A DNA stretch of 64,000 nt, taken from positions 1 to 64,000 of the forward strand of contig NZ_MCBX01000044.1 in NCBI RefSeq assembly GCF_001723685.1, written 5' to 3'. How positions within the stretch are numbered: position 1 is the first letter of the stretch; each line of letters opens with the position of its first letter. The notes beneath the pieces were generated by a model, which had not been told where the DNA came from, did no database searches, and was given only the letters and a program-made list of their open reading frames with translations. The translations under genes were made by a program, and so were the position numbers. Source of the DNA: Candidatus Marithrix sp. Canyon 246. Its GTDB lineage: Bacteria > Pseudomonadota > Gammaproteobacteria > Beggiatoales > Beggiatoaceae. Shown here piece after piece: positions 1 through 64,000 of the stretch.

Positions 1-19
1 AGATGTGTATAAGAGACAG
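1..19 (+). other. Nextera/Tn5 mosaic-end adapter remnant
   Basis: The first 19 bases read AGATGTGTATAAGAGACAG, which is exactly the Tn5 mosaic end used in Nextera libraries. This is library sequence, not genome. The sequence directly after it joins in the middle of a repeat arm, so the contig was probably broken at the repeat and left untrimmed. Nothing upstream of position 20 should be interpreted biologically. Confidence 0.95.
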
Positions 20-41
20 ATCCACGTAATTCGCTGTACTC
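20..41. repeat. Truncated arm of the palindromic element
   Basis: These 22 bases match the right arm of the complete palindrome at 144-220 exactly, from ATCCACGTAATTCG onward. The left arm and loop would lie beyond the adapter and are missing. The bases that follow (CAACAATTA) also match those after the complete copy, so the unit repeated here includes flanking sequence. Confidence 0.85.
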
Positions 42-62
42 AACAATTATATATTATATATT

Positions 63-140
63 ATGTCAGATTTACTTCATAAAGAGCTAAGTGCATATAT
101 TATTGATGCGCAAATTAAAAGTTATATAGTTTCATTCTAA
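63..140 (+). pseudogene. Truncated 5' copy of the GxxExxY-like gene
   Basis: A 25-codon frame begins MSDLLHKELS, the same ten residues that start the full-length gene at 256. It then diverges (AYIIDAQIK) and stops at TAA. AYII-type sequence after that start is usual in GxxExxY proteins, so this looks like the N-terminus of a paralogue whose body has been lost. The palindromic element begins four bases after the stop. A short real peptide cannot be excluded but is unlikely. Confidence 0.6.
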
Positions 141-143
141 TAT

Positions 144-220
144 GAGTACAGCGAATTACGTGGATAAACGAATTAAAATCTTTTCGCCTTATTAGTTTAT
201 CCACGTAATTCGCTGTACTC
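144..220. repeat. Palindromic element, copy 1 (26-bp perfect arms)
   Basis: Positions 144-169 and 195-220 are perfect 26-bp inverted repeats around a 25-base AT-rich loop. The right arm begins GTTTATCCACGTAATTCGC and ends TGTACTC. A second copy lies at 3597-3673 with 25 of 26 arm bases paired and a different loop, and partial or decayed arms occur at 20-41, 16283-16308 and 17323-17346. The arms are conserved and the loop is not, as in REP/MITE-type elements. There is no T-run after the stem, so it is not a typical terminator. Confidence 0.85.
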
Positions 221-255
221 AACAATTAACAATTAACAATTAATAATTAACAATT
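221..255. repeat. Five tandem AACAATT heptamers before the start codon
   Basis: Five 7-base units (four AACAATT and one AATAATT) fill the space between the palindrome and the ATG at 256 exactly. There is no Shine-Dalgarno sequence. Changes in heptamer number would alter the distance from promoter to start codon, so slippage here could affect expression; that is inference. Confidence 0.75.
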
Positions 256-1047
256 ATGTCAGATTTACTTCATAAAGAACTAAGTTTTATTGTTCGAGGG
301 ATTTTGATTGACGTTTATAATAAATTAGGTCCAAAACTCCCTGAAAAATTCTATCAACAAGCTGTATCTTATGGATTAAGAGAACAAGGCATCATCTCTG
401 AATCTGAAAAACAATTCTATGTGCTTTACCGAGATACACCAGCCGGCATTTTTTATGTTGACCATTGGCTTGAAAACGGAAAAATCATCCTTGAATTTAA
501 AGTAGCACCTAATATTATGCCTATTCATCAAGCTCAAACTATTTCCTACCTTAAACTGACTGATGCTGATTTAGGAATTATTGTGAATTTCGGTACCCAT
601 TCCTTACAAGACAAACGCTTACCTAATTTTATTAGGAACAAGAAAGTCAATTTTAAATGGCAACCGAAAACACCAACTGTAAATACTTTATATCCTGCAT
701 TACTCGATAGTCTTTTTCAAGCATTGTATCGAGTACATTTTGTTTTAGGAATTGGCTTTATTCATCGAGTTTATCGACAAGCTGTGATGATTGAATTACA
801 GTCTCAGAGTATTGGTTATGAATATATACGTAAAATTAATTTATTTTATAAAACTCATTGTGTTGGTCAACAAAAGGTTCAAATGATTCGAGTAGAAAAT
901 AAAATTTTATTGGCTGTGTTTGCAATGGAATCAATGGATAAGATTATGGGAATTGTTATGAAAACACGGATGAAACATTTAGGAATGAAAGTTGGAATGT
1001 TAGCTAATTTTTATGGTGAACAGTTAGTAATAGAAACTGTATATTAG
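256..1047 (+). CDS. Two-domain GxxExxY-family-like protein
   Basis: This 263-residue protein looks like a tandem pair of GxxExxY (PDDEXK_3-like) domains. The first, about residues 1-130, has the segment LGPKLPEKFYQQAV in place of the usual LGPGLLExxYxxAL, then IILEFKV and a long QAQTISYLKLTDADLGIIVNF core. The second, about residues 145-263, repeats the layout with VLGIGFIHRVYRQAV, where the conserved Glu is replaced by His, so it is probably not catalytic. Members of this family are small, multicopy and of unsettled function; a nuclease fold is predicted. The start at 256 follows the heptamer repeat without a ribosome-binding site. It is unrelated to the pst genes downstream and looks like an accessory insertion. 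Confidence 0.65.
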   Translation: MSDLLHKELSFIVRGILIDVYNKLGPKLPEKFYQQAVSYGLREQGIISESEKQFYVLYRDTPAGIFYVDHWLENGKIILEFKVAPNIMPIHQAQTISYLKLTDADLGIIVNFGTHSLQDKRLPNFIRNKKVNFKWQPKTPTVNTLYPALLDSLFQALYRVHFVLGIGFIHRVYRQAVMIELQSQSIGYEYIRKINLFYKTHCVGQQKVQMIRVENKILLAVFAMESMDKIMGIVMKTRMKHLGMKVGMLANFYGEQLVIETVY

Positions 1048-1060
1048 TTAAAATTTTTAG

Positions 1061-1100
1061 CTATAGTTCACACTATTGTCATAATAATCTACTATAAATA
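1061..1100 (+). promoter_or_regulatory. Candidate Pho-box/promoter block upstream of pstC
   Basis: CTATAGTTCACACTATTGTC and the following ATAATAATCTACTATAAAT are nearly identical to the block before pstA at 5546-5586. TTGTCAT differs by one base from the PhoB half-site CTGTCAT, and an AT-rich -10-like stretch follows. The second half-site expected in a Pho box is poor. Conservation of the block before two pst genes is the main argument that it is regulatory. Confidence 0.45.
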
Positions 1101-1108
1101 TATACAAT

Positions 1109-3340
1109 ATGAATACTAATTCTTCTTTTGTTTTGTCAACTCGACAATGGCGTATGCTGAAAGATCAAATCGCCAAATATAGCATGACTTTGGGCGGTAT
1201 CAGCATTATTATTGCTATTAGTCTGATTTTCTTTTACCTGTTATATGTTGTCTTGCCGCTGTTTTTGCCGGCAAGTATGAATCATATTGTACAATTTAGC
1301 AGCTCTGATTCAATATATATTGCTACCGAAGAAAAAAATGAGCTTGGTGTTCGGTTTACTAATGACGCTCAAGCGGTTTTTTTTAGTTTGAAAGATGGTA
1401 AGGTAATTTCTAAGTATAAAATTGCTATACCTGATGATGCCTCAATAACTAGTTTTGCTGTTGCTGATCCTGCTACAGATATTATAGCTTTTGGTTTAAA
1501 TGATGGGCGAGCTGTGGTGGTAAAGCATAATTATAAAATTACTTACCCTAATGATGTGCGTGTTATTACTCCTAGTATTCAATATCCTTTAGGTAAGGAA
1601 CCAATTGTAGTTGATGATAAGCGGCGTGCTTTAACTCATCTCGATATTCAATTACAAGGTGCAAGGAATACTTTAGCCGCTATTACTATTGATAAAGATT
1701 TAGTCTTAGCAACTTTTACTAAAGAAGAATCATTTTTAAGTGAATCTAGTGAATTTGAACGTAGTTCTAGTAGTGTTTTAGCTTTACCATCAATAGATAT
1801 AAGTCATTTATTATTAGATAAAGAACAAACAGTCATTTATCTAGCTGATCAAAATGGTCAAATTACTCATATTGATATTAGAACTAAGACTCCTAAAATT
1901 TTACAGCGTCTGCGTGTAGTCGATGTCAATACTAAAATTACTGCTTTAGAATTTCTAACTGGAGATATTTCATTATTAGTAGGTGATTCTAAGGGGCGCA
2001 TTACTCAATGGTTCCCTGTGCGTGACAAAAATAATAATTATATACTTACCAAAATTCGTCAATTTAATGATCAGTCTGCTCCTATAATTTCAATTGCCAC
2101 TGAAGAACGTCGCAAAGGTTTTGTAGCCGCTGATAATAATGGTAATGTTGGGATTTATCATTCGACTGCACATCGTACAATAATGTTAGAAAAAGTTACT
2201 GATGCTGCTATTAAACAGATTTCTATATCTCCACGCGCTGATAGACTATTAATAGCTGATAATAATAAGCAATTGCATGTTTGGGATTTGCATAATAAAC
2301 ACCCTGAAATTTCATGGTCAGCATTATGGGGTAAGGTATGGTATGAAAGCTATGAATCCCCTGATTATGTCTGGCAATCTTCTTCTGCAAATAATGATTT
2401 TGAGCCTAAATTTAGTTTAATACCTTTAGCTTTTGGTACTTTAAAAGCCGCATTTTATGCAATGTTAATTGCCATACCAATTGCAATATTTGGTGCCATT
2501 TATACAGCATATTTTATGGATCCAAAAATGCGTTCTATAGTAAAACCTAGCATTGAAATCATGGCGGCTTTACCAACTGTTATTCTCGGATTTATTGCTG
2601 GTTTATGGTTAGCACCATTAATGGAAAAGAATTTACCGGGATTCTTCATGTTGTTATTGTTGTTACCAATTGCTGTACTAGTGTTTGCTTTTATGATGCA
2701 CAATTTGCCCAAATCACTTAAACATAAAATCTCAACAGGTTGGCAATCAGCTTTATTGATTCCAATAATATTATTAGTAACATGGTCAGCTTTTAGTTTA
2801 AGTTATCCTATAGAAGTTTGGCTTTTCGATGGCAATATGCCAAATTGGTTGACCACTCAACTTGGTGTTGATTTCGATCAACGTAATGCAATAATTGTTG
2901 GAATTGCAATGGGCTTAGCAGTAATTCCTAATATTTTTTCAATGGCAGAAGACGCAGTATTTAGCGTACCTAAACATTTAACAATAGGCTCATTAGCTTT
3001 AGGTGCTACGCCTTGGCAAACTATGGTGAGAGTAGTTATATTGACAGCTAGCCCCGGTATTTTTTCAGCTATTATGATCGGCATGGGAAGAGCTGTTGGT
3101 GAAACCATGATTGTATTAATGGCAACTGGTAATACCCCGATTATGGACTTTAATCTATTTGAAGGTTTACGTACCTTATCAGCAAATATAGCTGTAGAAA
3201 TGCCAGAATCTGAAGTAGCTAGTACACATTATAGAATTTTATTTTTATCTGGTTTAGTTCTGTTTATTTTTACTTTTTTCTTTAACACAATTGCAGAAGT
3301 TGTTCGTCATCGTCTGCGACGCAAATATAGTTCATTGTGA
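1109..3340 (+). CDS. pstC: Phosphate ABC transporter permease PstC (long form)
   Basis: PstC is one of the two inner-membrane permeases of the high-affinity phosphate importer PstSCAB. At 743 residues this is the long form known from Pseudomonas-type systems. A membrane segment at about 30-52 is followed by a ~380-residue extracytoplasmic insert with propeller-like repeats, then the permease domain from about 440. The permease loop is recognisable in [15 protein letters not shown] and GMGRAVGETMIVLMAT. pstS, which usually precedes pstC, is absent from the window, where a GxxExxY-like gene sits instead. The gene should be co-transcribed with pstA, but an opposite-strand gene now separates them. 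Confidence 0.95.
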   Translation: MNTNSSFVLSTRQWRMLKDQIAKYSMTLGGISIIIAISLIFFYLLYVVLPLFLPASMNHIVQFSSSDSIYIATEEKNELGVRFTNDAQAVFFSLKDGKVISKYKIAIPDDASITSFAVADPATDIIAFGLNDGRAVVVKHNYKITYPNDVRVITPSIQYPLGKEPIVVDDKRRALTHLDIQLQGARNTLAAITIDKDLVLATFTKEESFLSESSEFERSSSSVLALPSIDISHLLLDKEQTVIYLADQNGQITHIDIRTKTPKILQRLRVVDVNTKITALEFLTGDISLLVGDSKGRITQWFPVRDKNNNYILTKIRQFNDQSAPIISIATEERRKGFVAADNNGNVGIYHSTAHRTIMLEKVTDAAIKQISISPRADRLLIADNNKQLHVWDLHNKHPEISWSALWGKVWYESYESPDYVWQSSSANNDFEPKFSLIPLAFGTLKAAFYAMLIAIPIAIFGAIYTAYFMDPKMRSIVKPSIEIMAALPTVILGFIAGLWLAPLMEKNLPGFFMLLLLLPIAVLVFAFMMHNLPKSLKHKISTGWQSALLIPIILLVTWSAFSLSYPIEVWLFDGNMPNWLTTQLGVDFDQRNAIIVGIAMGLAVIPNIFSMAEDAVFSVPKHLTIGSLALGATPWQTMVRVVILTASPGIFSAIMIGMGRAVGETMIVLMATGNTPIMDFNLFEGLRTLSANIAVEMPESEVASTHYRILFLSGLVLFIFTFFFNTIAEVVRHRLRRKYSSL

Positions 3341-3345
3341 TATTC

Positions 3346-3378
3346 AGACCTGACAGGTTTTAAAAACCTGTCAGGTCT
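3346..3378. repeat. 16-bp-stem hairpin directly after pstC
   Basis: AGACCTGACAGGTTTT pairs perfectly with AAAACCTGTCAGGTCT across a single base, six bases after the pstC stop. The strong stem could end or stabilise the pstC transcript, but the T-run expected of an intrinsic terminator is missing on both strands. I recall the same CCTGTCAGG palindrome in intergenic regions of unrelated bacteria, which would make it a dispersed repeat; that needs a search. Confidence 0.7.
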
Positions 3379-3723
3379 TAATTTGAAAAATTTCATTTTT
3401 CACAAAACACAAGTTTTTATAAATATCTTTTAAATCATCTATCTTAGTACAATAAATTGTAAACTTGGAATTTTATTTTCTCTTTTTTCTAAATCTTCTT
3501 TAGTTAATGCAGATATAAACTCTTCTAAACTCATTTTTTATTGAAAGTTCTACTTATATGGTATAAGTAGGTACGCAAAAGTTTATTAACAAAAATAAGT
3601 ACAACGAATTACGTGGATAAACAAATTATTTAAATTAAACTTTATTAGTTTATCCACGTAATTCGCTGTACTTAATATTATGTAACTGATGTTAAAAGAG
3701 TTATACGTACCGACATAATATTT
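3379..3723. other. Gene-poor stretch between pstC and the ATPase gene
   Basis: No convincing gene is present. A minus-strand frame of 31 codons (3439-3534, beginning MSLEEFISAL) is open but unrecognised. A perfect 9-bp hairpin lies at 3550-3570 (CTACTTATA, loop TGG). The palindromic element at 3597-3673 is enclosed by a weaker inverted repeat (3570-3590 and 3691-3711, about 16 of 21 bases paired). A further 10-bp pair (AATATTATGT at 3674-3683, complement at 3713-3722) abuts the ATPase stop codon. Confidence 0.55.
3597..3673. repeat. Palindromic element, copy 2
   Basis: Arms at 3597-3622 and 3648-3673 pair over 25 of 26 bases around a 25-base loop. The right arm is the same as in copy 1 apart from its final base, while the loop differs. 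The conserved arm and variable loop suggest selection on, or recent spread of, the hairpin itself. It lies 51 bases from the stop codon of the ATPase gene. Confidence 0.85.
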
Positions 3724-5472
3724 TCATTGTATCGACTCGAACAAATCTAGCTTTTCAGACACTTCAGCATCTACCATATCTTTAGGTAAATATTGAATTA
3801 ATTGATAATATTGCCCCTTATTTAATAAGCGTGGTTCATTAGTTAATCTAGCAAAATTTTCCCAAACATGATCTAAAAACGCGCTTAATTTTTTATGGTT
3901 AGCATTATTAATAAAAGTTTGCCGCTGAAGTGCCGCATCTAATTTTAAATAAGCCGTATAGGCTTGTTTGTCATTATTAAAAATATCTACTAAAATGGCT
4001 TTATTAATTGCTTCTTTTATGCTTGAGGAATTATAATTCGCTTTCACAAAAGCTTCAATTACTTCAGGAACTATAAAATAATTTTCTAATTCATACCTTT
4101 TCCAATATACAGTAACTAAATCATTTTTAATATCATCAATATGTTGTCGATTATCTCCATCAAAAATCGCAATTCCATTTAATGCCGGTATTACAGCTTT
4201 TAGAGCATAAAAATGTTCTTTATGAGAATGATAACTACCAGTTGCTTTATCAATTTCTTTTTCAAAAGAAGCTTGTGGTTCACTATCTTTCACAAAATAA
4301 TAATTTAATTTATTAGTCAAGAAATTTTTTGCAGGATGATCTAGCAAATCTGCGAATGCTTTAAGCATTTCAATATCTGTACTACCTTCAACATATAAGA
4401 TATTTTGAGTAATTTTTGCCTTATAATAATGTTCAATACCGAAATCTTTTAATGCCTTTTTAATCACAGGTTTTTTAGCTAAATTGTTCGCTTCACCATC
4501 AATTAACATTACCAAATTGCTTTCAATAGCATTTTCCAGAATCACTTCAGAATGTGTTGCAATTATAATTTGATTATCATGTTTTTCAGCTATATGATTT
4601 AATAACATAAAAATTTGTCGTTGACGAAGGATTTCTAAATGAGCATCAGGTTCATCAAGTAATAACACAGTATTTTTATGAAGAAAAAGATAGCTAATTA
4701 ATAACAATACTTGTTGTTGCCCTCTACCAGCAATAGCTATATCTAAGCCATTTTTAATAGAAACAGTAGAATATTTTAATTCAATAGAACCTCTACTATT
4801 AAGATAAGTTGGTTTTTTTAAAGTAATTTGAAATAATCTTTGCATTAATTGGGTAATTTCTAGCCAATCTTTAGTATTATGCTTTTCATCATTTTCGATT
4901 ATTCTATAACAAAAATTCCTTAAAACATCAGAAGTCTTACCTTCACCAATTAATACATTAATTCTACCTTCTTGTAATAGCGGCTCCTCAATTGCAATAT
5001 TCCCAATTGGATATAATATTTCTATTTTTAATTCATTTAGATATTCTAATAATGGCTTATTATTAATGCAATCCTTTGCTGGTTGAAAATAAATAACCTC
5101 AGAAGAAGAATATTTAAAATTTAAACTACATTCTATAACCTTCCCATTAAATTCAATACCAACACTAATAGTCATTAATATAGGCAATTTTTGTTTGCGC
5201 AAAGATAAGTTTTGCCAAAAATATTTAGCATGTGGCACCGGCACTGGTGGAATATCTAAACGATTTAATGCAATTGAAGAAGATTTTTTACTATTAAATC
5301 TGGCTTCATACCATTTTGTAATTGCCAATCGCCACAATGCAAGAGCCTGAATCACGGTAGTTTTACCAGAATTATTTGGTCCAATTAATACAGAAGGTTG
5401 ATCTAATTCAATAGTAATTGTTTGTTCAAATAACTTAAAATTCTGTATTTTAAGGTAATGAATTTTTTTCAA
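3724..5472 (-). CDS. OLD-like AAA ATPase with C-terminal TOPRIM-like domain
   Basis: This is an SMC/RecF-type ATPase of the OLD nuclease group. With the start used here, Walker A (IGPNNSGKTT) falls about 30 residues in, as is usual for the family. An ABC-like signature region (AIAGRGQQQVLLLISYLF), Walker B (TVLLLDEPDAHLE) and H-loop (IIIATHSE) follow. The C-terminal third has ILYVEGSTD and later GIAIFDGD, typical of a TOPRIM fold. Such proteins often act in phage defence or DNA processing, but no partner gene (UvrD-like helicase or toxin) is adjacent. The TTG at 5472 is chosen; an in-frame ATG at 5556 would add 28 Phe/Tyr-rich residues and lie in the pstA promoter block. It is transcribed against the pst operon and separates pstC from pstA. 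Confidence 0.75.
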   Translation of the reverse strand: MKKIHYLKIQNFKLFEQTITIELDQPSVLIGPNNSGKTTVIQALALWRLAITKWYEARFNSKKSSSIALNRLDIPPVPVPHAKYFWQNLSLRKQKLPILMTISVGIEFNGKVIECSLNFKYSSSEVIYFQPAKDCINNKPLLEYLNELKIEILYPIGNIAIEEPLLQEGRINVLIGEGKTSDVLRNFCYRIIENDEKHNTKDWLEITQLMQRLFQITLKKPTYLNSRGSIELKYSTVSIKNGLDIAIAGRGQQQVLLLISYLFLHKNTVLLLDEPDAHLEILRQRQIFMLLNHIAEKHDNQIIIATHSEVILENAIESNLVMLIDGEANNLAKKPVIKKALKDFGIEHYYKAKITQNILYVEGSTDIEMLKAFADLLDHPAKNFLTNKLNYYFVKDSEPQASFEKEIDKATGSYHSHKEHFYALKAVIPALNGIAIFDGDNRQHIDDIKNDLVTVYWKRYELENYFIVPEVIEAFVKANYNSSSIKEAINKAILVDIFNNDKQAYTAYLKLDAALQRQTFINNANHKKLSAFLDHVWENFARLTNEPRLLNKGQYYQLIQYLPKDMVDAEVSEKLDLFESIQ

Positions 5473-5545
5473 AATAAGGAAACCTTTATTAATGCAAATA
5501 TAAATTTTTCTAAACTCAATATACTCATAAAAAATGAATGGAAAT

Positions 5546-5586
5546 CTATAGTTCATATTGTTGTCATAATAATTTACTACTATAAT
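5546..5586 (+). promoter_or_regulatory. Candidate Pho-box/promoter block upstream of pstA
   Basis: CTATAGTTCATATTGTTGTC and the following ATAATAATTTACTACTATAAT match the block before pstC except for a few substitutions and small indels. TTGTCAT is the best PhoB-like half-site. This copy would let pstA-pstB-phoU be expressed on their own now that the operon is interrupted. It may have arisen by duplication of the pstC upstream region when the ATPase gene was inserted. Confidence 0.45.
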
Positions 5587-5618
5587 ATAATAGTATTATT
5601 TTCTTTAACAGGTTAATT

Positions 5619-7223
5619 ATGAAAAATTGGTGGAAAAGTGGTGATCCTTGGATATGGTTGACAGCGGCTTCTGTCACCGTTAGTATCCTTGCGGTTGTAG
5701 GTTTGTTATTTCTGATTGCTGTCAATGGTTTAGGACATTTTTGGCCGAAAAATGTTATTGAAGCAGATTATGAATCAACTCATATTATAGGTGAAATTTA
5801 TGATGAAAAAACAGTTAAATTAGATTCTCATATAGTCACTCGTTATTTATTGAAAACCGGTAATCGTGATTTATTTGGTTCTGATTTTCGTTGGTTAATT
5901 GCAGATCAATTTGAAAATAAACAATATCCTAAAGACTTAATGGTAATTGAACGCCGTGAATGGGGTAATTTTTATGGTTATTTAGTCGCAGTTAAGCAAA
6001 AAGATAAAGTTGTTGCTGAAGGTAAAGCCGCTTGGAAGGAATTACACAAGCGTCTCAAACGTACCTTAAAAATTTATAGTTGGATTCGCGAAATCGAGAA
6101 ATCTAAAATTGGTAGTATTAATGCTGATTTAGAAGCTTTACGTTTAGACAAGCGACGATTAGAATTGAATAATGATAATGATCCAGCTAAATTAGCAGCA
6201 ATAGAAAAGAAAAAAGCGGCTTTACTAGCGCGTTCTGAAAAGCTTAATAAAAAATTAAGACAACTATATTTTGCCATGAATCGCGATAGCTTAACTGCCA
6301 AAGTTATGGATGGGCGTATCACTGAAATTTCACTAGCTAAAATTGTACATGCCTATCGTCCTAACGCCATGTCAGTAATGGATAAAATCCAATTTTATGG
6401 CATGAAAGTATGGGAATTTTTAAGTGATGATCCTCGTGAAGCCAATACCGAAGGTGGTATTTTTCCCGCTATTTTTGGCACCGTGATAATGGTTATTTTA
6501 ATGTCAATTATTGTTACACCAATTGGCGTTATTGCAGCTATATATTTGCATGAATATGCTAAACAAAATTGGCTTACCACTACTATTCGTATTGCAGTCA
6601 ATAACTTAGCAGGGGTTCCTTCAATTGTTTACGGGGTTTTTGGCTTAGGATTTTTTGTCTATTTTGTAGGATCGAATATAGATGAATGGTTTTTTTCAGC
6701 AGCCTTGCCAGCACCGACATTTGGTACACCCGGAATTTTATGGGCATCATTAACCTTAGCATTATTAACAGTACCAGTTGTAATAGTATCTACTGAAGAA
6801 GGATTATCCCGAATTCCACGATCTATTCGTGAAGGTAGTTTAGCTTTAGGCGCAACTAAAGCAGAAACCTTATGGCGTACAGTGTTACCAATGGCAAGCC
6901 CTGCAATGATGACGGGTTTAATATTAGCGATTTCCCGTGCTGCTGGTGAAGTTGCACCCTTAATGTTAGTAGGGGTAGTAAAATTAGCACCATCATTAGC
7001 AGTAGATGCACAAGCACCATTTTTACATTTAGATCGCCAATTTATGCACTTAGGATTTCATATTTATGATGTTGGCTTTCAAAGCCCTAATGTAGAGGCA
7101 GGAAGACCATTGGTGTATGCAACAGCATTTTTATTAGTGGCAGTGATTATTATTTTGAATTTAGCTGCTATTTGGATACGTAATAATTTGCGCGAAAAAT
7201 ATAAAGCATTGGAAACTGCATAA
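5619..7223 (+). CDS. pstA: Phosphate ABC transporter permease PstA (long form)
   Basis: This is the second permease of the phosphate importer, 534 residues, the long gammaproteobacterial form. A membrane segment at about 17-38 is followed by an extracytoplasmic region with a Lys/Glu-rich coiled coil at about 150-215. The permease domain begins near 285, with the loop [20 protein letters not shown] and [16 protein letters not shown] Shine-Dalgarno-like AGG lies upstream of the ATG. The stop codon overlaps the pstB start by one base, showing translational coupling. It has its own upstream block rather than following pstC directly. Confidence 0.95.
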
Positions 7224-8038
7224 TGAATAAAATTGATATATCCTCACTTCATAGAGGCAAAAAAATCAATAATTTCGATAAAGAAACTATTACCCTTAAA
7301 GTTAAAGATTTAAATTTATTTTATGGCGAAAAACAAGCCTTAAATAATATTAATATGCAGATTCCACAACGGCGTGTAACTGCTTATATTGGACCAAGTG
7401 GCTGTGGCAAATCCACATTGTTACGCTGTTTTAATCGAATGAATGATTTAGTAGATACTACTCGTATTGAAGGTAAAATATTATTAGATGGTAGTAATAT
7501 TTATGATAAGAATGTAAATGTTGCTGATCTACGACGACGTGTAGGAATGGTATTTCAAAAACCCAATCCTTTTCCTAAATCTATTTATGAAAACGTTGCT
7601 TATGGCTTACGTATTCAAGGAATAAATAGCCGTCGTATTTTAGATGAAGTAGTAGAAAAATCTCTGAAAGGTGCAGCATTATGGAATGAAGTCAAAGATC
7701 GTTTAAATGACAATGCACTTGGTTTATCTGGTGGGCAACAACAACGTTTAGTTATTGCAAGAGCAATTGCAATTGAACCAGAAGTATTGTTATTAGATGA
7801 ACCAGCATCAGCATTAGATCCAATTTCTACACTGAAAATTGAAGAACTAATCAATGAGTTAAAATCTGATTATACCATAATCATTGTGACTCATAATATG
7901 CAACAAGCGGCGCGTGTCTCTGATTATACTGCGTTTATGTATCTTGGAGAAGTAATTGAATTTGGAGATACTAGCACACTATTTACTAATCCAAGCAAAA
8001 AACAAACAGAAGATTATATAACGGGGCGTTATGGCTAA
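7223..8038 (+). CDS. pstB: Phosphate ABC transporter ATP-binding protein PstB
   Basis: PstB hydrolyses ATP in the cytoplasm to drive phosphate import through PstC/PstA. The 271-residue protein shows Walker A (GPSGCGKST), the Q-loop ([16 protein letters not shown], characteristic of PstB), the signature LSGGQQQR, Walker B ([12 protein letters not shown]) and the H-loop (IIIVTHN). It overlaps pstA by one base and phoU by eight. The N-terminal ~20 residues before the ABC domain are variable in the family. All catalytic motifs are intact. Confidence 0.97.
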
Positions 8039-8735
8039 ACTAGCTAGAAAACATATATCTCATAGTTTTGATGTAGAGTTAACTGAATTAAAGAATAAAG
8101 TTCTGAGTATGGGTGGTTTAGTCGAAGAACAATTGACAAATGCCATGACTGCTTTAACAAAGCATGATACCGAATTGGCTCAACAAGTATATAATAATGA
8201 TTACAAAATAAATGCTTTAGAAGTATCACTTGATGAAGAAAGTACACGCATTTTAGCTATTCGTCATCCTGCCGCTAGTGATTTACGTTTAGTAATGGCT
8301 ATTATAAAAACCATACCAGATTTAGAAAGAATTGGTGATCAAGCTGAACGTATTGCACATATGACTTTACAAATGCAAGGTGAAACTCCAGCAAAATATT
8401 TTATTGCCATGAATCATTTAGGCGAACATGTGCAATTAATGCTACATAATACTTTAGACGCTTTTGCGCGTTTTGATGTAGATATGGCAATACAAGTAAT
8501 GGAAGATGATTTAAAGATTGATCAAGAATATGATAATATCAGTCGTCAACTCATTACTTATATGATGGAAGATCCTCGTATTATTCCAATAGTATTAAAT
8601 ATATTATGGTCAGCGCGTGCCCTTGAACGAGTGGCAGCACATTCACGTCATATTTGCGAGTACATTATCTATTATGTAGAAGGTAAGGATATTCGTCATA
8701 TTAGTTTAGATCAACTGAAACAAGAAACCTCTTAA
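8031..8735 (+). CDS. phoU: Phosphate signalling regulator PhoU
   Basis: PhoU links the Pst transporter to the PhoR/PhoB two-component system and holds the Pho response off when phosphate is ample. The 234-residue protein has the two expected three-helix repeats; the metal-binding-type segments are recognisable as [21 protein letters not shown] and, in the second repeat, [20 protein letters not shown]. It is the last pst gene and overlaps pstB by eight bases. PhoB and PhoR are not in the window; the receiver gene that follows is not PhoB because it has no DNA-binding domain. Confidence 0.95.
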
Positions 8736-8742
8736 TCCCTGC

Positions 8743-8807
8743 TGTTATCCTGTTGAGTTGTACACCTCTTGCATAGTAGATAAATTCTCAGCAATTACAG
8801 GATAACA
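8743..8807 (+). promoter_or_regulatory. Inverted repeat covering the response-regulator ribosome-binding site
   Basis: TGTTATCCTGT at 8743-8753 is the exact complement of ACAGGATAACA at 8797-8807. The right arm contains the AGGA that serves as Shine-Dalgarno for the gene starting at 8811. If transcription reads through from phoU, the leader could fold and hide this site, a simple way to reduce translation. The effect is inferred from the pairing only. Confidence 0.45.
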
Positions 8808-8810
8808 AAC

Positions 8811-9173
8811 ATGTCTAAAATTTTACTCGTAGAAGATAATGAAATGAATCGTGATATGCTAATGATTCGTTTGCAACATAAAGGTTTTGAAGTTATAACA
8901 GCCGCTGATGGTGAACAAGGCGTTAATATGGTTTATAGTGAACAGCCTGATTTAATTTTAATGGATCTGAGTTTGCCTATTAAAGATGGTTGGGTTGCCA
9001 CCAGAGAAATTAAGCAGTCACCAGAAATTCAACATATACCTGTCATTGCGTTGACAGCTCATGCAATGAGTGGTGATAAAGAATCAGCTATTGCCGCTGG
9101 TTGTGATGATTATGAACCTAAACCTATTGAATGGCAACGCTTATTAGGCAAGATACAAACTTTTATAGGATAA
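8811..9173 (+). CDS. Stand-alone CheY-like response regulator
   Basis: This 120-residue protein is a single receiver domain. The acidic pocket is E8/D9, the phosphoacceptor is D52 (LILMDLSLP), T82 is in ALTAHA and K104 is in YEPKPI. There is no output domain, so it should act by protein-protein contact or phosphotransfer. YEPKP replaces the usual YLxKP or YMxKP, common in hybrid-kinase receivers. It lies 75 bases after phoU with its own ribosome-binding site (AGGA). A role in phosphate signalling is suggested by position only. Confidence 0.9.
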   Translation: MSKILLVEDNEMNRDMLMIRLQHKGFEVITAADGEQGVNMVYSEQPDLILMDLSLPIKDGWVATREIKQSPEIQHIPVIALTAHAMSGDKESAIAAGCDDYEPKPIEWQRLLGKIQTFIG

Positions 9174-9194
9174 TAAATCACAACATCAAACTGA

Positions 9195-9289
9195 ATAGCA
9201 GCTAATCCACCTATCCCAAGAATTTTTTTCAGTTGATATTCTTGCAAACAACATCCCATAGGTAAGGTATTTATCTTGACATCTGCCAT
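9195..9289 (-). pseudogene. Decayed N-terminal fragment of a Ser/Thr protein kinase
   Basis: From an ATG at 9289 the minus strand reads MADVKINTLPMG, then LQEYQLKKILGIGGL. This closely resembles the start of Hanks-type kinases (LPxGYxLxEYxIxxILGxGGFGITY), including the glycine-rich loop. After GGLAAIQ the similarity ends and the frame runs into the 3' end of the response-regulator gene. The rest of the kinase is missing, so this is a remnant. It also explains most of the otherwise empty 9174-9386 interval. Confidence 0.5.
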
Positions 9290-9398
9290 AATATTAAGTT
9301 TATTAATTAATCATATAGCATGAAAAATGCAAGGATAATTCCATATTGCTGATAATTCATGTTATAATTTTATTTTAAATCTATTATTGGAGAAACAT

Positions 9399-9935
9399 AT
9401 GTATTTAAAAACAATAGTTGCAGTAAGTCTTTTGAGTATGAATATTGCAAATGCTTTACCCATTGATATAGTGGATAAAATAGATATTAATGCGATTAAA
9501 AGTATTAGCCTCAAAAAAACAGATGATGCTTTTAAGGCGAATTTGATTGTGAAATTTAGTACCACTGCTAAAATGGAATTAAAATTCAGAAATACGAATT
9601 TTAAGATTACTTTTAAAGACGATAATGATAAAAGCATTTATTTTGGTAGCACTAAATCAGAATTATTTATTTTGCCGCCAAGTAAAAATGGTAATTTAAC
9701 TTTCAAGGAACAGAAGTTAGAAGTATATATTGGTAAAAATGATACAAAGACAATGGATCGCTTAATTGATTTATTTAATGTAATTGCCAATCCTGAAACT
9801 GACTTTGAAATGATAATTTCAGGCACCACTGAAGTAGGTACAAAGGCAAAACGTGGCTGGATTTATCAAGGGCAAGTTGAAATCGAAAATTTCACTTTTT
9901 ATCCTACTATTCAACGAGAAGTTTTGTTTAAATAA
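9399..9935 (+). CDS. Small secreted protein of unknown function
   Basis: A 178-residue protein begins at the ATG at 9399, six bases after a GGAG ribosome-binding site; a TTG at 9387 would add only four residues. A signal peptide is clear (MYLKTIVAVSLLSMNIANA), followed by a mature part rich in Lys, Thr and beta-strand-like alternation. I do not recognise the family. A periplasmic or secreted beta-rich protein is the most that can be said. It stands alone, with a hairpin after it. Confidence 0.7.
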   Translation: MYLKTIVAVSLLSMNIANALPIDIVDKIDINAIKSISLKKTDDAFKANLIVKFSTTAKMELKFRNTNFKITFKDDNDKSIYFGSTKSELFILPPSKNGNLTFKEQKLEVYIGKNDTKTMDRLIDLFNVIANPETDFEMIISGTTEVGTKAKRGWIYQGQVEIENFTFYPTIQREVLFK

Positions 9936-9945
9936 ACCTTGTTTT

Positions 9946-9979
9946 TATATATAGAATATCTTAATATATTCTATATATA
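9946..9979. terminator. AT-rich hairpin after the secreted-protein gene
   Basis: TATATATAGAATAT at 9946-9959 pairs perfectly with 9966-9979 across CTTAAT. The 14-bp stem lies between two plus-strand genes with separate ribosome-binding sites. It is almost entirely A-T and lacks a following T-run, so termination is uncertain. Confidence 0.35.
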
Positions 9980-10013
9980 TAATTTGGTCTTAATATTGCA
10001 ATAGGAGTATATT

Positions 10014-10742
10014 ATGAAATTGTCACACAAAATAGTAATGGCTAGTGCTTTACTGGTAAACCTTCCTCTTGCTCAAGCAGAAGAAGTAGCAGGTTTCAAA
10101 TTAAGCGGAAATGTAGCTTTGACGAGTGATTATGTTTGGCGCGGTATTTCGCAAACTAATGAACAATGGGCATTACAAGGCGGCTTTGATGCTGAGCATA
10201 AAAGTGGTTTTTCAATAGGCACATGGGCTTCTAACGTTAATTATAAAGAAACCAATGTTAGTGAAGAAGATCGTGCTAATCTTGAACTTGATGTTTATGC
10301 TGGTTATAGTGGTGAAATTAAAGGTTTTAGTTATGGTGTAACAGCTAGTCGTTATGGCTATCCCGGTGCCGCTAGTAGTTTGAATTACGACTTTTATGAA
10401 TTGGGTTTATCTTTAGGTTATAAACTTCCACAAGGTATTGATCTAGGTTTTGCCTATGATTTTGCTCCAGAATTTTTTGGAGATGTTGATTCTGCTCATC
10501 ATTATAAGTTAAATGCTGGTTATTCTTTACCTAATGGTATTGGTTTCAGTGGGCATGTTGGTCAACAAATGTTTAGTGATAATAATAAAGCTGGTGATGA
10601 TTACCTTTATTATGGTGTCTCAGCTTCTTATAGTATTTTCGGTTTTGATGCTTCAGTATCTTATAGTGATACTGATTTAGACAATTCTGATACATTAGGT
10701 GCAGATGAACGGATATTCTTTACCTTAAGTAGAAGTCTTTAA
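10014..10742 (+). CDS. TorF-family putative outer-membrane porin, copy 1
   Basis: This 242-residue protein has a signal peptide ending near ANLPLAQAEE-type sequence and then the family opening NVALTSDYVWRGISQTN. GTWASNVNY, a DVYAGYSGE strand and a C-terminal strand ending in FFTLSRSL support an outer-membrane beta barrel. The family (TIGR02001, often called TorF-like putative porin) is of uncertain substrate. A ribosome-binding site (AATAGGAG) precedes the ATG. It is followed after 49 bases by a paralogue, so the two are a tandem duplication. Confidence 0.85.
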   Translation: MKLSHKIVMASALLVNLPLAQAEEVAGFKLSGNVALTSDYVWRGISQTNEQWALQGGFDAEHKSGFSIGTWASNVNYKETNVSEEDRANLELDVYAGYSGEIKGFSYGVTASRYGYPGAASSLNYDFYELGLSLGYKLPQGIDLGFAYDFAPEFFGDVDSAHHYKLNAGYSLPNGIGFSGHVGQQMFSDNNKAGDDYLYYGVSASYSIFGFDASVSYSDTDLDNSDTLGADERIFFTLSRSL

Positions 10743-10791
10743 ACTTTAATTCTGCTGCATCTAATCACAATAATAATAAAAGGAAAAATGG

Positions 10792-11550
10792 ATGAAATTC
10801 CCATATAAAAGCATTATAGTAGGTGCTTTATTAACAAATATTGTACAAGCAGCAGAACTAGGTTCTTTTGATATTACTGGTAATATGACATTGGCAAGTG
10901 ATTATGTCTTTCGCGGTAAGTCACAAACTAATGAAGGTTTTGCTGTACAAGGTGGGCTGGATTTTGAACATAAAAATAGTAATTTTATATTCGGCACATG
11001 GGCTTCTAATGTTAAGTTATTAGAAGATCAGACTGTAATCCCTAATGATCGTGCTGATATTAAAGTAGATTTTTATGTAGGTTATGGTGATAATTTAGAT
11101 CAATACCTTGATGGTTTAAGTTATACTGTTAAAGCTAATCGTTATACCTACCCCGGAGCTGCTAGTAGCTTAAATTATGATACGACTGAATACAGCATAA
11201 ATTTAAGTTATACCACCAAAAAAGATACAGATTTTGGATTAGAAAAACTACCTTATTTAATTTCAGAGGGTGTGACTTTCAATTTACTATATGATTTTTC
11301 TCCCGAGTTTTCTGGTGCAGGTACATCTCATCATTATGGTTTAAATGTGAATTATACATTTGCTAATGGTTTAGGTGTTGGTGGAGAAATTGGTCAACAA
11401 TTAATTGAAGATAACGATAAAGCTGGAGATGATTACCTTTATTATGGTGCTAAAGTCTCTTATTCTATAGCTGGATTTGATGCTTCTGTTGCTTATAGTG
11501 ATGCTGAAACAGATCAACTTCTTGTTTTTGCATTAAGTAAAGATTTCTAG
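10792..11550 (+). CDS. TorF-family putative outer-membrane porin, copy 2
   Basis: This is the 252-residue paralogue of the preceding gene. It shares NMTLASDYVFRGKSQTNEGF, GTWASNVK, YPGAASSLNYD and DKAGDDYLYYGA, and ends in the aromatic-terminated strand FALSKDF expected of outer-membrane barrels. Insertions relative to copy 1 (around residues 145-170) lengthen one loop. The signal peptide is shorter. AAGGAAAAATGG precedes the start. The two copies are divergent enough that duplication is not recent. Confidence 0.85.
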   Translation: MKFPYKSIIVGALLTNIVQAAELGSFDITGNMTLASDYVFRGKSQTNEGFAVQGGLDFEHKNSNFIFGTWASNVKLLEDQTVIPNDRADIKVDFYVGYGDNLDQYLDGLSYTVKANRYTYPGAASSLNYDTTEYSINLSYTTKKDTDFGLEKLPYLISEGVTFNLLYDFSPEFSGAGTSHHYGLNVNYTFANGLGVGGEIGQQLIEDNDKAGDDYLYYGAKVSYSIAGFDASVAYSDAETDQLLVFALSKDF

Positions 11551-11553
11551 CAG

Positions 11554-12789
11554 TTGCTTTCCCTTCCTGATATCCTGCATATCTGCCCATCAACTAAGCG
11601 TTTATGGGTAGCTTATAGTGGCGGTTTAGATTCACATGTCTTATTACATCTTCTCGCCCAATCTGATCTTCAATTACGCGCGATTCATATTAATCATGGT
11701 TTAAATCCAGACGCTGATTATTGGGCTGAACATTGCCAAAAGGTTTGTAAAGCCTTAGATGTGCCTTGTGATATTATCAAAGTTAAGGTTGAAGTTGCCG
11801 CTAGAGAAAGTCTTGAAGCTAAGGCTAGAACAGCTCGTTATCAGGCAATTCTTCAAACAATCACGCCTGACGATGTAGTTTTAACCGCTCAACATGCTGA
11901 TGATCAAGCTGAAACCTTATTATTACAATTATTACGTGGTAGTGGAGTTGCCGGTTTAGCAGCTATGCCTGAAAATAAAGGCTGGTTAGTTCGCCCTTTA
12001 TTAGGATATACTCGTGCTGAATTATATCAATATGCTCAAGCGGCTAACTTAAAATGGATAGAAGATAGTAGTAATGCCGATACTCGCTTTGATCGTAATT
12101 TTTTACGTCATGAAATAATGCCTAGGCTTCAGCAACGTTGGGCAAGTGTTAGTCATATAATAAGCCGCGCTGCTAGTCATCAAGCAGAAGCAAATGAATT
12201 AATACAAGAATTAGCTGCACAAGATTTACAACAATGCCAAGGGCATAAGGCTGACATCTTGAGTTTAGATAAACTATCTAAATTTTCTGCTGCACGACAA
12301 AAAAATGTTTTAAGATTTTGGATCAAAAAACTTGCTTTACCCTCTCCTACAACTAAACAATTACAACAAATTGTTAGCAACTTAATGACGGCAAAAGCTG
12401 ATAGTCAGCCACTAGTAAGTTGGCAAGGTGCGGAAATACGCCGCTATCGTAGAAATTTATTTGCCATGCCAAACCTACCCCCTCCACCTTCCCCTACAAA
12501 AACTATAAAATGGTTAGTTTCCTCCCCATCGCCGCGTTTACCTCTAGGTAACTTAAAATTAACACAAGCTTTACCAAGCGGCACTGAATTAGAAATACGG
12601 TTTCGACAAGGCGGAGAAGTTATTCGCTTAAATAAGCATCAGCGCGTAGTGAAAAAATTATTACAAGCGGCAGGATTGCCACCTTGGCAACGTCAATTTA
12701 TCCCTTTTATTTATTTAGATAATGTACTGGTAGCTATTCCCGGTATTGCTGAAGAAAATGGCTGGGATATTGAATGGATTACTAATTAA
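11554..12789 (+). CDS. tilS: tRNA(Ile)-lysidine synthetase TilS
   Basis: TilS modifies C34 of the CAU-anticodon tRNA(Ile) to lysidine so that it reads AUA and accepts isoleucine. The 411-residue protein has the PP-loop motif YSGGLDSHVLL at about residues 21-31, the RAIHINHGLN segment, the family motif TAQHADDQAETLLLQLLRGSG and an AxxRYxxL helix. A TilS-type C-terminal substrate-binding region follows. The start is a TTG three bases after the upstream stop; it matches the usual position of the family's N-terminus, and no ATG lies nearby. An essential gene. Confidence 0.93.
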   Translation: MLSLPDILHICPSTKRLWVAYSGGLDSHVLLHLLAQSDLQLRAIHINHGLNPDADYWAEHCQKVCKALDVPCDIIKVKVEVAARESLEAKARTARYQAILQTITPDDVVLTAQHADDQAETLLLQLLRGSGVAGLAAMPENKGWLVRPLLGYTRAELYQYAQAANLKWIEDSSNADTRFDRNFLRHEIMPRLQQRWASVSHIISRAASHQAEANELIQELAAQDLQQCQGHKADILSLDKLSKFSAARQKNVLRFWIKKLALPSPTTKQLQQIVSNLMTAKADSQPLVSWQGAEIRRYRRNLFAMPNLPPPPSPTKTIKWLVSSPSPRLPLGNLKLTQALPSGTELEIRFRQGGEVIRLNKHQRVVKKLLQAAGLPPWQRQFIPFIYLDNVLVAIPGIAEENGWDIEWITN

Positions 12790-12899
12790 TAGTAACCATA
12801 ATAAAATAAAATACATAAAGTTATTGCTTTTTTAAAACATTATGATTATAATGGTTTCCGTTGTTAAACAAATATCATAATTTTTATAGGAAAATTAAT

Positions 12900-14012
12900 A
12901 TGTTGAGTCGTAATTCAATACTCAAATCATGTTCATTGGCAATAGGCGTTTCAATGATCAGCATTTCTATGCAAGCAATGTCAGGAACAGTTTGTTTATA
13001 TGAACATGCTAATTATAAGGGTTGGAAAAAGTGTTACAGCACAAATAAATCCAATTTTGTATCATTGGGTATCAATGATAAAGTTTCTTCAATAAAAGTA
13101 TCTCCCGGCACAAGAGCAGTGTTATTTCAACATACTAACTATCAAGGTTACAAACGTGTTTATACTAAAAACACTGCTTGGGTGGGTAAAGGTGTTAATG
13201 ATCAATATTCTTCTCTGAAGGTAAAGTCTAAACGTATCCCAAAACACACCGTTTGTTTATATCAACACGCTAATTATAAAGGTTGGAGAAAGTGTTTCAG
13301 AGCAGATAAACCTAACTTTGTATCATTAGGTATTAATGATCAAGTTTCTTCAGTCAAAGTATCTCCCGGCACAAGAGCAGTGTTATTTCAACATACTAAC
13401 TATCAAGGTTACAAACGTGTTTATACTAAAAACACTGCTTGGGTGGGTAAAGGTGTTAATGATCAATATTCTTCTCTGAAGGTAAAGTCTAAACGTATCC
13501 CAAAACACACCGTTTGTTTATATCAACACGCTAATTATAAAGGTTGGAGAAAGTGTTTCAGAGCAGATAAACCTAACTTTGTATCATTAGGTATTAATGA
13601 TCAAGTTTCTTCAGTCAAAGTATCTCCCGGCACAAGAGCAGTGTTATTTCAACATACTAACTATCAAGGTTACAAACGTGTTTATACTAAAAACACTGCT
13701 TGGGTGGGTAAAGGTGTTAATGATCAATATTCTTCTCTGAAGGTAAAGTCTAAACGTATCCCAAAACACACCGTTTGTTTATATCAACACGCTAATTATA
13801 AAGGTTGGAGAAAGTGTTTCAGAGCAGATAAACCTAACTTTGTACAATTGCATATCAATGATCAAGTTTCTTCAGTCAAAGTATCTCCCGGTGCAAAAGC
13901 TGTGTTATTTCAACATATTAACTATCGAGGTTATAAACGTGTTTATACTACAAACACTCCTTGGATAGGTAGAAGTGTTAATGATCAATACTCTTCTCTC
14001 AGAGTAAGATAA
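12900..14012 (+). CDS. Secreted protein with eight beta/gamma-crystallin motifs
   Basis: After a signal peptide (MLSRNSILKSCSLAIGVSMI and following) come four ~87-residue units, each made of two crystallin-type Greek-key motifs. Odd motifs read VCLYQHANYKGWRKC and even motifs AVLFQHTNYQGYKRVY. Nearly every motif ends in NDQVSS or NDQYSS, the N/D-N/D-x-x-S/T-S calcium-binding signature, so this is probably a calcium-binding secreted or cell-surface protein. The ATG at 12900 has an ATAGGAAA ribosome-binding site; an upstream TTG frame lacks one. The middle units are identical at the DNA level, which indicates recent unit duplication or gene conversion. Confidence 0.85.
   Translation: MLSRNSILKSCSLAIGVSMISISMQAMSGTVCLYEHANYKGWKKCYSTNKSNFVSLGINDKVSSIKVSPGTRAVLFQHTNYQGYKRVYTKNTAWVGKGVNDQYSSLKVKSKRIPKHTVCLYQHANYKGWRKCFRADKPNFVSLGINDQVSSVKVSPGTRAVLFQHTNYQGYKRVYTKNTAWVGKGVNDQYSSLKVKSKRIPKHTVCLYQHANYKGWRKCFRADKPNFVSLGINDQVSSVKVSPGTRAVLFQHTNYQGYKRVYTKNTAWVGKGVNDQYSSLKVKSKRIPKHTVCLYQHANYKGWRKCFRADKPNFVQLHINDQVSSVKVSPGAKAVLFQHINYRGYKRVYTTNTPWIGRSVNDQYSSLRVR
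13096..13843 (+). repeat. Tandem 261-bp repeat within the crystallin gene
   Basis: Sequence at position n matches n plus 261 without visible difference across this stretch, about 2.9 periods. The period is 87 codons, so unit gain or loss keeps the frame. The first half-unit (before 13096) and the last unit (after 13843) have diverged. Such repeats tend to collapse in short-read assemblies, so copy number is uncertain. Confidence 0.9.
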
Positions 14013-14028
14013 TTCCCTTTAGATTAAA

Positions 14029-14050
14029 TAATGGTACTTAGGTACCATTA
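14029..14050. terminator. Hairpin after the crystallin gene
   Basis: TAATGGTAC and GTACCATTA form a perfect 9-bp stem around TTAG, 17 bases after the crystallin stop codon. No strong T-run follows; a C/T-rich stretch begins nearby. It may end transcription before the methyltransferase gene at 14206. Confidence 0.4.
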
Positions 14051-14205
14051 AATTCCCTTCCTTTACCTTTCCCTTTTTTCTTGTATCAATTTTGCATCAA
14101 AATCCAATATCAAGTAAATTTCACTTGATTATATCGGAATATTAGTAAATAATAATCTAAGAATATAATTTTTTTTATAAATATTAATTAATAGGATTAA
14201 TAAAA

Positions 14206-14907
14206 ATGTTTAATTTCGTTATGAAAATCATGACAATGATAAAATTCATGGTTATTTCTAGTATAGCGATTATTATTTTTGGAATTATTTTAGCTAGTTG
14301 GGGAATGGATGATATAAGTGGATTATTGGCACATCCGGCGAGAGTAGCCTTATTATCATTGTTAATAGCGCAATTTATAGTGATGTTTTTTTTTATTTCA
14401 CCAAAATGGATGTTTCATAGCGGGGTATTATCAAATACATGTCCAATTAAAGAAAATTGTTTAATTGGATACCTTGGTATTATGGCGGTTATATTATTTT
14501 TAATAATTTCGCCATTTTCAGATCGAAAAGCATGGATGTTATTAGCAGGAGGCGATTTTTTTAGATATTTAGGTTTGATGTTATTTATATTAGGTAATAT
14601 ACTTATATTTTGGAAAGCTATTCATATTTCTAAGAAGGTATTAGAATTTGGTAAATTAGCGAAAAATCAATTAATTACAGATGGTCCTTTTAAATATATT
14701 CGTCACCCATATTATGTTGGTTTGATAATGATTTGTATTAGTATTCCTTTAGTTTTTGTGTCTAGTTTAGGACTGTTATTAGCTTTATTTGCTAGCACTG
14801 CTTTACTTGAACAAATTGCTAGGGAAGAAAAAAGATTAATGCAGCATTATAAAGATGAATGGTTGGATTATATTCAGAAAACTAAACGTTTAATTCCTTG
14901 GTTTTAA
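14206..14907 (+). CDS. Isoprenylcysteine carboxyl methyltransferase (ICMT)-like membrane protein
   Basis: A 233-residue protein with about five or six hydrophobic segments. The C-terminal motif ITDGPFKYIRHPYYVGLI, followed by AREEKRLMQHYKDEWLDY, is the AdoMet-binding signature of the ICMT/PEMT group of membrane methyltransferases. Bacterial members methylate lipids or small molecules; the substrate here is unknown. TAGGATTAATAAAAATG gives a plausible ribosome-binding site. The stop is three bases before xthA, so the two are probably co-transcribed. Confidence 0.75.
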   Translation: MFNFVMKIMTMIKFMVISSIAIIIFGIILASWGMDDISGLLAHPARVALLSLLIAQFIVMFFFISPKWMFHSGVLSNTCPIKENCLIGYLGIMAVILFLIISPFSDRKAWMLLAGGDFFRYLGLMLFILGNILIFWKAIHISKKVLEFGKLAKNQLITDGPFKYIRHPYYVGLIMICISIPLVFVSSLGLLLALFASTALLEQIAREEKRLMQHYKDEWLDYIQKTKRLIPWF

Positions 14908-14910
14908 TTT

Positions 14911-15681
14911 ATGAGAATAATTACAGTTAATTTAAATGGAATTCGCGCTGCCGCTAAAAAAGGCTTTTTTGACTGGTTAGAACAGCAAAAGGCTGATGTA
15001 GTATGTATCCAAGAAACTAAAGCACAAGAAGATCAATTAACTGATCCGATATTTCATCCAGATGGCTATCATTGTTATTACCATGATGCAGAAAAAAAAG
15101 GTTATAGTGGCGTAGCTGTATATAGTCGTGAGAAACCAGATGAAGTAAAAATAGGCATTGGATGGTCTGAAATTGATAAAGAAGGGCGTTACTTAGAAGT
15201 ATGTTTGCCTAATTTAAATATTATTTCTTTATATATGCACTCTGGAGGTGCTAGTGCTGAGCGGCAAGCTGTTAAATTTGCCTTTATGGACAAATTCCTG
15301 CCTTATTTACGTGAATTAAAACACTCAGGTAAAGAATATATCATATGTGGAGATTGGAATATTGTTCATCGTCAGATTGATATAAAAAATTGGCGTGGCA
15401 ATCAAAAAAATTCAGGTTGCTTGCCAGAAGAACGTGCTTGGATGGATGAACTATTTGATTCTGCGGGATTTGTAGATGCTTTTCGTGTTGTCAATCAGGA
15501 ACAACAACAATATACATGGTGGTCAAATCGAGGTAAGGCGTGGGCAAATAATACTGGTTGGCGGATTGATTATCAGATTATTACACCGGGATTAAAAGAT
15601 AAAATTGTAAGTGCAAATATTTATAAAGAACAAAGATTTTCTGATCATGCGCCGCTAACTATTGATTATGAAATTGAATGA
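14911..15681 (+). CDS. xthA: Exodeoxyribonuclease III
   Basis: A 256-residue AP endonuclease/3'-exonuclease of base-excision repair. The metal-binding and catalytic motifs of the exonuclease III family are present: VNLNGIRAAAKKGF, CIQETKAQ (catalytic Glu), YMHSGG, CGDWNIVH, WWSNRG and the final SDHAPL. Length and N-terminus match the family. It follows the ICMT-like gene by three bases and overlaps rsmJ by 14 bases, so a three-gene operon is likely. Confidence 0.95.
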   Translation: MRIITVNLNGIRAAAKKGFFDWLEQQKADVVCIQETKAQEDQLTDPIFHPDGYHCYYHDAEKKGYSGVAVYSREKPDEVKIGIGWSEIDKEGRYLEVCLPNLNIISLYMHSGGASAERQAVKFAFMDKFLPYLRELKHSGKEYIICGDWNIVHRQIDIKNWRGNQKNSGCLPEERAWMDELFDSAGFVDAFRVVNQEQQQYTWWSNRGKAWANNTGWRIDYQIITPGLKDKIVSANIYKEQRFSDHAPLTIDYEIE

Positions 15682-16264
15682 CTATGTAGATTTTACCAAA
15701 GGCAGTTTAGACTACCGTCGCCGCAATGGTGGCGGGCGTAAACAAGCCTTAGCAAAAGCCATAGGCTTAAAAAAAGCTGCGAATCCTACTGTAGTAGATG
15801 CCACTGCTGGATTAGGGCGAGATGCTTTTATATTAGCAAGCTTAGGTTGCAAAGTTCACATGTTAGAACGATCACCAGTAGTTGCAGCATTATTATCTGA
15901 AAGCTTAGAACGCGCTAAAAATAATACAGATATAGCTCCGATCATCGAAAGACTAAAACTGACTCATGAAGATGCAACAAATTACTTATATAAATTGTGT
16001 TTAATTGAGAATATTGATGTAATTTATTTAGACCCAATGTATCCGCATCGTCAAAAATCTGCTTTGGTAAAACAAGAAATGCGTTTATTACGAACAATAG
16101 TAGGAGAAGATGTAGATGCAGCAGCTTTATTAGAAGCAGCTTTAGAATCTCGTTGTAAACGAGTAGTAGTAAAACGCCCAAAAGTTGCAACAAACTTAAA
16201 TGATCATAAACCAAGCTTTTGTATTGAAAGTAAAAATACTCGATATGATGTTTATCTAAAATAA
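15668..16264 (+). CDS. rsmJ: 16S rRNA (guanine1516-N2)-methyltransferase RsmJ
   Basis: RsmJ methylates G1516 of 16S rRNA using AdoMet. Seen are YVDFTKGSLDYRRRNGGGRK, the AdoMet loop VVDATAGLGRDAFILASLG, the acidic end of the next strand (MLERSP), and the catalytic-type motif YLDPMYP. The 198-residue product is shorter than the ~250 of the E. coli enzyme because the N-terminal extension is missing, a form seen in some members. The ATG at 15668 overlaps the end of xthA; a TTG six bases earlier is an alternative. The family is largely gammaproteobacterial, which helps place the organism. Confidence 0.9.
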   Translation: MKLNDYVDFTKGSLDYRRRNGGGRKQALAKAIGLKKAANPTVVDATAGLGRDAFILASLGCKVHMLERSPVVAALLSESLERAKNNTDIAPIIERLKLTHEDATNYLYKLCLIENIDVIYLDPMYPHRQKSALVKQEMRLLRTIVGEDVDAAALLEAALESRCKRVVVKRPKVATNLNDHKPSFCIESKNTRYDVYLK

Positions 16265-16282
16265 TCCAGCTAACTGAAATCC

Positions 16283-16308
16283 GTTTATTCCGAAAATCCG
16301 TTGTACTT
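16283..16308. repeat. Decayed arm of the palindromic element
   Basis: GTTTATTCCGAAAATCCGTT and the following GTACTT match the element arm at about 20 of 26 positions, with both ends conserved and the middle diverged. No partner arm is visible nearby. It lies just upstream of the L3 remnant. Confidence 0.45.
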
Positions 16309-16324
16309 ATATCAAATAAATATT

Positions 16325-16531
16325 CGCATATTTACAGAAGATTATCAAGCTGTTCAAGTTACTTGTGGAAGTCGTCGTAAGCGTGTAAATAAGCCGATTA
16401 GTGGGCAATTTAAAAAGGCTGGTGTTGAAGCTGGAGGTGGTTTTAAAGGTAAGAAGATGGCGGCGCATATGGGTAATGTATGTCGCGCAATTCAGAATAT
16501 TGAAATTGTGCGTGTTGATTCTGAGAAAAAA
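16325..16531 (+). pseudogene. rplC: Internally deleted ribosomal protein L3 (rplC) remnant
   Basis: The frame carries three pieces of L3 in order: RIFTED; then YQAVQVTCGSRRKRVNKP to KAGVEAG; then FKGKKMAAHMGN to IVRVDSEKK. Compared with E. coli L3 from memory, about 26 residues are missing between the first two and about 75-80 between the last two, including the conserved central loop. Both joints keep the reading frame, so the frame stays open to 16600 (99 codons from a TTG at 16301), but no ribosome-binding site is evident. It lies outside any ribosomal operon. A working L3 is implausible; a remnant is the best call. Confidence 0.75.
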
Positions 16532-16535
16532 TTTA
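16500..16535 (+). repeat. 36-bp direct repeat, copy 1 (L3-derived)
   Basis: TTGAAATTGTGCGTGTTGAT and the 16 bases after it recur exactly at 17240-17275. The sequence encodes the EIVRVDSEKK part of the L3 remnant. The two copies flank the small secreted-protein gene at 16590-17015. Confidence 0.9.
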
Positions 16536-16589
16536 ATTATAAATTATTGATATGTAGTAGATATTTGTTCCTGTCAGAACATAATCATT

Positions 16590-17015
16590 TCATTCAGTAA
16601 CAATAACAAAAGTATTATTAACTACTTCCAGAATTAATGAATATATACTTGTATCATTTTTGTCAGAAATACATTGAATAATAGCTTTTGCTGGAGGGTA
16701 AGGATTATACAATGTTTCACATTCTGTATCTTCAGGAACATTACTATCTTGATAAAGATTAGTAGGTGTAAAAGAATCATCCTCATTTTTTTGTAAATAT
16801 ACAACATAATTAGGAACAGAATAACCTATAACCTCATTAGACTCTGTATCTGTATTAATATTATATACACGCAAACAAGGAATATAAATTATCCCATTCT
16901 CAGTATCATACTCAGCTACACAATCATCCGAAATATAATCCGAACTATAAACAGGATTAATCCACCATAATAATAAGGTAATGATTGTTAATTGTAAGTA
17001 GTTATATGTTTTCAT
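16590..17015 (-). CDS. Small secreted protein, unknown
   Basis: A 141-residue protein with a signal peptide (MKTYNYLQLTIITLLLWWIN then PVYSS) and an acidic mature part containing several Cys residues (DDCVAEYD, IPCLRVY, DTECETL, IIQCISD), which suggests disulfides in the periplasm or outside the cell. No family recognised. A perfect 12-bp palindrome TAGGTATACCTA lies four bases upstream of the start and contains the likely ribosome-binding site (AGGT). The gene sits between two copies of an L3-derived repeat, as though inserted. Confidence 0.6.
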   Translation of the reverse strand: MKTYNYLQLTIITLLLWWINPVYSSDYISDDCVAEYDTENGIIYIPCLRVYNINTDTESNEVIGYSVPNYVVYLQKNEDDSFTPTNLYQDSNVPEDTECETLYNPYPPAKAIIQCISDKNDTSIYSLILEVVNNTFVIVTE

Positions 17016-17239
17016 GATTAGGTATACCTAGTTAATATAAAAAAAATATAAATCCTAAATTTATGTAAAGTGTATGATGAATTTAAGATATATATTAAGT
17101 TTAATAAATAATATTTATATCCTATAATACATGCAAAAATAATTCACAATATAATAAGAATAAAAACAAGTAATTGCGTATAAATCAATACACGTAAATC
17201 TTAGCGTTAATACTTTTTTTATCATTTATTTCTATTATC

Positions 17240-17275
17240 TTGAAATTGTGCGTGTTGATTCTGAGAAAAAATTTA
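17240..17275 (+). repeat. 36-bp direct repeat, copy 2 (L3-derived)
   Basis: An exact duplicate of 16500-16535. Immediately after it the frame closes (ATTTATTTAA). Only the L3 C-terminal segment is present here, with no further L3 sequence on either side. Confidence 0.9.
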
Positions 17276-17322
17276 TTTAAACAATTGACTATGGATTCCT
17301 AGTGTCAACTCACAATAATTTC

Positions 17323-17346
17323 GTTTATTTCTTAATTCGTTGTACT
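17323..17346. repeat. Decayed arm of the palindromic element
   Basis: GTTTAT and ATTCGTTGTACT, the two ends of the element arm, are present with a changed, one-base-shorter middle. Together with 16283-16308 it brackets the L3 remnant and the secreted-protein gene. Confidence 0.4.
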
Positions 17347-17491
17347 ACCTTTTTATTATCAACATACTAATAAAACTAAGAATAGCCTACAGATCTGTAA
17401 TGTTACGCATTCAAACACCGACTTAAACATCAAGTGGCATAATTTGGTAAAATATGTAAAAAAACGCATTTTTTAGTTAAGAGGTATTTGT

Positions 17492-17920
17492 ATGAATATG
17501 ACAAATATTAATCAAAAATATTTTTATAGTTGGACGCAACAACAGATTAGTTTGCTTCGTTCCAGAAGATTTAATGAAATAGATTTGGAGACTTTGATAG
17601 AGGAAGTGGAAAGTATGGGTAATTCAGAATTACGAGAATTAGAATCTCGATTAACAGTATTACTAATGCATTTGCTAAAATGGCAATATCAAGCTAATCT
17701 TCAAACTCGTAGTTGGATTCTAACCATTAAGAAACAGCGGCGCAGAATCGTAAAAAGATTACAACAAAGCCCGAGCTTAAAAAGCAAATTAAATGCAGTT
17801 ATAGCAGATGCTTATGATCTTGCAAGAGGAGATGCCGCTGATAAAACTGGCTTAGCAGAATCAAGCTTTCCCATACAATGCCCGTGGACATATACAGAAA
17901 TTGTGGATATGGAATTTTGA
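17492..17920 (+). CDS. DUF29 family protein, copy 1
   Basis: This 142-residue protein has the DUF29 layout: YFYSWTQQQISLLRSRRFNE, the helix DLETLIEEVESMGNSE, RLTVLLMHLLKWQYQ and RSWILTIKKQRRRI. The family is common and multicopy in cyanobacteria and some Proteobacteria, with no established function. AAGAGGT gives a good ribosome-binding site. It ends eight bases before tgt and is probably co-transcribed with it. A second member at 62711-63130 overlaps nadC. Confidence 0.85.
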   Translation: MNMTNINQKYFYSWTQQQISLLRSRRFNEIDLETLIEEVESMGNSELRELESRLTVLLMHLLKWQYQANLQTRSWILTIKKQRRRIVKRLQQSPSLKSKLNAVIADAYDLARGDAADKTGLAESSFPIQCPWTYTEIVDMEF

Positions 17921-17925
17921 CCTAA

Positions 17926-20013
<2,088 letters not shown>

Positions 20014-20075
20014 GAATTATTACCAGATTAATGTAAAAATATAACAATCCTAACTTTATGTTTTAACTCCTTTTT

Positions 20076-20102
20076 AGTGAGTATATATAATATATAATCA
20101 CT
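20076..20102 (+). terminator. Hairpin with T-run between wecA and the upstream glycosyltransferase
   Basis: AGTGAGTATATA pairs with TATATAATCACT (one mismatch) around TAA, and GCGTTTTTT follows on the plus strand. This resembles a plus-strand terminator that would stop transcription running antisense through wecA from tgt. On the minus strand it lacks a T-run, so it need not separate wecA from its operon. Confidence 0.35.
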
Positions 20103-20148
20103 TGCGTTTTTTAAAGTATATTAAGCAGAAACTATTCCAATACTATTA

Positions 20149-21261
20149 CTACAACAATTCTTTATACACTTCAAAAGTATTTTTCAAAACAATATTTTGA
20201 GCAAACTCCTTAACAACCTTTTCTCTACCAGCAGCCCCCATCCGTACTCGTTCTGAAAAATTCTCTTTCATATATTGAATCGCTTTAGCAAGAGCAATAT
20301 AATCTTTACAAGGAACTAACAAACCATTTACACCATCTACAACAATTTCACGACAACCCGGAACATCAGTAGTAACAATTGGCAAACCACAAGCAGCCGC
20401 TTCTAACAAAATACGAGGTACTCCTTCTCTATAACTGGGCAAAACTACTAAATCAATTTGAGTTAATATGGTTTCTATATTTTCTATATGACCAATAAAG
20501 TTAATAACTCCTTCAGTTTGCCATGCTATAACCTGTTGTTGGGATACTGAAGCAGGATTACCATCATCAGGTGATCCTGCTAGCCAAAATTCTATAGCAT
20601 CATGATTACATAGTCTTGCAGCTTCAATATACTCTCCAACTCCTTTTTCCCATAATAAACGAGTAGCTAAAAGAACTTTAAATTTACCATTATGAGTTAC
20701 AGTAAGCTGTTTAAATTTTTCAGTATCTACACCAGATCCACGAATTAAACGTGTTGTTTCAGGCTTAGATAAACCATTTTGAGTAAAAATTTGATAATCA
20801 TCATGATTTTGTAAGATTAAACGACTTTTAGAACCATGTAATATGATACGAAGCAGCATACTAACAAATGGACGTAATAAATTAGCTAATGAATTATTAC
20901 TTGTAAATATATGACCCAAGCCAGTGATTGCATTGATCTGTCGCTGAATACCTGCTAAACGCGCCGCTATTGAACCATAAATAACACATTTAAGAGTAAA
21001 ATTATGAACTAAATCTGGAGATTCCTTAGCATATAATTTTGTAAGATGAATTAATAATTTAAACTCTGTCCAAAAATTTAAACTACGACGTTCCATATTG
21101 ACTGGAACCCAACGAAAACCTTTAGCTTTTAAACGGCTACTATAAGAACCAGCAGGTGAAACTAATACAATATCTAAACCTTGATCTTTCAAATAGTTTG
21201 CTAAAGGTAATCGAAAGTTATACAGATACCAATCTGTATTGGCAAACAACAAAACTTTCAT
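20149..21261 (-). CDS. GT4 glycosyltransferase
   Basis: A 370-residue GT-B fold transferase. It opens MKVLLFANTDWYLYNFRLPL, an N-terminus typical of the PglA/WbnH-like group, and has the GT4 donor-site motif SYREGVPRILLEAAACGLPI with the E-x7-E pair, then TDVPGCREIVVDGVNGLLV. It should add a sugar from a nucleotide donor to the growing lipid-linked oligosaccharide on the cytoplasmic face. It overlaps the end of asnB by four bases. Substrate cannot be told from sequence. Confidence 0.85.
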   Translation of the reverse strand: MKVLLFANTDWYLYNFRLPLANYLKDQGLDIVLVSPAGSYSSRLKAKGFRWVPVNMERRSLNFWTEFKLLIHLTKLYAKESPDLVHNFTLKCVIYGSIAARLAGIQRQINAITGLGHIFTSNNSLANLLRPFVSMLLRIILHGSKSRLILQNHDDYQIFTQNGLSKPETTRLIRGSGVDTEKFKQLTVTHNGKFKVLLATRLLWEKGVGEYIEAARLCNHDAIEFWLAGSPDDGNPASVSQQQVIAWQTEGVINFIGHIENIETILTQIDLVVLPSYREGVPRILLEAAACGLPIVTTDVPGCREIVVDGVNGLLVPCKDYIALAKAIQYMKENFSERVRMGAAGREKVVKEFAQNIVLKNTFEVYKELL

Positions 21262-23144
21262 CTTGTTCTCCCGCTATACCAAGCTTGAAACATCAAAATG
21301 CCCCATAATTGATTATGCCAATTCCTTTTACCAGAAACATGCTCAATCCACTTTTTTTGAATAACTGATTCATTAAAAAAGCCTTCAGCTTTTAAACGTT
21401 CAGGATTCAATAATTCTTCAGCCCAATCACGTAATGAATCTCGAAGCCATTTATCAATTGGAACGCTAAAACCCATTTTAGGACGTTCAATTAATTGTTT
21501 GGGTACATATTTATATAATATTTGCCGCAATAAATATTTACCTTGACCATCTTTCAACTTAAAAGATAAAGGTAATTGCCATGCAAATTCTACCACTCGG
21601 TGATCTAGTAACGGTACTCTAGCTTCTAAACCTGTAGCCATAGTAGCTCTATCTACTTTAACTAGTACTTCATCCGGTAAATAAGTCATTAAATCAAGAA
21701 ACATCATGCGCTCCGTAAAATTAGGAATTTGATCAGCAATCAAATTATTATTCAAATTCTCTTCCTTAACACCTAATACCACAGACTCAACATCATCCCA
21801 ATGAGAAACTAAATTACGATATACATCATTATCCGTCTTAGATCCTAGTACATTAGCAATTTTATATACCTTATCAGTTGGTAAAGCATGTTTAAATGCA
21901 AACAACTTAAAAAACCTATCCCAAGCATGTGGAGGTAAAGACTTAATCATAGCAGCTATTACTTGTCGCAAATAACGCGGGGTTCTATGACTTTTCTTCC
22001 AAATTTTATTAGCCCATATATAGCGATTATAACCAGCAAATAACTCATCCCCCCCATCTCCAGATAAAGCAACAGTAACATCTTGTTTTGCCAGTTGCGA
22101 TACTAAATACATTGGAATTTGGGAAGAAGCCGCGAACGGTTCATCATATATAGTTGATAATTTGGGAATTACTTGCATCGCCTCATTAGCAGTTACATAA
22201 TATTCAGTATGTTCTGTCTGTAAATGTCGCGCCACTTCTTTAGCATCTTTAGCCTCATTATATCCTTCCTCATTAAAACCGATAGAAAAAGTACGCACAG
22301 GATTAGAACTCATACTCTGCATCAAAGCAACTACTGTAGAAGAATCTATACCACCTGAAAGAAATGCTCCTAAAGGAACATCTGATATCATACGTAAACG
22401 AATAGAATCTTTTAACAAAAATTCCAATTGTTCCATTGCTTCTTCTGAACTACCATTAAAAGCTATAACATTTTGTGCTGACCAATAAGCTTTAGGTTGA
22501 GGATTTATATCATCAGCTCTGATACTGATCAAATGTCCTTGAGGCAATTTATAAATATTGTCATAAATAGAATATGGTGCTGGAACATAGTTATGTGTTA
22601 AATACAGTGCTAGTGCATTGCGATTAATAGATTCTTTAAACTTTGGCCAAGCAGCTAATGCTTTTAATTCAGAACCAAATAAAAAAGTTTTTCCAGACCA
22701 ACCATAATAAAGAGGCTTTATACCAAGTCGATCCCTCACTAAATGCATAGTTTGTGTATGTTTATCCCACAATGCAAAGGCAAACATACCAATAAATTTT
22801 TGTAAAGCGGCTTCAAGTCCCCACGTCTCAATAGCCGCTAAAATAACTTCAGTATCTGAATGCCCACGCCATGCAATACCTGCTAATTGAGAACGGATAT
22901 CTTTAAAATTATAAACTTCACCGTTATAAACAATTACATAACGCCCGGAAGGAGACAACATAGGCTGTCTTCCATCAGGAGACAAATCAAGAATAGATAA
23001 ACGTCGATGAGCTAACCCCACTCCAGCCTCCAACCAAATGTCTTGATCATCCGGTCCTCTATGCGCTAAAGTTTGGATCATATTCATTAAGTTATCTTTT
23101 AAATTACCAGCTTCAACGCTAATAAAACCAGCAAATCCACACAT
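21258..23144 (-). CDS. asnB: Glutamine-dependent asparagine synthase (AsnB-like)
   Basis: A complete class II glutamine amidotransferase fused to an asparagine-synthase domain, 628 residues. The chosen start gives MCGFAGF with the catalytic Cys2 directly after Met and an AAGGTGA ribosome-binding site; a TTG 15 bases upstream does not. AHRGPDDQ, VIVYNGEVYNF, the PP-loop FLSGGIDSSTV and ALSGDGGDELFAGYNRY are present. In surface-polysaccharide loci such enzymes often amidate sugar acids, and ManNAcA made by WecB/WecC is a possible target here. Plain asparagine synthesis is also possible. Confidence 0.88.
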   Translation of the reverse strand: MCGFAGFISVEAGNLKDNLMNMIQTLAHRGPDDQDIWLEAGVGLAHRRLSILDLSPDGRQPMLSPSGRYVIVYNGEVYNFKDIRSQLAGIAWRGHSDTEVILAAIETWGLEAALQKFIGMFAFALWDKHTQTMHLVRDRLGIKPLYYGWSGKTFLFGSELKALAAWPKFKESINRNALALYLTHNYVPAPYSIYDNIYKLPQGHLISIRADDINPQPKAYWSAQNVIAFNGSSEEAMEQLEFLLKDSIRLRMISDVPLGAFLSGGIDSSTVVALMQSMSSNPVRTFSIGFNEEGYNEAKDAKEVARHLQTEHTEYYVTANEAMQVIPKLSTIYDEPFAASSQIPMYLVSQLAKQDVTVALSGDGGDELFAGYNRYIWANKIWKKSHRTPRYLRQVIAAMIKSLPPHAWDRFFKLFAFKHALPTDKVYKIANVLGSKTDNDVYRNLVSHWDDVESVVLGVKEENLNNNLIADQIPNFTERMMFLDLMTYLPDEVLVKVDRATMATGLEARVPLLDHRVVEFAWQLPLSFKLKDGQGKYLLRQILYKYVPKQLIERPKMGFSVPIDKWLRDSLRDWAEELLNPERLKAEGFFNESVIQKKWIEHVSGKRNWHNQLWGILMFQAWYSGRTR

Positions 23145-23180
23145 AAAAATCACCTTCAAAGTTCATATATTTTTTTATTT

Positions 23181-24401
23181 TTAAGTTTTAAATTTTAAAA
23201 TTACTTTTTTATGCTTTAATAATTTTGAATCCTGAAATTTCTTTTTTATTTCATAACTAGATTTAAAATAAAGATAAAGTAATAATGATAATAATATTGG
23301 TAACATTGATAACCTATAACGTACCGCAGTACCTAAATTTCCAGACGATACAAAAGCATATATTGCAGCCCATATTATTATTAATGCTATAGCCCACAAA
23401 ATTAGTGGTTCTTGCAAATCCTTTATTGAAATTTGTTTAATAGCTATTACCAACAACCACAATACAAATAAATTTTCAAATCCAGCTATCAAACCAAAAG
23501 GATTTAAAATTTCTCCCGGTAATGGTCGGAATAAGGCTGTAAACATGCCTATAGGCATAAATGCCAATAACTGAGCTGGCGAATTAAAAGTATTAACAGC
23601 TTGTGCAGAACCCCCAGCAGAAAAATTTTTAGATATTTGATTTGTTTGAGCAAGAATATCTTGAGTATTTGCTATTGAAAATCGTTCAGCAAATAAAGTC
23701 AATGTAACTACAAAGCTTCCTACTATAAGCGTGATAAATATTAAATTTTTAGTTATACCATTGTTTTTATTAATGACAAATACTATTAAAGGTGCTAATA
23801 ATATAGGTCCATACCAAAGTCGCATAAATGCACTAAACCATAGTCCGAATGCGCCCCACAATAAATACTGGATTGTTCCAAATTTTCGCCAACCCACTAC
23901 ACCATATGTGTAGAATGATACACCTAACAGAATTAGAGGATCTTTTCCAAGAATTGATGACCAGAACAATATAGTTGGATACAAAGCTAGGGCATAAAAA
24001 ACACGAATATCATCGCGTTGTAGAAACAGGACCGCTGCCCGATAGAATATATATACTGCAATCATTCCTACCATAGCAAAAGTAACTTTCATAGCATGAT
24101 AGGAATCAGGTAAAATCATGTTATATACGCTTAGAAAATTAAAAATATTAGTTGTTCCTTCACCAAACTCAAAATTTTCCCAAGCAAAACCGCCCATCGC
24201 CGATTCCTGATAATATCTTACTGCATCTAGTTGCCCTTCATAACGACTCTCATAAGCTAACATAACACCAAGAGTAGTAAAAATTTTTACTCCCCAAACA
24301 TTTAATAATGCACGCTTATCTACAAAGGAAATAGGCCATAAAAGAATACTGGCACCTAAAACTAATGCCCAAAATAATCCAACTAAATAGTCATCCATCA
24401 T
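23181..24401 (-). CDS. Polytopic membrane protein, candidate polysaccharide polymerase
   Basis: A 406-residue protein with about ten hydrophobic segments. The motif LYPTILFWSSILGKDPLILLG, followed by a large loop and then GTAVRYRLSMLPILL near the end, is the layout I associate with EpsG/Wzy-like proteins in polysaccharide loci. Such proteins join repeat units on the outer face of the inner membrane. Family is inferred from topology and position only. It overlaps the upstream GT4 gene by 11 bases and ends in a Lys-rich cytoplasmic tail. Confidence 0.5.
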   Translation of the reverse strand: MMDDYLVGLFWALVLGASILLWPISFVDKRALLNVWGVKIFTTLGVMLAYESRYEGQLDAVRYYQESAMGGFAWENFEFGEGTTNIFNFLSVYNMILPDSYHAMKVTFAMVGMIAVYIFYRAAVLFLQRDDIRVFYALALYPTILFWSSILGKDPLILLGVSFYTYGVVGWRKFGTIQYLLWGAFGLWFSAFMRLWYGPILLAPLIVFVINKNNGITKNLIFITLIVGSFVVTLTLFAERFSIANTQDILAQTNQISKNFSAGGSAQAVNTFNSPAQLLAFMPIGMFTALFRPLPGEILNPFGLIAGFENLFVLWLLVIAIKQISIKDLQEPLILWAIALIIIWAAIYAFVSSGNLGTAVRYRLSMLPILLSLLLYLYFKSSYEIKKKFQDSKLLKHKKVILKFKT

Positions 24402-25437
24402 AAAATAACTCTACAATACGCGGTGCAGTTACCTGCAAACAATAATGATCCTCTACTTTTTTTCTACCGCATTTTCCCATGCTAGTACGTAAACTTTTAT
24501 TATTGTATAATTTTTTTAAAGAACTTACCCAATCCTCTATGCTTGAAGCCAAAAAACCATTTTTACCATGTTCAACAATTTCAGCGTTGACACCAACTGG
24601 CGAAGCCACAACTGGTAAACCACAAGCCATATATTGAATTAATTTAAAACCACATTTGCCACGCGCCCAAGCTGTATCTGGTAGCGGCATAATACCAACA
24701 TCAGCGGATTGAATATCTTTAATTTCACTCACTTCAGACCAAGAGCGGACTTCGATCCAAGATTCATTAAATTCTCTTTTACCAGCACCAATCAATAACA
24801 ATTTACTATTACAGATTTTAGCTAATGCAGGCAAAATAGCTTCTACATGTTGATATGTACTAGGTGAACCAATCCATACAATCTTAAAAACATCATTTTT
24901 TTTGCTTTCTCTTAATGAATATTTAGTAATATCAATTACTGTTGGAATTATTTCCACCTGCTTAGCACCAGCTTGCTGTGCATATTTCGCAATATAATTA
25001 TTACCGGCAATCACTAGTCGTGCATTACGCATTACAACAGCAATCTTTTTCCTTAATATAGTTCGTACTATCAGATTTGTATGACAATCATATTGATGAA
25101 ATATAGCATCATCATAGTCAACTATGTAAGGTACTCTCATTAAGTTTAAAAATTGTTCTAAAAACGCAGGTGCAAAGGGAATTACTTCCTTTTCTAAGAC
25201 TACAAAATCAAATTTATTTGTAGTTACTAATACAGATAATCTACGTATTATATAAATAAATAAATTAATAAAATTATTTTGCTTACAGCTATATAAATTG
25301 TTTAAATATTTGTTATCAAATAGCGGCGATACTATACATTCAAATCCTGCTGCTTTTAAATAGGGGATATACTGTAAAAAGCGGTAACGACTACTTGCTC
25401 CTTTGCTATCATATCTGGTTAAAAAAAGTATTTTCAT
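24391..25437 (-). CDS. GT4-like glycosyltransferase
   Basis: A 348-residue GT-B protein. The N-terminus (MKILFLTRYDSKGASSRYRF) and the C-terminal GKCGFKLIQYMACGLPVVAS with SPVGVNAEIVEHGKNGFLAS indicate the GT1/GT4 donor domain, although the first Glu of the usual E-x7-E motif is replaced (GKCGFKLIQ). IVWIGSPSTYQHVE is the usual linker strand. Sugar donor unknown. It overlaps the membrane-protein gene downstream, so both are in one transcript. Confidence 0.78.
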   Translation of the reverse strand: MKILFLTRYDSKGASSRYRFLQYIPYLKAAGFECIVSPLFDNKYLNNLYSCKQNNFINLFIYIIRRLSVLVTTNKFDFVVLEKEVIPFAPAFLEQFLNLMRVPYIVDYDDAIFHQYDCHTNLIVRTILRKKIAVVMRNARLVIAGNNYIAKYAQQAGAKQVEIIPTVIDITKYSLRESKKNDVFKIVWIGSPSTYQHVEAILPALAKICNSKLLLIGAGKREFNESWIEVRSWSEVSEIKDIQSADVGIMPLPDTAWARGKCGFKLIQYMACGLPVVASPVGVNAEIVEHGKNGFLASSIEDWVSSLKKLYNNKSLRTSMGKCGRKKVEDHYCLQVTAPRIVELFYDG

Positions 25438-25522
25438 TTCATTATTATTTGATCATTAGTTTGATAAGTTCAAACAGAACACCTGAATATATATAGTTAA
25501 AGCAATTTAAGTACCGTTTTTT

Positions 25523-26698
25523 CTAGTGATCAACAGATACACGATAATCTTGCTGTTCAATTCTTATTTTAGCTAGTTGTTGCTCAATATTTTTAGATTC
25601 AAGCAATTTTCCAAAATCATTTGCTGTGGTATGTTCGCCAAATATGCGATATAAGACCAAATCTCCGAGTATTTTGTTATAATGGGAAGCTTCCCAATAC
25701 CATTTCATTTCTGTATTTGTATCTCCTAAAAGCGGAACTTTTTCAGTGGTAAAGCTGTTATAACCACTAAAATCCCAAAGTGGAAATGGTGTTTTACCAT
25801 ATTTATTCGCTTGTTCTGCATTGATTCGTACCATTTCTCGTTTCCATTGTTCAAACTGTGGCCATAAACCTACAGAATATAATGCTTCCCATAGACGAGC
25901 GTGAGATGGTGAAATAAGTAGGCGTAAATCAACATCATCACGATAGGCTATCTCAAGAAAACGGCAAAAATATTTAAGAGTGGATTCTCCTGTTTTTGGA
26001 TGAACAAAACTATATTGTTTTCGTGGTTTATTAAGCCATGTGTTGTTCATATGCTCTTCCTCAGTTAAAAGAAAGAATTGTGTGTGTCCGCCTTGTTTAC
26101 GGACAGTTCTAATATAATTAGTCCAATGTAGTTGCCCATTAGACAAATAGGAAAATTTTACTTCTGTTTGTTTAAGCAGTGTTTTTATGCTTGACCAAAT
26201 CGTGTCAATGGAAATAAGAGTAAATAATTTATTCGCGCTATAAAACTTAGGATTCATAGCTAAATTAGATTCATCAAAATCAGCATGATTTGATGCAAAT
26301 ATATTAAACATAAAAAAATCAACACCTAATATAACTTGTTTTTGAGGCTTAATTGTATGAGCATGTTGAAAATACCTTAATACCTCATACATATTGGCAC
26401 CACTTAGACCAAGATTATAAACAGATTGAGTATTCCATTCAGAATGATTAGGATCTAAACCAAATTCGCTGCGAGAACTCCCTAAAATAATACCATCTGG
26501 TTTATGTTTATAAACAGCCCATGCTTTTGCAAGACGCAAATGAGTAAAAAATTCTGGTTTGAGCTGATTTATTTTTTCAATTTCTGGACTGTTAAATATC
26601 CCATAAGGATTCATAATCCAATTGAAGCTCGCGCTACTTATAACAAAAATTACTATTAAAATTAGCAATTCTTTTATGTAATTTTTTGAGTTTTTCAT
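25523..26698 (-). CDS. Membrane-anchored SGNH-like partner of MBOAT, copy 1
   Basis: A 391-residue protein with one N-terminal membrane anchor and an extracytoplasmic domain. GIILGSSRSEFGLD resembles block I of SGNH-type esterases/acetyltransferases, with Ser in GSSR, and VDLRLLISPSHARLWEAL and KWYWEASHY are shared with its paralogue. It starts at the ATG at 26698, 13 bases after the MBOAT stop; the longer GTG frame at 26737 would overlap MBOAT. By analogy with AlgI-AlgJ/AlgX and DltB-DltD, it would pass acyl groups from MBOAT to the glycan. The paralogue at 39071-40264 is likewise next to an MBOAT gene. Confidence 0.6.
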   Translation of the reverse strand: MKNSKNYIKELLILIVIFVISSASFNWIMNPYGIFNSPEIEKINQLKPEFFTHLRLAKAWAVYKHKPDGIILGSSRSEFGLDPNHSEWNTQSVYNLGLSGANMYEVLRYFQHAHTIKPQKQVILGVDFFMFNIFASNHADFDESNLAMNPKFYSANKLFTLISIDTIWSSIKTLLKQTEVKFSYLSNGQLHWTNYIRTVRKQGGHTQFFLLTEEEHMNNTWLNKPRKQYSFVHPKTGESTLKYFCRFLEIAYRDDVDLRLLISPSHARLWEALYSVGLWPQFEQWKREMVRINAEQANKYGKTPFPLWDFSGYNSFTTEKVPLLGDTNTEMKWYWEASHYNKILGDLVLYRIFGEHTTANDFGKLLESKNIEQQLAKIRIEQQDYRVSVDH

Positions 26699-26711
26699 TA
26701 CTGCCACTATC

Positions 26712-28274
26712 CTAAAAATTAAAATACAAAAATTCACTGATACGAGTTAAATTAAGTATCGCAACTGTCGCAACAATAGCAATACTAAGCGTCCAAATTA
26801 GTGAAGGCTGCCATTGTAAGTATTTCCATCCTTTTATCTCTCCACTATAAATAGCTGGTTCATAACGCGATAACAATTGTTGGGTATTTGGCATAAACCA
26901 AGCAATAAACCAAACTAATAGGATACTCATAATCCAGAATTTATTAAAATTCATAGCCATTGGCGCAAAAACAATACCTAGTTCTTGTAAATAAACTCCT
27001 AATGAGCCTAATTGAGATAGCCATTCAGCATTCAAATAAAAGCCATTGACACCACTCATTCCTTGCAATATATTGATGGCACCGGTAAAACTTTCTGCTC
27101 TAAAAAATACCCAAGCTACTACAATAGCCATAAATGTAATCAATAGAGACAAGCTCCGCCCCCACCAACTAGAACGATTCATATCATGTCCCAAAGCGCG
27201 ACGTAATGCCCGCCAAACATGATTAATTATTAAATAAAAACCATGCAAAGCTCCCCACATAACAAAAGTCCAACCAGCACCATGCCATAATCCTCCAAGT
27301 AACATCGTTATCATCAAATTAATATAACGCCGAAACTTGCCTTTGCGATTGCCGCCCAAAGGAATATACAAATAATCTCTAAGAAAACGAGAAAGAGTTA
27401 TATGCCAATGTCGCCAAAATTCAATGATATTTACTGATTTATAAGGAGAATGAAAGTTAAGTGGTAAACGAACGCCAAACATTCTAGCAATCCCAATCGC
27501 CATATCAGAATAGCCAGAAAAATCAAAATACAATTGGAAGGTATAAGCTAAAGCACCAGCCCATGCTTCAAAAAAAGTTAGCATAACACCCTGTTCAGCG
27601 GCTGCAAAAACTGGTGTAGCATAAACTGCTACACCATCTGCCAAAACTACTTTTTTAAATAAACCCAGAAAAAATATCGTTAAACCAACAGCCAAATGTT
27701 GATGATTTAATTTAAAAATTGTATTTTTAGCAAACTGTGGCAACATTTCACGATGATGAACAATTGGTCCAGCTATTAGTTGCGGAAAGAAGGTAACAAA
27801 TAGACAATAATGAAGGAAATTATATTCGCTAGTTTCGCCTTTATAGGCATCAACTAGGTAGGCAATTTGTTGAAAGGTAAAAAAAGAAAGGGCTAATGGC
27901 AGAATAATCGTGTGTAGATGAAAATTACTGCCGCTTAAATTATTAAGATTGTCAACGAAAAAGTTAGCATATTTGAAATAAGCTAGCAGCAAAAGGTTGA
28001 CTAAGATACCCAAAAATAGGATGATTTTGGTTAAATTACTAGCGGTAGATTGCGCTTGTAAATTACTCAAAGCAACACCTACCGCATAATTAAATAAAAT
28101 AGACCCTAAGATCAAACTCAGATAAGCAGGATTCCACCAACCATAGAAAAATAATGATGCAGCTACCAACCAAGCAATAGCTATACGATGATATCCTTTA
28201 TTACCTATACTAAAAAATACCAGAAGTGTTACAGGTAGAAAAATAAAAATAAAGGCGTAAGAATTAAATAACAT
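26712..28274 (-). CDS. MBOAT O-acyltransferase (AlgI-like), intact copy
   Basis: A 520-residue membrane-bound O-acyltransferase with about 11-12 hydrophobic segments. Key motifs are FTFQQIAYLVDAYKGET, PQLIAGPIVHHREMLPQ, FDFSGYSDMAIGIARMFG, FWRHWHITLSRFLRDYLYIP and GGLWHGAGWTFVMWGALHG, where the His of LWHGAG is the catalytic residue of the family. Members export acetyl groups to extracytoplasmic polysaccharides. It forms a two-gene cassette with the SGNH-like gene downstream. A closely similar but broken copy lies in inverted orientation at 37570-39069. Confidence 0.93.
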   Translation of the reverse strand: MLFNSYAFIFIFLPVTLLVFFSIGNKGYHRIAIAWLVAASLFFYGWWNPAYLSLILGSILFNYAVGVALSNLQAQSTASNLTKIILFLGILVNLLLLAYFKYANFFVDNLNNLSGSNFHLHTIILPLALSFFTFQQIAYLVDAYKGETSEYNFLHYCLFVTFFPQLIAGPIVHHREMLPQFAKNTIFKLNHQHLAVGLTIFFLGLFKKVVLADGVAVYATPVFAAAEQGVMLTFFEAWAGALAYTFQLYFDFSGYSDMAIGIARMFGVRLPLNFHSPYKSVNIIEFWRHWHITLSRFLRDYLYIPLGGNRKGKFRRYINLMITMLLGGLWHGAGWTFVMWGALHGFYLIINHVWRALRRALGHDMNRSSWWGRSLSLLITFMAIVVAWVFFRAESFTGAINILQGMSGVNGFYLNAEWLSQLGSLGVYLQELGIVFAPMAMNFNKFWIMSILLVWFIAWFMPNTQQLLSRYEPAIYSGEIKGWKYLQWQPSLIWTLSIAIVATVAILNLTRISEFLYFNF

Positions 28275-28319
28275 TCATGGACCTCAAACAGAATTAAATG
28301 AATCATTTAATAGCAATTC

Positions 28320-29483
28320 TTAGTCCAAAAGCAGTGAATTATAAATTTGATTATACTTCTTAAAGCCTTCATCTAAAGAGAAATATTTAGATGCAACTGT
28401 AATACATTGTGTCTGAATTTGAGATTGTTCAATTAATTTAATTAATTTTAATACTGCTTTTTCGAGTTCTTGGGAGGAAAATTCATCTATAACAATACCA
28501 ACATTTTCTTCATTCAAAATTTTACCCATATCTCCAACCCCTGCATTAACTATGCAAGGAATACCACACCCTAGAAATTCTCCTAATTTAGTAGGTGCTG
28601 ATGCCAATTTAGAAAACACAGGTTTAATAAAAAAAATACTAGCATCCATTTCAGACATTAATAGTGGCACTTCACTATATTCTGCTGTTCTGAGTTCTAC
28701 TTGATCTTTTGAAATCGCATGAGCGTTTAAACGTTCTTTAATATATTCATGTTCACCCTTATTGATAATTAAAAAGCGGCTATTTGGACGGATTTGTAAT
28801 AAAATCTTAAAACACTCGATTACAGGATCAAAAATATACCAATTAGTGGTTGTTCCAACATATCCCAAAGTAAATAACTTGTTATTCTGTTGAGGAATAG
28901 GACGAAATAACTCCAGATTAGTACAAGTAGAAATAACTTCAAAACGAGGCAAACTATCCTTCAGATAAGGAAATTGTTTCATAGTAGAAACACCAGCATG
29001 AGTGAGTGAAACCACTACATCAGCATTAGTTAAAAACTGCTTTTCAAACCACTTTGAAACTCTATAAATACGCGAATTAGGCTGCCAAGTATCTGTATCT
29101 CTTTTCTCATCAGCCCAAAAACCACGCATATCAAATATAAAACGTTTCTTAAAAATTCGTTTCAATGCCAAGGCAAGAACGGAAGGAACATAACTTCTAG
29201 CGTGAACAATTTGTATGCGATAACGAATACTTAGATAAGTACATACAAACAAACCCCTGAGCAAATCATAGCTAGTTGCCAAAGCTGTTGGACTTTTATG
29301 ATAACGTAGAGGGATCCATCTAATACCTTCTAACTTAGATATATTCTTCCAATCTGCTGCTTTTTCATAACTTAATAGTGTAATTTCGTGAGATTCTGCA
29401 AGTTTTTTTAAGTATTGTAGAACTTGTGATTGTCCTAAAGGTTCTAATAAACCATCATAGGTGATATAAAGTACACGTGCCAT
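28320..29483 (-). CDS. GT4 glycosyltransferase
   Basis: A 387-residue GT4 protein opening MARVLYITYDGLLEPLGQSQ, with the acceptor-site region HARSYVPSVLALALK, the linker LGYVGTTTNWY and, in the donor domain, APTKLGEFLGCGIPCIVNAGVGD. That is the divergent E-loop (KLGEFLGCGIP) found in part of the family. The gene ends two bases before the next GT4 gene's region and is separated from MBOAT by 45 bases. Substrate unknown. Confidence 0.85.
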   Translation of the reverse strand: MARVLYITYDGLLEPLGQSQVLQYLKKLAESHEITLLSYEKAADWKNISKLEGIRWIPLRYHKSPTALATSYDLLRGLFVCTYLSIRYRIQIVHARSYVPSVLALALKRIFKKRFIFDMRGFWADEKRDTDTWQPNSRIYRVSKWFEKQFLTNADVVVSLTHAGVSTMKQFPYLKDSLPRFEVISTCTNLELFRPIPQQNNKLFTLGYVGTTTNWYIFDPVIECFKILLQIRPNSRFLIINKGEHEYIKERLNAHAISKDQVELRTAEYSEVPLLMSEMDASIFFIKPVFSKLASAPTKLGEFLGCGIPCIVNAGVGDMGKILNEENVGIVIDEFSSQELEKAVLKLIKLIEQSQIQTQCITVASKYFSLDEGFKKYNQIYNSLLLD

Positions 29484-29485
29484 AA

Positions 29486-30631
29486 TTATTTTTGTTGATT
29501 AGTAAGAATTTTGTTATAAAAATTAACATAATGATCAGCAATAACATTCGCACTAAAACAAGTTTCGATCCTTTTACGAGCCGCTTGTCCTAATTGTTCT
29601 CTTTTATAATCATCCTTCATCAATTGTGCAATTGCATTCGCTAATGAATCTGCATCTTTTGGTGGTACTAATATTCCAGAAACATCATTTTCAATCAAAT
29701 CTGTTAATCCACCAACGCGAGTAGCAATTACTGGTTTTGCCATAGCCATAGCTTCAGCATGAGCTAATCCAAATCCTTCATATATTGAAGGTAAAACAAA
29801 AATATCCGCTGCTTGCACTACGCGCATTAATTCTTGGTGAGGTATAGGCTTATGCACAATTACTTGTTCTAATAATTGTTCTTTAAGTATTTTTTGATAA
29901 AGCCAATCTTTCAATGGACCTTCACCAAAAATAAGTACTTTAGGACATAAATTTTTCTGTTTTAGAATCTTAATGGTTTGTAATAAGACAGCATGATCTT
30001 TTTCAGGAACCAACCGCCCGGGTACAATAATGACAAATTCATGACTATGAATGTTATAACGCGCTTGTATTTCTTTTTTGTTCAATGTTGCTGAAGGATA
30101 TAATTCATCAATTGGAAATCCATTATGAATGACATTTACATTTTTTAATTTCAAATGAGCCGCATAATGTTCTGCAACAGCAGTACTCACTCCTATTTGA
30201 GCATCTATACAGTTACGAATAAGAAAACTATGCATTTGCTTACGATTTTTTTTCCACAAGGTATTCGCAGGATAGCTTGCATAAGCTAAATTATGAAAAG
30301 AAACTACTCTACGCGCTGATGGAAACAATGGATAAGTAAGAGCTGTATAAAATTCTGAAAAAAACAAATGTGCATGTATTATGTCATACTGTTTTTTACG
30401 TAATAACTTATTTAGCTTAAAGTTTGCCTCTATAAGAGACCAACGAGAAGGTATATTCAAACGATGTACTTGAATATTTTGTGATTCTAATTTAGATGCT
30501 AAAGTATAAGGTGACCATAAAGCAGCAACTTCACAATTCAAACCGCGATCACATAATTTTGGTACCAAATTAATTAGTACTTGTTCAGCACCCCCTATGG
30601 GAAGAGATTCGATGATATGAAGAATTTTCAT
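29486..30631 (-). CDS. GT4 glycosyltransferase
   Basis: A 381-residue GT4 protein with the classical opening MKILHIIESLPIGGAEQVLI, VVSFHNLAY, IVPGRLVPEKDHAVLLQ and the donor motif SIYEGFGLAHAEAMAMAKPV with both Glu of E-x7-E, then TRVGGLTDLIENDVSGILV. It overlaps the polysaccharide deacetylase gene upstream by four bases and is therefore translationally coupled to it. Substrate unknown. Confidence 0.9.
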   Translation of the reverse strand: MKILHIIESLPIGGAEQVLINLVPKLCDRGLNCEVAALWSPYTLASKLESQNIQVHRLNIPSRWSLIEANFKLNKLLRKKQYDIIHAHLFFSEFYTALTYPLFPSARRVVSFHNLAYASYPANTLWKKNRKQMHSFLIRNCIDAQIGVSTAVAEHYAAHLKLKNVNVIHNGFPIDELYPSATLNKKEIQARYNIHSHEFVIIVPGRLVPEKDHAVLLQTIKILKQKNLCPKVLIFGEGPLKDWLYQKILKEQLLEQVIVHKPIPHQELMRVVQAADIFVLPSIYEGFGLAHAEAMAMAKPVIATRVGGLTDLIENDVSGILVPPKDADSLANAIAQLMKDDYKREQLGQAARKRIETCFSANVIADHYVNFYNKILTNQQK

Positions 30632-31413
30632 TGTTTTTTAAAGTAATCTAATGCACCTGAAGCTGTAGCATATAAGTGGTAAAGACCATCTACTTCATTC
30701 CTATTAAGAATCTGATCTTCCTTGAAGTTAAAACCATGTTTGACTGTAAAGATACGACTAAATGTTTTTTTTATTGGTTCAATTTGTTCTTCTCTATAAA
30801 ATCCCCAAGGAAAGGCAAAACATTCAACTGGAGTTTCAAGCATTTTTTCAAGAGATTGTTTTGATTGCTCTGCATTCTGTACAGAATCTTTTACAGACAA
30901 TTTGGAATTGTCATTGTGATATAGGCTATGTGAACCAATATTCATTCCTTGTTTTAGCATATATTTAGCTTGATTAATATTAATAGTTCTAAATTCTTGA
31001 TGGCTTTCTGGATTTTGAATAAATGAAGGTACATTACTTTCTTCAAGACATTTGGTAATTAGGAAAAAAGATGCTTGAATTCCAAATTCCTGTAAAATTG
31101 GCAATACAATTTCATAATTATTAATAAAGCCATCATCAAAAGTAAGTAAGACATTGACTTTTACCTTGGAAATATGATGCCATTTACCTTGCTGAGATAA
31201 ACTGATAAAATTGTAGTTTTTTTGTAAATATGTTATTTGTTTACGAAATATGTTTTCTGTGATTGCATTACTAAATAATGTTTTTTGTTCTGAACTTACT
31301 ATATTATGGTAAAGTAATACTTTTATTTTTCCTCTATTTAAATACCTGAATAGTTTGTTTACTAAAAAAAATTCTAAAGTAATAAAAAATATTTGTTTTA
31401 TAAATTGTTTCAT
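30628..31413 (-). CDS. Polysaccharide deacetylase (NodB-like, CE4)
   Basis: A 261-residue protein with the NodB motif 1 (VLLTFDDGFINNY: catalytic and metal Asp pair) at about residue 90, motif 2 as NIGSHSLYHNDNSKLS (metal His pair), and FAFPWGFY as motif 3. Members remove N-acetyl groups from GlcNAc-type residues. A hydrophobic N-terminus (FFITLEFFLVNKLF) suggests membrane association. It precedes a GT4 gene with a four-base overlap. Modification of the nascent or lipid-linked glycan is the likely role. Confidence 0.85.
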   Translation of the reverse strand: MKQFIKQIFFITLEFFLVNKLFRYLNRGKIKVLLYHNIVSSEQKTLFSNAITENIFRKQITYLQKNYNFISLSQQGKWHHISKVKVNVLLTFDDGFINNYEIVLPILQEFGIQASFFLITKCLEESNVPSFIQNPESHQEFRTININQAKYMLKQGMNIGSHSLYHNDNSKLSVKDSVQNAEQSKQSLEKMLETPVECFAFPWGFYREEQIEPIKKTFSRIFTVKHGFNFKEDQILNRNEVDGLYHLYATASGALDYFKKQ

Positions 31414-31431
31414 GATTTATTAAATAGTTTT

Positions 31432-32151
31432 TTAAAACATACATAAATAAAGGTAAAGAGGATAAGAATAATAGTTCGGTTCTTTAACTATCTTTCCACC
31501 AAAACCTTTTTTAAATTGATTGATTTTTTCACGTTCCTCATTAATATCATCTACTGCGTAGCCTCCAAAATCATAAACCTTGACACCTATCTTTTTAAAA
31601 TATAACATGTCTTCAAAATGTAAAAAGCGATTAGCACGTCCGATAATTTGATGCTTTATGGAATCATCACAATTACGAAATAAGGATGCGCTATGAAGTA
31701 AACGTACACGTTTTATATCATCATCAAACAAATAGGTATGCATAACAAGAATTTGTTCTTGATATAGTGCTTTTGTGATATAAAGTTTGGGGGTAAATAG
31801 TTTTAAATCTGAGTTTGATATTTGTGCCATATTTTTGGAAAGGGCGAATTCATTGTAGAATTTTATAAATTCATCAATATCATTTCCTATCTGAAACTTC
31901 ACACCTTCTCGTCGCGCACGATTTATTTCATAGCGGGTATTTTTTCTACAATTAGCTAGTAGAGTTTTTTCATCGCTAGTTAGATCAATCTGGATTGTGT
32001 AGAAACTATCATAGTGAAAACCTAATACTGGTTTTTGATATAGACTCTGTCTATATTCAAAAAATCCAAATGCTTCTCTTATCCGAGGGCGTGGACAAAA
32101 CCATTTAATATTAGAGGTAAAAGGACCTTTTTTAATTTTTAATATAAGCAT
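31432..32151 (-). CDS. FemAB/GNAT-like protein
   Basis: A 239-residue protein with the central segment LANCRKNTRYEINRARREGV, close to the RKxxRYxIxRA pattern of FemAB-like and related GNAT transferases, and DFGGYAVDDINEEREKINQF with KKGFGG near the end, as in the same group. Such proteins transfer amino-acyl or acyl groups from CoA or tRNA. The N-terminal GNAT subdomain seems short, so the start may have been lost to the disrupted methyltransferase gene just upstream; the ATG at 32151 is used. Confidence 0.6.
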   Translation of the reverse strand: MLILKIKKGPFTSNIKWFCPRPRIREAFGFFEYRQSLYQKPVLGFHYDSFYTIQIDLTSDEKTLLANCRKNTRYEINRARREGVKFQIGNDIDEFIKFYNEFALSKNMAQISNSDLKLFTPKLYITKALYQEQILVMHTYLFDDDIKRVRLLHSASLFRNCDDSIKHQIIGRANRFLHFEDMLYFKKIGVKVYDFGGYAVDDINEEREKINQFKKGFGGKIVKEPNYYSYPLYLYLCMF

Positions 32152-32690
32152 GATTTAAATCCTTGATCATTAATGATGGCATAGTTATCGCCATAAACAT
32201 CGTGCATTTTTGTCGTAGATGGTTAACTAAGGCTATAAAATGCCTTAAAATTCGCCACAGAGAACGAAACGGATTATAAGACAATCTCAGGTTATGAAAA
32301 TACCAAGCGGATCGCCGATCTGCATCAAGATTATGACTTGAAAAAATAAAAAATCCTCCATCTTTAAGTACTCTATAGATCTCTGAAAGAATGCGAAGCC
32401 TATCTTTATGAGATAGATACATAATCAATGCCATTGTAAGACAAAAATACGATATAAAAATTCCCATCATGGAAACGCCTGAGATCACAAGCATTTCCTT
32501 CCATAAATTCAATGTCTGGAAACCGTTGACGACAGCATTCAACCATTTATGGAGAATAATCCATACCTATATAGTTTTGTTCTGGTGTTTGGATATCCTC
32601 ATCATCCATATACATTTTAACTCTCTTGGCATTTCACCAACTTTTGTGATTAATTGATGTATAGAAGTCTATGGTAGTGTTTTGGTTCAT
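32139..32690 (-). pseudogene. Disrupted class I SAM-dependent methyltransferase
   Basis: The minus strand starts MNQNTTIDFYTSIN at 32690 but meets TGA after HKSW, continues open to GMDYSP, then stops again. Further on, DRLRILSEIYRVLKDGGFFI and FSSHNLDADRR are clear methyltransferase motifs in another frame. A third frame gives EFMEGNACDLRRFHDG before them and MHDVYGDNYAIINDQGFKSC after them. At least one stop and three frame changes are needed to restore the protein, so this is a decayed gene. The largest open piece (32132-32542) should not be annotated as a protein. Confidence 0.8.
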
Positions 32691-32746
32691 ATATAAATCC
32701 TCGTATAATTAGTTGTAATTAAATTTAATTGGCATTTATGAGCAGT

Positions 32747-34162
32747 TTATATCGCAGGTTGTCCCACTGCTTTTCGTGCATAATTCCAAAACAATACTCG
32801 ATGTTCAAATGCCATTATTCCTAGTATAAGCAAAATAAAAGCACAAGCAGACAATACTGTTTGATTAGCTGTCATAAAAATCAAAAAAGAGAGTGTTATA
32901 AATAATCCAAAAAGTATCAATATTGTGAACCTTATTTTCCAAGATACTAAGTCCCTCAATGCCCATATTTCCACGGCAACGAAAATCCAAGAACTCACTA
33001 AAAAACCAATAATTAGCAGTTGTGAATCAGCTGAAAATATAGCTATCAATAAAAAAGACAGACTACGTGCAACGGTTGCAATAAGAATTAGTGTTTCTTG
33101 ATGGCGAGCATACAGCATCGAAATAACTAACAGATGAAAAACTTCAGCAACAACAGTGCCAATAATTACAACAATAACCGGAATACCCTGACGAAAATCT
33201 TCGCCAATCATATAAGGAATAAGTGGTGTTGAGAGGGTAATCATAATAAACGCTACTACAGCAATACTGTAGAAAATAATGAAAGGGAAAACCACTTTAT
33301 CAATTTTTTCCTGTAATATTTCTTCGTTGCCAGATTCTATTGCTATTGTAAATTTTGGTAACAGAGTTGGTGTTATCCATTGTATAGGTTGTAAAAAAAA
33401 TCCAAATAACACAAACGCGACACTGACAAACCCTGCTTGCTCTAGTCCAGATAAATTGCCCGCAAGCAGGATCACAAAGGGAGGCGAAGAGAAGTAAAGT
33501 GCAATAGTCGCTAACAATACAGGACTTGTTGTTTTAAAAAACTCACGCCAACAAAAAGACTTTATCTTAAGGCTGATATGGGTTTTAGCAAAATAAAGCA
33601 GCCCTAATATACCGATTAACAACATGGCAACAGCATTGCCGTATAATGCACTTTTGCTCTCTAATTGCCAGTAAAAAAACAGTATTATAATGGCGGCTAA
33701 GTAAAATATTTTATCCATCCATAGTGAGTATCCATATCCACGAAAGGATTGAGTTGATTGGAGACCTATTCTGAATAAGTTCAAGAAAAATAAACCTGAC
33801 AACAGCATCATTAATAAAGGTAGATCAGCATAAATATTGAGGTTTATAATCTTGAAGCTTTCTAAAAGAATGACTATTATTAATCCTAAGACCATTAGGA
33901 TAAACGATATAACACCAGTTGTAACATAGACATCTCCAAGCTTATTATAATGAAATACTTGTTTTGCCCCTGCTCTTATCATATAAGGTGCCATCCAGAC
34001 ATTGCTAAAGTTATAGATAGAAGTTGCTAATGCTAAAGCGGCTGCAACCATCCCATATCCTTCTGCACCAAGATGACGAGTCAGAATAATAAAAATTATG
34101 ATAGATAAAATCTGTTGAATTATGGAGCCAGTGGCAATATGCCCGATAGGTTTCATTATCAT
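32747..34162 (-). CDS. MOP-family oligosaccharide flippase (Wzx-like), copy 1
   Basis: A 471-residue protein with 12-14 hydrophobic segments. The opening IGHIATGSIIQQILSIIIFI, then TRHLGAEGYGMVAAALALA, is characteristic of the polysaccharide-transport branch of the MOP superfamily. It would move undecaprenyl-linked repeat units across the inner membrane. It overlaps the deacetylase gene upstream by four bases (ATGA). A second, more WzxC-like flippase at 58748-60205 suggests two separate glycans in this locus. Confidence 0.88.
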   Translation of the reverse strand: MIMKPIGHIATGSIIQQILSIIIFIILTRHLGAEGYGMVAAALALATSIYNFSNVWMAPYMIRAGAKQVFHYNKLGDVYVTTGVISFILMVLGLIIVILLESFKIINLNIYADLPLLMMLLSGLFFLNLFRIGLQSTQSFRGYGYSLWMDKIFYLAAIIILFFYWQLESKSALYGNAVAMLLIGILGLLYFAKTHISLKIKSFCWREFFKTTSPVLLATIALYFSSPPFVILLAGNLSGLEQAGFVSVAFVLFGFFLQPIQWITPTLLPKFTIAIESGNEEILQEKIDKVVFPFIIFYSIAVVAFIMITLSTPLIPYMIGEDFRQGIPVIVVIIGTVVAEVFHLLVISMLYARHQETLILIATVARSLSFLLIAIFSADSQLLIIGFLVSSWIFVAVEIWALRDLVSWKIRFTILILFGLFITLSFLIFMTANQTVLSACAFILLILGIMAFEHRVLFWNYARKAVGQPAI

Positions 34163-35094
34163 GTTACCTGTTTATAGTAATCTTTTAGTGTCATTCCAAC
34201 AAAACATTTTTGTTGTATTAGATTAAATAATTGTTCCATATCTTGATATAATTTTTCAATCTGTGATTCATTTACAAAATTTGGACTACCGCCGGGCATG
34301 AATTCTGATGAATGAAGCATAAATTCAATGTATGGACGTTTTTCTACTGCTGCTTGTTTTACAAGTTTTAACATTGCTTTTAGGTTGCGTCTATTAGGGC
34401 GTAGCCATGTTCTTTGAGGCAATTTATGTCGTATAAAGCGTCCAATTTTTGGTAGTTCTGATAGTTTGTTAATTAGTTGTGAACGATTGTGATTTATAAT
34501 CGTCATTGGTAATTCAAGTAATTTATTTTCAATCAAATAAGCACTTTCAGGATATTCAGAAAAATCAGTACCTCCAGCTCCATTTGGATCACCTAAAGTT
34601 GTTTTCCATGATACATGAGGTGTAACAGAACAATCTACGCAATATCCTTGTTCGATCAATAGTCGAGCATAAATATCATTAAAACTCCATCTTCCAGCGC
34701 GATGACTAATCATTTTGGTTTGAAATTTATCTTCTAATAAATCCGTCATAAATGCGATTTTATCGCGCATTATTGATTCTGGATAATCAATCAAAAATGG
34801 ATGATATTTAAAGTCATCACTGGTGAGTGGAATCAGAGGTGGAGAATTCCAAGCATGAAGGTGCATACCAATTTCTCCTGTGCCACGATGAAGCACATCT
34901 TTGCCAAATTCAACAAATTGCTCAGATTGAGCCATTTCATAGTTGGTTAAATATGTAGGTTTAAAACCATAGCGTTCACAAAGTGATTGAAATCTAGGTA
35001 GAAATGCTGCGTTTTTAGTGGTAATTTCGCGTGGCTGTTGCCATAGATTGTCACCTTCTGTATCAATTGTAATAATAAATGCTTGTTTATTCAT
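34159..35094 (-). CDS. Polysaccharide-deacetylase-superfamily protein
   Basis: A 311-residue protein from the ATG at 35094 (MNKQAFIITIDTEGDNLW); the longer frame to 35148 adds 18 residues unlike the family. IDTEGD is in the NodB motif 1 position, GEIGMHLHAW and MISHRAGRWSFND supply the His residues, and FMLHSSEFMPGG resembles WbmS-like members of surface-glycan loci. It probably deacetylates a sugar or lipid-linked intermediate. It is the first gene of a minus-strand block, divergent from wecB across ~136 bases that must hold both promoters. Confidence 0.75.
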   Translation of the reverse strand: MNKQAFIITIDTEGDNLWQQPREITTKNAAFLPRFQSLCERYGFKPTYLTNYEMAQSEQFVEFGKDVLHRGTGEIGMHLHAWNSPPLIPLTSDDFKYHPFLIDYPESIMRDKIAFMTDLLEDKFQTKMISHRAGRWSFNDIYARLLIEQGYCVDCSVTPHVSWKTTLGDPNGAGGTDFSEYPESAYLIENKLLELPMTIINHNRSQLINKLSELPKIGRFIRHKLPQRTWLRPNRRNLKAMLKLVKQAAVEKRPYIEFMLHSSEFMPGGSPNFVNESQIEKLYQDMEQLFNLIQQKCFVGMTLKDYYKQVT

Positions 35095-35230
35095 AAATTT
35101 ATATGCTGATTTTATAAATGTTTTTCTTACATAAAAAGCATAAATCATACCTTAATTTATAAGAGATTATGTTGGAATATTTTATGCTTTTTTATCAAGT
35201 ATTATAATTATATAATTGACTAATATTAAT

Positions 35231-36379
35231 ATGAAAAAAATTCTATTTATTTTCGGCACTCGCCCGGAAGCTATTAAAATGGCTCCTTTAGTGAAAGCCT
35301 TTGAAGCTAATTCAAGTAATTTTGTTACTTCTACTTGTATCACAGCACAACATCGACAAATGTTGGATTCTGTATTGAATATCTTTGATATTCAAGCTGA
35401 TTTTGATTTGGATATTATGCAGCCTAATCAAACTCTTTGCGATATGACTGCCGCTATGTTCTTAAAACTGAAAAATGTTTTGCAACAATATAAACCAGAC
35501 AGGGTGTTGGTACATGGCGATACTACAACTACATTCACTGCCTCTCTAGCAGCATTTTATCATCGTATTCCTGTTGGGCATGTAGAAGCAGGTTTGAGAA
35601 CTTATAATCAGTATTCTCCTTATCCAGAGGAATTAAACCGCCAATTAACTTCTAAAATTGCTAATTATCATTTTGCTCCTACAATCTCTAGTCAGCAAAA
35701 TTTGTTGCAAGAAAATATTCCTGCCAAACAAATAGTAGTTACTGGTAATACTGTTATTGATGCTTTACAGTGGGTATTGGCACGAATTAAGACAGAACCA
35801 CTGCGTCGTAAGCAGTTAGAAATACAGATGGCAAACGTATTGAATATAGACTTGGAGAGAAAAAGATTTATTTTAGTCACAGGTCATCGTAGAGAAAATT
35901 TTGGTAATGGCTTTGAAAATATTTGCTTTGCTTTGAAACAAATTGCTGAACTGCAACCAAATGTACATATTATTTATCCCATGCACTTAAATCCTAATGT
36001 TCGTGAACCAGTACAACGCCTTTTAAACGGAGTCAGCAATATTCATCTAATAGAACCATTGGATTATGAACCTTTTTTATATCTTATGAGTCACGCATAT
36101 TTGGTCTTAACAGATAGTGGTGGTATTCAAGAAGAGGCACCTAGTCTAGGTAAACCTGTCTTGGTCATGCGTGATACAACTGAACGACCAGAAGCGGTAG
36201 AAGCAGGTACAGTTAAATTGGTAGGTACTAAATCTGAAACTATTGTAACAGAGGTATTAAATTTGCTTCAGCAAGATAAATTGTATGCTCGCATGTCAAA
36301 AGCACATAATCCTTATGGAGATGGTCATGCTTGCGCCCGTATTGTTAATGCTTTAAAGGAAAATAACTATGAAAGATAA
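35231..36379 (+). CDS. wecB: UDP-GlcNAc 2-epimerase (non-hydrolysing)
   Basis: WecB interconverts UDP-GlcNAc and UDP-ManNAc in the cytoplasm. Present are [65 protein letters not shown] and [20 protein letters not shown] followed by [12 protein letters not shown]. The ATG at 35231 is chosen; a TTG at 35216 is alternative. It overlaps wecC by 11 bases and starts the only plus-strand block in the polysaccharide region. Confidence 0.95.
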
Positions 36380-37580
36380 AAAGATTTGTGTTGTTGGATT
36401 GGGTTATATCGGTTTACCTACTGCTGCTTTATTAGCTAATACTGGTTATGAAATAATTGGAGTTGATGTTAATTCTACAGCAGTAGATATCATTAATCAG
36501 GGTAAGATTCATATAGTTGAACCTGATTTGGCTAATTTTGTAAAATCAGCAGTATGTTCTGGCAAATTAAAAGCTTATACTCAGCCACAAGCGGCTGATA
36601 TTTTTATGTTATGTGTACCAACACCTTTTTATGTGAATGGTGGTGATATTCCAGAACCTAATTTGGAATATGTTTTAGCGGCTACTGAAGCAATTGTCCC
36701 TTATATTAAACCCGGTGATATTGTAATTTTAGAATCTACTTCACCAGTTGGTACTACCGCGCAAATTTATGAAACTTTAAAAAGAGCTGGTGTTGATGTT
36801 GAACAAATATTTTTAGCTTATTGCCCTGAACGAGTATTACCGGGCAAAATTATGGTGGAATTGATAGAAAATGATCGAATAGTAGGTGGATTTAATGCTG
36901 CTTCAACACAAAAGGTTAAGGAATTTTATCAGACATTTGTGCGCGGTGAAGTTTTGGAAACTGATAGCAATACTGCTGAAATGAGTAAATTGGTAGAAAA
37001 TAGTTATCGAGATGTAAATATAGCTTTTGCTAATGAATTATCTATATTAAGTGATGTTCACAACATTAATGTGCATGAAGTAATAAAATTAGCTAATCGT
37101 CATCCTCGCGTTAATATTTTACAACCAAGTTGTGGTGTTGGTGGACATTGTATTGCTGTTGATCCTTGGTTTCTGGTAGCTAGTGATCCAAAACAAGCTA
37201 AATTAATTAAAACAGCTCGTGAAGTAAATGATTATAAAGCTGATTGGGTAATTGAAAAGATTAAATCAACAGCTTTAGCCTTTGAATTAGAACAAAATAA
37301 AAAACCTAAAATTGCGTGTATGGGTTTAGCTTTTAAGCCTGATATTGATGATTTAAGAGAATCACCTGCATTATATATTGCTAAATCTTTACAATTAGAT
37401 ATATTAGCAGTAGAACCAAATATAAAACATCATGATAAATTGAAATTATATAATTATAAAGAAGCAATTGAACAAGCTGATATTATTGTATTTTTAGTAA
37501 AACATAGAGAATTTTTAGCATTGGAAATTCAGGACAAAATAGTTTTAGATTTTTGTGGAATTTTTAATAATGCTATTTAA
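36369..37580 (+). CDS. wecC: UDP-N-acetyl-D-mannosamine dehydrogenase
   Basis: WecC oxidises UDP-ManNAc twice to UDP-ManNAcA using NAD+. The 403-residue protein has the NAD-binding [36 protein letters not shown], the [10 protein letters not shown] motif, [14 protein letters not shown] and the catalytic-Cys motif [14 protein letters not shown], then [16 protein letters not shown]. It lies between wecB (11-base overlap) and the disrupted MBOAT gene (11-base overlap). Together with wecA and wecG this supplies the ManNAcA-GlcNAc disaccharide of ECA-type glycans. Confidence 0.93.
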
Positions 37581-39069
37581 TTCTTATGAGTTTATATTTT
37601 TATTTTTACCTATTAGCTTAATCATATTTTTTAGTATAGGTGGCAAGGGACATCATAGAATCGCCATTGCATGGCTAGTAGGAGCATCTTTGTTTTTTTA
37701 TGCTTGGTGGAATCCGGCTTATCTTGGGTTAATGTTAATTTCCATTCTGTTTAATTATGCAATCGGCGTTGCTTTAGCTAACAAAACTCATAAACTCACT
37801 CTAACTTTTGGTATTGGGGTTAATTTATTTCTATTAGGATATTTTAAATATGCCAATTTCTTTGTCGATAACTTAAATCAACTTACTGGAACTAATTATC
37901 ATTTAGAAACTATTCTCTTACCTTTAGCTATTTCCTTTTTTACTTTTCAATAAATTACTTATCTAGTCGATGCCTATAAAGGTGAAACTAAGGAATATAA
38001 GTTTCTTCATTATTGCCTATTTGTAACATTTTTTCCGCAACTAATAGCTGGACCAATTGTTCATCACCGAGAAATGTTACCTCAATTTGCCAAAAATACA
38101 ATTTATAAATTGAATCATGAACATTTAGCGGTTGGTCTTACAATCTTCTTTCTAGGATTATTTAAAAAAGTGGTTCTAGCTGATGGAATAGCTATTTATG
38201 CAACTCCAGTATTTGCAGCGGCTGAACAAGGTGTTGCGCTTACTTTTTTTGAGGCATGGGGAGGCGCATTAGCTTATACTTTTCAATTGTATTTTGATTT
38301 TTCTGGTTATTCTGATATGGCAATAGGGATTGCCAGAATGTTTGGGGTTCGTTTGCCGCTTAATTTTCATTCTCCTTATAAAGCTGTCAATATAATTGAA
38401 TTCTGGCGACGTTGGCATATTACACTTTCTCGTTTTCTGCGTGATTATTTATACATTCCATTAGGAGGTAGTCGCAAAGGTAAAATGCGACGCTATTTAA
38501 ATCTTATGATTACTATGTTGTTAGGAGGTTTATGGCATGGTGCTGGATGGACTTTTGTTGTATGGGGAGCCTTACATGGTTTTTATCTGATGATTAATCA
38601 TGCTTGGCATACAGTACGTAGTGCATTAGGTCATGATCTTAGCCGTTCCAGTTGGTGGGGGCGTGGTTTGTCGCAACTGATTACTTTTATAGCAATTGTT
38701 GTTGCTTGGGTATTTTTTCGAGCTGAAAGCTTTGATGCTGCAATTAATATATTATCTGGCATGATAGGCATCAATGGGTTTGCATTACCTGAACATTATT
38801 TAGCTTCTTTCAACCATATTGCTGGACTAGGAAATTATTTAGTGGCTCAAGGATGGTTATTTATGCCTATGAACTTCTTTAAAGGCTTTGAAGAAGTAAA
38901 AGATTTATTTTTACTACTGATTTTGGTTTGGTACTTTCCAAACACTCAAGAGTTTATGAAATCACAATGGAAACCTTCACCTATTTGGGCAATCAGTATC
39001 ACAACATTGAGTATTTACACCATACTCAATTTAACTCGTATGTCTGAATTTTTATATTTTCAATTTTAA
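37570..39069 (+). pseudogene. MBOAT O-acyltransferase (AlgI-like) broken by one stop codon
   Basis: From the ATG at 37570 ([10 protein letters not shown]) to 39069 the frame is open except for one TAA at 37952-37954. There the intact paralogue has FTFQQIAYLVDAY and this copy has FTFQ-stop-ITYLVDAY. A single C-to-T change (CAA to TAA) explains it; all other motifs (GPIVHHREMLPQ, FDFSGYSDMA, FWRRWHITLSRFLRD, GGLWHGAGW) are intact. The decay is therefore very recent, or the base is a sequencing error. A downstream ATG at 38074 could give a fragment lacking the first third. wecC overlaps its start and the SGNH-like gene follows by one base. Confidence 0.88.
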
Positions 39070-39070
39070 T

Positions 39071-40264
39071 ATGAATAAATCAAAATCTTATTTAAAAATA
39101 TCTGTGATATTAATGGCTACAGCTATTATAACTATTGTGAGTTTTAATTGGTTTATGAATCCTTATGGATTTTATCATAGTCTTGAGATAAAAGGAATCA
39201 ATAAATTCAAATCAATATCAGCTGGCAAATTACGCATGGCAAATGCTTGGAATATTTATAAACAAAAACCAAATTGTATTATTTTGGGATCATCTCGTAG
39301 TATATATGGCTTAAATTCAAATCATCCAGGATGGGATTGTCAAGAAGTTTATAATCTTGCTCATCATGGTACTAATATGTATGAAACATTACGCTACTTT
39401 CAACATGCTCATGCATTAGAAGCTCAAAAGCGAGTTGTATTAGGACTTGATTTTCTTATGTTTAATGCCTTTGATCAAAAAGGCAAACAGGGGTTTGATG
39501 AGTCAAGTTTCATTACAACAGCTAATGGAAATATAAATTCCCAGTTTTCTAGTTATAAAAAATTTCTCATGTTAGGTTCTATTGATACACTTAACGACAG
39601 CATCCAAATATTATTTAATGAAAATGATTTAGAAGCTAATCAGAATCTTGAAAAGATTCAACTATTAGGTGGACTACGAAAACTATTTCGTAAGGTTGAG
39701 AAAAAACATATGAATAAAACATGGTATAAACGTCCCCATAATTATCAATTTTTTGCTCCAGAAACCGGGCAATCAAGTTTTGATAATTTACGTAAATTAC
39801 TTGATATTGCCTATCGTGATAAGATTGATTTACGTATGCTTATATCTCCATCACATGCTCGTCTTTGGGAAGCTCTGCACGCAGTAGGTTTATGGTCTAA
39901 ATTTGAACAATGGAAACGAGAAGTAGTAACTATAAATGAACAGCAGGCGAAAAAATATGGCAAACAACCATTTCCATTATGGGATTTTAGTGGTTATAAT
40001 GCTTATACTACTGAAACTATAACAGATAATATGAAATGGTATTGGGAATCTTCTCATTATAAACAAGAACTTGGAAATATAGTATTGAATAGCGTGTTTG
40101 AAGCTAAAATAGCTGAAGATTTTGGAGTGTTAATCAATGCTAAAAATATTGATAAACATTTAGCTGATATTCGTATTAAGCAGCAACAATATCGTAAATC
40201 TCATCCTATTGATGCTGCTGAAGTTAAAAAGCTTGCTGAAGAAACAGCAAAGCTACGTAAATAG
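39071..40264 (+). CDS. Membrane-anchored SGNH-like partner of MBOAT, copy 2
   Basis: A 397-residue paralogue of the protein at 25523-26698, sharing SFNWFMNPYGFYHSLEI, CIILGSSRSIYGLNSNHPGW, DLRMLISPSHARLWEAL and KWYWESSHYKQELGN. One N-terminal membrane anchor precedes an extracytoplasmic domain with the Ser-containing GSSR motif. It follows the disrupted MBOAT by one base. It could still work with the intact MBOAT from the other cassette. A short Lys/Glu-rich C-terminal tail is not in the first copy. Confidence 0.6.
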   Translation: MNKSKSYLKISVILMATAIITIVSFNWFMNPYGFYHSLEIKGINKFKSISAGKLRMANAWNIYKQKPNCIILGSSRSIYGLNSNHPGWDCQEVYNLAHHGTNMYETLRYFQHAHALEAQKRVVLGLDFLMFNAFDQKGKQGFDESSFITTANGNINSQFSSYKKFLMLGSIDTLNDSIQILFNENDLEANQNLEKIQLLGGLRKLFRKVEKKHMNKTWYKRPHNYQFFAPETGQSSFDNLRKLLDIAYRDKIDLRMLISPSHARLWEALHAVGLWSKFEQWKREVVTINEQQAKKYGKQPFPLWDFSGYNAYTTETITDNMKWYWESSHYKQELGNIVLNSVFEAKIAEDFGVLINAKNIDKHLADIRIKQQQYRKSHPIDAAEVKKLAEETAKLRK

Positions 40265-41005
40265 TTATTGGGTAAGTCTGCATACAAAAATTTTATAAAC
40301 AAATTTGGGTAATGCGACTTGCCGAAAAAAACGACGTGGTTGTGATATTAAACGGTATAGCCATTCTAATGACAATTGACGAAATATTAACGGCGCACGT
40401 CGTATTGTACCGGCTATTACATCAAAGGTTCCACCTACTCCTTGGCAAACTTTAATATTTTTCAATTTCGGAAAATATTGCTCCATCCAAAGTTCTTGTG
40501 TGGGGCTACCTAGCGCAATAAATAACACTTCAGCTTCCGAAGTATTAATTTTTTCAATTAAATTAGGCATTTCTTGTTTTGATACATAACCATGATGATG
40601 ACCAACTATTTGAATACCGGGATATTGCTTTCGTAATACTGCGACTGCTCGTGCATTCACTTCTGCTTTGCCGCCGAACAAAAAGAGTTTATAGCCTTTT
40701 TGTGCTGCGCGTTCACATATTGCAGGCATAAGTTCTGCACCGGGTACACGTTTCATTTTGCCTAATCCTAATAAACGCGCTGCCCATACTACACCAACTC
40801 CATCAGGAATTACTAGTTTTGCCTGCTTTAGTGATTTCAATAGTAAGGGTTCTTTTTTAGCTTTTATGATTTTTTCAGGATTGATCGCCAGAATTGAGGA
40901 GGGCTTATTGGCTTTAAGTATGATGTCTTCTACATAATCTAAAGCTGTTGACATTGTTACACAATCTACGGGTGTGCCTAGTATATTTATTCGTTTTGGT
41001 TTCAT
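40265..41005 (-). CDS. wecG: WecG/TagA/CpsF-family glycosyltransferase (GT26)
   Basis: WecG adds ManNAcA to undecaprenyl-PP-GlcNAc; TagA adds ManNAc. The 246-residue protein has ILGTPVDCVTMSTAL, LAINPEKIIKAKKEPLLLKS, PDGVGVVWAARLLG with RVPGAELM, LFLFGGKAEV, IALGSPTQELWM and CQGVGGTFDVIAGTIRRAP. wecA, wecB and wecC in the same locus favour ManNAcA as donor. The ATG at 41005 forms an ATGA overlap with the stop of the heparinase-like gene; an ATG at 41014 is the alternative. It is convergent with the SGNH-like gene with no gap. Confidence 0.88.
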   Translation of the reverse strand: MKPKRINILGTPVDCVTMSTALDYVEDIILKANKPSSILAINPEKIIKAKKEPLLLKSLKQAKLVIPDGVGVVWAARLLGLGKMKRVPGAELMPAICERAAQKGYKLFLFGGKAEVNARAVAVLRKQYPGIQIVGHHHGYVSKQEMPNLIEKINTSEAEVLFIALGSPTQELWMEQYFPKLKNIKVCQGVGGTFDVIAGTIRRAPLIFRQLSLEWLYRLISQPRRFFRQVALPKFVYKIFVCRLTQ

Positions 41006-42672
41006 GTTATCCATTCCTGAAATTTTTCTATATCATCATTAATATTAATTTTTGCTGCCGCTGCATTTAAATTTATACGAGTTATTAAAGTTTGAGGAAG
41101 TTGATTGGTAGTTGATGCTCTAATGGTATTAATAGGTTGTTTGTGTCCATAATAATTAGATTGCCAAGTTTTAATGTTTTGAATTGATTGACTGCTTTCA
41201 ATAGATAAATCAATAGGTAAACGACAATGCCAATTTAATTCAATATTATGGCTACCTTCTCCAGTAATATGATCCCATATTATGAATATACCAATAGGGT
41301 AATAGATAATACCGCGCCAATGAATAATATTAGAAATATATTGATAGCCATTATGCTTAGCAAGTAAAAATTTACCATCATTATGGACTAATTGGCATTG
41401 AAATGGTTTTGACCACATAAAAGCGGTTTCTTGGCTGGCTTGATCCTGATTATCAATATTGATTGTGTTATGCGCTTTAGTGCTACGAAAATAATGTCGC
41501 CAATTACCTGTATAACTATAAGTACCGGGATCAACTAAAATATTTTCACCATCAACTTGTAAGATTATTGATAAAGCATCAGCATGTCCATGTCCATAAG
41601 ATGGTGACATACCTAATGATCCATGATCAAAAATCAATTTAAAGGTTTTCCCTTGAATAAGAGTATAGCCACTATTATCAAACGTCTTGCAAACAGTATT
41701 GGAGCTATTATGATTCCAAGAAATATCTAAATAAGGTGAGAGCGCATAACCATTATCAGTGTCACCAATACTTGGTAATTCTTTTGGAGAGTTGGCAAAA
41801 CTATTGAGAAATTTTGTTGCACGAATATAAGCTGAATTAATACTTATTGGTACCACTTCATCATAATGTTCTAATAATTTTATGGTTAAACCACATAAAT
41901 CAGTAATGAATAGTAAATACCAAAAAGATTGTTCTAATCCTCCGCCATCTGGTAAAATTTGTCGCGCTGCTTCTTGTTCTAAAATGCTTAAGCCCTTTTT
42001 TTTCCAACGTTTAGCTGCTTTAAATTCAGGAAATAGTACAGCGGCATAAATTAATCCAACACATTCAGCTATGGTATGATTACCAGCAGAAGAATATAGT
42101 GACAGTCTTTTTTCAATCAACGTCGCATGAGATTCTACTAATTGTAGCAAAGCATTCCAAGTTTCAGTTGGAGATTCTAATTTGTCTCGCATTTTATCTA
42201 AGGCATAACAAACAGATAAAATACGTAAGCCGCATTCCATTACTGAAATGTAATGAATTCCTAATAAAGGAGGATTGTCTTTGACCCAAGATAAAAATTG
42301 CTTTTCACAGGATTGATTTTCAATCAAGTGCTGTAAACGCGCTGACTCCCAAGCAACGCGAATATCGCCATAAGGATTTCCATCTCGATAAGGAATTGAG
42401 TTAAAGAATTTCCGGGGCCAGCGATCTGTATTAGAACCAGATAGTTCTAATACATCAGCATTAAAATTCCATTTCAGAATAGGAAGGCGAGATTTAGCAC
42501 TTGAACAAAATGCAAACGATTCAATCGAATAACTATAGCTACGTTTATTGAATAAATAATTCAAATATAATTTTTTTAATGTAAATTGTTCACCTACACG
42601 ATGTAAAACATCATGAGGCGACATTACACTAAAACGTTTTATATACCAAGCAAGTTTTTTAGGCAAGTTCAT
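41002..42672 (-). CDS. Heparinase II/III-like protein
   Basis: A 556-residue protein with an N-terminal alpha-toroid-like region (SAGNHTIAECVGLIYAA, GLEQSFWY) and a C-terminal heparinase II/III domain from about 355 with YGHGHADALSIILQVDG, VDPGTYSYTG and RSTKAHNT. Members cleave uronic-acid-containing glycans or occur as synthesis-cluster partners. No signal peptide is obvious, so it may be cytoplasmic or exported another way. Its neighbours (wecG downstream, acyltransferase upstream) fit trimming or turnover of the ManNAcA-containing polymer. Confidence 0.85.
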   Translation of the reverse strand: MNLPKKLAWYIKRFSVMSPHDVLHRVGEQFTLKKLYLNYLFNKRSYSYSIESFAFCSSAKSRLPILKWNFNADVLELSGSNTDRWPRKFFNSIPYRDGNPYGDIRVAWESARLQHLIENQSCEKQFLSWVKDNPPLLGIHYISVMECGLRILSVCYALDKMRDKLESPTETWNALLQLVESHATLIEKRLSLYSSAGNHTIAECVGLIYAAVLFPEFKAAKRWKKKGLSILEQEAARQILPDGGGLEQSFWYLLFITDLCGLTIKLLEHYDEVVPISINSAYIRATKFLNSFANSPKELPSIGDTDNGYALSPYLDISWNHNSSNTVCKTFDNSGYTLIQGKTFKLIFDHGSLGMSPSYGHGHADALSIILQVDGENILVDPGTYSYTGNWRHYFRSTKAHNTINIDNQDQASQETAFMWSKPFQCQLVHNDGKFLLAKHNGYQYISNIIHWRGIIYYPIGIFIIWDHITGEGSHNIELNWHCRLPIDLSIESSQSIQNIKTWQSNYYGHKQPINTIRASTTNQLPQTLITRINLNAAAAKININDDIEKFQEWIT

Positions 42673-42675
42673 TTA

Positions 42676-43704
42676 TTATAAGAAAATCCGTTTGTATATA
42701 TTATTCACTAATATTTGATTCTTTCGCCAATTATCTAATAATAAAATTACTATATAAAGTAGTATTGTGCTTATTAAAAGATTAACCGTATAGAAGATAA
42801 TATCGTAATCACCAAGTTTTCCTAAAATAGCAGCTCCAATACGAATTAAAAACATTTGAACTATGTATGCAAACAAGGTGTATTTTCCAAATATCACTAA
42901 CATATTAGTTAGCCATGACCATTTCAGTAACTTTATAATACTGATAAAGGTAGCGAACCATAATAAAGTTTCTAATATAAGCATAAACAATACCAAGAGA
43001 GTATTTTCTTGGTAGAAGATATATATATTCGACTTATATATCTGAAATAATAGGAATAGTATAATTGGAAATACGCCATTTCCAGCTTCTAAAAATTGCT
43101 CAATTTTTTGAAATACTCCTCTGGTTTTCAACCAACCTAATAACATTCCAACGGAACCAATGAATACGAATGAAAAAAGATGCTCGGAAAAATTCCATAC
43201 TATGAAAGCCATCAAAGCGCAAAAAACCAGTATGCGAATTGGAGTAAGAATATATGAAATGAGAAACAAAAAGGCAGCTATATAATAAAGAACTTCAAAT
43301 GCTGCAAAACTACCATTGACGTTTAAAATAAAATTTGTTGCCACATCATGAAATGATGTAATTTCTTTTAAAAGAGTGTCAATAGAGTAAGTTAAGCCAA
43401 GAACATACAATGTTAGATTGCCTAAAATAAAAATTAAAAATATTTTGAGAGCACGTACTCTTAACCTTTGTCCAACTTTATGAGAAGAACCAACTATTGA
43501 CAAAGGTAAATAATGAAATCCACACAAATATCCTGAAATAAACAAAAAGGCATAATGTAAAAATTCTAGTGTTTCTGTTATATTATGTGCAATATATAAA
43601 TATTGAGCAGAGATATTAAATGTGCAATGATAAAATATCATTGCTATCACTAGTGCGCCTTTAGTTAAATCAATGTTGATATTTCTTTGATTTGATTTAG
43701 GCAT
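42676..43704 (-). CDS. Acyltransferase-3/HGSNAT-like membrane protein
   Basis: A 342-residue protein with about ten hydrophobic segments. The opening RNINIDLTKGALVIAMIFYH, then FLFISGYLCGF and RLRVRALKIFLIFILGN, fits the acyltransferase-3/DUF1624 group, which moves acyl groups from CoA or lipid donors to extracytoplasmic sugars. The spacing to its neighbours is four or five bases, indicating one transcript. Substrate unknown; O- or N-acetylation of the glycan is likely. Confidence 0.7.
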   Translation of the reverse strand: MPKSNQRNINIDLTKGALVIAMIFYHCTFNISAQYLYIAHNITETLEFLHYAFLFISGYLCGFHYLPLSIVGSSHKVGQRLRVRALKIFLIFILGNLTLYVLGLTYSIDTLLKEITSFHDVATNFILNVNGSFAAFEVLYYIAAFLFLISYILTPIRILVFCALMAFIVWNFSEHLFSFVFIGSVGMLLGWLKTRGVFQKIEQFLEAGNGVFPIILFLLFQIYKSNIYIFYQENTLLVLFMLILETLLWFATFISIIKLLKWSWLTNMLVIFGKYTLFAYIVQMFLIRIGAAILGKLGDYDIIFYTVNLLISTILLYIVILLLDNWRKNQILVNNIYKRIFL

Positions 43705-43709
43705 AATCT

Positions 43710-44732
43710 TTATTTCTCAATATCAAGGATATTTTCAGTAAGAATTTTCGCTATCAATTTATGTCCGGCGGCTATAGGATGACTATCAACATCATAGTAT
43801 AATTTGATGCCATTTTCCTTAGCACTTATAAATTTAGAAGATGTTTCAACTATTTTAGTATGTTCATTAAGTACAAGCTGCTTTTTAGGAAAATCTGTTT
43901 GAAAGCGTTTATCAACAATGTCAAGAAGTATCAAATTGGTACCTGATTTGGTAACATTTTCTATATACTTATTAAGTAATAATTGTGTTAGCAGGCTAGC
44001 CTCTTCATTTGATTTTTTGGATTTAACATTCTCAGGAATCTGTTCTTTTAGTTGTCGCAAAATATAGCTACTAAAATAATTTCTAAAAAAAGTTAATAAA
44101 TGTGAATTTTGAGATAAAAAATTATAAAAAGGTATTGCACTAATTCTATCTCTTAAATAAATACCCGGTTGAAATGTTTCCAACTTTCGTTCTAATTTAG
44201 CATCTTTTACTTCGTATAATTTAGAAACATGATTATTTTTATCATCATTTTGAAAATAAGCTAGAATTATCAAATTAGGATTATATTTTTTAGCAACATT
44301 CTCAAACTGAATAAGTTCCTCAGCTGTACCAAAACCTGAAACCCCTATATTAATAACTTCAGCATTGATACCTTTTTTTCTTAGCATATCCTCAAGCACC
44401 GCAGAAAAAGTTTCATTATCTTTGACACCATGACCAAGAGTCACTGAATCTCCTTGAACCACAATTCGATAAACTCCATCTTCAGGATTGAGACTATATT
44501 CTTTTGTAGCTCTAAATCCTTGATAATTAGTTCTATAACGATAATGATATTCATCTGTTTTATGAATAGCATCTACATTAGCAATGACTTTCCGAATACC
44601 CCAAGGGGCACTTTCAACAAATCTTGGAACAATTGCTTGTGGAGCAAATATTCTTATTGTTATTTCGCTCAAAACTATTGTAGAAACAATAACTATTAAA
44701 AATAATATAATACTAAAGAAGAATTTTTTCAT
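43710..44732 (-). CDS. Membrane-anchored SGNH/GDSL hydrolase
   Basis: A 340-residue protein with an N-terminal hydrophobic anchor (FFFSIILFLIVIVSTIVL) and an SGNH-fold domain: VVQGDSVTLGHGV (block I nucleophile Ser), NIGVSGFGTAEE (block II), YFQNDD (block III Asn) and DSHPIAAGHKLIA (block V Asp/His). All four catalytic residues are present, so it should be an active esterase or acyltransferase on the outer face. It lies next to the acyltransferase-3 gene, suggesting that the two act on the same glycan. Confidence 0.8.
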   Translation of the reverse strand: MKKFFFSIILFLIVIVSTIVLSEITIRIFAPQAIVPRFVESAPWGIRKVIANVDAIHKTDEYHYRYRTNYQGFRATKEYSLNPEDGVYRIVVQGDSVTLGHGVKDNETFSAVLEDMLRKKGINAEVINIGVSGFGTAEELIQFENVAKKYNPNLIILAYFQNDDKNNHVSKLYEVKDAKLERKLETFQPGIYLRDRISAIPFYNFLSQNSHLLTFFRNYFSSYILRQLKEQIPENVKSKKSNEEASLLTQLLLNKYIENVTKSGTNLILLDIVDKRFQTDFPKKQLVLNEHTKIVETSSKFISAKENGIKLYYDVDSHPIAAGHKLIAKILTENILDIEK

Positions 44733-44747
44733 AACTGATACCTTGAT

Positions 44748-46880
44748 TTATATATTATAGCTTTTTCCGGTTTGAAAACTTTTAACAGCTAACAAACTGG
44801 CTTTAGTTGTTGCATAAATTTCATCAAATGGAATTGAATCTCCATTCAGGATAATATTTTTAAACTGTAACATTTCATCTTTAAAACCTTTATCGCATTT
44901 ACGAGTTTTAAAGCTAGTTTTTTTACCACGTTCATAGAATTCTGAAATAGTAAAATCTTCCATTACTAATGATTTGCCATCTCCAAATACTTCAAAATGT
45001 TCTTTAGCTAAAGCTTTATCTCCACCAGCAGCGTAAATAATTGTTCCAATGGAACCATCAGCAAAGCTTAAAGATAAAATACTTTGATCATCTGTAATAC
45101 CGGAGCTATGATGACTAATTCGTTTTGCATAAACAGAAACAGGTTTGGCACCACAAATAAATTGCATATAATCTATAAAGTGGCAAGCTTCTCCAATAAT
45201 ACGCCCACCTCCAATTTCTGGATCTTGAATCCAATGTTCTTCTGGAATTGCTCCAGCGTTGATTCTAAATGCCATTACTAATGGTTCTTTATGATCGGCA
45301 AAAAATGTTTGTGCTGTTTTTCCATGTGAAGAATAACGGCGATTAAATCCGACCATTATTTGCAAACTTTTATCAGCATAAGTTGCTGCTATCTTTTCTA
45401 ATTCTTCTTCTGTTAAACATAGAGGTTTCTCAACAAATATATGTTTTCCAGCTTCAAGAGCTTCTAGAGTTATTTGTCCATGACTGTTATGGCGTGTACC
45501 AATTAAAACTGCGTTAATATTTTTATCTTTTAAAATATCTTTATAATCATTAGTGCAATAAGAGGCTTTGATTTTTTTTGCTAGTGCTTTACTATTAATT
45601 CCTGTTCCTGTGCAAACTGCACTTATTTGAATATCATTTAATTTTTTTAAATGTGGTAATAATCTATCTTGAATATGATTGCCAGCACCAATAAGTCCAA
45701 TATTTACTAATTCTGTTTTTTGATTAGCAATAATATTTATTTTGTGTTTATCTTTATATGTGTTTATGTTATAAGATAATAATATTCCTAGATATGGTTC
45801 GGTATTCTTCATTATTAATTCATAGGCTTGTTGCGCTGATTCAATTGCATAACTATGTGATGTTAGGCTTTTGACATCTATTTTTCCTTGTTGAATTAAA
45901 TTGAGAAATGCAATCATATTACGTTGTTCTGTCCAACGAACATAAGCGTAAGGGTAATCCTGTCCTTGTTCCTCATATTGAGTATCATAGCGTCCGGGGC
46001 CATAAGAGGTTGATAGACGTAACTCAAGTTCTTTTTTATAATAAGATTCTCGTGGTACATTCATACCTACTGCACCAACAATTACAACACGACCTTTTTT
46101 ACGACATATTTCTCCAGCTACTTCTATAGGTGTATTATCTTTGGTGCTAGCTGTTATGATGACAGAATCAACACCATGACTTTGTGTGACACTAGTGACT
46201 ACATTTTCTAATTCTTCAGCTAAAATTGTTTGATCAGCACCTAATTTTTTGGCTAATTCTAATTTTTTTGGATCAATATCTGTTGCTATTACAATGCAAC
46301 CATTGGCTTTTAACATTTGTACTACTAATTGACCTAGTAAACCCAAGCCAATAACGGCAACAAACTCTCCCAATTTAGGTTCTGCTTGACGCACACCTTG
46401 TAAGGCAATTGAGCCTAATGCTACATAAGCGGCTGCTTCTGAAGATACTCCATCTGGAATTTTGACGCATAAATTTTTTGGAATGAAATTTAATTCAGCA
46501 TGAGAAGCATAGTTTTGTCCGGAACATGCTACTCGATCTCCAATTGAAAAACCAGTAACATTATTACCAACTGCTTTTACGATTCCGGCACAACTATAAC
46601 CCAAGGCTCCGGGTTTATCGAGTCGCCCAAAAACCATTTTCATAGTATCAGCTAAACCATCTTTTTGTACCTGAGTAATAACTTTTTTAACTAAATCAGG
46701 TCGTTCCATTGCCTTGCCAGCTAAATTTTTTTTAGCAACTGTAACAGTTGATTTTTCGGTACCAGCACTGATTAGAGAAAATTCAGTGGCGACTAATAAT
46801 CCGTCTGATTGTAAGTTAGGAGCAGGTACTTCTTCGACTTGTAATTCGCCAGTACGGTAGTTTTGTACAATTTGTTTCAT
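44748..46880 (-). CDS. Bi-domain oxidoreductase: alcohol-dehydrogenase-like plus Gfo/Idh/MocA
   Basis: A 710-residue natural fusion. Residues 1-375 form a medium-chain dehydrogenase with the NAD(P) site VIGLGLLGQLVVQML at about 178, and IVGAVGM. Residues from about 390 form a Gfo/Idh/MocA domain with VNIGLIGAGNH, the FVEKPLCLT motif with catalytic Lys-Pro, and GGGRIIGEACHFIDYM. Both domains look intact. This architecture recurs in polysaccharide loci, often near heparinase-like genes, and probably makes a modified nucleotide sugar. The reaction is unknown. It is separated by ~120 bases from the polymerase gene upstream. Confidence 0.85.
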   Translation of the reverse strand: MKQIVQNYRTGELQVEEVPAPNLQSDGLLVATEFSLISAGTEKSTVTVAKKNLAGKAMERPDLVKKVITQVQKDGLADTMKMVFGRLDKPGALGYSCAGIVKAVGNNVTGFSIGDRVACSGQNYASHAELNFIPKNLCVKIPDGVSSEAAAYVALGSIALQGVRQAEPKLGEFVAVIGLGLLGQLVVQMLKANGCIVIATDIDPKKLELAKKLGADQTILAEELENVVTSVTQSHGVDSVIITASTKDNTPIEVAGEICRKKGRVVIVGAVGMNVPRESYYKKELELRLSTSYGPGRYDTQYEEQGQDYPYAYVRWTEQRNMIAFLNLIQQGKIDVKSLTSHSYAIESAQQAYELIMKNTEPYLGILLSYNINTYKDKHKINIIANQKTELVNIGLIGAGNHIQDRLLPHLKKLNDIQISAVCTGTGINSKALAKKIKASYCTNDYKDILKDKNINAVLIGTRHNSHGQITLEALEAGKHIFVEKPLCLTEEELEKIAATYADKSLQIMVGFNRRYSSHGKTAQTFFADHKEPLVMAFRINAGAIPEEHWIQDPEIGGGRIIGEACHFIDYMQFICGAKPVSVYAKRISHHSSGITDDQSILSLSFADGSIGTIIYAAGGDKALAKEHFEVFGDGKSLVMEDFTISEFYERGKKTSFKTRKCDKGFKDEMLQFKNIILNGDSIPFDEIYATTKASLLAVKSFQTGKSYNI

Positions 46881-46999
46881 AGGTAAACCTCATGCTATAA
46901 TAGTAGAAAATTTTTTCTTATTTTAGGATGCAAATAGTGTGCATATGAGTATTTTTTTGAATAAATGAAGAACTGGAACTTATGAATAATGGATCAGTA

Positions 47000-48445
47000 T
47001 TATCCGTACTCCCTATTTAGTTTTTTACTATCCATTACCCCGTTCCTTATAATTAACAATGGTTTTTTCTTAGGTAAGCGAATACTTAGTATGACTTTAC
47101 GTTTTGATAATATATTGTTTACTGTTGAATACTCATTCATAGACGAGGATTTGCTTCCACCCTCAGCCAGTGCCATGGAAAACCCAAGCATTGCCCACAT
47201 ATACCAAGCAGTTGTTGTGTACATAAGAGGACGAAATGGGAGGGCATAAACTATATACAAAGTAATTAGCATCCATGCCCATATATGTATCATGTCATGT
47301 TGTTCGCCAGTTCTGCCAATTAATGTTAATGCAAGAGTTTTCGAGAATAAACCGAATAATAGGGATAAGTAAAGAATCAGACCAATAATACCATTTCTAC
47401 TTAAAACATCTAGATAATCAGAATGAGCAGCCGTACCTCTAAAATTGCCTAATATCATCTCAATTACTGTTCGATCAATAAGTGAATTTAGAGCTAGAGC
47501 CCAGTTTTTACCTCTATTGTTACCTAGTTGCTCATATTTCCCCAGTGAGACACCTTCTGTTTCTTCTACTACATCTTCCTCGCTCTCTTCAAAGACTTGC
47601 ATATCTCCCTGAAACCTAGCTAACAATCTATCGTAGGTAGAACCCTGAATTAAGCCACCCATAACCACAATTACAATCAATGAAGACAGTACTATTTTGC
47701 CGGCTGCTTTTTGAACCAGTAATATATAACAAAATGTAAAAAGAACTAATTGCAACATTACTGAACGAGATAGCCCTAAAAATATTACATATACGCATAT
47801 AACAATGATTGTTAAACAAAAAATATACCAAAATAACTTCTTTATAATTTTGGTCTTTTTTTCCAAGAGATGTAAAAATAACACTGTAAATATAATATTA
47901 AACAGGGCTACATTTGACATACCACCAGCATCAAAATATAGCCCTGATTCACGTAAATCGGAATTAATACTTGCTGCGCCATCTTTTATACCTCCGTATC
48001 CTAGCTTTATAGCGATAAGGTTAATAATCACCGCTATGCTTGAACCTATCATAATAGCCTTAATTAATTTATTATAATTAATATTTCTATCTAGGGTTCC
48101 GGCAAGGAATGCAACATTGTATATAATGTAGGAATCTAATATGCGAATCATAATATCCATTATTCCCATAATAGTGAATTTATAAAAAAATAATCCTATT
48201 ATTACGGAAATAATATTAACAATAATGAAAATCGCAAAAATTATTGCATAAGGCGCAGTAATATCTGTATTTTTAAGATACTGAATACCAAAAAAAATTA
48301 ATACAAACAGACCAGCTACATGCAAAGGAGAAATTGAAATTCCCGGCAAGCTTACTCTAAAAGTCCATGTTAAATCTATAGTTGGCTTAATTAAAAATAG
48401 TATTATTAATACAGATGTTATGATATGGTTATTTTTCACATTCAA
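47000..48445 (-). CDS. O-antigen ligase/polymerase family protein (Wzy_C)
   Basis: A 481-residue protein with about 11-12 hydrophobic segments and the family's large extracytoplasmic loop, ending in GTAAHSDYLDVLSRNGIIGL, which corresponds to the conserved H-xx-YL-x-L-xx-x-G-xx-GL pattern. An Arg before it (GNFRG) fits the family's loop. It is probably the polymerase for the second glycan, since no lipid-A ligase context is visible. It overlaps the GT4 gene upstream by 17 bases. Confidence 0.8.
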   Translation of the reverse strand: MNVKNNHIITSVLIILFLIKPTIDLTWTFRVSLPGISISPLHVAGLFVLIFFGIQYLKNTDITAPYAIIFAIFIIVNIISVIIGLFFYKFTIMGIMDIMIRILDSYIIYNVAFLAGTLDRNINYNKLIKAIMIGSSIAVIINLIAIKLGYGGIKDGAASINSDLRESGLYFDAGGMSNVALFNIIFTVLFLHLLEKKTKIIKKLFWYIFCLTIIVICVYVIFLGLSRSVMLQLVLFTFCYILLVQKAAGKIVLSSLIVIVVMGGLIQGSTYDRLLARFQGDMQVFEESEEDVVEETEGVSLGKYEQLGNNRGKNWALALNSLIDRTVIEMILGNFRGTAAHSDYLDVLSRNGIIGLILYLSLLFGLFSKTLALTLIGRTGEQHDMIHIWAWMLITLYIVYALPFRPLMYTTTAWYMWAMLGFSMALAEGGSKSSSMNEYSTVNNILSKRKVILSIRLPKKKPLLIIRNGVMDSKKLNREYG

Positions 48446-49535
48446 AAATTGAATTAAAAACTAAAGAGATACGTTGTATCATCTTTTCTTCTGTAAATTT
48501 TTCTTGATAAAGTTTTAAACTTTCTAGTCCCATATTTTTTCGTAATTTATTATTACGAAGTAAGATCATTAATTTTTCTGCGATATCATCGGAATTTCGC
48601 TTTTCTACAAGAAAACCATTAATATTATTCTCTACTGATTCTGAAATCGCAGCATGATCTGTTGTAATAATTGGTAATTGGCTCGCCATTGCTTCTATGA
48701 TAACCCATGGATGCCCTTCTGGTGGATAATATGTCGGGAATACAAAAATATCTGCTGTATTAAGTAAATCATACTTCTCTTTTCCACACACCATTCCAAG
48801 TAATTTAATTGGTAGATTAGGGTGTTTCAGTAGATAGGTTTCCATCTCTTTTTTGACATCTTCTTCATTCCAGTCACCGCCAAATAAAAATTCTACATTT
48901 GGAAATTTTCCATATACCTGTGGTATTGCGTAAAAAACATCAAGAACTCCCTTTGTTCTTTTCATATTTGCTAAAAATAGCACTTTTATATTTTCATTGT
49001 GTTGATCATATTTAGGGTTATAAATATCTTTACCATTAGGTACAACAAATATTTTTTCATCTGGAACTATATCTTTAAATAAATATCTTAAATTTTCACC
49101 TAGAACTATTTGTGCATCAACAAGGGAATGTACTTTTATCACATACCAATTAGTTGCAGAACTTGCTGCATTTAGCCAATTTTGGAAGTTACCACCACGA
49201 AGATGACAAACCACTTTTCTACGAAATAGCTTAGATATAATTATAAATATTGAATCTTTTAAGTAGCCTAATGTAGTTTGACTAATAGGTATATATACGA
49301 AATCAGGTTTTTTAGTAAAAATTAATTTAATTAAGTTAAAATAGAACTTTAATGGCAAATAAAGATTCCAAAAATCTACAGCTCCTAATGTTTTTAAATC
49401 TCTATGATCTGAAGTATCCAGATGAATTAAATCAAATTCATCTTTTAATTTAGAATTTAGTAGTACTTCTGTTGCTAGACTTGGTCCCATATATGGCGGT
49501 GGAAGTGGGCCAAGAAATATAATTTTTCTTTTCAT
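48429..49535 (-). CDS. GT4 glycosyltransferase
   Basis: A 368-residue GT4 protein with an N-terminal glycine loop (FLGPLPPPYMGPSLATEVL), CHLRGGNFQNWL, VLFLANMKRTKGVLDVF and the donor motif YYPPEGHPWVIIEAMASQLP with both Glu of E-x7-E, then TDHAAISESVENNINGFLV. Overlap with the polymerase gene downstream shows one transcript. Substrate unknown. Confidence 0.9.
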   Translation of the reverse strand: MKRKIIFLGPLPPPYMGPSLATEVLLNSKLKDEFDLIHLDTSDHRDLKTLGAVDFWNLYLPLKFYFNLIKLIFTKKPDFVYIPISQTTLGYLKDSIFIIISKLFRRKVVCHLRGGNFQNWLNAASSATNWYVIKVHSLVDAQIVLGENLRYLFKDIVPDEKIFVVPNGKDIYNPKYDQHNENIKVLFLANMKRTKGVLDVFYAIPQVYGKFPNVEFLFGGDWNEEDVKKEMETYLLKHPNLPIKLLGMVCGKEKYDLLNTADIFVFPTYYPPEGHPWVIIEAMASQLPIITTDHAAISESVENNINGFLVEKRNSDDIAEKLMILLRNNKLRKNMGLESLKLYQEKFTEEKMIQRISLVFNSIFECEK

Positions 49536-49550
49536 TATTTAATACCTTAT

Positions 49551-50690
49551 TTATTTACCAGCATTGCTGCATGACAATAGTGCATCAACAAAGCCCTGTG
49601 CAGAAACGTGCAGATTAACTTTTTCCTTAATAAAATTTTGAGCAGCAACTCCAATAGCTTTTGCTGGTTCTGGATGTTCTAATATCCATTTAATTCGCTC
49701 AGCAACTTTTTGTGGATCGGAGAAATCCATAGCAAATCCAGTTTTACCATCTTGAATAAGATCACTTGTAGCACCAGCGTGAATAGAGGCTATGCTAGCT
49801 ACACCTGAAGCCATTGCTTCAACAAGAACAAGTCCCCAAATGTCATATTGTGAAGGAAAAAGAAAACAACATGATTGTGCTAGATAATTAGGTATATCTT
49901 GCTTCTGCTTAAATCCTTCAAATCTAACAAAATTATCTATACGTAATTGTTTTACTAAGGTTTCCAGTTTTTTTCTTTCTGGTCCATCTCCAACCAGATA
50001 GAGCATAAAATCAAGATTTTGTTTTGAAAGTATCTTTATTGCTTTAAGCAATAAATCTAAACGTTTCCCTTGGGTTAAATGACCCAAATAAAGAAGTTTA
50101 TTTTTGTTTGTGTTATCACGCAAACGTTCTACTTGTTGTGCAAAAAACTTGGTATCTACTGTGTTTATTCCAAGATGAACTTTAGAAGCATCGGCACCAA
50201 GAGATACTAAATATTCTTTAGCCTTTGTTCCATAACTTATAAAGCCGCTTGCCCCTTTTACTAAAAGTTTTCGTTGCCATGTTCTATATTTTGATACCTG
50301 ACGATACTTATTATTGATACCACCAGACCATATGATATATGGGGTGGGTATTATTAAATTTCGTAGCCACAATTTTGTGGTAGCTATGGAAAAAGCATTG
50401 GTGACAATGGCAACTGGCTGTTCATCCTTCAATAGTTTGTTAAGCTGAGGGTAGGTAAATATAACATTCTCATTATCCCCACTCTTAATAGTTTTACTAG
50501 GTAGAACAATATAATCAAACTCACAATCTTCCAGATTAATATTCCATTGTCTTCTACTATAACCAAGGGCACCAAATACTACTTTTAGCGCGTATCCTTC
50601 AGCTAATAATTGCTGGTTTAATTCATTAAATAACGGAATACGGTATGGGTTTGGTATGTTAGTTATCAGTAGAATGCGTGGTAATCTCAT
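49551..50690 (-). CDS. GT4 glycosyltransferase
   Basis: A 379-residue GT4 protein with RILLITNIPNPYRIPLFNEL, a start typical of the group, KLLYLGHLTQGKRLDLLLKA, and FPSQYDIWGLVLVEAMASGV. In that motif the first Glu of E-x7-E is replaced by Asp-Ile (YDIWGLVLVE), as seen in several family members. Its 5' end overlaps the asparagine-synthase-like gene by 32 bases, an unusually long overlap. Substrate unknown. Confidence 0.88.
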   Translation of the reverse strand: MRLPRILLITNIPNPYRIPLFNELNQQLLAEGYALKVVFGALGYSRRQWNINLEDCEFDYIVLPSKTIKSGDNENVIFTYPQLNKLLKDEQPVAIVTNAFSIATTKLWLRNLIIPTPYIIWSGGINNKYRQVSKYRTWQRKLLVKGASGFISYGTKAKEYLVSLGADASKVHLGINTVDTKFFAQQVERLRDNTNKNKLLYLGHLTQGKRLDLLLKAIKILSKQNLDFMLYLVGDGPERKKLETLVKQLRIDNFVRFEGFKQKQDIPNYLAQSCCFLFPSQYDIWGLVLVEAMASGVASIASIHAGATSDLIQDGKTGFAMDFSDPQKVAERIKWILEHPEPAKAIGVAAQNFIKEKVNLHVSAQGFVDALLSCSNAGK

Positions 50691-52389
50691 TTTGTTGTTT
50701 CCAAATGATTAAGCTAATCAATTTATCTGCTTGTACTTCTGTATTGGGCAAAAGGTTTTGTAATATTTTGTATTCGTCTGAAGCTTGTACTTTTTTTCTT
50801 TGTTCTGTAATCCAATTTTGGCTGGATTGATTTAGATAGTGGTATGCATTCTGTAAGCCAATTTTGGGTAGCATCCAATATTTAGGATCTAAATTTTTAG
50901 CTGCTGCTTTTCTTAGAATGTATTTAGTTGTATTCTTTTTAAGTTTCCATTTGGTATCTAAGCTTAAAGCTAAGGATACCATTTGATCACTCCAAAAAGC
51001 GGAAACTGGAAATTGTTGAAGTTGTGTTTGAATTTCAGAAGGTGCAGAGAAAAACATTTCTGGGCACATTAGGATAGATTGGTAGGTAAAGAATTTGCCA
51101 AATTCTTTGGTTCCAAATTTAGTTTCAAATTGTGTTCTATAATTTTTTATAGCTAAATCATATAATTTCTGTTCATATTGTTGATCATATTTTTTTAAAC
51201 CTCCCATATCTCTTTCTGGGTAAGGGCATAATCCATTATTCCAATTTTGAAAGTTAATATATAATTTTTTAAATTCATTATTTGGAATATTTTTTAAAAA
51301 TTGTTGAGCAATAGGTAGTAATTGTAGTTTTTTTAGAATATGATAGAGATTAATGATTTTTTTATATTGAAGCTGTCGGTTCATACCTAGAAATAGTCTA
51401 TCCGCACCATCACCATCAAATAATGTGGTAACATTATCTTGTTGTGCCGCTTTTACTACAAAGCGCATGGTAGCGTTATTAAGTCCTATTGGTTCACTAC
51501 TGAAAGCATTTACTTGTTCAAAATTGTTAATTATTTGTTCTGCGGTAAGAGTAAGTTTTTTAACTTCTATATTTAAATTTTTGGCTAAAAAATCTACTCT
51601 GCTAAATTCATCATAATAATCTCCATAGGCTAGATTGTAGCTAATCAGGGGTACATTGCATTGAACTATTTTTTGCGCGATATAACCAGAGTCAACACCG
51701 CCACTTATAGAAAGTCCTACAGCTTTACTATTTGCAGGTATCTGACTTTTTATGGAATCTAATAAGTAGTTGTCTATTGTGGTTGCAAGTTCTTTTTCTG
51801 TGTATTGTTGATATTTATCTGGTTGATATAAGTCAACCAAATCAAAATATGGGGATATTTTGAAGCTGTTATTTTCTATTGTTAAAGTAGAACCGGGTGG
51901 TATTTTATAGATACCCTCTAAGAGTGTTTGATTATTTGAAGTAAAGCCAAAATTGTAATAATGTAATAGCGCGTCTGTAGATATTTCAGGTAACTTATTA
52001 TTTAACAGTTTTTTTAATCCACTAAGATGCGTGGCAAAATATAGTTCATTATTATGGTGATAATAAAAAAGGGGCTTGAAACCATATTTGTCAGTGGATA
52101 TTTTTAAAGTTGTTCCATTAATTGCTTTTATATGAATAAAACTACCTTGAAGATTTTTTAAATCAGTCTTTGATAATTTTTGTAGTTTTTGATTAATATC
52201 AGCTTCATAATGATTGACTTTAATAGGAGTATATACGCGCCCAAATAGTATAAATTTATTTTGGCTTGTTTCATCCTTTAGTTGCAGTATTTCTTTAGAA
52301 TCACCTAATTGAGATATAAAAATTTTGTTTGATGATTCTTTAAAGGAATATTTACCAAATATTACTGGATAATTGTTGTTATTTTTCAT
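50659..52389 (-). CDS. Asparagine-synthase-like protein with degenerate glutaminase domain
   Basis: A 576-residue protein with the AsnB architecture. The synthase domain has the PP-loop ISGGVDSGYIAQKI and LFDGDGADRLFLGMNRQ in the ATP/Asp site. The N-terminal Ntn domain lacks the catalytic Cys: the product begins MKNNNNYPVIFGKYSF and GSFIHIKA / STDKYGFKPLFYYHHNNELY is all that matches. It therefore cannot use glutamine and may use ammonia or form an amide with another amine, as in beta-lactam-synthetase-like enzymes. The ATG at 52389 (AGGATAA upstream) is preferred to a TTG at 52407 that overlaps the GT4 gene. Confidence 0.8.
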   Translation of the reverse strand: MKNNNNYPVIFGKYSFKESSNKIFISQLGDSKEILQLKDETSQNKFILFGRVYTPIKVNHYEADINQKLQKLSKTDLKNLQGSFIHIKAINGTTLKISTDKYGFKPLFYYHHNNELYFATHLSGLKKLLNNKLPEISTDALLHYYNFGFTSNNQTLLEGIYKIPPGSTLTIENNSFKISPYFDLVDLYQPDKYQQYTEKELATTIDNYLLDSIKSQIPANSKAVGLSISGGVDSGYIAQKIVQCNVPLISYNLAYGDYYDEFSRVDFLAKNLNIEVKKLTLTAEQIINNFEQVNAFSSEPIGLNNATMRFVVKAAQQDNVTTLFDGDGADRLFLGMNRQLQYKKIINLYHILKKLQLLPIAQQFLKNIPNNEFKKLYINFQNWNNGLCPYPERDMGGLKKYDQQYEQKLYDLAIKNYRTQFETKFGTKEFGKFFTYQSILMCPEMFFSAPSEIQTQLQQFPVSAFWSDQMVSLALSLDTKWKLKKNTTKYILRKAAAKNLDPKYWMLPKIGLQNAYHYLNQSSQNWITEQRKKVQASDEYKILQNLLPNTEVQADKLISLIIWKQQNEITTHSTDN

Positions 52390-52399
52390 GTTGTTTATC

Positions 52400-53407
52400 C
52401 TATCCAAGAATTTGTTTCATAAACTGTTGCCATTCAGTATTAAAATAATCCATATCAAATTGTTGTACATATTTAAATCCATCTTTAGATAATGGTTTTT
52501 TATGTTGTAATGCTGATAGTACTGTGTCAGTTAATCCTTGAAACTGAGGTTGAATAATTTGTCGCCCTTCAGTTAAAAGTTCTTTCATGCCACCAATACC
52601 GGTTCCAATAACAGGTGTTTTGCATAACATCGCTTCATGTGCGGTACGATTCCAACCTTCCATCATAGTGGACATAGTGAGAACTAGATCACAAGATTTT
52701 AGGAGACGTAAATAGTCTTTTCTTTGCAAATCTAAATGATGTACTGGTAAGGATAGGTTATGGTCTTTTGGACCTGACATAATCAGGTTAAATTTTTCAG
52801 TACCTAATGCTTTATAAACATCTATTACACCTTTGTTGGCTTTGGCATTTCCTATATAAATAAGTTGTTTATCTGAGTTTAATTGATATTTTTCCTTAAA
52901 CTCTGCTATTTCTGTCGCAGAAAATTGAAATTCTTTTAAATCAAAAGAGTTATAAATAACTTTAGTATTTTGGCAACCTAAGCTTTGTAGTCGTTGTTCC
53001 CAATATTTGGATACTGTAATTACATAGTCTAATTGTTTGAGTCGTTTTTCTAATCTACGAAAATGCCAACGATATTTGAAAGAGTTATTTTTGAGTTCAT
53101 CTGCTAGATGATGAATCATGCCAATTTGAGGTGAGCTGCTATTGTTACCCCAAGTAATCGTAAAAGCATCTTTAATTATAAGATCTGCATCAGCGCGATG
53201 TCTTTTTATACGCCACAAATATGGGATTATGCTTTCTTGTTTATGTCTTACTACTGGGGAATCAATAGAAATATTAAAATCCGATTTCATTGCCATACAA
53301 GCTTGAAAGTTATAGGCATGTCCACCGGGTATCTTGTTTACCATCTTTTGATTATTAACTGATTCATATAATATGGAAGATGGAGTTTGCCAAATTATTT
53401 TTTTCAT
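52400..53407 (-). CDS. GT4 glycosyltransferase
   Basis: A 335-residue GT-B protein with QLIYIGNAKANKGVIDVYKA as linker and MSTMMEGWNRTAHEAMLCKT in the donor site (E-x7-E retained), followed by PVIGTGIGGMKELLTEG. The N-terminal acceptor domain is unlike its neighbours (IPGGHAYNFQACMAM). It overlaps the FkbM gene upstream by four bases. Substrate unknown. Confidence 0.85.
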   Translation of the reverse strand: MKKIIWQTPSSILYESVNNQKMVNKIPGGHAYNFQACMAMKSDFNISIDSPVVRHKQESIIPYLWRIKRHRADADLIIKDAFTITWGNNSSSPQIGMIHHLADELKNNSFKYRWHFRRLEKRLKQLDYVITVSKYWEQRLQSLGCQNTKVIYNSFDLKEFQFSATEIAEFKEKYQLNSDKQLIYIGNAKANKGVIDVYKALGTEKFNLIMSGPKDHNLSLPVHHLDLQRKDYLRLLKSCDLVLTMSTMMEGWNRTAHEAMLCKTPVIGTGIGGMKELLTEGRQIIQPQFQGLTDTVLSALQHKKPLSKDGFKYVQQFDMDYFNTEWQQFMKQILG

Positions 53408-54261
53408 TGTGATAGATAATCGTTAAAGTTAGCAACATGACCAGAAGGATATTTCAACCAAAATCTAGCTGGTTCATAATGATTTTCTGCGTTATAAGGT
53501 TGACTAAATTTATCTTCTGCTAAATCTTTTCTGACAAAAAAGGCGTTGACTCCGTTGATGCTACATCCAACTAATACATATCCTTTTTCGTCAAATAATT
53601 TTTCAAAGGATTTTAATGATGCTCCCATATAATCGGTGCCATCCCAGAGATGCTTTGAATTATATTTCATAACCCATTTAACCGGTGGAGCAAATTTAGC
53701 ATTGTATTCCATAACTATAACGCGCGGTTTAATAGAATTAATTGCTTCAAATATATGATAATCATTGCCATCTATATCAATACTTAGCAAATCAAGTTCC
53801 TTGCTTTCTGGAAATTGTGAAAGTAGATCCTCAATATTGTCTTTAGTTACATAATCTTGTATTAGTTTTAATTGTTTAGATTTTATGGGGTTTGCAAATT
53901 TATTTTTAATGAATTTAACTTGTTGGCTATCACCTTCAATCCACAATCCTTTCCATCCTTGATATAATAAATATATTGTATTGTTTTCTAGTCCGTTACC
54001 AACTCCGAATTCTACAAATGTTTTGCTTTTTGTGCCTATCCTTTGAAAAATTTCTTGAATCATTCCATCTTCATCTCCTTGTGAATAGGCTTTAAATCCA
54101 TATTTTGCTAGTCGTTTGTCATCTTTATATTTTTCTGAATTTAATATTTCTTGTCTAGCTCGTAAAATTGAAACTTTATTGTTTAATTCGAGTCTATGAA
54201 CTATTCTATTAATACCAATAAATCCTAGTAATTTTTCTCTAAAACGCCATGTTATATTCAT
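53404..54261 (-). CDS. FkbM-family methyltransferase
   Basis: A 285-residue AdoMet-dependent methyltransferase. TFVEFGVGNGLENNTIYLLY is the glycine-rich AdoMet loop, LWIEGD the acidic strand end and LDLLSIDIDGNDYHIFEAI the family's DIDG motif. Such enzymes O-methylate sugars or lipids. The ATG at 54261 gives an ATGA overlap with the GT4 stop upstream; an upstream alternative at 54276 extends into that gene. Its target is probably a sugar hydroxyl of the nascent glycan. Confidence 0.83.
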   Translation of the reverse strand: MNITWRFREKLLGFIGINRIVHRLELNNKVSILRARQEILNSEKYKDDKRLAKYGFKAYSQGDEDGMIQEIFQRIGTKSKTFVEFGVGNGLENNTIYLLYQGWKGLWIEGDSQQVKFIKNKFANPIKSKQLKLIQDYVTKDNIEDLLSQFPESKELDLLSIDIDGNDYHIFEAINSIKPRVIVMEYNAKFAPPVKWVMKYNSKHLWDGTDYMGASLKSFEKLFDEKGYVLVGCSINGVNAFFVRKDLAEDKFSQPYNAENHYEPARFWLKYPSGHVANFNDYLSQ

Positions 54262-55373
54262 GATAATATTTCCCAAAATCGTTTTTCAACTGATTCTATG
54301 CTGTGATGTTGTTGTGCGTATTGTTTAATTGTTTGTCGTTCTGTAGATGTATCGTTTGATATATATTGTATAATTGCTTGTTGTGCTTCTGGAATGGAGT
54401 CAACTATTTTTCCTAAGTTATGTTTAGTCACAACTTCATTTGGATTGATTCCAAAACTAATAACTGGTATTCCTCTTAGCCATGCTTGAACGAATGTGTT
54501 AGGAAAGCCTTCATAAGTTGAGGTTGATACTAGTATTGATGCTTGATCAAACACAGTTAAGGTTTCTTCTAATGGTAAGGCACCTTTCCATTCTAAGTTA
54601 GTTAAGTTCTCAGAAAATAATTTATCTAATCGTGCTTTATCAGGATGTGTGCCAATCATCCGAAAACGTAGATTTAGTTTAGAACATTGTTTGGCTAGTT
54701 TTATAAATATTTCTGGTCTTTTACGTGGTCCCAAATTACCAACCCAAAGAATTATAGGTGGATCAGCGCGATGGCTAGATTTGGGTTTTTCATGACCTGA
54801 ATGGATGAAATTTCCTTTTAAACCAAAATTATTTAATAATAATTCATATTGATCTTGGTTTTGTACACAAGGATGTGTTACATATTTCATTCCATAATTT
54901 TTATATGTATCTCTTATAAAACTATATGATTGTGTTATTAATTTGGTAACAACATTTTTTGAACTACGTTGAAAGATTGCTTGTTGACGTTGTCTAAAGT
55001 AATTTTTAAACGGAATGCCATCATCTGTGCAAATCCAAATAAATGGTATGTTATGTAATTTGGCGTAATTTCCAATTATACCGGTATAAAGAGATGTATA
55101 ACGATGAACAATAATATCTGGAGATATTTGTTTTAATGTTTTGGAATAAATATTGTGATTGAGAATATCAAAATAATACCGTTTCGGTATCCAGTGAATT
55201 TCTACGCCTTCAATTGTTTCTATTTTTTTTGATGAATTATTTAGATTTTCAGCAATATAAGTAACTTGATGACCGCTTTTGGCTAATTGTTTGGCTAATA
55301 ACCAAGCTTGTACTTCAGCGCCACCAAGTCTTTGCTTATATAAATAGTTCATTGCAAAGCAGATTTTTTTCAT
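54258..55373 (-). CDS. GT4 glycosyltransferase
   Basis: A 371-residue GT4 protein with YKQRLGGAEVQAWLLAKQLA near the start, IILWVGNLGPRKRPEIFIKL, and STSTYEGFPNTFVQAWLRGI in the donor site, in which the usual second Glu is replaced by Gln (FVQAWLRGIP). The same QAW variant is present in the next gene, so the two are close paralogues. It overlaps both neighbours by four bases. Substrate unknown. Confidence 0.87.
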   Translation of the reverse strand: MKKICFAMNYLYKQRLGGAEVQAWLLAKQLAKSGHQVTYIAENLNNSSKKIETIEGVEIHWIPKRYYFDILNHNIYSKTLKQISPDIIVHRYTSLYTGIIGNYAKLHNIPFIWICTDDGIPFKNYFRQRQQAIFQRSSKNVVTKLITQSYSFIRDTYKNYGMKYVTHPCVQNQDQYELLLNNFGLKGNFIHSGHEKPKSSHRADPPIILWVGNLGPRKRPEIFIKLAKQCSKLNLRFRMIGTHPDKARLDKLFSENLTNLEWKGALPLEETLTVFDQASILVSTSTYEGFPNTFVQAWLRGIPVISFGINPNEVVTKHNLGKIVDSIPEAQQAIIQYISNDTSTERQTIKQYAQQHHSIESVEKRFWEILS

Positions 55374-56500
55374 GATTTAAAAAGTTTCAGATAGCTATCA
55401 ATGGTTTCCTTGGCTGCAAATGTTTCTAAGGCAAATTGTTGACAATTTTCTTGCATTGATTCTATGTGTTCATAGTTTTCTAATAAGTTTCTTCCATTAT
55501 GCAAAAATTGTTCTTCATTGCCGTGGGCGCAATATCCTAGATTATGTGTTTTTATCCAGTCATTGGGGTCAATGTTGAAACATAAGACAGGGGTACTATT
55601 TAGCCATGCTTGCACAAAGGTATTAGAAATACCTTCATTGATACTGGTATTTACAAAGAGAGAGGCTTGAGAATAATATTTTTTATTTTCCTCAAATGCT
55701 ACTCTTCCTATCATTTGTAGATTTTTCAATTTAGCAGCTTGATGTAATAAGCTTTGCCAATATTTTTTATTATTGGTACCACCTGCTAGAATGAATTTCC
55801 ATTCTAAATCTTGATTTTGTTCAGCAAATTTTATAAATAATTCTGGTTGTTTATTTGGAATTAAATTAGCTAACCAGAGTACTATTTTTTTCTTTTGTTG
55901 CTGTTTGGTTGTTGGTGGTAAAAAGTAGGAAGGAAGAACTATGCCCGTCTTTTTGAAATTTTTCCAAAGTTCATTTTTTTGATGGTAGGTTTGATTAATT
56001 ACTTTAGTGGCTCCATGAATGCCTTTGTGAATTAGTATATCCTGTATTATCATATCAGGAAAAAGTAGTAATTTACGCCATAAGGCTTTTTGTGATTTTT
56101 TTAATTGTTTCAGTTGTTTCCAAAATTCACAGGAATTTTCGCCATTACTTCCCCAAAAAAAATTTTTTTGATTTTTTTTAGCCCATTTAGCTGCTGTATA
56201 AGTAAGAGGAGAACGTCCTCTTTGATATAAAATGTCTGGCTGTATTTTATCTAAAATTTGCTTAAAAACTTTTATATTTTGAATCCAAGAAAATAAAAAA
56301 TGTCTATTTGGAATCCAAGAAATATTAATTCCATTTATGATTTCATTCTTTCTTGTATAAGCATTGCTTAAAGTAATATAGTGTACCTCTAATCCTGCTT
56401 TTTTGAAGGCTAATGCTAAGTTGTACATTTGCACTTGAGAGCCATTAATGCCTGTTGATTTGTCAGATAAAAATGATTCGGCTAAAAAAGCTATTTTCAT
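55370..56500 (-). CDS. GT4 glycosyltransferase
   Basis: A 376-residue GT4 protein with KIAFLAESFLSDKSTGINGS at the start, VLWLANLIPNKQPELFIKFA and NTSINEGISNTFVQAWLNST in the donor site. The QAW variant links it to the gene downstream (54258-55373). A long Lys/Gln-rich stretch (LKQLKKSQKALWRK) is present in the acceptor domain. Substrate unknown. Confidence 0.87.
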   Translation of the reverse strand: MKIAFLAESFLSDKSTGINGSQVQMYNLALAFKKAGLEVHYITLSNAYTRKNEIINGINISWIPNRHFLFSWIQNIKVFKQILDKIQPDILYQRGRSPLTYTAAKWAKKNQKNFFWGSNGENSCEFWKQLKQLKKSQKALWRKLLLFPDMIIQDILIHKGIHGATKVINQTYHQKNELWKNFKKTGIVLPSYFLPPTTKQQQKKKIVLWLANLIPNKQPELFIKFAEQNQDLEWKFILAGGTNNKKYWQSLLHQAAKLKNLQMIGRVAFEENKKYYSQASLFVNTSINEGISNTFVQAWLNSTPVLCFNIDPNDWIKTHNLGYCAHGNEEQFLHNGRNLLENYEHIESMQENCQQFALETFAAKETIDSYLKLFKS

Positions 56501-56523
56501 GGTAATTCAATTCATCCGGTTAA

Positions 56524-57681
56524 TTAAATTAGTGAGAGATACATATTCCTTAATTGTTTAGCTATGTTATCCCATGTTAAATGTGATACTGAGTTTCTAA
56601 TGTTATTTCTTTGTGTTTCTAGTTGTTGTTTTTGTGTAGATATTATTTGCAACATTTCTGCCAAATATTCTGGTGTTTCTTGTTGTAAAGTAAATCCTGT
56701 TTTGCCTTCTGTGATTGCATCTCTTATTCCATGTTTTTTACCCACTAGCACTGGAGTCCCTGTTGATAAAGCGTCTAGTGCGCTTAGCCCAAAGGATTCT
56801 ATGTAAGATACTGATACGTATAAATTTGAGTTGCGATATAAGTTAATTAGTTCTGGATATGGTGGGTTGTTTATAGTTAATTGTTTTGGTATTGAGCCTG
56901 TTAGTATGATATTTTGTTCTAAATGGTATGTTTGTACCATTTTAGATAAATCAGCTTTTGGTCCAACACAAATACATTTTATTTGTGGATTTTTATCTTT
57001 TATTAATGCTATTGCTTTGAAAAGTAGTTCCATTCTCTTAATCGGGCGGTTGCGCCCAACTGTGAGTAACACAAAGTCGCTTGGTGTCAGATTATAGCGG
57101 CTTCGTATATCTTCAAAAGGAATGGCTCCAATTTCTTCATGTTGAATACCATTGGGTATGACGCTAATTTTTTCTTTTGCTCCACCTCGTGCTAATATCA
57201 TTTGTTTATTTATATTGCTTATTGCAATGATTTTGTCAGCATGTTGAATGACATTATTTATTTTGGAGGCAATTTCAGGCTTGAGGCTGGCTCCATAATT
57301 AATTTCTGGCACTACTTGAACGTCTGATCCATGTGATTGTACTATTACTGGTAAGTTAAATTTTTTGCCTATTTCTATGGCTGTAGCTCCGCCACCATGA
57401 AACATTAGTCCATGTAAAATATTAATTTTTTCTTTTTTTATCATTTTTTCAATGTTTTTCCAATTGAGTATGGGTGTTAGTATTGAAAAAGATTTACTTC
57501 TGTAAACTTTATAAGGGTAATGATAGTTTTGTGGAATTTCTGGCATAGTGCTGCACGAAATTGCTGCACTTACATCTGGTAATTTATTTAAAGATTGAGC
57601 AAGATTGTGAGATGCAATTTCCATTCCCCCTAAACGGGGGAAGTGGTTTTCAGTTATAATACCTACACGTATTGTTTTCAT
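56524..57681 (-). CDS. GT4 glycosyltransferase
   Basis: A 385-residue GT4 protein with VGIITENHFPRLGGMEIASH, QSHGSDVQVVPE, FVLLTVGRNRPIKRMELLFK and VSYIESFGLSALDALSTGTP, a donor motif with a Glu and then Asp in the second acidic place. VLVGKKHGIRDAITEGKTG follows. It overlaps the GNAT-like gene upstream by four bases. Substrate unknown. Confidence 0.88.
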   Translation of the reverse strand: MKTIRVGIITENHFPRLGGMEIASHNLAQSLNKLPDVSAAISCSTMPEIPQNYHYPYKVYRSKSFSILTPILNWKNIEKMIKKEKINILHGLMFHGGGATAIEIGKKFNLPVIVQSHGSDVQVVPEINYGASLKPEIASKINNVIQHADKIIAISNINKQMILARGGAKEKISVIPNGIQHEEIGAIPFEDIRSRYNLTPSDFVLLTVGRNRPIKRMELLFKAIALIKDKNPQIKCICVGPKADLSKMVQTYHLEQNIILTGSIPKQLTINNPPYPELINLYRNSNLYVSVSYIESFGLSALDALSTGTPVLVGKKHGIRDAITEGKTGFTLQQETPEYLAEMLQIISTQKQQLETQRNNIRNSVSHLTWDNIAKQLRNMYLSLI

Positions 57682-58742
57682 AGTATTTTTTCTAAAGATG
57701 AGATCATTTTTCCGTAGAAATGATTATGATTCTTTATCGTAAATCTATAATTGCCTCTAAATTGTTTTGTCCATTTTAATTTATAGTCTGTTTCTCCACG
57801 CATAAAATTAAATTCTTTTAGTTTTCTGTTGTAACAATCTTGTAAAACATGAAAAAGAAGTAGCCTAGATGGGTAGAAATTGGCATAGTCTGGATGAAAA
57901 GCACTATTCCAACAGTATGAAACATTATCTTGTTCAAAGTGAAGGTAATAGGCTATATAGGTTTCTTCATATTTTAACCAATATGAACGAAATCTACCTT
58001 GGTTATGTTCAATAATGCTTTTTAGGAATTTGTTAAAGTTTTGTTTATTATAAATGCTATCGCGATTGAAATCATTTTGGCGTTTTATGTGCATTGTTGA
58101 TGCTGTGCTAATAATTTTTTCTGGCTGCCAATTAGGGTTTATTACAACTTCCCATGTTCCTGCTTTATTGATTCTATTTTTGGCAAGACTGAGGCTTCTA
58201 CGCACAAATTTTTTACTTGTTTCTAACCAAATATCTTGCCAATCTCTCTCAAGATTGATGTAATAATATTTACCTTTATGCTCGTTATATGTTTTTATAT
58301 TTTTGTTAAGCCAAGTCTGAAGTGTGTTTATAACAGGATTGCCTTCAATTAAGTCATCAAGTATTAATAATTCCCATCTCAACTTTCCTGAAAATAGCCA
58401 TTTTAAAGCGGCTGTTGTTACTGTGGCTAGATCTTTTTCTGCTGCTAGTATTGTTGAAAAGTCGGTAAAAGTATAACCTAGAAATTTTATGCGTCGGTAA
58501 GGTAGAATTCCTCTTCGCTTTTCATCTCTATACATTAATGGAATGATACCTTTGACACTGTTATTTTCTTTAACTAATAGTAGAAACGGTTTCCAGTCTT
58601 CACGTTGGTATTTACTCCAAGCTAACATATATTGAAAATCATATTGAAATTTTGGAGATGGTGATTGTTCTAATAAGGAATTCCAAATGGAGGAAACCTT
58701 ATCAGGTAGTGTTGAGAAAAATATTGGTTCAACTGTCATCAT
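57678..58742 (-). CDS. GNAT-family acetyltransferase (BcsL/CelD-like)
   Basis: A 354-residue protein with a split GNAT fold (Acetyltransf_6 type). SKKFVRRSLSLAKNRINKAG in the middle and YIAYYLHFEQDNVSYCWNSA, then YANFYPSRLLLFHVLQ with FNFMRGETDYKLKWT at the end, are characteristic. Members acylate amino-sugars or lipids in envelope-glycan loci. It lies between the flippase (five-base gap) and a GT4 gene (four-base overlap). Acetylation of a nucleotide-bound or lipid-bound amino sugar is likely. Confidence 0.78.
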   Translation of the reverse strand: MMTVEPIFFSTLPDKVSSIWNSLLEQSPSPKFQYDFQYMLAWSKYQREDWKPFLLLVKENNSVKGIIPLMYRDEKRRGILPYRRIKFLGYTFTDFSTILAAEKDLATVTTAALKWLFSGKLRWELLILDDLIEGNPVINTLQTWLNKNIKTYNEHKGKYYYINLERDWQDIWLETSKKFVRRSLSLAKNRINKAGTWEVVINPNWQPEKIISTASTMHIKRQNDFNRDSIYNKQNFNKFLKSIIEHNQGRFRSYWLKYEETYIAYYLHFEQDNVSYCWNSAFHPDYANFYPSRLLLFHVLQDCYNRKLKEFNFMRGETDYKLKWTKQFRGNYRFTIKNHNHFYGKMISSLEKIL

Positions 58743-58747
58743 AATGT

Positions 58748-60205
58748 TTATTTTTTATGAGTTAATAATAAAATAGGTGCTAAGGGCATCTTATTTATTA
58801 GGGATTGTTCTTCCTTAGTTAGTAATTTTATTCTAAATACTATATATATACTTCCACCTAAAATAATTTGTGTGCAGAGTGTTGTGATACTATGTGATTC
58901 TATTAATGTATAATATCCTAATGTTATTACCGCAAACATAATGCCAGCAGCAAAGAAGGTTCTAGTAGTTGTTCTAAATAATAGAGTATTATCTTTTATA
59001 GTATTTTGAGCTGCTATAGTTGTTAAGGTAAAAGAAATTAAGGATACTGTTATGTATGCAATAATAAGTCCTATCACTTCAAAAAAATAGGAACCTAAAG
59101 ATAACAATAGTAGGCTTGCAGTTGTCTCAATTATGGTAATGTGAAATATGGTTGCAGCACCTCCTTTAGCGAGTATAACTGAGCGTAAGAGGTGTTCTAT
59201 TCCTTTGAATAAACCGACAATTGCTAATAATGTTAAAAACATTCCTGCTGATTGCCATTTTTCTCCATATACAACTAAAACAAAGTTTTCTGCTACTGCG
59301 GATAAGCCAATCATAAGTGGGATAAATACTATTCCAAGGCTAAATAGGCTTATGAAGAAATTCTTTCTTAATTGGTCAAGTTTAGCTTGTACAGTCGAAA
59401 ATGCTGGGGTTAGTACAGTGGTAAGAATGGATTGAACTTTTTGTGCTGGTACTATTGCTAGATTATATGCAATATTGAAAGCTCCTAGTGTTTCTGCTCC
59501 AATAAATTTTCCGATAATAATTGCTGCTAGGTTTTGGGAGAAGTAGTAAAATATATTTGAACCATACATGTTAAGCCCAAAGTTAAATATCTTTTTAATT
59601 CCGGTGAATTGGGGTTTTATTGGTATCCATTTTGCTATTATCCAAATTCCAGTGGAAAATATTATGGCTTGAGTCATTTGTCTGAAAACTAGTGACCATA
59701 TTCCATATCCTTTGAATGCCATGATAATTCCGATTGTATTGCTTATAATCATGGCAATTATTTCAAGTATAGAAGTGCCAGCAAATTGCATATTTTTTTG
59801 TAAAATTATTTGGGGAAAAGCAAAACTATTTATTAGTACTACCCATGTTAAAAGATGAATTAATTCAGTTAGTTTTGGTTGGTTGAAAAAGTTTGCAGCT
59901 AGTGGTGCAGATAGGTAACAAAATACTGAAATGAAGCAGGCTATGCTGATTTGTATTAGGAAGATTGCTGAGATTTGGGCTTGAGTTATGTCTTGACTTT
60001 GAATGATGGCGGTTCCAAATCCAATTTGAGTCATCATTTTGATAAATCGGATAAAGAGTAATGCCATGACTACTATCCCAAAGTCTGCTGGTGTTAGTAG
60101 TCTGGCTAGGATTGCAGTAAAAACTATTTGTAGTATTAGGTTGCTAATATCTACTGTTGAACGCCAAGCGATTCCTTTAATGACACTTTGTTTTAGATTT
60201 TTCAC
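58748..60205 (-). CDS. MOP-family flippase (WzxC/TuaB-like), copy 2
   Basis: A 485-residue protein with about 14 hydrophobic segments. KGIAWRSTVDISNLILQIVF and ARLLTPADFGIVVMALLFI, then VQSILTTVLTPAFSTVQ, are typical of the WzxC/TuaB/Wzx branch. It opens the second minus-strand block of polysaccharide genes and would flip its lipid-linked unit. It is only distantly similar to the first flippase. A gap of 85 bases separates it from the DUF1538 genes. Confidence 0.9.
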   Translation of the reverse strand: MKNLKQSVIKGIAWRSTVDISNLILQIVFTAILARLLTPADFGIVVMALLFIRFIKMMTQIGFGTAIIQSQDITQAQISAIFLIQISIACFISVFCYLSAPLAANFFNQPKLTELIHLLTWVVLINSFAFPQIILQKNMQFAGTSILEIIAMIISNTIGIIMAFKGYGIWSLVFRQMTQAIIFSTGIWIIAKWIPIKPQFTGIKKIFNFGLNMYGSNIFYYFSQNLAAIIIGKFIGAETLGAFNIAYNLAIVPAQKVQSILTTVLTPAFSTVQAKLDQLRKNFFISLFSLGIVFIPLMIGLSAVAENFVLVVYGEKWQSAGMFLTLLAIVGLFKGIEHLLRSVILAKGGAATIFHITIIETTASLLLLSLGSYFFEVIGLIIAYITVSLISFTLTTIAAQNTIKDNTLLFRTTTRTFFAAGIMFAVITLGYYTLIESHSITTLCTQIILGGSIYIVFRIKLLTKEEQSLINKMPLAPILLLTHKK

Positions 60206-60290
60206 TCTATTATTTTTATTAAATTAGTAATAGGGTGATATTAGGCAAGGATTATACCTTTATGTTTAAACAATATCTATCCATAAGTTT

Positions 60291-61058
60291 TTACTTTTTA
60301 TGTAAATTATATTTAAATAGAAGTTGGCTTAATTGGGCATATGCCATAACTGTTATTATTGGGAATACGCTGGCAAAGGCAATTAAGCCAAATCCATCTA
60401 TTAATGGGCTGCGCCCGGGTATTGTTGCTGCTAAGCCTAATCCTAGTGCTGCTACTAGTGGCACTGTTACTGTTGATGTTGTTACTCCTCCTGAGTCGTA
60501 GGCTAATGGTATTATTTGACGAGGTGCATAGAATGTTTGTATTATTACAAATATATAAGCTGTTATTATGTAATATTCTAATGGTGTTCCTGTTACTATG
60601 CGAAAGGTTCCTAATGCTATTCCAATAGATACTCCAATTGCTACTGCTATACGTAATCCCCATATGGTTATTGTGCCTCCTGATACGTCATTGGCTTTTA
60701 TGGCTACTGCTAGTAGTGATGGTTCTGCAATTGTGGTGGCAAAACCAATTGCTGCGGCAAATAGGTAAACCCATTTGTAATCTGCCCAGTGTATAGTTTT
60801 ATTTATGTTTTCTACGCCTTGGTATATAAATGCTGGATCGGTTAATTGTTGTGCCATTAATTCTCCTAATGGAAATAAGGCTTGTTTTAGTCCTTGGATA
60901 AATAGAGCTAATCCTATGATTACGTAAATTAGTCCTATTATTACTGTTTTTAATTTTGGAATGGCGCGGCGTATTACTAAATATTGGAAACCAAAAATTA
61001 TTGTTATAATTGGAAGTACATCTAATGTTGTATTTAAAATATTGTATAAAAAGTTCAT
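60291..61058 (-). CDS. DUF1538 membrane protein (UmpB-like)
   Basis: A 255-residue protein with about seven hydrophobic segments. The C-terminal block [20 protein letters not shown] and [18 protein letters not shown] is the DUF1538 signature and is repeated in its upstream partner. Two-gene DUF1538 pairs have been reported, under the name UmpAB, as two-component cation/proton antiporters in Halomonas, from memory. The overlap of four bases with the partner shows co-translation and suggests a heteromer. Confidence 0.8.
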
Positions 61059-61786
61059 ATTAAAATGCCATATATCATGACGAATATCATTGGTGTCAGT
61101 GAGGCAAAAGCTATTAAGCCAAACCCGTCTATCATTGGGTTACGCCCGTTAATACTTGAAGCTAAGCCAACTCCAAGTGCTGTTACCAGAGGTACTGTAA
61201 TGGTTGAGGTGGTTACTCCTCCTGAGTCATAGGCTATGCCAATAATCCACGGTGGTGCAAAGGCTGTCATAATTACTACTCCAAGGTAGCCTGTAATTAT
61301 TAAGTAATGAATAGCCCAGCCTTTAATTATACGTAAAACACCCACAATTATGGCTAATCCTACTGATAATGCTACTGTTAGTCTTAAACCGTCGGCATAA
61401 TTTTGCATTGCGGTTTTGCTTTGAGCTATAATACCGCCATTAGCGGCAACTTTAGCAGCTTCGTCTGCTACTGCTATTAATGCTGGTTCGGCGATTGTGG
61501 TGCCAAAACCTAAACAAAAGGCAAATGCTAATAACCACCATATATTGCCTTTACGAGCAAAGGCGTAAGCCATATTTTCTCCTAAAGGAAATAATGCCAT
61601 TTCTAATCCATAGACAAATAAACTTAAACCGATTACTACTAAAAGTAAGCCTATTAATAGGTTATTTAAGTCTGGTATCGGTTGTTGTAAAACAATGAGT
61701 TGGAAAAAAGCAATGACTACCACGATTGGGGTTAAATCGCGTGCACTGTTAAGTAGTGAGTACCAAAAGGCAAGTAATTGTTTCAC
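61055..61786 (-). CDS. DUF1538 membrane protein (UmpA-like)
   Basis: A 243-residue paralogue of the next gene, with [20 protein letters not shown] and [20 protein letters not shown] plus [18 protein letters not shown] hydrophilic loop ([20 protein letters not shown]) separates the halves. Acidic residue patterns common to both (GTTIAEPAL and DSGGVTTS) are candidates for ion-binding sites. It is the first gene of the pair, divergent from nadC over 115 bases. Confidence 0.8.
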
Positions 61787-61901
61787 AGGTAAAATTCTTT
61801 TTTTAATTTAAAATATATTATGAGTAAATTTTCACAACAAGGTATCATTATATTAGGTTTGCTAACGCGATTTTTCAATCAATTTATTGGTAAGGGATCA
61901 T

Positions 61902-62714
61902 ATGGCTATGAGTAATTTTGTAAAAAATGCCTTGGCTGAGGATGTTGGAAGTGGTGATTTAACTGCTCAATTAATAGGGGTAGATAGTTTAGCTAAAGCG
62001 CAGGTTGTTAGTCGTGAGACTGCAATTTTATGTGGTATTGCGTGGTTTAATGAGGTTTTTAAGCAGCTTAATAGTAACATAGAAATTATTTGGTATGTTA
62101 AAGATGGTGATGAGATTAAGTCTAATCAAAAATTATGTGATTTAGAAGGATCAGCACGCGATTTATTAACTGGTGAACGTACTGCTTTGAATTTTATACA
62201 GTTACTTTCTGGCACTGCTACTCAGGCACATGAGTATGTTAAAGCGGCTAGAAATGCTGTAGTTTTAGATACTCGTAAAACTATACCGGGTTTGCGTAAG
62301 GCGCAGAAGTATGCGGTGGTTTGTGGTGGTGCTAAAAATCATCGTATGGGTTTGTATGATGCTTTTTTGATTAAGGAGAATCATATTTTTGCGGCTGGTT
62401 CAATTGAGAAGGCTGTTACGGCTGCTCGACAATTAGTAGCAAATTTAAGCATAGAGGTTGAAGTAGAAACTTTGGATGAGCTTAAAGATGCTTTGCGAGC
62501 TGGTGCTGATATTGTTTTATTAGATAATTTTAGTTTGGTTCAATTAGAAGAGGCTGTTGCTATTACGCAAGGTAAGGCTAAATTAGAGGCTTCTGGTGGA
62601 GTGAACTTAGAAACTATAAGGGCTATTGCTAATACAGGTGTTGATTTTATTTCTGTTGGAGCAATAACTAAAGATGTTAAGGCTATTGATTTATCTATGC
62701 GTTTTTTATCATGA
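61902..62714 (+). CDS. nadC: Nicotinate-nucleotide pyrophosphorylase (quinolinate phosphoribosyltransferase)
   Basis: NadC makes nicotinate mononucleotide from quinolinate and PRPP in NAD synthesis. Present are [92 protein letters not shown] and [18 protein letters not shown]. The ATG at 61902 follows TAAGGGA; an upstream TTG adds five residues. It overlaps the DUF29 gene by four bases. Confidence 0.95.
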
Positions 62715-63130
62715 ATTGGAAAGAATTAACATTGACATCACAGTATAAAGCTGCGGTTGCAATTCAAAGTGAATTACAACAAGGGCATATTCAGGAGTCA
62801 GAAATTGGTATTGAGGAGTTGATAGAAGCTTTGTCACGTTCAGATAAAAGGGCTTTAAAAAGCCAGTTAATTAGATTGATGATGCACGTTATTAAATGGC
62901 TAATTCAACCACAATATCGATCACGCAGTTGGTTATTAACAATTGAAAATGCAAGAATTGAAATTGAAGGGCTTCTTGAAGATGAGCCACATTTAAAGCC
63001 TGAAGTTGATCGTATCTGGATTAAGTGTTTTAATCAGGCTATTCGTCTTGCAAAAAAAGAAACTGGCATTAAACCTAATATCAGTGAATTATCATTAGAA
63101 GATGTGTTTAAAAAAGATTATAATCTTTAA
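62711..63130 (+). CDS. DUF29 family protein, copy 2
   Basis: A 139-residue DUF29-type protein: [40 protein letters not shown] and [15 protein letters not shown] match the pattern of the copy at 17492. Differences include a longer N-terminal region and a diverged first motif ([15 protein letters not shown]). ATGA overlaps the nadC stop, so translation is coupled. Function unknown. Confidence 0.75.
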
Positions 63131-63132
63131 GC

Positions 63133-63414
63133 TTATCCAGCTAATAATAAACTCCCTTGATTAGGTGTAGCAATTTCTACAGCTTCGCCTAAATTTAACC
63201 GTGTGAGCTGAGGTGCATACACGGTTTTTTCAATATCATTTTCTATAATTTTATATGGTTTTAGTTGAAGCCGATGTAGAAATCCATTAATTCTGCCAAT
63301 GAATGTAAGTGCTTGAGCATACATTTCTTCTCCAAGATGTTCATAAGCTTTTAATAAATTGTCAACATCTGCTATTGGATGTTTTGGAAAGCCAGATAGA
63401 TATATATATTCCAT
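63133..63414 (-). CDS. Small protein of unknown family, paralogue 1
   Basis: A 93-residue protein opening MEYIYLSGFPKHPIADVDNL, with YEHLGEEMYAQALTFIGRIN and GFLHRLQLKPYKII. The next gene upstream encodes a clear paralogue, and both share YLSxxPxxPIADxDNLLxxYExLGxE, FIGxIxGxLHRLxL and the following acidic/Lys stretch. An AGGAG ribosome-binding site precedes it. No family recognised; no membrane segment or signal peptide. Two bases separate its stop from the convergent DUF29 gene. Confidence 0.65.
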   Translation of the reverse strand: MEYIYLSGFPKHPIADVDNLLKAYEHLGEEMYAQALTFIGRINGFLHRLQLKPYKIIENDIEKTVYAPQLTRLNLGEAVEIATPNQGSLLLAG

Positions 63415-63429
63415 ATAATTTCTCCTATT

Positions 63430-63678
63430 TTAAATATATGTTATAGATTCTGTTTGTTTTAATTTTGTTATTTCTGGAAAAAATATTGTTTTTTTGCCTT
63501 TATTATTTATAATATCAAATGCCTCAAGTTCCAATCGGTGTAAAATGCCATCTATTTTACCTATAAATCTAATATTTTTTTTATTTATTTCTTTTCCTAG
63601 ATATTCATAATTATCTAGTAAGTTATCCATATCAGCTATTGGCATATTTGGGTATTCAGAAAGATAAAAGTATTTCAT
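63430..63678 (-). CDS. Small protein of unknown family, paralogue 2
   Basis: An 82-residue paralogue of the preceding gene (MKYFYLSEYPNMPIADMDNL, NYEYLGKEI, FIGKIDGILHRLELE). GAGGAAC is a good ribosome-binding site. The gap to the downstream paralogue is 15 bases, so the pair is a single transcript and probably a tandem duplication. Function unknown. It is divergent from the carbonic anhydrase gene across 50 bases. Confidence 0.65.
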   Translation of the reverse strand: MKYFYLSEYPNMPIADMDNLLDNYEYLGKEINKKNIRFIGKIDGILHRLELEAFDIINNKGKKTIFFPEITKLKQTESITYI

Positions 63679-63728
63679 TTTTTTAGTTCCTCAAATTATT
63701 TATATATGATATAAGCAAAGGATATTCC

Positions 63729-64000
63729 ATGTTAAATCAGAATAAAAACAATTATTTAAGTCAGTTATTTGCTAATAATAACGCTTGGAAAAATCAAATT
63801 ACAGCTAAGGATCCTGATTTTTTTCTGGGTTTGTCGCGTTTACAGTCTCCTGAATATTTATGGATAGGTTGTTCTGATAGTCGTGTTCCAGCGAATGATA
63901 TTGTAGGTTTGAAACCGGGGGAGTTATTTGTACATCGTAATATCGCTAATATGGTTCATTCTAGTGATATGAATTGTTTAACAGTTCTAAAATATTCCAT
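63729..64000 (+). CDS. can: Beta-carbonic anhydrase, 5' part (cut by window end)
   Basis: The 90 codons present encode the start of a beta-class carbonic anhydrase, which interconverts CO2 and bicarbonate using zinc. The first zinc/dyad motif is [20 protein letters not shown], followed by [13 protein letters not shown] and the start of LKYS. An AAAGGATATTCC ribosome-binding site precedes the ATG. The second zinc motif (HxxC) lies beyond the window. Confidence 0.93.

What the first reader, a model, noticed from the sequence alone, without database searches (positions are those of the whole stretch)
144..3673. A palindromic element family with conserved arms and changing loops
Copies at 144-220 and 3597-3673 have 26-base arms conserved to within one or two bases, while the 25-base loops differ. 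Decayed or partial arms occur at 20-41, 16283-16308 and 17323-17346. The two complete copies sit beside accessory genes (GxxExxY-like and the ATPase) next to pstC. Conserved arms without a conserved centre suggest a hairpin recognised by a transposase or nuclease acting elsewhere (REP/MITE-like).
Basis: partly seen in the sequence, partly recalled or inferred. Interest (0 to 1): 0.7.

Follow-up and report, generated by a model that had tools for sequence, protein, structure and literature searches.

The report
Palindrome family linked to orphan nuclease
The two hairpin-forming repeats belong to a large family scattered through this sulfur bacterium and its relatives; sister families flank genes for an uncharacterised DNA-cutting enzyme, suggesting an unrecognised kind of mobile DNA.

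Summary
The arm has 67 hits in the window's genome (35 exact), and 8 of 36 searched genomes of its family carry it, one with 1,712 hits. Arms are 96-97% identical between copies; loops are far less alike. In the larger repeat around the second copy the loop lies in either orientation relative to fixed flanks (6:5).

The arms at 16283 and 17323 are not decayed copies but belong to two sister families.

Palindromes of this kind flank GxxExxY genes (TIGR04256/PF13366, PD-(D/E)XK nuclease superfamily, function unknown). Of 17 scorable GxxExxY genes in this family, 8 have palindromes on both sides, against 0 of 28 PIN-domain controls. Among 13 genes whose palindrome could be typed, three nuclease clades match three palindrome types exactly. 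The window palindrome at 144-220 lies 36 bp upstream of such a gene. Three of four Y1 transposase genes in the same genome carry other palindromes.

I read these as REPIN-like non-autonomous elements served by a PD-(D/E)XK nuclease. The association is shown; mobilisation is inferred. Against it: among 145 stretches carrying or fetched for this exact arm, only the window's has a GxxExxY gene, and I found no empty site.

The parts
1..19 (+). sequencing adapter (Tn5/Nextera mosaic end, identified from memory); artefact at the contig start
   Evidence: exact 19-mer at position 1
20..41 (+). partial family-A arm, cut by the contig start
42..92 (+). truncated duplicate of the leader and first codons of the GxxExxY gene
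   Evidence: direct repeat with 235-285, 86%
144..220 (.). complete family-A palindrome, 26-bp arms, 25-nt loop
256..1047 (+). GxxExxY gene: two PDDEXK_3 domains, the first with E30/D69/E80-x-K82/Q94 intact, the second without ExK
   Evidence: TIGR04256 7.8e-43, PF13366 3.7e-43 in two stretches, alignment A1
3346..3378 (.). palindrome of another family (AGACCTGACAGGTTTTAAAAACCTGTCAGGTCT); the same type flanks a Y1_Tnp gene elsewhere in this genome; a different system
   Evidence: L034
3564..3717 (.). larger repeat enclosing the second palindrome; ends TAAGTAGGTACG / CGTACCGACATA
   Evidence: alignment of related copies
3597..3673 (.). complete family-A palindrome, 26-bp arms with one outer mismatch; its loop is found in the reverse orientation in related copies
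16283..16307 (+). single arm of sister family B
   Evidence: 1 mismatch to B; B copies in G000
17323..17347 (+). single arm of sister family C
   Evidence: 0 mismatches to C; C-type palindromes in G000

Best explanation
The palindromes are REPIN-like, non-autonomous mobile hairpins. They belong to a wider class in which the palindrome type is tied to a clade of GxxExxY nucleases (PD-(D/E)XK superfamily). Shown: high copy number; conserved arms with variable, invertible centres; GxxExxY genes flanked by palindromes, often on both sides; agreement of nuclease clade and palindrome type in the 13 genes that could be typed; gene plus palindromes in different gene contexts. Inferred: GxxExxY binds and cuts the extruded hairpin or cruciform. 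The cut ends are repaired or re-inserted with palindromic symmetry, which copies arms to new places, flips the centre, and occasionally carries the nuclease gene or a neighbouring gene along. The N-terminal domain would cut and the catalytically degenerate C-terminal domain would help recognise the arm. Family A would be served in trans by the window's GxxExxY or a relative.
For: 67 hits in G000 and 1,712 in G018. Arm identity between copies 0.959 (23 pairs) and 0.970 (57 pairs), against loop identity 0.513 and 0.285 (shuffled 0.379 and 0.231). Loop reversed relative to conserved flanks, 6:5 (one search shows a subset). GxxExxY genes with palindromes on both sides 8 of 17 versus PIN 0 of 28, P=1.1e-4; inverted repeats between the two flanks 14 of 17 versus 0 of 28, P=4e-9. 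Three nuclease clades match three palindrome types, each clade 99-100% ultrafast bootstrap, 2 label changes against 6.1 shuffled, 0 of 200 as low. Window palindrome 36 bp upstream of GxxExxY. Outside Beggiatoaceae, inverted flank repeats at 11 of 26 GxxExxY genes and clearly at one Gemmatirosa plasmid gene. Y1_Tnp genes in the same genome show the same gene-flanking layout with their own palindromes.
Against: Only one GxxExxY gene, the window's own, is encoded in 145 stretches that carry or were fetched for A arms (the 95 loci were also checked, none). G018 (1,712 A hits) has two double-domain GxxExxY genes, neither with an A arm within its fetched flanks, and G032 (64 hits) has only weak GxxExxY matches, E 6e-4 or poorer. 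The window gene has a palindrome on one side only. No empty site was found and no consistent target duplication. 6 of 17 Beggiatoaceae GxxExxY genes have no palindrome within 300 bp, compact palindromes are rare at GxxExxY genes of other Pseudomonadota (2 of 28 on either side, 0 on both), and 4 of 7 plasmid regions show no flank repeat. No biochemical data; the structure prediction failed (pLDDT 36.5).
Confidence: 0.55

Rival explanations
1. The palindromes are mobilised by an unrelated enzyme (a RAYT, an IS transposase, or the AAA-ATPase_like/PDDEXK_9 genes beside some copies); GxxExxY genes are passengers or neighbours.
For: AAA-ATPase_like genes (PF09820) adjoin A palindromes at 3 loci in G000, one of them lying between two copies. 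A six-locus cluster of neighbour proteins that includes a LamG protein also recurs. Many Parabeggiatoa copies have no GxxExxY nearby.
Against: No A hit near any of four Y1_Tnp genes of G000, three of which have other palindromes. One RAYT-like place in 145 stretches. Passengers would not be expected to give the clade-by-clade match of GxxExxY to palindrome type. Transposases of the other genomes were not surveyed.
Confidence: 0.22
2. The hairpins are host functional elements (bidirectional terminators, mRNA stabilisers or protein sites) kept by selection on the arms, spread by ordinary duplication and gene conversion.
For: Of 24 complete G000 pairs with an ORF of at least 70 aa called on both sides, 18 lie between codirectional, 4 between convergent and 2 between divergent ORFs (counted by me). 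Arms conserved, loops free. Strong hairpins.
Against: Sister families with different arms coexist in one genome. Same-orientation arrays in G018 and half-elements broken inside the loop. The GxxExxY link is unexplained.
Confidence: 0.15
3. GxxExxY genes are homing-like selfish genes that invade pre-existing palindromes; the palindromes spread independently.
For: Nuclease gene flanked on both sides by matched palindromes in different contexts. A 61-bp direct repeat (93%) bounds the G001 cassette.
Against: Some GxxExxY genes have no palindromes. No palindrome caught as a split target.
Confidence: 0.12
4. Assembly artefact: repeats or loop inversions created by short-read assembly or amplification.
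For: Adapter at base 1 of the contig; some arm copies lie near contig ends (C3, C22, C23, C37).
Against: Same arms in independently sequenced genomes. The perfect inner arm is about 18-27 bp and the element about 77 bp, shorter than usual reads (inference). Other copies lie deep inside long contigs.
Confidence: 0.03

Closest known systems
REPINs and REPtrons (REP doublets and RAYT tyrosine transposases; PMC3116915 and PMC8266576 abstracts, PMC3733652 abstract and section 16)
   Same: Inverted doublets with a spacer that form hairpins, many copies, clusters, gene flanked by cognate palindromes, several families per genome with their own enzymes.
   Different: The arms lack a GTAG or CGTC tag; the linked enzyme is a PD-(D/E)XK-superfamily protein rather than an HUH transposase.
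hupL MITE of Ca. Thiomargarita nelsonii, proposed to derive from a PD-(D/E)XK_2 (YhgA) element (PMC4853749, passages)
   Same: Related sulfur bacteria; interspersed inverted repeats tied to a PD-(D/E)XK nuclease.
   Different: Different nuclease family (PF12784 versus PF13366); a typical MITE with a 10-bp direct and a 19-bp inverted repeat; no clade-by-clade match in the passages I read.
TIRtrons/TIRYTs (PMC3733652, section 16)
   Same: Transposase genes flanked by inverted repeats unrelated to REPs, some dispersed as families.
   Different: The enzyme is again a tyrosine (HUH) transposase.
Foldback (FB/Galileo) elements of Drosophila (recalled, no call)
   Same: Long inverted repeats made of tandem sub-repeats with a variable or absent centre, comparable to the arrays in G018.
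   Different: Eukaryotic, much larger; no sequence relation tested.

Membership tests
REP/REPIN with RAYT (REPtron) | inverted doublets with a spacer, forming hairpins, in many copies | tested here: met
REP/REPIN with RAYT (REPtron) | GTAG (or CGTC) tetranucleotide tag | tested here: not met
   arms begin AGTACARCGAATT
REP/REPIN with RAYT (REPtron) | cognate RAYT gene flanked by the same palindrome | tested here: not met
   4 Y1_Tnp genes in G000 (one at the edge of the cut-off), 3 with other palindromes, none with an A hit; 1 RAYT-like place among 145 stretches. RAYTs of other genomes were not surveyed.
MITE of a DDE transposon | terminal inverted repeats | tested here: met
MITE of a DDE transposon | homologous interior among copies | tested here: not met
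   57 pairs loci: loop identity 0.285 versus 0.231 shuffled, 10 of 57 with a related loop. Mixed in G000, where 17 of 23 have a related loop.
MITE of a DDE transposon | target-site duplication | tested here: inconclusive
   90 pairs: GTAC at both ends in 86, part of the arm or a 4-bp duplication; outside it the largest excess is 10 of 90 against 3.9 expected (3 nt, two bases out); no empty site
GxxExxY (TIGR04256) | score above the curated cut-off | tested here: met
   145.5 bits, cut-off 35
PD-(D/E)XK nuclease superfamily | conserved E, D, ExK (and Q) residues | tested here: met
   first domain invariant in the nine proteins of A1; second domain lacks ExK
PD-(D/E)XK nuclease superfamily | fold and nuclease activity | not testable with these tools
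   single-sequence model pLDDT 36.5; no PDB sequence match at E up to 1
Integron attC sites | short R/L core boxes with otherwise unconserved arms, next to an integrase | not tested
   considered from memory only; the whole arm is conserved here

The most novel reading that the evidence does not exclude
GxxExxY proteins, found in several bacterial phyla without a known function, are the enzymes of a separate class of palindromic mobile elements: REPtrons with a PD-(D/E)XK nuclease in place of a tyrosine transposase. Each nuclease clade is specific for its own palindrome, and the palindrome's centre is inverted or replaced as the element is processed. Interspersed repeats of the CCACGAAGGACACGAAG and CTGAATCAGGATTTACAGG types, which I recall as common and unexplained, would belong to this class.
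Probability: 0.42. Interest if true: 0.9.

Novelty: new variant of a known kind. Interest (0 to 1): 0.72.

Why it matters
REP-like palindromes are abundant in bacterial genomes, and the enzyme described for them is the RAYT; [quoted passage not shown] If a second, unrelated enzyme family does a similar job, it would give a function to GxxExxY proteins and an origin to several repeat families. The clade-to-palindrome match also gives ready enzyme-substrate pairs for testing.

Tried and rejected
RAYT as owner: not supported in G000. Empty sites: a joined-target pattern inside the larger repeat found nothing in G000 or G001. The G001 pst locus has no A arm and no GxxExxY gene, but the whole block between pstC and pstA differs and the G000 contig starts just upstream, so no clean junction. 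C34 versus G001: a rearranged, duplicated region. G035 stretch versus G002/G026: no match over bases 1-4975 apart from one palindrome-like hit. G001 cassette versus G000: left flank shared, right flank not. Target-duplication scan: no consistent signal. Structure: one single-sequence job, unusable. Viral contigs: no GxxExxY relative confirmed. Arm periodicity of about 9-11 bp: shuffle P<0.05 in 12 of 21 arms that I had picked by eye, not in the window's own arm (P 0.34), 0 of 3 control arms; suggestive only. DnaA-box resemblance of TTATCCACG: noticed from memory, dropped because G018 members read TTATCCGCG.

Rows dropped; 33 GxxExxY loci of 13 genomes listed, 12 removed (second domain of the same gene, or E poorer than 1e-5), 4 too near a contig end; the window gene is one of those 4 and is not counted. 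The GxxExxY loci were the 30 returned of the matches plus 3 of G000; the PIN loci were 30 returned of a much longer list, 28 scored. In both calls the ORF was the longest over the match and may be wrong for some loci outside Beggiatoaceae; 17 Beggiatoaceae, 28 PIN, 26 of 30 other loci; 7 plasmid regions of 6 records; two further records (Bacteroides, Prevotella) and a third Gemmatirosa place were not fetched. One search left out loci L112 and L113 by an oversight; one search covers them for GxxExxY.
Full report
Where it is. The window is the first 64 kb of contig C37 of a 3.24-Mb genome, G000. Its same-genus relative G001 has a contig of 918,995 bp, the length of a Candidatus Marithrix sp. BB16 contig, so the window is probably from Ca. 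Marithrix (Beggiatoaceae; inference). Its first 19 bases are a library adapter, recognised from memory.

Observation. Both palindromes are real. The 19-base arm has 67 hits at up to 3 mismatches in the genome, 35 exact, against 2 for the reversed control. In the stretches I fetched, hits at up to 5 mismatches group into 26 pairs and 18 single arms (a few of the weakest are doubtful). Some singles are halves broken inside the loop. Among 57 genomes searched, 8 have the 25-base arm, all within the 36 of the same family; G018 has 836+876 hits, often as same-orientation arrays, several with left-facing arms on one side and right-facing arms on the other.

Arms versus centres. In G000, 23 distinct pairs have mean arm identity 0.959 and loop identity 0.513 (shuffled 0.379); 17 of 23 loops have a related partner. 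In 57 pairs from the loci the values are 0.970, 0.285 and 0.231, and 10 of 57 have a related partner. Loops run from 19 to 173 nt in G000 and 32 to 228 nt in the others. In the larger repeat of about 154 bp that encloses the window's second copy, flanks are closely similar but the 25-nt loop is in one orientation in six copies (C2, C3, C40:1975, C40:3404, C9, C34:144307) and the other in five (window 3597, C44, C30, C40:8805, C7) (with duplicates collapsed, shows a subset). C40:1975 and C40:3404 are 99% alike over 194 bp, so they may be one event. The left-arm A/G difference mostly does not flip with the loop, so the exchanged segment lies inside the perfect part of the arms. The centre therefore inverts, or the palindrome is re-inserted in either orientation.

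Sister families. The arms at 16283 and 17323 belong to families B and C. By eye, A, B, C and the arms beside the related nuclease genes share AGTACARCGRAT at the outer end and AACGRAT at the inner end, with a variable middle.

The nuclease. The window palindrome at 144-220 ends 36 bp before a GxxExxY gene (TIGR04256; PDDEXK_3). In G001 the homologous gene has a family-B-like palindrome on each side. I therefore looked at GxxExxY genes in 12 relatives and G000. Of 17 scorable genes, 11 have a palindrome of at least 20 matched arm bases within 300 bp, 8 have one on both sides, and in 7 of those the two sides share arm sequence. PIN-domain genes from the 12 relatives give 5, 0 and 0 of 28 (P=1.1e-4 for both sides). 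Aligning upstream against downstream flanks, inverted repeats exceed shuffles in 14 of 17, against 0 of 28 (P=4e-9); direct repeats in 14 of 17, against 4 of 28.

Clade by clade. Thirteen GxxExxY genes could be given one of three palindrome types by eye. Six are AGTACARCGRAT (window and L036, L247, L242, L236, L229), three ACKACARGGATT (L241, L228, L234) and four TCTGAATC/TCAGAATT (L233, L225, L227, L232). On a maximum-likelihood tree of the first domain these are three separate groups with supports 100/99, 99/98 and 100/99; two label changes, the least possible, against 6.1 on average, 0 of 200 shuffles as low. Caveats: the labels are mine; L236's nearest palindrome is about 450 bp away; L227 and the window have one side only; six further genes on the tree had no type or another one. 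Neighbouring ORFs differ between members of the first clade as far as their sequences show, so gene and palindromes appear together in different places.

Wider. Of 299 Pseudomonadota genomes 57 have GxxExxY at E up to 1e-10, G000 included. At the best 30 loci compact palindromes are rare (2 of 28 on either side, 0 on both), but inverted copies of a short repeat lie on the two sides in 11 of 26 and direct copies in 3 (P=8e-5 for inverted against the Beggiatoaceae PIN set, which is not genome-matched). Most of these genomes are of one family, so they are not independent. Of seven plasmid regions, one Gemmatirosa gene is flanked on both sides by palindromes of three 11-bp units, one Bernardetia gene has a weak inverted repeat (5.5 over the shuffle maximum), one Fusobacteria gene a direct repeat, and four have none.

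Internal control. In G000 three of four Y1_Tnp genes are flanked by palindromes of their own, two of them on both sides; one of the three is at the edge of the Pfam cut-off. None of the 67 A hits lies near them. One such palindrome family is the one at window 3346. So one genome holds several palindrome families with different enzymes beside them.

The protein. The first domain keeps E30, D69, E80-x-K82 and Q94 across nine double-domain proteins; the second domain lacks ExK. There is no PDB sequence relative and the model failed, so the fold rests on the Pfam assignment.

Against. Across 145 stretches (carrying or fetched for A arms) and 220 neighbouring ORFs, GxxExxY occurs once, in the window's own stretch. 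The recurring neighbours are a six-locus cluster that includes a LamG protein, AAA-ATPase_like genes at 3 loci, and smaller clusters that I did not identify. G018 and G032, with 1,712 and 64 A hits, show no A-flanked GxxExxY gene. No empty site was found. Mobilisation of A by GxxExxY is therefore inferred from sister families.

Mechanism. Proposed: the nuclease recognises the hairpin or cruciform of its cognate arm and cuts it; repair or re-insertion copies the arms and may flip or replace the centre. Direct repeats beside two cassettes (window 42-92 with 235-285; 61 bp in L219) fit duplication on insertion, but do not prove it.

Print. GxxExxY is in 2 of 5.39 million papers held; I read the passages, one a table entry in an algal virus, one a reverse-transcriptase remark. 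Searches for PDDEXK_3 (0 papers), Beggiatoa palindromes, interspersed palindromes with a nuclease, foldback elements, RAYT with Thiotrichales, recombination-promoting nuclease with MITE, and nuclease family with palindromes showed no report of this link in the rows listed (listings of up to 15 rows, no preprints, open licences only). Passages of PMC5728499 speak of CRISPR repeats only. The nearest precedent is a suggestion that a Thiomargarita MITE derives from a PD-(D/E)XK_2 element (PMC4853749, passages). REPINs and REPtrons: abstracts of PMC3116915 and PMC8266576, abstract and section 16 of PMC3733652.

Noticed in passing
window 1-19: Contig begins with a sequencing adapter; the first bases are not genomic.
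   Followed up: yes
window 3346-3378: Palindrome AGACCTGACAGGTTTTAAAAACCTGTCAGGTCT; dozens of matches in the sister genome G001; the same type flanks a Y1_Tnp gene in G000 (L034).
   Followed up: partly
window 3724-5556: AAA ATPase (weakly NsnB/AriA/GajA/PtuA-like by PADLOC) between pstC and pstA; G001 has a different ATP-binding gene and companion at the same place, so the pst operon looks like an insertion spot for accessory or defence genes.
   Followed up: partly
L042, L055, L041 (G000 C44, C30, C40): AAA-ATPase_like genes, one with PDDEXK_9, adjoin A palindromes; L042:2168-3730 lies between two copies.
   Followed up: partly
L058, L060, L062, L073 (G000): Similar exported-protein genes (LamG by Pfam in L062) each lie 65-156 bp from an A palindrome, as if gene and palindrome duplicated together.
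   Followed up: partly
window 10200-14069: Tandem 261-bp repeats (four copies, 12987-14069) and other internal repeats, probably a repeat protein.
   Followed up: no
L045:1795-2055, L054:1950-2447: Two open frames run through the arm, which then reads as a STTNYVDKRI-like peptide; possible in-gene insertions.
   Followed up: no
L136, L155: Contigs labelled Bacillaceae and Flavobacteriaceae carry the A arm; probably mis-binned.
   Followed up: no
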